A stretch of DNA of 19,617 nucleotides from Candidatus Falkowiibacteriota bacterium. GTDB lineage: Bacteria > Patescibacteriota > Patescibacteriia > Patescibacteriales > UBA12075. The position numbers and the translations under genes were made by a program. Location of the stretch: NCBI GenBank assembly GCA_003647675.1, contig QMNH01000003.1, positions 1 through 19,617 on the forward strand. Reading direction: 5' to 3'. Below the pieces are notes generated by a model that was given only the letters and a program-made list of their open reading frames with translations, made no database searches and was not told the DNA's origin. Positions 1 to 19,617 of this stretch are shown here, one piece after another; positions within the stretch are counted from its first letter, which is position 1; each line of letters opens with the position of its first letter.

Positions 1-1311
1 ATGGATACCGTAACCGAAGCTGAGGCCGCGATAACTATAGCCCGTGAAGGCGGAATAGGTTTTATCCATCGCAATATGGACATAGAACAAGAAGCGATTG
101 AGGTAAAAAAGGTAAAAAAATCCGAAAGCGGGATGATTATTGATCCGATTACGATTAATCCTGATCAACTAGTGCGTGAGGTTATAGAGTTAATGAAAGA
201 GAATAGTATTTCGGGAGTGCCGGTCATAAAAGAGGGTGGATTGGTTGGCATAGTAACAAACCGGGATTTAAGGTTTGAAACAAATTTGGGAAAAAAAGTA
301 TCGGATGTTATGACAAAAGACAACCTAGTAACGGTTTCAGAAGGCATATCTTTGGAAGAATCGAAATCATTGCTTCATAAACATCGAATCGAGAAGCTTT
401 TAGTTGTTAACGGCGAAAAGTTAATCGGATTAATTACAATTAAGGATATTGAAAAAGTAAAAAAATATCCAAATGCCTGCAAAGATGAAAAGGGAAGACT
501 GCGCGTCGGAGCCGCGGTTGGAGTGGGCCTGGATATGGAAGAAAGAACAGCCGCTTTACTTGAGGCGGGGGCTGACGCGATATGCATTGACACCTCACAC
601 GGACATTCTAAAAATGTAATTGAAGCCGTGAGATTATTAAAAGATAATTTTCCTAAAATTGAGTTAATCGCCGGTAATGTCGCTACAGCTGAAGGCACGG
701 AGGCCCTAGTAAAGGCCGGTGTAGACGGAGTTAAAATCGGCATCGGTCCAGGCTCAATTTGTACAACCAGGATAGTTGCCGGTGTCGGTGTGCCGCAAAT
801 TACAGCTATTATGAATTGTAAGGCGGTATCTGTTAAAACCGGAGTGCCATTAATCGCGGATGGCGGCATAAAATTTTCTGGCGACATTACCAAGGCGATA
901 GCGGCTGGTGCGCATGTGGTTATGATCGGCGGACTTTTTGCCGGTACCGAAGAAAGCCCGGGAGAGATGGTGATTTTCCAAGGCCGAACTTATAAAGCGT
1001 ATCGCGGCATGGGATCTATAGAAGCCATGCATAAGGGGAGTAAGGATAGGTATTACCAAGGCGAAGACTTAAAAGGCAAACTTGTTCCAGAAGGAATTGT
1101 CGGCCGGGTACCGTATGCAGGGAAATTAGCGGATAATATTTATCAGCTGGTAGGTGGCTTAAAATCAGGCATGGGATATGTAGGCTGTCAAAATTTAACA
1201 GAACTGCGCGGGAAAGCCCGTTTTATAAAAATTAGTGCTGCCGGAATGAGGGAAAGCCATGTTCATGACGTGATAATTACCAAGGAAGCGCCTAATTATA
1301 GGCGAGACTAG
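1..1311 (+). CDS. guaB: IMP dehydrogenase, 5' end cut by window edge
   Basis: Oxidises IMP to XMP with NAD+, the committed step of GMP synthesis in the cytoplasm. The window opens at a Met that lies inside the conserved family motif (usually SAAMDTVTE), so base 1 is not the true start; about 50 N-terminal residues are missing. Visible here: the two-CBS (Bateman) regulatory insert at about residues 45-155, the active-site loop GPGSICTTR with catalytic Cys254, the nucleotide-binding GG(I/L) segments around 283-310, the flap Arg-Tyr pair at 350-351 (DRYYQ), and the C-terminal GRVPYAG and [12 protein letters not shown] segments. The barrel appears complete and no frame break is seen. It stops with TAG and is followed by a terminator, so it is transcriptionally separate from the chaperone island downstream. 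Identification is firm; only the start is unknown. Confidence 0.97.
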
Positions 1312-1320
1312 TTTCTTTAT

Positions 1321-1358
1321 AGGGGATATGTGTATTTTTTCCATATCCTCTTTTTTTT
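1321..1358 (+). terminator. Intrinsic terminator of guaB
   Basis: A GGATATG arm (1324-1330) pairs with CATATCC (1342-1348), and the stem extends with partial pairing of the flanking G/C bases. Eight T residues follow at 1351-1358. It lies 10 bases after the guaB stop, which fits a Rho-independent terminator separating guaB from the hrcA promoter. Confidence 0.8.
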
Positions 1359-1437
1359 AATTTAATAAAAAAGTAAAAATTATTAAAATGCTCATTACGC
1401 TAATATTAAATATAATTTAATTAATTAATATTTAAAT

Positions 1438-1464
1438 TTGGCACTCTTGACAGTAGAGTGCTAA
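1438..1464 (+). promoter_or_regulatory. CIRCE operator (HrcA binding site)
   Basis: TTGGCACTC, nine bases, GAGTGCTAA. This matches the CIRCE consensus TTAGCACTC-N9-GAGTGCTAA at 17 of 18 arm positions (one A-to-G change in the left arm). It lies 36 bp upstream of hrcA, so HrcA very likely represses its own operon. No second copy with both arms was found in the window, including upstream of hsp20, dnaK and dnaJ. Confidence 0.95.
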
Positions 1465-1476
1465 TGATGATAAAAT
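1447..1476 (+). promoter_or_regulatory. Sigma-70-type promoter of hrcA overlapping CIRCE
   Basis: A perfect -35 TTGACA (1447-1452) occupies the spacer of the CIRCE element. A -10 candidate TAAAAT (1471-1476) lies 18 bp further on; GATAAA at 1469-1474 with a 16-bp spacer is an alternative. HrcA bound to the two CIRCE arms would cover the -35 box, a direct way to block RNA polymerase. Predicted transcription start is about 1483, giving a leader of under 20 bases. Confidence 0.7.
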
Positions 1477-1499
1477 GAAATAAGTGTTAAAAAATAAAT

Positions 1500-2180
1500 A
1501 TGGACAAGAGAAAGGAAGTAATTTTAAATACAATTATTAAAGAACATATAAAAACTGGCGCGCCGGTCGGGTCAAGTGTTTTAGTTGAAAAATATAAATT
1601 AAATATTTCATCGGCTACTGTTAGAAATGAAATGGCCAGCCTGGAAGATGAAGAATATATTATTCAGCCGCATACTTCCGCAGGCAGGATTCCAACCGAG
1701 AAAGCTTATAATTTTTATTTAAATAGCATAAAAGGCAAACTGCCGGGCAAGATTGAGATTTCGGAAATAGAAAAATGTTTAGCAAATAGCGGGGAGTCTG
1801 GATTTAAGGAAACCGCCAAACTATTATCCCGGATAACCGGCAACGCGGTTTTTTGGGCTTTTCACCGCCATAATTTATTTTATACCGGGATATCAAATTT
1901 ATTTCAGCAGCCGGAATTTTCCGAATTAGAAGTAATATATGATATATCCGCGATTATAGATAGGATTGACGAAATAATTAATAGTATTTTTGAGGACGTA
2001 AATGAAGGCGTGCATACAATGGTGGGTTCAGAAAATCCGTTTGGTGATTTTTGCGGCACCGTAATAGTAAAATATAAATTTGAAAATAAAGTCGGCCTCT
2101 TTGGCATGCTTGGCCCGATCAGGATGGATTATGAAAAAAATATTGCTTTAGCCCGGTTTATTAGCGGCAAGCTTAAATAG
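1500..2180 (+). CDS. hrcA: Heat-inducible transcription repressor HrcA, compact form
   Basis: Repressor of class I heat-shock genes that binds CIRCE when folded by chaperones. Residues 1-75 form the winged helix-turn-helix, with the typical SSATVRNEMASLE recognition segment (37-49) and HTSAGRIPTEKAY (58-70). The C-terminal signature GSENPFGDF (from about 176) and GPIRMDY is also present. At 226 residues it is roughly 110 shorter than the usual 330-350. The missing length is internal, between the DNA-binding domain and the C-terminal GAF-like part, where the inserted dimerisation domain normally lies. It is first in the island, directly behind CIRCE, so autoregulation is expected. There is no Shine-Dalgarno sequence; the ATG at 1500 is chosen because the family N-terminus starts about here. 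Identification is strong; how it dimerises is open. Confidence 0.93.
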   Translation: MDKRKEVILNTIIKEHIKTGAPVGSSVLVEKYKLNISSATVRNEMASLEDEEYIIQPHTSAGRIPTEKAYNFYLNSIKGKLPGKIEISEIEKCLANSGESGFKETAKLLSRITGNAVFWAFHRHNLFYTGISNLFQQPEFSELEVIYDISAIIDRIDEIINSIFEDVNEGVHTMVGSENPFGDFCGTVIVKYKFENKVGLFGMLGPIRMDYEKNIALARFISGKLK

Positions 2181-2221
2181 TTAGTTAGTAGGAATAAAAT
2201 TATTAAAGATTATTATGAATT

Positions 2222-3058
2222 ATGAATAAAGAGCAAAAGAAAAAATATCCCAAAGCAATTATCGGCGCTTTTATATTTAATGAAAAAAACGAGCTTTTAT
2301 TGTTAAAGCAGGGTAATTGGAAAAATAAATATACTTGTCCCGGCGGCAAGGTTGAATTGGGAGAAACTTTGGAGGAGGCGCTTATAAGGGAAGTGAAAGA
2401 GGAAACGAATTTAGACATAGATGATATTAGGATGTTTGAAGTTGTTGACGGCCTGAATTTAGGAGATAAATACAGGCCGGGCGATGATCATTTTATTTTT
2501 ATTGATTATATCGTGAAAGCAAAAGATCCTGAAAAATTGAAAATAAACAGAGAATCAGTCAAGGCGGTCTGGCTGGAACCGGGAGAGTGGTTAAAGAGAA
2601 AAAAAGATTTGCCGCATAAATATATTATTGAAGCGATTGAGAAAATTAAAAGAGAAGATGCTAGAAACTATGAGGATTTATATAAGCGCGCTTTAGCCGA
2701 TTATCAGAATTTATTAAAAAGAACAACTGATGAAAAAAATAATTTTATGAAATATGCCAATGAACAATTGCTTTATGATATTATTCCGGTTTATGATAAT
2801 TTAAAAATTTCTTTTGTCCATATTGATGAGTCGGCCAAAGATAACGGCTGGGCCGAGGGATTAAAATATGTAATAAAGCAATTTAAGGATGTACTTAGTA
2901 GTATCGGCATAGAAGAAATAAAAACCAAGGGAGAAAAATTTGATCCGCATATCATGGAAGCGATTGAAGGCAAGGGAAGAAAGGTTAAAAAAGAAGTAAA
3001 ACCGGGCTACAAGCTGAACGGGAAATTGCTTGTACCGGCTAAGGTGATGCTTGAATAG
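2222..3058 (+). CDS. grpE: Fusion of Nudix hydrolase domain with GrpE nucleotide exchange factor
   Basis: Two families in one reading frame. Residues about 8-140 are a Nudix domain. Its box at 42-64 reads G, five residues, E48, seven residues, then REVKEETNL (R56, E57, E60, E61), with the usual late Gly replaced by Asn63; the metal-binding glutamates are intact. Residues about 150-278 are GrpE: the helix ADYQNLLKRT, the DIIPVYDNLK segment, EGLKYVIKQFKDVL, and the C-terminal beta domain with GEKFDPHIMEAI and PGYKLNGKLLVPAKVML. GrpE drives ADP release from DnaK. The Nudix substrate cannot be told from sequence. No in-frame ATG, GTG or TTG lies at the junction that would give a full free GrpE. 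The Nudix C-terminal helix runs into the GrpE coiled coil and takes the place of the usual GrpE N-terminal segment. It lies 41 bp after hrcA, the standard grpE position. Confidence 0.93.
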   Translation: MNKEQKKKYPKAIIGAFIFNEKNELLLLKQGNWKNKYTCPGGKVELGETLEEALIREVKEETNLDIDDIRMFEVVDGLNLGDKYRPGDDHFIFIDYIVKAKDPEKLKINRESVKAVWLEPGEWLKRKKDLPHKYIIEAIEKIKREDARNYEDLYKRALADYQNLLKRTTDEKNNFMKYANEQLLYDIIPVYDNLKISFVHIDESAKDNGWAEGLKYVIKQFKDVLSSIGIEEIKTKGEKFDPHIMEAIEGKGRKVKKEVKPGYKLNGKLLVPAKVMLE

Positions 3059-3072
3059 CTTGTGTCAAGCTA
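3056..3072 (+). other. Small hairpin over the nudix-grpE stop codon
   Basis: TAGCTTG, TGT, CAAGCTA: a perfect 7-bp stem with a 3-base loop whose left arm begins with the TAG stop. No T-tract follows directly, so it is at best a weak terminator or a 3'-end stabiliser. Confidence 0.35.
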
Positions 3073-3110
3073 AGTTAATACAATTTTACGCAGAGTTATC
3101 GATAATGATT

Positions 3111-3138
3111 TAATAACTTATAACTAATAACTAATAAC
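3111..3138. repeat. Four tandem heptamers TAATAAC
   Basis: TAATAAC, TTATAAC, TAATAAC, TAATAAC in direct succession (one mismatch in the second unit), in the spacer between nudix-grpE and hsp20. A second four-unit heptamer array occurs at 13482-13509. The style resembles the short tandemly repeated heptanucleotides known from cyanobacterial spacers. Confidence 0.8.
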
Positions 3139-3165
3139 ATATTTAATATTAATTTAATCCGTATG

Positions 3166-3193
3166 TACGCTTTTTACGTTTTGGAAAAGCGTA
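3166..3193 (+). promoter_or_regulatory. Inverted repeat in the hsp20 leader
   Basis: TACGCTTTT (3166-3174) and AAAAGCGTA (3185-3193) are perfect 9-bp complements separated by 10 bases. The repeat ends 18 bases before the hsp20 start. It could be an operator or an RNA hairpin; no T-tract follows, so a terminator is unlikely. Confidence 0.5.
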
Positions 3194-3211
3194 AGCGGTT
3201 ATAAAAAAATT

Positions 3212-3643
3212 ATGTCACCATTAATTAGATGGACTCCATTTCTTGAGCCGTTTGAAGAAATGGATAAAATGTTAAATGAATTTCCGGCTATGCGGAGTAA
3301 GGCCGGTTTTACACCTGCGGTTGACATGTATGAAGACAAAGACAATGTAATCGTGGAAACTCAACTGGCCGGTATTGACCCGGAAAAAGTAAGTATCTCA
3401 ATTGAAAACGATGTGCTTTGCATTAAAGGGCAAAGCGAGAAAAAGAGTGAAATAGAAGAAAAGAATTATTACCGTAAAGAAATAAGGCGCGGCAGCTTTT
3501 ACCGAAGCGTACCTTTGCCGACCCATGTTTTGGGAGATAAGGCCGTGGCTACCGCGGATGACGGCGTGTTAAAAATTTCTATCCCCAAGGCTCTGGAAAG
3601 CAAACCTAAGACGATTGAAATTAAAACAAAAAAGAAAAAATAA
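3212..3643 (+). CDS. Small heat-shock protein, Hsp20/alpha-crystallin family
   Basis: ATP-independent holdase that binds unfolding proteins and passes them to DnaK/DnaJ/GrpE. The 143 residues are a normal length. A short N-terminal arm (1-34) precedes the alpha-crystallin domain (about 35-128), with FTPAVDMYED at its start, the VETQLAGIDPEKVSISIEND core and the ATADDGVLKISIPK signature. The C-terminal IXI motif (Ile135-Glu-Ile137), which docks onto neighbouring subunits in oligomers, is present. The tail is very Lys-rich. It sits between grpE and dnaK, so co-regulation with the island is likely, although no CIRCE precedes it and a leader inverted repeat at 3166-3193 may act instead. No Shine-Dalgarno sequence. 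Confidence 0.95.
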   Translation: MSPLIRWTPFLEPFEEMDKMLNEFPAMRSKAGFTPAVDMYEDKDNVIVETQLAGIDPEKVSISIENDVLCIKGQSEKKSEIEEKNYYRKEIRRGSFYRSVPLPTHVLGDKAVATADDGVLKISIPKALESKPKTIEIKTKKKK

Positions 3644-3666
3644 GATTATCGGTTAAAGCGGTTAGA

Positions 3667-3684
3667 CTAGTTTTTGCGCACTAA
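3667..3684 (-). repeat. Solitary copy of the MITE-like element end
   Basis: Read on the minus strand the sequence is TTAGTGCGCAAAAACTAG. It matches the left terminus of the inverted-repeat element at 10936 (TTAGCGTGTAAAAACTAG) at 15 of 18 positions, and all three differences are pyrimidine transitions. It lies in the 64-bp spacer after hsp20. It may be a remnant of a related element. Confidence 0.4.
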
Positions 3685-3707
3685 CTAGCTAGTAATATAA
3701 GAATATT

Positions 3708-4610
3708 ATGAATAATAAAATGAATGGAGTAAAATTTTCGGTAAAAAAGCCGGTAAAAAATATTTCTAAAAAAATAATTACCGAAAAGAAAATAAAAAAA
3801 TCGGAAACGGCTCAAAAAATACCACCAGCAAAAATTAAAATGCCGAAAAAAACCAATAACAGAGTAATTTCAATTGTTGTTTCTATCGCGGTTACGGCCT
3901 TGATAGCGGGCGGGGGAGTTTACATGTGGCAAAAGAAAGCCAGTTTAAATATAATTGAACAAAAAGAAAAAGAAGCGCAAAATTTGAAATACGATTTGGA
4001 AGAGATATTAAACAAAACCAAAAGTAAATTAACCGGAGCGGAGAGTGATAATGATAATTTAAAGAAAATTAACGAGGAATTAAAAGCCAAGGCCGAGATT
4101 CTAAATATTGCGAAAAGAGAATTTTATAGCGAGGAATATGGTTTTAGCTTTTTTTATCCGGCAGCATTCGGAGAAGCAGTTTTGGAAATCGAAGAGGGCG
4201 TTTTGGGTAAAAAAATAATTGGAAAATTTTCGAATAATGAAAAATTAACTTTCGGCGCCATAACCGAAGATTATAAGGCCGCGACAAGTTCAAAATTAAC
4301 CTTTCTGGATACTCAGGGTTTTAGAAAAAGATGGAATAGTTATTATTTTAAAGCACTAGGAAGTGATACGTATGAAATTAATCCGGTTAAAGTTATAGAG
4401 ATTGGCGGACAAGAAGCGGTTTTGGTTGATAAAAATAGCTTTACAATAGAAGGTGAAGAAATAATTCCGGTTGATATGGGCGGGGATGTTGGCTTTATAA
4501 TAAATTTGGAAAATGAAGAATTTACCGGCATCGGATTTTTAAATTCAGATTTTGGAGTATTGCCGCTGGAGGATTTTGAGTTGCTAATTAAAACTATTAA
4601 GACTAATTAA
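3708..4610 (+). CDS. Unknown membrane-anchored coiled-coil protein
   Basis: Family not recognised. The 300 residues show: a Lys-rich N-terminal region (1-52, probably cytoplasmic by the positive-inside rule); one transmembrane segment at about 53-74 (ISIVVSIAVTALIAGGGVYMW); a heptad-like charged helix at about 82-135, likely a coiled coil; and a C-terminal globular domain (about 138-300) opening with FYSEEYGFSFFYP. That opening recalls PsbP-like or lipoprotein-type domains common in Patescibacteria, but I cannot assign it. The topology puts the globular domain outside the membrane. ATG at 3708 is taken as the start; Met5 at 3720 is possible. It lies between hsp20 and dnaK, 20 bp upstream of a hairpin, so a role in envelope stress is conceivable but unproven. 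Confidence 0.85.
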   Translation: MNNKMNGVKFSVKKPVKNISKKIITEKKIKKSETAQKIPPAKIKMPKKTNNRVISIVVSIAVTALIAGGGVYMWQKKASLNIIEQKEKEAQNLKYDLEEILNKTKSKLTGAESDNDNLKKINEELKAKAEILNIAKREFYSEEYGFSFFYPAAFGEAVLEIEEGVLGKKIIGKFSNNEKLTFGAITEDYKAATSSKLTFLDTQGFRKRWNSYYFKALGSDTYEINPVKVIEIGGQEAVLVDKNSFTIEGEEIIPVDMGGDVGFIINLENEEFTGIGFLNSDFGVLPLEDFELLIKTIKTN

Positions 4611-4630
4611 CAATAATTATAAATAGATAA

Positions 4631-4667
4631 AAAGACAAAATGATTATCTTTTAATCTCTTTGTCTTT
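4631..4667 (+). promoter_or_regulatory. Two-tier hairpin between the unknown gene and dnaK
   Basis: AAAGACAAA (4631-4639) pairs perfectly with TTTGTCTTT (4659-4667). Inside, after a 2x2 mismatch, GATTA (4642-4646) pairs with TAATC (4652-4656) around a 5-base loop. It ends 20 bases before the dnaK ATG and starts 20 after the upstream stop. It could be a leaky terminator, a processing site or a leader structure controlling dnaK. GATAA (4626-4630) with TTATC (4644-4648) offers a weaker competing fold. Confidence 0.55.
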
Positions 4668-4687
4668 AATCTGTAAATTAAATTCAT

Positions 4688-6661
4688 ATGGGAAAAATAT
4701 TAGGAATTGACTTGGGAACTACTAATTGCGCTATGGCGATCATAGAAGGCGGCAAGCCTAAAATACTGGAGAACGCGGAAGGAAATCGCACTACTCCTTC
4801 GGTAGTCGCGATTTCAAAAAACGGCGAGCGTTTAGTCGGACAAACCGCTAAAAGGCAAGCAGTAACTAACCCGGAAAATACCGTTTACGCGGTAAAGCGC
4901 TTAATCGGGCGTAAATTCAACGACGAAGAAATACAGCGCGATTTGAAAAATGTTCCATTTAAAATTGTTCAAGCCGGCGAGGGAGTAAAAGTTAAAATGA
5001 ACGACAAGGAGTATGCGCCGCAGGAAATTTCAGCCATGATATTAACAAAATTAAAAACAGATGCCGAAGCAAAACTGGGGGAGAAAATTACGGAAGCTGT
5101 TATTACCGTACCGGCCTATTTTAACGATTCACAGCGCCAAGCCACTAAAGACGCGGGTAAAATTGCCGGACTGGAAGTAAAACGCATAATTAACGAGCCG
5201 ACGGCTGCTGCTTTGGCTTATGGTTTTGATAAGAAAAAAAATGAAAAAATCGCGGTATATGATCTTGGCGGAGGCACGTTTGATATATCAATTTTAGAGG
5301 TAGACGTTGATGAGGTTGGCGGGGATATTAAAGTTTTATCTACCAACGGAGATACGCATTTGGGCGGTGAGGATTTTGACCAGATAATTATCGAGTGGAT
5401 AATCAGTGAATTTAAAAAAGATCAGGGCATAGACCTATCAAATGATACTTTAGCGTTGCAGCGCATTAAGGAAGCGGCCGAAAAAGCCAAGGTAGAATTA
5501 TCTGCTACTATGGATTTTGAGATTAATTTGCCGTTTATAACTACTGACGCCAGCGGTCCAAAGCATTTAGTAATGAAAATGAGCCGGGCAAAATTAGAAG
5601 AATTGGTCGGAGATTTAGTGGAAAAAACTTTAGGCCCGTGCCGTAGCGCCTTGAAAGATGCCGGCATTGAAACCGGCGCGATTAAAGAAATAATTATGGT
5701 CGGCGGCATGACTAGGATGCCGCTAGTCCTGAAAAAAGTAAAGGAATTTTTCGGGAAAGAACCGCACCTGGGGGTTAACCCCGATGAAGTAGTAGCGATT
5801 GGCGCTACGGTTCAGGCCGGGGTTCTTCAGGGAGACGTTAAAGATGTCCTGCTTCTTGATGTCACCCCCCTGACTCTTGGCATTGAAACCTTGGGAGGCG
5901 TAGCCACGCCCTTGATTGATCGCAATACTACGATTCCAACCAGTAAATCGCAGGTTTTTTCTACAGCGGCCGATAACCAGACCAGCGTTGAAATTCACGT
6001 TGTTCAGGGAGAAAGAGCCATGGCCGGAGATAATAAGACTTTGGGGCGGTTTATATTGGACGGCTTGCCGCCGGCGCCGCGCGGTGTGCCGCAAGTAGAG
6101 GTTTCTTTTGATCTTGACGCCAACGGTATATTAAACGTTAAGGCAGCGGATAAGGCATCGGGAAAAGAACAAAAAATTACTATTACTGCGTCTTCAGGAT
6201 TATCCGAAGAGGAAATCGAAAAAATGAAAAAAGAAGCTGAGGCTCACGCCGATGATGACAAAAAGAAAAAAGAGCAGGCCGAAGTAAAAAATCAATCCGA
6301 AACTGTTGTTTTTACCACTGAAAAATTGTTAAAAGAATCCGGCGACAAGATGAAGCCGGAAGATAAAAAGCAACTTGAAGAAAAATTGGAGGCCTTGAAA
6401 AAAGTTAAAGACACTGATCAGTATGACGAAATAAAAAAGAAAATGGACGAAATGAATGAAGTAGCGCAAAAAATCGGTACTGCCATGTATCAAGAGCAAG
6501 CCCAAGCCGACAAACAGGCTAGCGAAGCGAAAGATGGAGAGAAAAAAGAAGAAGACAAAAAAGACGGAAAAGAAGGAAGCGTAGAAGGGGAGTTCGAAGA
6601 AGAAAAAAGTAACAAAAAAGATGATAATTCCTCAGTAAATTCAGAGGAAGAAAAAAAATAA
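4688..6661 (+). CDS. dnaK: Chaperone DnaK (Hsp70)
   Basis: ATP-driven cytoplasmic chaperone, partner of the DnaJ and GrpE encoded here. The 657 residues are slightly longer than usual. The nucleotide-binding domain (1-385) shows phosphate-1 loop GIDLGTTN (6-13), the [12 protein letters not shown] segment, phosphate-2 loop [10 protein letters not shown] (192-201) and GGMTRMP. The interdomain linker VLLLD lies at 387-391, followed by the beta substrate-binding domain with [13 protein letters not shown] and the helical lid from about 510. The tail is long and strongly acidic/Lys-rich and ends in EEKK rather than the EEVD of eukaryotic forms. The ATG at 4688 gives the standard [13 protein letters not shown] start; no Shine-Dalgarno sequence. 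Expression is probably shaped by the upstream hairpin and by read-through from the CIRCE promoter. Identification is certain. Confidence 0.99.
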
Positions 6662-6674
6662 AAATGTTCTTATA

Positions 6675-6702
6675 GACTACCTCTGAATTCTAAGGGGTAG
6701 TC
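6675..6702 (+). terminator. Hairpin after dnaK, possible attenuator
   Basis: GACTACCTCT (6675-6684) pairs with AGGGGTAGTC (6693-6702), a 10-bp stem with one G-U pair and an 8-base loop, 13 bases past the dnaK stop. No T-tract follows on the plus strand, so it is not a standard intrinsic terminator. It may stabilise the dnaK mRNA end or partly uncouple dnaK from the DUF3467-dnaJ genes. Confidence 0.5.
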
Positions 6703-6767
6703 AATTGAGAATATTAATATAAAATTAATGAAAGAAGCATATACTCCAAATATTGAAATTACGTTAA

Positions 6768-6797
6768 TTGACAAGATGCACGTCGGCAAAATTTAAT
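6768..6797 (+). promoter_or_regulatory. Promoter candidate for the DUF3467-dnaJ genes
   Basis: Perfect -35 TTGACA (6768-6773), 18-bp spacer, then TTTAAT (6792-6797; 5 of 6 matches to TATAAT), with a start predicted near 6804, 18 bases before the DUF3467 gene. Together with the hairpin just upstream it suggests that dnaJ can be transcribed apart from dnaK. No CIRCE is attached. Confidence 0.5.
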
Positions 6798-6821
6798 AAT
6801 TAAAATAATAATTAATATCGT

Positions 6822-7118
6822 ATGAAAAATCAAAATCCTCAACCGCAAAAAAAAGAAATTAAAATCGCCGATAACATTCCCGGCGGCGAATACGCCAACG
6901 CGATGCAGGTAAACCACAACAAAGACGAGATTCAAATGATGTTTTTAAACATCATGGGCGCCAGCGGGCGGGTAACCGGAAAAATAATGACCAATCCCGG
7001 GCATTTTAAAAGAATGATCGCGGCCATGCAGGATAATTTAAAAAAATACGAAAAGAATTTCGGGGAAGTAAAAGAATCACTTGGTCCGATTGAAAAAGAG
7101 ATAGGGTTTAAAGGGTAG
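6822..7118 (+). CDS. DUF3467-domain protein
   Basis: 98 residues. After a polar N-terminal tail (1-18), the rest fits DUF3467, a small domain of unknown function. It has EYANAMQVNHNKDEIQMMF, then GRVTGKIMTNPGHFKRMIAAMQDNLKKYEKNFG, corresponding to the family pattern of a YANxxxVxHxxxE-type strand followed by R(V)xxxPxHxKxxxxALxxNxxxYE. No signal peptide or membrane segment, so it is likely cytoplasmic. No catalytic residues can be named. It lies between dnaK and dnaJ, behind its own promoter candidate and 110 bp before dnaJ, which suggests a link to protein folding or turnover, but that is only positional. Confident in the family, not in function. Confidence 0.85.
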   Translation: MKNQNPQPQKKEIKIADNIPGGEYANAMQVNHNKDEIQMMFLNIMGASGRVTGKIMTNPGHFKRMIAAMQDNLKKYEKNFGEVKESLGPIEKEIGFKG

Positions 7119-7123
7119 TATAA

Positions 7124-7201
7124 TTCAAATCCTCAAATTTATTTAAATGTTTCAAATATTATATAATTTGAATATTTAAATATTTATTTGAGGCATTTGA
7201 A
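7124..7201 (+). repeat. Long imperfect inverted repeat in the dnaJ leader
   Basis: Four successive blocks pair across one axis: TTCAAAT (7124-7130) with ATTTGAA (7195-7201); CCTCAAAT (7131-7138) with ATTTGAGG (7186-7193); ATTTAAAT (7141-7148) with its copy at 7174-7181; TTCAAAT (7151-7157) with ATTTGAA (7166-7172). About 30 bp pair in total, with an 8-base loop. It fills nearly the whole dnaK-side spacer of dnaJ and ends 26 bases before its ATG. Confidence 0.75.
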
Positions 7202-7227
7202 TATTATTTGAAGATTCGAATTATTTT

Positions 7228-8316
7228 ATGTCTAAAGATTATTACAATATTCTTGATATAGAAAAAAATGCTAGTCAGGAAGATGTTAAAAAAGCGTTCC
7301 GCAAAAAAGCCCACGAATGCCACCCGGATAAAAAGGGCGGCGATGAGGCAAAATTCAAGAAAGTAAATGAAGCTTATCAAGTATTAGGAAACGCGAAAAA
7401 ACGGGCTCAATACGATCAATTTGGCTCGTCTTTTGAGCATGCCCAAGCCGGTGGCGGATTCCAGGGTTTTAACGGTTTTCGGGATGCTTCCGGGTTTGCC
7501 AATGGTTTTAACGTGGAATATGAAGATTTAGGAGATGTATTTAGCGGGCTTGGCGATATATTCGGTTTTGGGGGAGGAAAAAGAACAGCCAGAAAAAGAA
7601 GGGGAAGCGACATGCAGACGATTTTGACAATAGAATTTAGGGAAGCCGTGTTTGGCGCGGAAAAAAAAATAAATTTAAGAAAAAAAGTGAAATGCGATCA
7701 TTGCCGGGGGAATTTAGCCGAACCGGGTACTAAAATCGAAACTTGCCAAGTATGCGGCGGCAGCGGCCGGGTAGGCAAAGTGCAGAGAACTATTCTGGGC
7801 AACATTCAGGTTCAGGCTGTTTGCGATAATTGCGCGGGCGAAGGAAAAGTCTACGCGAAAAAATGTACAAAATGCGCCGGCACCGGGGCGGTTATGGAAG
7901 CCGTCAGCCTTAAAATAAATATTCCGGCTGGAATAAATAATAACGAAACTATCCGGTTGAGCGGACAGGGAGAAGCCGGGGAAAAAGGCGCCGGAGACGG
8001 AGATTTGTACATTAAAATACAGGTTAAATCTGATTCTCGTTTTGAGCGGCAAGGTTATGACATAAAAACAAAAATTAAAATAAGCTTTACACAAGCCGTA
8101 TTAGGCGATAAAATAAACATAGAAACTGTTGACGGTTTGGTAAAATTAAAAATTCCGACTGGCACTCAGTCAGGAACGGTTTTTAAATTACGCGGTAAAG
8201 GCGTAACTAAGCTGCAGGGGTCGGGCAAGGGCGATCATTACGTTGAGGTTATAATTAAGACCCCATCTTTCGTAACCAGGAAGCAAAAAGAACTGTTAAA
8301 AGAATTAAATTTATAA
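7228..8316 (+). CDS. dnaJ: Chaperone DnaJ (Hsp40), class A
   Basis: Co-chaperone that delivers clients to DnaK and stimulates its ATPase. Domains in order: J domain (1-65) with the HPD motif at His32-Pro-Asp34; Gly/Phe-rich region (about 66-117); zinc domain with eight cysteines in four CxxC pairs at 156/159, 173/176, 199/202 and 213/216; then the C-terminal substrate-binding beta domains (about 222-340) and a short dimerisation end. The 362 residues are normal. The first zinc repeat is CDHCRGNL, lacking the last Gly of CxxCxGxG, but all zinc ligands are intact. The N-terminus MSKDYYNILDI fits the family start; no Shine-Dalgarno sequence. A long hairpin lies directly upstream, and the next gene begins 2 bp after the stop, implying translational coupling. 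Confidence 0.98.
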   Translation: MSKDYYNILDIEKNASQEDVKKAFRKKAHECHPDKKGGDEAKFKKVNEAYQVLGNAKKRAQYDQFGSSFEHAQAGGGFQGFNGFRDASGFANGFNVEYEDLGDVFSGLGDIFGFGGGKRTARKRRGSDMQTILTIEFREAVFGAEKKINLRKKVKCDHCRGNLAEPGTKIETCQVCGGSGRVGKVQRTILGNIQVQAVCDNCAGEGKVYAKKCTKCAGTGAVMEAVSLKINIPAGINNNETIRLSGQGEAGEKGAGDGDLYIKIQVKSDSRFERQGYDIKTKIKISFTQAVLGDKINIETVDGLVKLKIPTGTQSGTVFKLRGKGVTKLQGSGKGDHYVEVIIKTPSFVTRKQKELLKELNL

Positions 8317-8318
8317 AC

Positions 8319-8729
8319 ATGATTAAAGAAATTGTTCAATTTCCCAACCATGAGAAATTATGGTTTGAGCAAAACAAAAAAGAATTAGAAGATATTATAA
8401 GGGAAGAATTTTTAAAATATAGCTTAAGAATAGAGGTTTTGGACGAGGAAGGTATTGCTCCGGGTTCAAGTAATTTTTTTAAAAAAATAATAGAACATGC
8501 CTTAGAAAAGGAAAATCAGCCAGTTTTTAATGTTGAAGAGTTATATAAAATAATAAAAATAGAATTAAAAAGCTTGTTTTATTCTATTAATAAAGAATTA
8601 AAAATTAAGCATGATTTAAAGGATGTGGATTCTCATAACACAGAAGATATAAAACCGATAAAAAATAAAGTAATAAAAGATAATCGAGGCGCGTTTATCG
8701 AAAGATCACTTCCTTCTAATGACCAATAA
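8319..8729 (+). CDS. Unknown 136-residue helical protein
   Basis: Not recognised. Charged, mostly alpha-helical in appearance, with no signal peptide or membrane segment. An N-terminal IVQFPNHEKLWFEQNKKEL stretch is followed by helices rich in Glu, Lys and Ile, with a polar tail (about 105-136) likely to be disordered. It starts 2 bp after dnaJ and its stop lies 4 bp before the HtrA start (or overlaps the alternative upstream HtrA start by 11 bp), so it is clearly part of a dnaJ-htrA transcript. The tight spacing and good length support a real gene; function is unknown. It may be a lineage-specific partner of the chaperone system. Confidence 0.8.
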   Translation: MIKEIVQFPNHEKLWFEQNKKELEDIIREEFLKYSLRIEVLDEEGIAPGSSNFFKKIIEHALEKENQPVFNVEELYKIIKIELKSLFYSINKELKIKHDLKDVDSHNTEDIKPIKNKVIKDNRGAFIERSLPSNDQ

Positions 8730-8733
8730 TATT

Positions 8734-9837
8734 ATGAAAAAAAGAATTATTTTATTTATTATTGCATTATTTTTAATAAGCTTGGGCTTTGGGCTTGGAA
8801 ATTTATTTAGCCAAAAAGCAATAATTGCCGAAGATTTAAGATTAGACGATCAAGAAGCCACGATTCGAGCTATTAATAAAGTGATTCCGGCCGTGGTCAG
8901 TATTTTAGTCTATGATCAGGTAGAAATTTTAACTGTAAACATAGAAACCGGCCAAGAGACAAAGACTAAGGAAAAAAAACATAAAGGCAATGGAACCGGA
9001 TTTATTATAAATTCTGATGGGCTAATTTTAACAAATCGGCATGTAGTTACGGCCGCCAGCACTGAATTCGGCGAATATAGGGTAATATTAAATTCCGGCA
9101 AGCGTTATTATGCCCAGCTGATTGATAAAGACCCGATTAAGGATTTGGCCATTTTAAAAATTTTTGATAAGGATTTGCCGTATGTTGAATTGGGCAATAG
9201 CGAAGAATTGCAAATCGGCAAAACAGTAATAGCTATCGGCAATACGCTAGGCCGCTACCAAAACAGCGTAACCAAGGGTATCGTAAGCGGTTTAGGCAGG
9301 AGCTTGCCTGTCGGCGGCACTCTGGAAGCGCTGGATAATGTAATACAAACCGATGCCGAAATAAGCGTGGGCAATTCAGGCGGCCCACTTATTGATCTGG
9401 AAGGCAAAGTAGTCGGCATAAACTCGGCTGTTGACCAGGAAGGATCTTCGATTGGGTTTGCTATTCCCATAAATGACGCCCATCCGGCTATAAAAAGCAT
9501 TCTGGAGTCAGGCCGCATCATAAGGCCGAGAATGGGAGTGCGCTATATGATGCTTACCCCGGAAATTGCTTTTGATAATAAATTAAGCCGTGATAGCGGC
9601 GCCTGGATCACAAAAGGAAATTTCGGCGAAATCGCGGTTTATCCCGGTACTCCGGCTGAATTAGCCGGACTTTTGGAAGGCGATATAATTTTTGAAGTTA
9701 ACGCTATAAAAATTACCGGCACCAACACTTTATTTTCCGTTGCCCAAAAATATAAGCCGGGCGATAAAATCGGTTTAAAAATCCAAAGAGGAGAAGAAGA
9801 AATAATAAAGATATTAACTTTAGAAGAGTTTAAGTAA
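8734..9837 (+). CDS. Membrane-anchored HtrA/Deg-type serine protease with one PDZ domain
   Basis: Degrades or refolds damaged proteins on the outer face of the membrane. Residues 1-25 (MKKR, then a hydrophobic run) form a signal anchor. The trypsin-like domain (about 45-255) holds the catalytic triad: His103 in TNRHVV, Asp137 in KDLAIL and Ser215 in GNSGGPL, with GFAIPIN at its end. One PDZ domain follows (about 265-365), with YPGTPAELAGLLEGDIIFEVN. At 367 residues it is the usual size for single-PDZ HtrA proteins. An insert (about 65-85) before the His motif is rich in Lys, Glu and Thr. ATG at 8734 is preferred because MKKR followed by a hydrophobic helix is a normal anchor; an in-frame ATG at 8719 would add five residues and overlap the upstream gene. 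Last gene of the quality-control island. Confidence 0.95.
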   Translation: MKKRIILFIIALFLISLGFGLGNLFSQKAIIAEDLRLDDQEATIRAINKVIPAVVSILVYDQVEILTVNIETGQETKTKEKKHKGNGTGFIINSDGLILTNRHVVTAASTEFGEYRVILNSGKRYYAQLIDKDPIKDLAILKIFDKDLPYVELGNSEELQIGKTVIAIGNTLGRYQNSVTKGIVSGLGRSLPVGGTLEALDNVIQTDAEISVGNSGGPLIDLEGKVVGINSAVDQEGSSIGFAIPINDAHPAIKSILESGRIIRPRMGVRYMMLTPEIAFDNKLSRDSGAWITKGNFGEIAVYPGTPAELAGLLEGDIIFEVNAIKITGTNTLFSVAQKYKPGDKIGLKIQRGEEEIIKILTLEEFK

Positions 9838-9875
9838 GCCTTGTTAATATTAATAATTATCCACAAAAAAGGTAC

Positions 9876-9903
9876 TTGCAAAAAATTCTTGAATTATTAT
9901 AAT
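9876..9903 (+). promoter_or_regulatory. Promoter candidate for the ABC exporter operon
   Basis: TTGCAA (9876-9881; 4 of 6 matches to TTGACA), 16-bp spacer, perfect TATAAT (9898-9903). Predicted start near 9910, leaving an A/T-rich leader of about 95 bases before the ATPase gene. It is in the only sizeable gap (168 bp) between the HtrA gene and the exporter. Confidence 0.5.
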
Positions 9904-10005
9904 AATAATGATAATATATAAAATATAAAATAGCACAATTGATTTTTTGCTGTTTTTTGTTTAAATTTTATACAAACTTATAAGCAATAACTGGTTTATT
10001 CAATT

Positions 10006-10935
10006 ATGATAAAAATAAATAATTTAACAAAAAAATTTGGTTCAACTGTTGTTTTAAACGATATCAGCTTAAGTGTTAAGAGGGGAGAAATATTGGGTTT
10101 TTTAGGGCCGAATGGAGCCGGCAAAACAACAACCATGAAGATAATTACAAGTTTTTGGCGTCCCACAAAAGGCAGTGTTACCATTGACGGAATGGATGTT
10201 GTTAATGATTCCCTTAAAACCAGGGCGAAAATCGGATATTTACCCGAAACCGTTCCTCTGTATGATGATATGCGGGTTTATGAATATTTAAAATTTATTG
10301 CCCAAGTCAGGGGAATTGAAAAAAATGAAATTTCAAAAAGAGTCAAAGATATTGTTCGGGCTTGCGGCCTTAGTAAAGTTTTATTAAAGCCGATTGAAGA
10401 GTTATCAAAAGGTTTTCGGCAAAGAGTGGGATTAGCTCAGGCAATTGTACATGAACCGGATATATTAATCTTAGATGAGCCCACTACCGGACTAGACCCG
10501 AACCAAATTGTAGAGATTAGGGATTTAATAAAAAAAATCGGCAAAGAAAAAACGATTATTTTTTCAACCCATATTTTAAGCGAAGTCAGCGCTACCTGTG
10601 ACCGGGCCGTAATAATAAATAACGGCAAGATTGTAGGCGAGGGCAGTCCGGACGAATTAATGCGCAAAGCTGGCGGAAAAGAAATAATATATGTTAAAAT
10701 AAAAGGCCCGAAAGATGAAATAATGGATAAATTACGGGGAATGGACAACGTAATTAAAGCTGAAGTGAAAGACAAAGAATCAGACAATGTTTACGGATAC
10801 GAAATAGCGCCCAAAGAAGGCGTAGATTTAAGGGAAAATTTATCAATGGCCGTAATGAGCCAAGGCTGGAGTATTTTGGAATTTAACAAAAAAAGCGTAA
10901 GCCTAGAGGACGTATTTAGGGAATTAACTAAATAG
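10006..10935 (+). CDS. ABC transporter ATP-binding protein, Gld/ABC-2 type
   Basis: Energises the permease encoded next. Walker A GPNGAGKT (34-41), signature ELSKGFRQR (132-140), Walker B ILILDE (153-158), D-loop TGLD and switch His189 in STHILSE are all intact. The 309 residues include a C-terminal extension (about 215-309) typical of GldA/CcmA-like ATPases of ABC-2 exporters. ATG at 10006 gives the normal MIKINNLTKKFG start. A promoter candidate lies about 100 bp upstream. Its last codons, ACT AAA TAG, contain the CTAAATAG sequence that recurs 157 bp later at the far side of an inverted-repeat element, so the insertion seems to have landed exactly at this stop codon while leaving the protein whole. 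Confidence 0.95.
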   Translation: MIKINNLTKKFGSTVVLNDISLSVKRGEILGFLGPNGAGKTTTMKIITSFWRPTKGSVTIDGMDVVNDSLKTRAKIGYLPETVPLYDDMRVYEYLKFIAQVRGIEKNEISKRVKDIVRACGLSKVLLKPIEELSKGFRQRVGLAQAIVHEPDILILDEPTTGLDPNQIVEIRDLIKKIGKEKTIIFSTHILSEVSATCDRAVIINNGKIVGEGSPDELMRKAGGKEIIYVKIKGPKDEIMDKLRGMDNVIKAEVKDKESDNVYGYEIAPKEGVDLRENLSMAVMSQGWSILEFNKKSVSLEDVFRELTK

Positions 10936-11092
10936 TTAGCGTGTAAAAACTAGCACGGATTAAAAATTAATATTTTCACATATTTTTAATAAAATTTTTT
11001 TCGCTGATATTACCATATCACTTCAAAAAATATTTATTAAAAATCTGCAAAAATCTTGAATTTTTAATTTCGCACTAATTTTTACACACTAA
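10936..11092. mobile_element. MITE-like inverted-repeat element with 8-bp target duplication
   Basis: Arms 10936-11010 and 11015-11092 are reverse complements over about three quarters of their length, around a TACC loop capped by GATAT/ATATC. The ends read TTAGCGTGTAAAAACTAG and, from the other side, TTAGTGTGTAAAAATTAG. The element is flanked by direct repeats CTAAATAG at 10928-10935 and 11093-11100 (12 bp if read as TAACTAAATAGT, at 10925-10936 and 11090-11101). No coding capacity. Removing it and one repeat would place the permease ATG 18 bases after the ATPase stop, a normal operon spacing. Non-autonomous; the helper transposase is not in the window. Confidence 0.7.
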
Positions 11093-11118
11093 CTAAATAG
11101 TCATTGTGTAATAACATT

Positions 11119-11850
11119 ATGGATAAAAAATATTTTAAAACTCTATATATACTTTTTAAAAAAGAGTTAATGGGATATTTTAATTCTCCGATTGCTTATA
11201 TATTTATAGGAGTTTTTTTGGTTGTCGGCAATTGGCTTTTTTTCAAAAATTTTTTTCTTATAGAGCAGGCCAGCCTGCGGGCTTATTTTGATCTTTTGCC
11301 TTGGATATTCTTATTTATATCGCCGGCAATTACAATGCGGCTTTGGGCAGAAGAAAAAAAATCAGGCACTATTGAATTTCTTTTAACTTTACCGGTAACT
11401 GATTGGCAAGTTGTGTTGGCGAAATTTTTGGGCAGTCTGGCTTTTATGTTTATAGCGCTGGTCCTTACAGTTACCCTGCCGATTAGTGTTGCTCTTTTAG
11501 GCAATATTGATTTAGGACCTGTAATTGGCGGATATTTAGGAGCTTTATTTTTAGGTGGCGCGTATTTAGCTCTTGGCCTGTTTATTTCCAGTATCACCAA
11601 AAATCAAATAATTGCTTTTATATTGGGACTGGTAGCTTGTTTTATAGCCTTTATAATCGGCGCTGATTTTGTTTTAATCGGCGCGCCGCAATTTATGGTG
11701 CCGGTGTTGAAATTCTTAGGTCTTGGCAGCCATTTTTATAACATCGCCAAGGGCGTAATTGATTCAAAAGACATAATTTATTATCTTTCGTTTATTTTTA
11801 TATTTCTTTGGCTTAATGTCAGGATTATTGAATCCCGCGGCTGGAAATAG
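11119..11850 (+). CDS. ABC-2 type permease, GldF-like
   Basis: Membrane subunit of the exporter. 243 residues with about six hydrophobic helices (near 25-43, 60-77, 103-125, 135-155, 165-190 and 220-238). The amphipathic segment between helices 2 and 3 carries RLWAEEKKSGTIEFLLTLPVTDWQVVLAKF, the coupling region characteristic of ABC-2/GldF permeases. ATG at 11119 is preferred; the reading frame is also open from a TTG at 11104, which would add MCNNI without clear purpose. The GldG-like gene begins 9 bp after its stop. The MITE-like element lies immediately upstream, so its hairpin is transcribed between ATPase and permease and may alter the ratio of the two subunits. Confidence 0.92.
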   Translation: MDKKYFKTLYILFKKELMGYFNSPIAYIFIGVFLVVGNWLFFKNFFLIEQASLRAYFDLLPWIFLFISPAITMRLWAEEKKSGTIEFLLTLPVTDWQVVLAKFLGSLAFMFIALVLTVTLPISVALLGNIDLGPVIGGYLGALFLGGAYLALGLFISSITKNQIIAFILGLVACFIAFIIGADFVLIGAPQFMVPVLKFLGLGSHFYNIAKGVIDSKDIIYYLSFIFIFLWLNVRIIESRGWK

Positions 11851-11859
11851 TAAATATGT

Positions 11860-13419
11860 ATGAGTTTAAATAAAAAAACAAAAAAATTTAAAAAGATTGA
11901 TACGGGAATTACAATTATATTGCTAATTGGGATTTTTATAGTCATTAATTTTTTTTCATATCAGATTTTTTATCGCTGGGATTTAACCCAGAATAAAATA
12001 TACTCAATTTCCAAGGTCAGCAAGCGGACCGTGGGAGAGCTTGATGATATAGTTAATATTAAGGCTTATTTTTCAGATAACCTGCCTAGCCAAGTATTAA
12101 GCATAAAACAGGAGGTAGCCGATATTTTGGATGAATACGCCGCTTTTTCAAACGGAAAAATCAGGGTTGAATTTATTGACCCAAACGATGACGAAGACAC
12201 GCAAAGAGAATTGTATATGATCGGCATACCCCAGCTTACATTCGAGGTATACGAAAAAGACAAAAGACAGTTGGTAAACGGCTATATGGGGATAGCTATT
12301 AGTTTTGAAGATAAGACCGAGGCAATCCCGGCTATCAAGAGCGATACCAGAGATTTGGAATACCAATTAACTACTGCCATTAAAAAGGTTATTACCGATG
12401 AAATTGCAACCATCGGCTTTTTAACTAGCCAGGGCACGGCCAGTTTGGAAAATGATATTAGTACGGCAAAAAGCAAGCTCCAGGAATTATACACAGTACG
12501 CGAGGTCGTACTTTCCGAAGAGCAAAGCAGTATACCCCCCGACATAGATACTTTAATAATTGTCGGGCCAAAAGAAGAATTTTCCGAAGATGAGCTAAGA
12601 GAAATCAATGCCTTTTTAGTCCGTGGCGGCGCTTTACTGGGATTAATAGACGGAGTAGATATCGGGGAAGGCTTAACGGCCAGTATTAATAAGTCGGGGA
12701 TTAATAAACTTTTTTCCCAATACGGCCTAACAATGAATCGGGATTTAGTAGCGGATAATCGCAGCGGTATGGCGTCATTTACCCAAGGCTTCATGACTTT
12801 TTCAACGAATTATCCTTATTGGCCGAAGATAACCAGTGATGGATTTAACAAAGACAATAGCGCGGTCGCTAATTTAGAGAATGTAATCTTGCCCTGGGTT
12901 AGCAGTATTGACGTGGATAGTTCCAAAATAGCCGAGGAAGGCTATGTTAAATTGGCACATACTACGGATAAAGGCTGGAGCGTGGCCAATAATTTTAATA
13001 TAAGCCCTAACGGCTCTATGTCTCCGGGCGCGAACCAAAAGCAGTATGTGCTGGCCGCTTATTTTAGCGGCATGCTGGAAGACGCGTATCCGGAAGAAGA
13101 AGCAGAAGAACAGTATCCGTTTTTTGGGCGTTTAGCGCTTGTCGGCGATAGTGATTTTATATACGAAGGTTTTATCGGCAATACTCCCGATAATCTTACT
13201 TTTTTTCTGAATTTAGTAGACATTTTAAGCTTTGACGAAGATTTAATCAGTATCCGCTCCAAAAGCGCTTCCAGTCGGCCGATAAAAGAAGGCCTTTCCG
13301 ATTCTGCCAGAGCCGGCTATAGATATTTTAATGTATTCGGCGTGACAATAATTGTAATGCTATTCGGCATGATTCGGTATTACATGAGAAGAAGATCAAG
13401 GTTCGTTGATGAACTATAA
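11860..13419 (+). CDS. GldG-like ABC transporter auxiliary protein
   Basis: 519 residues with one transmembrane segment near each end (about 16-38 and 491-508) and a large extracytoplasmic part between them. This is the architecture of GldG/ABC-type auxiliary proteins (DUF7088-like N-terminal and ABC_transp_aux domains). Family-type segments include RWDLTQNKIYSIS after the first helix, IRVEFIDPND, and LIIVGPKEEFSEDELREINAFLVRGGALLGLIDG in a Rossmann-like half, plus VGDSDFIYEGF before the second helix. The C-terminus is basic (MRRRSRF). In Bacteroidetes GldG belongs to gliding machinery, but the same trio is widespread elsewhere with unknown cargo; gliding is not implied here. Transcribed with the permease (9-bp gap). 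Confidence 0.9.
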   Translation: MSLNKKTKKFKKIDTGITIILLIGIFIVINFFSYQIFYRWDLTQNKIYSISKVSKRTVGELDDIVNIKAYFSDNLPSQVLSIKQEVADILDEYAAFSNGKIRVEFIDPNDDEDTQRELYMIGIPQLTFEVYEKDKRQLVNGYMGIAISFEDKTEAIPAIKSDTRDLEYQLTTAIKKVITDEIATIGFLTSQGTASLENDISTAKSKLQELYTVREVVLSEEQSSIPPDIDTLIIVGPKEEFSEDELREINAFLVRGGALLGLIDGVDIGEGLTASINKSGINKLFSQYGLTMNRDLVADNRSGMASFTQGFMTFSTNYPYWPKITSDGFNKDNSAVANLENVILPWVSSIDVDSSKIAEEGYVKLAHTTDKGWSVANNFNISPNGSMSPGANQKQYVLAAYFSGMLEDAYPEEEAEEQYPFFGRLALVGDSDFIYEGFIGNTPDNLTFFLNLVDILSFDEDLISIRSKSASSRPIKEGLSDSARAGYRYFNVFGVTIIVMLFGMIRYYMRRRSRFVDEL

Positions 13420-13427
13420 ATTGGAAA

Positions 13428-13511
13428 TTTGTAATTAGAAATTTGTAATTTGGAGAAATATACCCGAATTATTTTTTGCCAAATTACCAATTACTAATTA
13501 CTAATTACAAA
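13428..13511. repeat. Nested inverted repeat with four tandem heptamers
   Basis: Outer arms TTTGTAATTAG (13428-13438) and CTAATTACAAA (13501-13511) and inner arms GTAATTTGG (13445-13453) and CCAAATTAC (13479-13487) are perfect complements around a 25-base loop. The right half contains tandem heptamers AATTACC, AATTACT, AATTACT, AATTACA (13482-13509). It fills the gap between the GldG-like gene and the thioredoxin gene and ends 4 bases before the latter's ATG. Confidence 0.8.
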
Positions 13512-13515
13512 AATT

Positions 13516-13782
13516 ATGAAATTATTAAAATTTGGCGCGGTGTGGTGCAAGGAATGTTTGGTTATGAAGCCGATGTGGGCGGAAATCGAAGAGGAAATAC
13601 CGGAATTGGCATCTGAATATTATGAGGCGGATGATAATCCGGAAATTTTAAAAAAATACAGTGTTTCCGACGTACCTGCTTTTATTTTTTTAGATAAGGA
13701 AGGAACAGAGATTTTACGCTTGCAAGGTTTGCAGTCAAAAGAAGAACTTGTTAAAATAGTAAAAGAAAATTTAGATAAATAA
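13516..13782 (+). CDS. Small thioredoxin-like protein
   Basis: 88 residues with a CxxC active site, Trp10-Cys11-Lys-Glu-Cys14, and a cis-proline at Pro54 (SDVPAF) followed by FIFLDKEG, the features of a thioredoxin fold. It is about 15-20 residues shorter than standard thioredoxin and begins directly with the strand before the active site, so the first strand and helix are missing. WCKEC differs from the usual WCGPC, so redox potential and partner choice may differ. No signal peptide, so cytoplasmic as annotated. It lies between the GldG-like and DUF4340 genes of the exporter operon; whether it serves the exporter is unknown. Start chosen at the first ATG; no Shine-Dalgarno sequence. Confidence 0.88.
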   Translation: MKLLKFGAVWCKECLVMKPMWAEIEEEIPELASEYYEADDNPEILKKYSVSDVPAFIFLDKEGTEILRLQGLQSKEELVKIVKENLDK

Positions 13783-13820
13783 GCACGAAATATTAATATA
13801 AAATTAATAATAGTAAACTT

Positions 13821-14732
13821 ATGAACAAGAAGAATTTGATATTAGGAGGGATTTTAATTTTATTGGCCGCTTCAGCTTATTTATATCAAGGACCAATACG
13901 GAAGTGGCAATCCAGTTTGGATAAGCCGGATAATTTTCTTGCCGGTTTAAACATTGATGAAATTAATAGGATAGAATTAGAAAATAATAAAGAGACGACT
14001 GTGTTGGAGAAAATTGATGAAAAATGGAAAATAGGAGGTACAAAAAGTTTTTTTGCCGAAGACAGCGCGATGGAAAATATGTTTACCGTCCTAAAGGACG
14101 GTGTGAGCGCTTCAGTGGAGTTGGTTAGCGAGAACAATGATAAAAAAGAAGAATTTCAAACCAATGAAAGCGGTGTTAATGTAAAATTTTTTCAAAGCGA
14201 TAACCAATTAATTAATTTTATTGTCGGCAAAACCGGTAATGATTTTTCCAGTACATATATTTCTTTGCCGGAATCGGAAAAAACTTATCTTCTTAAATTA
14301 AATTTAAATTCAGTTTTATCCCGCGCCAGCTGGTATGACATGGCCATATTTTCCTCCGCAAAAGAAAATATAAATAAAATCAGGTTCCAATATCCGACCC
14401 GGGAATTTACGATCGAAAAAAAAGACGATGCTTGGTCCGGCGTTTTGCCTTATGTTTTTAGCGTTAGCGAAGAAAAAATAGAAGAGATCCTAGATATTAT
14501 GTCCAGCCTATCAGCGGTCGAAATCCCCGAACAAGTTTTTGGGCAGACAGGTCTGGAGAAAAATTTAATTATTATCCAGGCAACCGGTGAGGGAGTTGAT
14601 AATATTTTAATGGTTGGAGAAGCTAATGATAATGATTATTATTACGTGAAAAAAGGAGATAGTGATAATATATATTTAATAACCGAGGAACAAAGAGATA
14701 AATTAGACAGGCAGATAAGAGATTTAAAGTAA
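13821..14732 (+). CDS. DUF4340-domain protein, single-pass membrane anchored
   Basis: 303 residues. One N-terminal transmembrane segment (about 5-23, LILGGILILLAASAYLY) with the rest outside the membrane. The body fits DUF4340: repeated strand-rich units with INRIELENNKETTVLEKIDEKWKI, ISLPESEKTYLLKLNLNSVLSRASWYDMAIF and INKIRFQYPTREFTIEKKDDAW. DUF4340 proteins are often encoded next to GldF/GldG-type exporters, and here it is the last gene of such an operon, 38 bp after the thioredoxin-like gene and directly before a strong terminator. It is probably an extracytoplasmic partner of the exporter; biochemical function is unknown. Confidence 0.88.
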   Translation: MNKKNLILGGILILLAASAYLYQGPIRKWQSSLDKPDNFLAGLNIDEINRIELENNKETTVLEKIDEKWKIGGTKSFFAEDSAMENMFTVLKDGVSASVELVSENNDKKEEFQTNESGVNVKFFQSDNQLINFIVGKTGNDFSSTYISLPESEKTYLLKLNLNSVLSRASWYDMAIFSSAKENINKIRFQYPTREFTIEKKDDAWSGVLPYVFSVSEEKIEEILDIMSSLSAVEIPEQVFGQTGLEKNLIIIQATGEGVDNILMVGEANDNDYYYVKKGDSDNIYLITEEQRDKLDRQIRDLK

Positions 14733-14740
14733 AATTATAT

Positions 14741-14774
14741 AAAACTCCGAATCTAGCGTTTCGGAGTTTTTTTT
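14741..14774 (+). terminator. Strong intrinsic terminator of the exporter operon
   Basis: AAAACTCCGAA (14741-14751) and TTCGGAGTTTT (14760-14770) form a perfect 11-bp stem with an 8-base loop, running into eight T residues (14767-14774), 8 bases after the DUF4340 stop. Confidence 0.95.
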
Positions 14775-14786
14775 ATTAATTAATTA

Positions 14787-14795
14787 TGTTATAAT
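14787..14795 (+). promoter_or_regulatory. Extended -10 promoter of the kinase gene
   Basis: TG-T-TATAAT: a consensus -10 (14790-14795) preceded by the extended TGn motif. The -35 region is T-rich and poor, as is usual for extended -10 promoters. Predicted start near 14802, about 50 bases before the kinase ATG and just downstream of the terminator. Confidence 0.6.
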
Positions 14796-14851
14796 AAGAG
14801 GGATAAGAATAAAATGATATTAAGGTTTTACAAAAAAAATTTTTAAAATTT

Positions 14852-15847
14852 ATGAAATACGAATTTATAACATTAGGAGGTGCAACCGAGGATATCACTT
14901 TTTATACCAAGGAAGGGGAGATTATCCATAATAAAAAAGATATATTAAAACAAAGATTAATTGCTTTTGAATATGGGGCAAAGTTAAGGATTGACCGTTC
15001 ATATTCAACTTACGGGGGCGGGGCGGCTAACGCGGCCGTATGCCTTTCTAAACTAGGACTTAGGGTAGCGGCCATGGTAGCGATAGGAAAGGACAGTCGG
15101 GGTGAAAGTATTATCGGTAATTTTAAAAACCAGGGAATAAATATTAACTTAGTCCAGGTTAAGCCAGACACAGAATCCGGTTTTTCTTTGTTGCTAGTCG
15201 GGCAGAGCAATGAACATGTTGTTTTTTCTAATCGGGCGGCGAATAAAAAATTATCAGTCGGTCCCAAAGAACTTAAGGATTTAAATAAAGCCAAATGGAT
15301 TTACATGACATCCCTTTCGGGCAAATGGCGCGATTTATTAAAAAATGTATTTAAAACCAGCGCGAAAATAGCTTGGAATCCGGGGCATATACAGCTGCAC
15401 GCGGGATTTAAGATTATCGGAAAATATTTAAAAAAAACAACCGTATTATCCGTTAATAAAGATGAAGCTATTGAGTTGGTTATAACAAATCCAATATACA
15501 GAAATAAAAATAATCGATTTTTAAATAACAATAAAAATTTGTTGTCCGTGTTAAGAGGGTACGGGCCCCGAATAGTAGTGATAACAAACGGAAGGTTTGG
15601 CGCCGATGCCTATGATGGTAAAAAATATTACCATCAAAATATAATAAAAGAAAGAAAGCGCCTTGATACAACCGGAGTCGGCGACGCCTTTGGGTCTACT
15701 TTTATAGCCGGATTGGAATTATTTAAAGGAGATATCCAAAAATCTTTAAAATTAAGCTCGAAAAATACTGCTTCGGTAATAAGTAAACAGGGAGCGCAAA
15801 ATGGCTTGCTTACGCGCAAAGGCGTAATGCAGGTTTTTAAGAAATAG
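14852..15847 (+). CDS. PfkB-family carbohydrate/nucleoside kinase
   Basis: Ribokinase-fold kinase that phosphorylates a sugar or nucleoside with ATP. Both family signatures are present: motif 1, YGGGAANAAVCLSKLG (54-69), and motif 2, DTTGVGDAFGSTFIAGL (272-288), with catalytic base Asp278 in the anion-hole sequence GVGD. The 331 residues are normal; the N-terminus (ITLGGATEDITFYT) is the usual first strand with the substrate Asp. An insert of about 30 residues near 25-50 (HNKKDILKQRLIAFEYGAKLRID) precedes motif 1. A polyAsn/Lys loop occurs near 215-228. The substrate (ribose, fructose-6-phosphate, nucleoside or other) cannot be settled from sequence. Own promoter, likely co-transcribed with acs 41 bp downstream. 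Confidence 0.92.
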   Translation: MKYEFITLGGATEDITFYTKEGEIIHNKKDILKQRLIAFEYGAKLRIDRSYSTYGGGAANAAVCLSKLGLRVAAMVAIGKDSRGESIIGNFKNQGININLVQVKPDTESGFSLLLVGQSNEHVVFSNRAANKKLSVGPKELKDLNKAKWIYMTSLSGKWRDLLKNVFKTSAKIAWNPGHIQLHAGFKIIGKYLKKTTVLSVNKDEAIELVITNPIYRNKNNRFLNNNKNLLSVLRGYGPRIVVITNGRFGADAYDGKKYYHQNIIKERKRLDTTGVGDAFGSTFIAGLELFKGDIQKSLKLSSKNTASVISKQGAQNGLLTRKGVMQVFKK

Positions 15848-15888
15848 AATGTTTAAATATAATTTTTTTTAATAATTAATTATTTAAT

Positions 15889-17802
15889 ATGCCCAAAAAA
15901 CAAGAAAGAGATTTAACGGACGTATTGTTAAGCTCTCAAAAAAAATACAAGCCAAGTAAAAAAATCATTAAAGAAGCTAACGTTAAGGATTATGAAAAAA
16001 CTTTAAAACAAGCTGCTAAAGATCCGGTTAAATTTTGGGAAGAAGCTGCTTCGGAATTGTCATGGTTTAAGCCATGGGAAAAAGTTTTTGATGACTCAAA
16101 AAAACCTTTTTTTAAGTGGTTCACGGGTGGAAAATGCAATCTGGCCTATAATGCCTTGGACAGGCATATTGAAACTAAAACCAAAAAAAGAACTGCGATT
16201 TTATGGGAAGATGAAATCGGCAGAACCCGAAAATATACTTACCAGCAGCTTTATTGGGAAGTTAATAAGCTGGTGAATGCCTTAAGGGGAATTGGCGTAA
16301 AAAAGGGCGACCGGGTAGCGATTTATATGCCTAATATCCCGGAGATTGCCACGGCCATGCTTGCTTGCGCGAAAATTGGAGCGATGCACTCGGTTGTATA
16401 CGCCGGTTTTTCATCTAAAGCATTGGCTGATAGAATTAACGATGCCCGCGCTAAAGTTTTATTTACGGCTGACGGCAGTTTTCGTCGGGGCAAAATTGTC
16501 GATCTTAAGTCAATTACAGACGACGCTATTAAAGAAACAAAATCAATTAAAAAGGTAATTGTAGTAAAAAATAATAATGCTAAAATAAAGTTTAACAAGC
16601 GATTAGACGTCTGGTACCATGATTTTATAAAGGGACAGCCGGTTGAGGCTAAATGCGCTAAAATGGACGCCGAGGATCCGGCTTTTGTTTTATATACATC
16701 AGGCACTACATCCAAGCCGAAAGGAGTCGTGCATGTCCACGGCGGATATCCGGTCGGAGTACTGCGAACAATAAAATGGGTATTTGATTTGCGCGGAGAC
16801 GAGGTATTCTGGTGCACTGCCGACCCGGGCTGGATTACCGGCCATTCGTATATAATTTACGGTCCGTTGCTTGCCGGTATTACTACTTTGATGTACGAAG
16901 GCGTTCCCGACATACCGAAGCCTGATCGGATATGGAAAGTAGTTGAAAAATATAAGGTCAATGTTTTATATACCGCCCCAACTTTAATAAGAGCAATGAT
17001 GAGGTACGGAGCAGAATGGCCGGCAAAGCATAAAATGGCCAGCCTAAGAATTCTCGGTTCAGTCGGAGAGCCGATAAATCCTGAAGCCTGGAAATGGTAC
17101 TACAGGTATGTAGGTAAAAACCGCTGTCCAATAATGGATACGTGGTGGCAGACCGAAACTGGCATGAACATGATTACTCCTTTGCCCGCGGCTTCTCTTA
17201 AAGCTGGCAGCGCCTGCAAGCCGTTTCCGGGTATTATCGCTGACGTGGTGGATAAAAAAGGCAAACAGGTGCCGGTAGGCAAGGGCGGGTATTTAGTAAT
17301 AAGAAACCAGTGGCCTAGCATGATCCGTACAATATTTAATAATCCTAAAAGATATATTAAAACTTATTGGGGCCAAATTAAAGGCGTATATTTTGCCGGC
17401 GATGTTGCCTTTAAAGATAAGGACGGATATTTTTGGATACAGGGTCGGACTGACGATGTTTTAAAAATAGCCGGTCACAGAATTGGAACCGCGGAAGTGG
17501 AAAGCGCTTTTGTATCGCACAAAGCAGTGGTCGAAGCGGCTGTTATCGGTGTTCCCGATGAAGTTAAAGGGGAAGTAATTAAGACTTTTGTGATATTAAA
17601 AGAAGGTTTTAAACCGACCGATGATCTAAAAATTGAATTGAAAAAGCATGTTAGAAAAACCTTAGGCCCGGTAGCGGTAATTAAAGATATTGCGTTTTTG
17701 GATAAATTACCTAAAACCAGAAGCGGAAAAATTATGAGACGAGTTTTGAAAGCAAAAGAATTGGGACAGGAGCTGGGAGATACTTCAGCGATGGTAAATT
17801 AA
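15889..17802 (+). CDS. acs: Acetyl-CoA synthetase, AMP-forming
   Basis: Makes acetyl-CoA from acetate, ATP and CoA through acetyl-AMP. 637 residues, close to the usual 650. Key segments: the N-terminal WFTGGKCNLAYNALDRH; phosphate loop YTSGTTSKPKG (269-279); WCTADPGWITGHSYIIYGPL; DTWWQTETG, whose Trp restricts the pocket to acetate-size acids in characterised Acs; the hinge region GRTDDVLKIAGHRIGTAEVESA; and KTRSGKIMRR, with the catalytic and acetylation-sensitive Lys at about 614. No break or missing motif. The ATG at 15889 follows 41 A/T-rich bases after pfkB; no Shine-Dalgarno sequence. Propionate use is less likely given the retained Trp. Acetate activation would give a fermentative, scavenging cell a route to acetyl-CoA, or to ATP in reverse only if pyrophosphate is handled. 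Confidence 0.95.
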   Translation: MPKKQERDLTDVLLSSQKKYKPSKKIIKEANVKDYEKTLKQAAKDPVKFWEEAASELSWFKPWEKVFDDSKKPFFKWFTGGKCNLAYNALDRHIETKTKKRTAILWEDEIGRTRKYTYQQLYWEVNKLVNALRGIGVKKGDRVAIYMPNIPEIATAMLACAKIGAMHSVVYAGFSSKALADRINDARAKVLFTADGSFRRGKIVDLKSITDDAIKETKSIKKVIVVKNNNAKIKFNKRLDVWYHDFIKGQPVEAKCAKMDAEDPAFVLYTSGTTSKPKGVVHVHGGYPVGVLRTIKWVFDLRGDEVFWCTADPGWITGHSYIIYGPLLAGITTLMYEGVPDIPKPDRIWKVVEKYKVNVLYTAPTLIRAMMRYGAEWPAKHKMASLRILGSVGEPINPEAWKWYYRYVGKNRCPIMDTWWQTETGMNMITPLPAASLKAGSACKPFPGIIADVVDKKGKQVPVGKGGYLVIRNQWPSMIRTIFNNPKRYIKTYWGQIKGVYFAGDVAFKDKDGYFWIQGRTDDVLKIAGHRIGTAEVESAFVSHKAVVEAAVIGVPDEVKGEVIKTFVILKEGFKPTDDLKIELKKHVRKTLGPVAVIKDIAFLDKLPKTRSGKIMRRVLKAKELGQELGDTSAMVN

Positions 17803-17854
17803 AATATTTTAATTTACATAGATTTATCCAAATTCATAGCTTGTTTTTTTAGTC

Positions 17855-17930
17855 ATACTTCCTATTAGCGACGTTATGATGCTTCCCGTAGCATTGTGTT
17901 AATACACATATGAATACGAAGTGTTTTTTT
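17855..17930 (+). ncRNA. Structured U-tract-ended candidate RNA or acs terminator
   Basis: Outer stem ATACTTC (17855-17861) with GAAGTGT (17918-17924) closes a region with an inner hairpin ATGATGCT (17876-17883) / AGCATTGT (17890-17897, two G-U pairs) around TCCCGT. A competing small hairpin GTGT-TAAT-ACAC lies at 17896-17907. Seven T residues follow (17924-17930). Lies in the 361-bp gene-free stretch after acs. It could be the 3' end of the acs mRNA or an independent small RNA; the family is not recognised. Confidence 0.4.
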
Positions 17931-17935
17931 GGCAT

Positions 17936-18102
17936 AAATCCCAAATAACAAATAAGCACCAAATTCCAAATATCAAATCCAAAACTTTAATAAATCAATG
18001 TCGGTTATTTAGTTTCCGCGCGCTGTAACTAAATATAATGTTTGAAATTTTGAATTTGTTATTTGGAATTTATTTGTTATTTGGTGCTTGTGATTTGTAA
18101 TT
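17936..18102. repeat. Long nested inverted repeat between acs and murJ
   Basis: AAGCACCAAAT (17954-17964) pairs with ATTTGGTGCTT (18079-18089), and TTCCAAATA (17964-17972) with TATTTGGAA (18060-18068); pairing continues imperfectly over about 55 bases per arm, the right arm carrying about 9 extra bases. The centre holds a separate hairpin, TATTTAGTT (18006-18014) / AACTAAATA (18027-18035), with a GC-rich 12-base loop. The arms are built from degenerate 7-8-base units around CAAAT. No coding capacity; together with the candidate RNA it accounts for most of the gene-free stretch 17803-18163. Confidence 0.75.
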
Positions 18103-18163
18103 TTACAAATTTAAAAGTTATTTTCTTTTTTTAATTAAAATTAGTAATTTTACATACGGCTGT

Positions 18164-19617
18164 ATGATTAAAAAATTATTTTCAGGGCAAATTAATTCAA
18201 TAACAATAGCAGCGCTTTTAGTAGCGCTGTCTTCTTTGGTTAGCCGTTTTCTGGGAATTTTTCGCGATCGGATTTTAGCCGGAGAATTCGGAGCCGGCGA
18301 TACTCTTGATATTTATTACGCTGCTTTTCGCATCCCTGATTTATTGTTTAATTTGTTGGTACTGGGAGCTTTGTCGGCAGGTTTTATTCCGGTATTTACT
18401 GCACTGCTAAAAAAATCCCAGCCATTGGCTCCTTTTTTAAATAAAAAAGGAAAAAACCAAAAAGAAGCTTGGGAGTTTGCCAGTAATGTTCTTAATATTT
18501 TAGGGTTATCTTTAATTGTCGTATCAGGCTTTTGCATAATATTTGCTCCCGAACTTATGAAATTAATTACTCCTGGATTTTCTTTTGAAAAAAGAGTTCT
18601 CGCCGCTAATTTAACCAGAATAATGTTTCTTTCACCGATTTTTTTAGGTATTTCCAGCGTGTTGGGCGGAGTACTGCAATCGTTTAAAAGATTTTTTGTT
18701 TATTCGTTGGCTCCGATCATGTATAATATCGGCATTGTAACCGGGGCTTTATATTTTGTGCCTGTATGGGGAGTATATGGTTTAGCCTGGGGAGTAGTTT
18801 TCGGCGCTTTTCTTCATATGTTAGTGCAGGCGCCGGCCGTTTTTCAGCTAGGCTTTAAATATAGGCTGAAGATTAATCTTAAAAGCGAAGAAATTAAGAA
18901 AATTGCCGTCATGATGGTGCCGCGGGCAATGAGTTTGGGGATTTCCCAGATTAATCTTTTGGTAATTACGATAATTGCATCAACTTTAGCGGGCGGATCT
19001 TTGGCAATATTTAATTTTGCCAATAATTTGCAATCTTTTCCGGTTGGCATTTTCGGGATATCATTTGCCGTAGCCGCTTTTCCTACTTTGTCGGCGATTG
19101 CTTTTAATAAAAAGAAATTAATTGATAATTTTTCTAAAATATTCAGGCAGATATTATTTTTTATTGTTCCGGCAACTGTATTGCTGCTAACCCTGCGCGC
19201 GCAAATTACCAGGGTAATTTTAGGGACAGGACATTTTGATTGGGAAGACACGATTCTTACGATTAATACTCTTGGATTTTTTGCTATTTCGCTTTTTGCC
19301 CAAGCCAGCCTGCCTCTCTTGGTGAGGATGTTTTACGCCCGGCATAACGCCAAGACTCCTTTTTTAATCGGTATTGCCAGCGCTGTGCTTAATGTATTTT
19401 TGTCAATTTATTTTGTCCGCGATTTAGGCGTGGCCGGACTGGCTTTAGCTTTTTCAATCGCGAATATTTTTAATTTTATTTTGCTTTGGCTGGCTTTGCG
19501 TTTTGAAATAGGCAGCCTGGATGAAACCAATATTTTAATTTCTTCCATTAAATTCACGGCCGCGGCCATGGCCTGCGGCATAGCTGTGCAGGGCGCTAAA
19601 CTTTTAGTTTGGCCCTA
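18164..19617 (+). CDS. murJ: Lipid II flippase MurJ, 3' end cut by window edge
   Basis: Flips lipid-linked peptidoglycan precursor to the outer face of the membrane (MOP superfamily). 484 complete codons are visible, with many hydrophobic helices. The N-terminal signature SLVSRFLGIFRDRILAGEF shows Arg28, Arg34 and Asp35, followed by DTLDIYYAAFRIPDLLFNLLVLGALSAGFIPVF with Asp49. Later segments APIMYNIGIV, GISQINLLVITIIAS and NNLQSFPVGIFGISFAVAAFPTLS also fit the family. Compared with E. coli MurJ as I recall it, the paired arginines after LL are Phe-Asn here and the Asp-Arg before the FPxG segment is Asn-Asn; such changes are common outside Proteobacteria. The ATG at 18164 closes a tiny hairpin (CATAC-GGCT-GTATG) and has no Shine-Dalgarno sequence. 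The gene shows that a peptidoglycan wall is built. Confidence 0.95.
   Translation, partial: MIKKLFSGQINSITIAALLVALSSLVSRFLGIFRDRILAGEFGAGDTLDIYYAAFRIPDLLFNLLVLGALSAGFIPVFTALLKKSQPLAPFLNKKGKNQKEAWEFASNVLNILGLSLIVVSGFCIIFAPELMKLITPGFSFEKRVLAANLTRIMFLSPIFLGISSVLGGVLQSFKRFFVYSLAPIMYNIGIVTGALYFVPVWGVYGLAWGVVFGAFLHMLVQAPAVFQLGFKYRLKINLKSEEIKKIAVMMVPRAMSLGISQINLLVITIIASTLAGGSLAIFNFANNLQSFPVGIFGISFAVAAFPTLSAIAFNKKKLIDNFSKIFRQILFFIVPATVLLLTLRAQITRVILGTGHFDWEDTILTINTLGFFAISLFAQASLPLLVRMFYARHNAKTPFLIGIASAVLNVFLSIYFVRDLGVAGLALAFSIANIFNFILLWLALRFEIGSLDETNILISSIKFTAAAMACGIAVQGAKLLVWP

Follow-up and report, generated by a model that had tools for sequence, protein, structure and literature searches.

A probable heat-shock grpE gene fused to a Nudix domain, and the varied N-terminal modules of GrpE in an order of Patescibacteriota

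In the genome of a Candidatus Falkowiibacteriota bacterium (assembly GCA_003647675.1), a gene of the forward strand (2222..3058) encodes a protein of 278 amino acids in which a Nudix domain precedes the nucleotide exchange factor GrpE, as recognized from the open reading frame, Pfam and homologues. We consider it reasonably probable that GrpE in this order is a constant exchange core with an exchangeable N-terminal module, and that this gene serves the cell as its heat-shock grpE, with tail and stalk replaced. The sequences themselves establish that the fusion exists and is conserved, that its catalytic residues are present, that relatives have alternative modules in a shared gene neighbourhood, and that module and GrpE are inherited independently. 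GrpE is usually viewed as a conserved stand-alone factor. Positions refer to the window, which is the whole stretch of 19,617 nucleotides analysed (contig QMNH01000003.1).

The fusion gene and its locus

The fusion occupies a single frame with an ATG start and zero internal stops. Pfam NUDIX (PF00293) covers residues 13-137 with 71.6 bits (cut-off 21.1) and Pfam GrpE (PF01025) residues 139-276 with 109.5 bits (cut-off 25.8), which bears out the one-frame fusion proposed in the preliminary description. The equivalog models of NCBIfam stayed below their cut-offs on both sides, with 41.4 bits against 158 for NudC, 41 against 97.9 for MutT and 77.2 against 194 for the best GrpE model, those GrpE models covering narrower groups. 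With the assembly 88.8% complete, the fusion protein is its sole GrpE match, and there are four NUDIX matches: the fusion, two short frames and one within a long frame. In the same genome, a NUDIX match lies midway along a leucyl-tRNA-synthetase-like frame of 983 amino acids (L166:217-3168, G000:C78); this domain is apparently inserted in the editing region, the synthetase identity having been judged by eye.

The gene lies at the grpE position of an hrcA-dnaK-dnaJ island, as had been claimed for it. Immediately 5' is hrcA (1500..2180, forward strand, 226 amino acids; open reading frame, Pfam and NCBIfam), and 5' of hrcA there is a CIRCE-like inverted repeat (1438..1464, forward strand) with one mismatch to the consensus; the scan gave one match against a chance mean of 0.01. 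An Hsp20 gene follows immediately 3' of the fusion (3212..3643), and then dnaK (4688..6661) and dnaJ (7228..8316), all on the forward strand and recognized by open reading frame and Pfam. The order hrcA-grpE-dnaK-dnaJ together with the CIRCE site is, as read from the sequence, that of an HrcA/CIRCE heat-shock operon. This neighbourhood is shared by the relatives: at 101 loci of the order, hrcA was found upstream in 93, hsp20 downstream in 95 and dnaK downstream in 93, with many loci cut by contig ends. Other genes of the island were also recorded. The interval from dnaK to dnaJ contains a DUF3467 gene (6822-7118), such a gene being near grpE in 24 of the 101 relatives' loci too, and the gap between hsp20 and dnaK encodes a protein of 300 amino acids (3708-4610) with a probable membrane segment and without a Pfam match. 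The HrcA encoded at 1500-2180 is short, and Pfam HrcA covers just its second part. Its length ranges from 167 to 248 amino acids in 98 relatives, nearly all of them between 220 and 248, and a short HrcA seems to be a trait of the order.

The N-terminal module is the Nudix domain of residues 1-146 (2222..2659, forward strand), as delimited in the structure model. Its Nudix box at residues 42-61 (2345..2404, forward strand), located by sequence and alignment, reads G42-x5-E48-x7-R56-E57-V-K-E60-E61. The box is intact, as first described, except that the usual G near its end is N63, a residue also found in 89 of 119 homologues. E48, R56 and E61 are invariant in all 119 alignment rows, and the six box residues (G42, E48, R56, E57, E60 and E61) are kept together in 114. 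Because the catalytic residues are kept almost universally in this alignment, the box is under constraint. Within the order they are kept in 20 of the 21 Nudix-GrpE proteins, the one in G091 having lost two. Most of the fused Nudix domains are therefore probably active diphosphate hydrolases, as predicted from these residues. In a fold search, Ap6A, Ap4A, MutT and NudI enzymes were among the matches; they were tied within about 1 Z unit and so name no substrate. GrpE was absent among the matches listed, Nudix structures filling those rows. The model has a pTM of 0.57 and does not fix the mutual orientation of the Nudix and GrpE domains.

The GrpE domain extends over residues 149-278 (2666..3055, forward strand), as delimited by Pfam, by sequence comparison with 4ani, 3a6m and 1dkg and by the model. 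In the model, residue 150 is the first of the long helix, which is near residue 58 of Escherichia coli GrpE (the alignment places 155 at 63). The protein was originally said to contain a complete GrpE. This is true of the helix from residue 150 and the beta domain; the disordered N-terminal tail and the distal stalk are absent, their place being taken by the Nudix domain. The residues of the helix that contact DnaK are kept, R156 in 108, N163 in 119 and K166 in 114 of the 119 rows, and correspond to R64, N71 and K74 of Mtb GrpE in an alignment extended ungapped. Since these residues are kept, we infer that the GrpE half is still a nucleotide exchange factor of DnaK. According to the accessible part of PMC12915176, R64 of Mtb GrpE touches the substrate-binding domain (SBD) of DnaK. 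Because the first retained helix residues match those touching this domain in solved complexes, the module is predicted to lie beside it. The action of the GrpE N-terminal tail at the substrate site of DnaK has been demonstrated recently (PMC12915176, PMC10803776, in the parts accessible to us), and the former source describes the E. coli tail as binding this site through an IIM motif and freeing the substrate. Three consecutive hydrophobic residues occurred in the tails of just 2 of the order's 50 loci with plain GrpE, so the order may be without a tail motif of the IIM type. It is a speculation that loss of the motif opened the GrpE N-terminus to modules.

It had also been held that no internal start would free GrpE. 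Between residues 101 and 180, the in-frame ATG, GTG and TTG codons are TTG 2537, TTG 2609, which has a weak AAAGAG on its 5' side, and ATG 2747, which falls within the GrpE helix. With a Met at residues 126-160 in 34 of the 119 homologues, an internal ATG start is not generally conserved; initiation at TTG 2609 may nevertheless occur.

Distribution of the fusion and of alternative modules

When about 5.8 billion proteins were searched, 1222 matched at E≤1e-3, and both Pfam domains were present in all 120 listed, our own included. The NCBI names among those listed are mostly Falkowbacteria, Parcubacteria and 'Patescibacteria group bacterium', with Planctomycetes once. As the two domains also occur together in 20 other genomes of the order, chance joining, an error of the gene model or misassembly is ruled out. 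The alignment of 119 rows, own included, leaves out P0096, a protein of 451 amino acids with the architecture Nudix-Nudix-GrpE.

Among the 111 genomes of the order, 5 had no GrpE match, 5 had only fragments, mostly at contig ends, and 101 were classified. Nudix-GrpE was found in 21 of these, our own included, three having DUF1653-Nudix-GrpE. DUF1653-GrpE was found in 27; this class includes G001, G019, G076, G089 and G099, whose GrpE genes have a PF07866 match. In five genomes (G062, G070, G096, G107 and G110), GrpE carries a Nudix-like fold that scores 12-25 bits on the profile of the fused Nudix domains and has lost most of the catalytic residues. The homologues thus do not all have separate nudix and grpE genes, though GrpE is plain in 48 of the 101 genomes (50 loci, two genomes having two), and for this reason the module is dispensable for the function of GrpE. 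One Nudix-GrpE genome additionally encodes a plain GrpE that is very divergent (L176, G007:C7). In the GrpE of relatives, low-complexity in-frame inserts were seen in loops, tails and linkers (L069, L115, L121-L133, P0071, P0163 and others), for example PSAKATED, GPSAGSGQGG and LPTGQAG, as well as five NPPTPLCQGG-like repeats in G059; they look like repeated palindromic elements.

Outside the order the fusion is sparse. There was no match at the level of the fusion in 81 genomes from other orders of the class, and a sample of 379 genomes of the phylum contained two fusions outside the order, both in the same class. In a sample of 380 genomes of the class, 15 matches at E≤1e-70 comprised 8 in the order, 6 outside it and one plain GrpE (G005). 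The Nudix boxes of two fusions outside the order, G421 and G470, are intact. When the GrpE half was used for searching, the 120 proteins obtained comprised 67 without a module, 46 with Nudix (including the box-less P0142 and two N-terminally short proteins) and 7 with DUF1653, one of them recognized by eye. A homology search of a genome-contig collection returned a single locus that matched the GrpE part only. Carriage by viruses was considered and is unsupported: the one scan of a viral collection gave weak matches on the GrpE side at 30-35% identity (L269-L272).

The Nudix fold can be retained without catalysis. A structure model for G107, built from the five dead-Nudix sequences alone, has a mean pLDDT of 61.7, with a poor GrpE half and about 66-91 per block in the N-terminal domain, and the latter domain alone was used. 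The 50 PDB matches listed for it were Nudix enzymes, one row being a Dcp2-containing complex, which suggests that the domain still has a Nudix fold. We built a Nudix tree from 104 rows, namely 63 fused domains (40 of them sampled at random from 118 alignment rows), 36 free domains and the 5 dead ones. The fused label changed 4 times on this tree against 32.5 when shuffled, so exchange seems to take place mainly among fused genes, with little fresh capture from the free pool. The five dead domains form one group (97) amid free, long-branched rows, a placement that could reflect a separate capture.

DUF1653 occurs exactly once in each of the 45 positive genomes of the order, on GrpE in 30 and elsewhere in 15, and it seems that the fusion relocates a single-copy gene. 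In the sample of the phylum, it was present in 106 of 379 genomes, mostly as small separate genes judging by frame length, the set including four frames of 190-241 amino acids. Modules that at one stage looked like truncated Nudix domains, with profile matches starting at 66-105, proved to be DUF1653 by reading and by Pfam.

Independent inheritance of module and GrpE

The alignments and trees show that module and GrpE were inherited independently, identity changing abruptly where the GrpE helix begins. In 7021 pairs among the 119 rows, the identities of GrpE and Nudix correlated with r = 0.14, compared to within-domain controls of 0.52 between Nudix halves and 0.33 between GrpE halves; the N-terminal half of Nudix and the C-terminal half of GrpE gave r = -0.01. 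The rows were picked by likeness to the protein of the window and the correlations are therefore range-restricted, and the GrpE control is itself low. GrpE was at least 80% identical in 61 pairs, of which 27 had Nudix domains of 52% identity or less. The opposite case was also found, with Nudix 95% and GrpE 61% identical between P0085 and P0099, and such pairs, in which Nudix is closer than GrpE, rule out that faster evolution of Nudix alone explains the pattern. In 15-residue windows, identity breaks at about residue 150 in 13 discordant pairs, which places the junction of module and GrpE at residues 147-152 (2660..2675, forward strand).

Swapping the trees of Nudix and GrpE led to lnL losses of 2387 and 1712, and 18 of 116 splits were common to both. 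With half-alignments, the cost was 930-1416 between domains against 210-402 within them, and 12-15 splits were common between domains against 30-34 within. These trees rest on about 140 columns and have many open forks, and the replicates of the AU test were below the program's advice. On a GrpE tree of 126 rows, module state changed 23 times against a shuffled mean of 49.3, and Nudix state alone changed 15 times, with at least 6 changes forced by starred branches. The module state is clustered on the GrpE tree and yet far from a single unchanging origin. One set of ten GrpE domains, 80-98% identical, carries one DUF1653 domain together with Nudix domains, most of which share 33-50% identity, with two closer pairs at 97% and 77%; the 23-33% identity of the DUF1653 domain to the others is noise. 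Two genomes of this set belong to one genus and have Nudix, and a third genome of that genus has DUF1653. The preliminary description assumed a single fixed architecture; its fusion, island and box are upheld, and the fixed architecture gives way to an exchangeable module (Nudix, dead Nudix, DUF1653 or none) on a constant GrpE.

The DNA agrees with the proteins. We compared 21 pairs, 8 differing in module state, 6 differing in Nudix type and 7 of like state. The flanking DNA aligns in the 14 unlike pairs, whereas the module fails to align, wholly or partly: the upstream DNA aligns at about 70-84% up to near the start codon, and alignment is regained no more than about 30 bases from the GrpE start. 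When a DUF1653 gene is compared with a DUF1653-Nudix gene, the upstream alignment continues almost to the end of DUF1653, and in the Nudix-Nudix pairs G017/G045 and G014/G033 part of the module still aligns. In the 7 like-state pairs, the alignment is unbroken across the module. Reading the module borders revealed no dedicated recombination site. The G+C content of the module is often, though not always, lower than that of GrpE. The dN/dS was 0.05-0.27 for modules (defined in 10 of 13 pairs, by a simple method) and 0.02-0.16 for GrpE (defined in 8 of 13 pairs), and these values are rough because dS exceeded 1 in many pairs. The modules are under purifying constraint rather than positive selection.

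Role of the module

We suggest that the usual disordered tail and distal stalk of a heat-shock grpE product have given way to a folded module, for which the N-terminal slot would accept a divergent Nudix, a dead Nudix, DUF1653, DUF1653 plus Nudix, two Nudix domains or none. The modules would be swapped in place by recombination through the conserved sequence on either side. The Nudix module, in most cases presumably an active diphosphate hydrolase, would share the heat-shock control of GrpE and be delivered to the chaperone, where it would be next to the DnaK substrate-binding domain. A bolder version, which we hold to be somewhat less likely than not, is that GrpE of this order is a docking chassis with a recombination-prone slot at the substrate-binding face of DnaK, through which enzymatic, dead and non-enzymatic domains retune Hsp70 or add functions to it; it would be the first housekeeping chaperone factor with a variable cartridge.

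The evidence on the task of the module points in two directions. With the catalytic residues intact in 114 of the 119 rows, a working enzyme is favoured; the 5 dead Nudix and 27 DUF1653 domains at the identical place favour a platform. If the enzyme served a coupled clean-up, the Nudix domain would remove a nucleotide interfering with DnaK or building up under heat or oxidative stress, such as Ap4A, ADP-ribose or an oxidised nucleotide, and the GrpE tether would place it at the exchange site. The heat-shock context of the gene and the Ap6A, Ap4A, MutT and NudI enzymes among the fold matches accord with this, as do the retained residues. However, we regard it as unlikely, as the tied fold matches name no substrate, the identical site is taken by dead Nudix and DUF1653, the free swapping of divergent Nudix types speaks against one fixed substrate, and in the accessible literature we found no title joining GrpE, Ap4A and DnaK. 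It is somewhat unlikely, too, that the compact domain is only a cap that clamps the shortened stalk of GrpE or replaces the substrate-releasing tail, catalysis being incidental to GrpE. The alternation of Nudix, DUF1653 and dead Nudix (five genomes, with a model-supported fold) would then be understandable, and both the IIM action reported for the E. coli tail (PMC12915176, accessible part) and the rarity of hydrophobic triplets in the plain tails fit it; yet a cap has no need of the catalytic residues, which are nearly always kept, and plain GrpE is common.

We likewise consider it somewhat unlikely that the module has its own cellular job and owes its fusion to GrpE only to the heat-shock expression or dosage thus gained. 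The single-copy DUF1653, on GrpE in some genomes and elsewhere in others as if merely relocated, argues for this, and the Nudix inside the leucyl-tRNA-synthetase-like frame indicates that Nudix insertion happens elsewhere too. Against it, one identical fusion point is used in many lineages and by several modules, instead of mere operon membership. A conflict with parasites seems quite improbable. In such a case, an exposed module on a host factor needed by viruses would be swapped to escape a parasite protein, or would act as a sensor of a nucleotide signal. The module does turn over fast against a constant core inside genera, and Nudix domains are among the effectors of NTP-dependent conflict systems (PMC7159879, accessible part), but dN/dS is well below 1 where defined, and the 4 loci obtained from viral contigs match parts of GrpE and leave the Nudix domain proper uncovered. 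The exchange core with a replaceable N-terminal module remains our preferred reading.

Known systems resemble the fusions in part. Canonical GrpE proteins (E. coli 1dkg, Geobacillus 4ani, Thermus 3a6m and Mtb 8gb3) have the helix, the beta domain, the DnaK-contact residues and the hrcA-dnaK neighbourhood in common with the fusion, which differs in having a folded Nudix for tail and distal stalk and in a module that varies among relatives. Stand-alone Nudix hydrolases (MutT, NUDX1, NudI and ApnA) share the box and the fold, whereas the fused domains are joined to GrpE and mostly cluster apart from the 36 free domains of the order. DUF1653 (PF07866; solved as 3be3) replaces Nudix in 27 relatives and precedes it in 3, while it is usually a small separate protein. 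Polymorphic toxins consist of a constant part with exchanged variable domains. The conserved core, the exchanged domain and the sharp break point are similar; in the GrpE fusions, however, the variable part is N-terminal and the core is a housekeeping chaperone factor, and the gene list of the window gave no sign of toxin, immunity or secretion features.

The architecture had been presented as apparently undescribed, and this agrees with our search: in the accessible literature, subscription papers and preprints aside, we found no description of a Nudix-GrpE or DUF1653-GrpE protein, and the literature searched gave no paper on Nudix with Falkowbacteria. The main text of a 2025 review of GrpE-like factors does not contain 'nudix' or 'fusion', and the accessible part of PMC7159879 mentions Nudix and GrpE in separate contexts. 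Automatic annotation already lists the Nudix+GrpE architecture (Pfam, and one JGI name with both domains). In these proteins, the tail is replaced by a folded domain that is usually predicted to be catalytically competent, and they are thus natural chimeras for probing the GrpE N-terminus. The fusion would tie nucleotide hydrolysis to Hsp70 in a way open to experiment, and DUF1653-GrpE provides a lead on the function of DUF1653.
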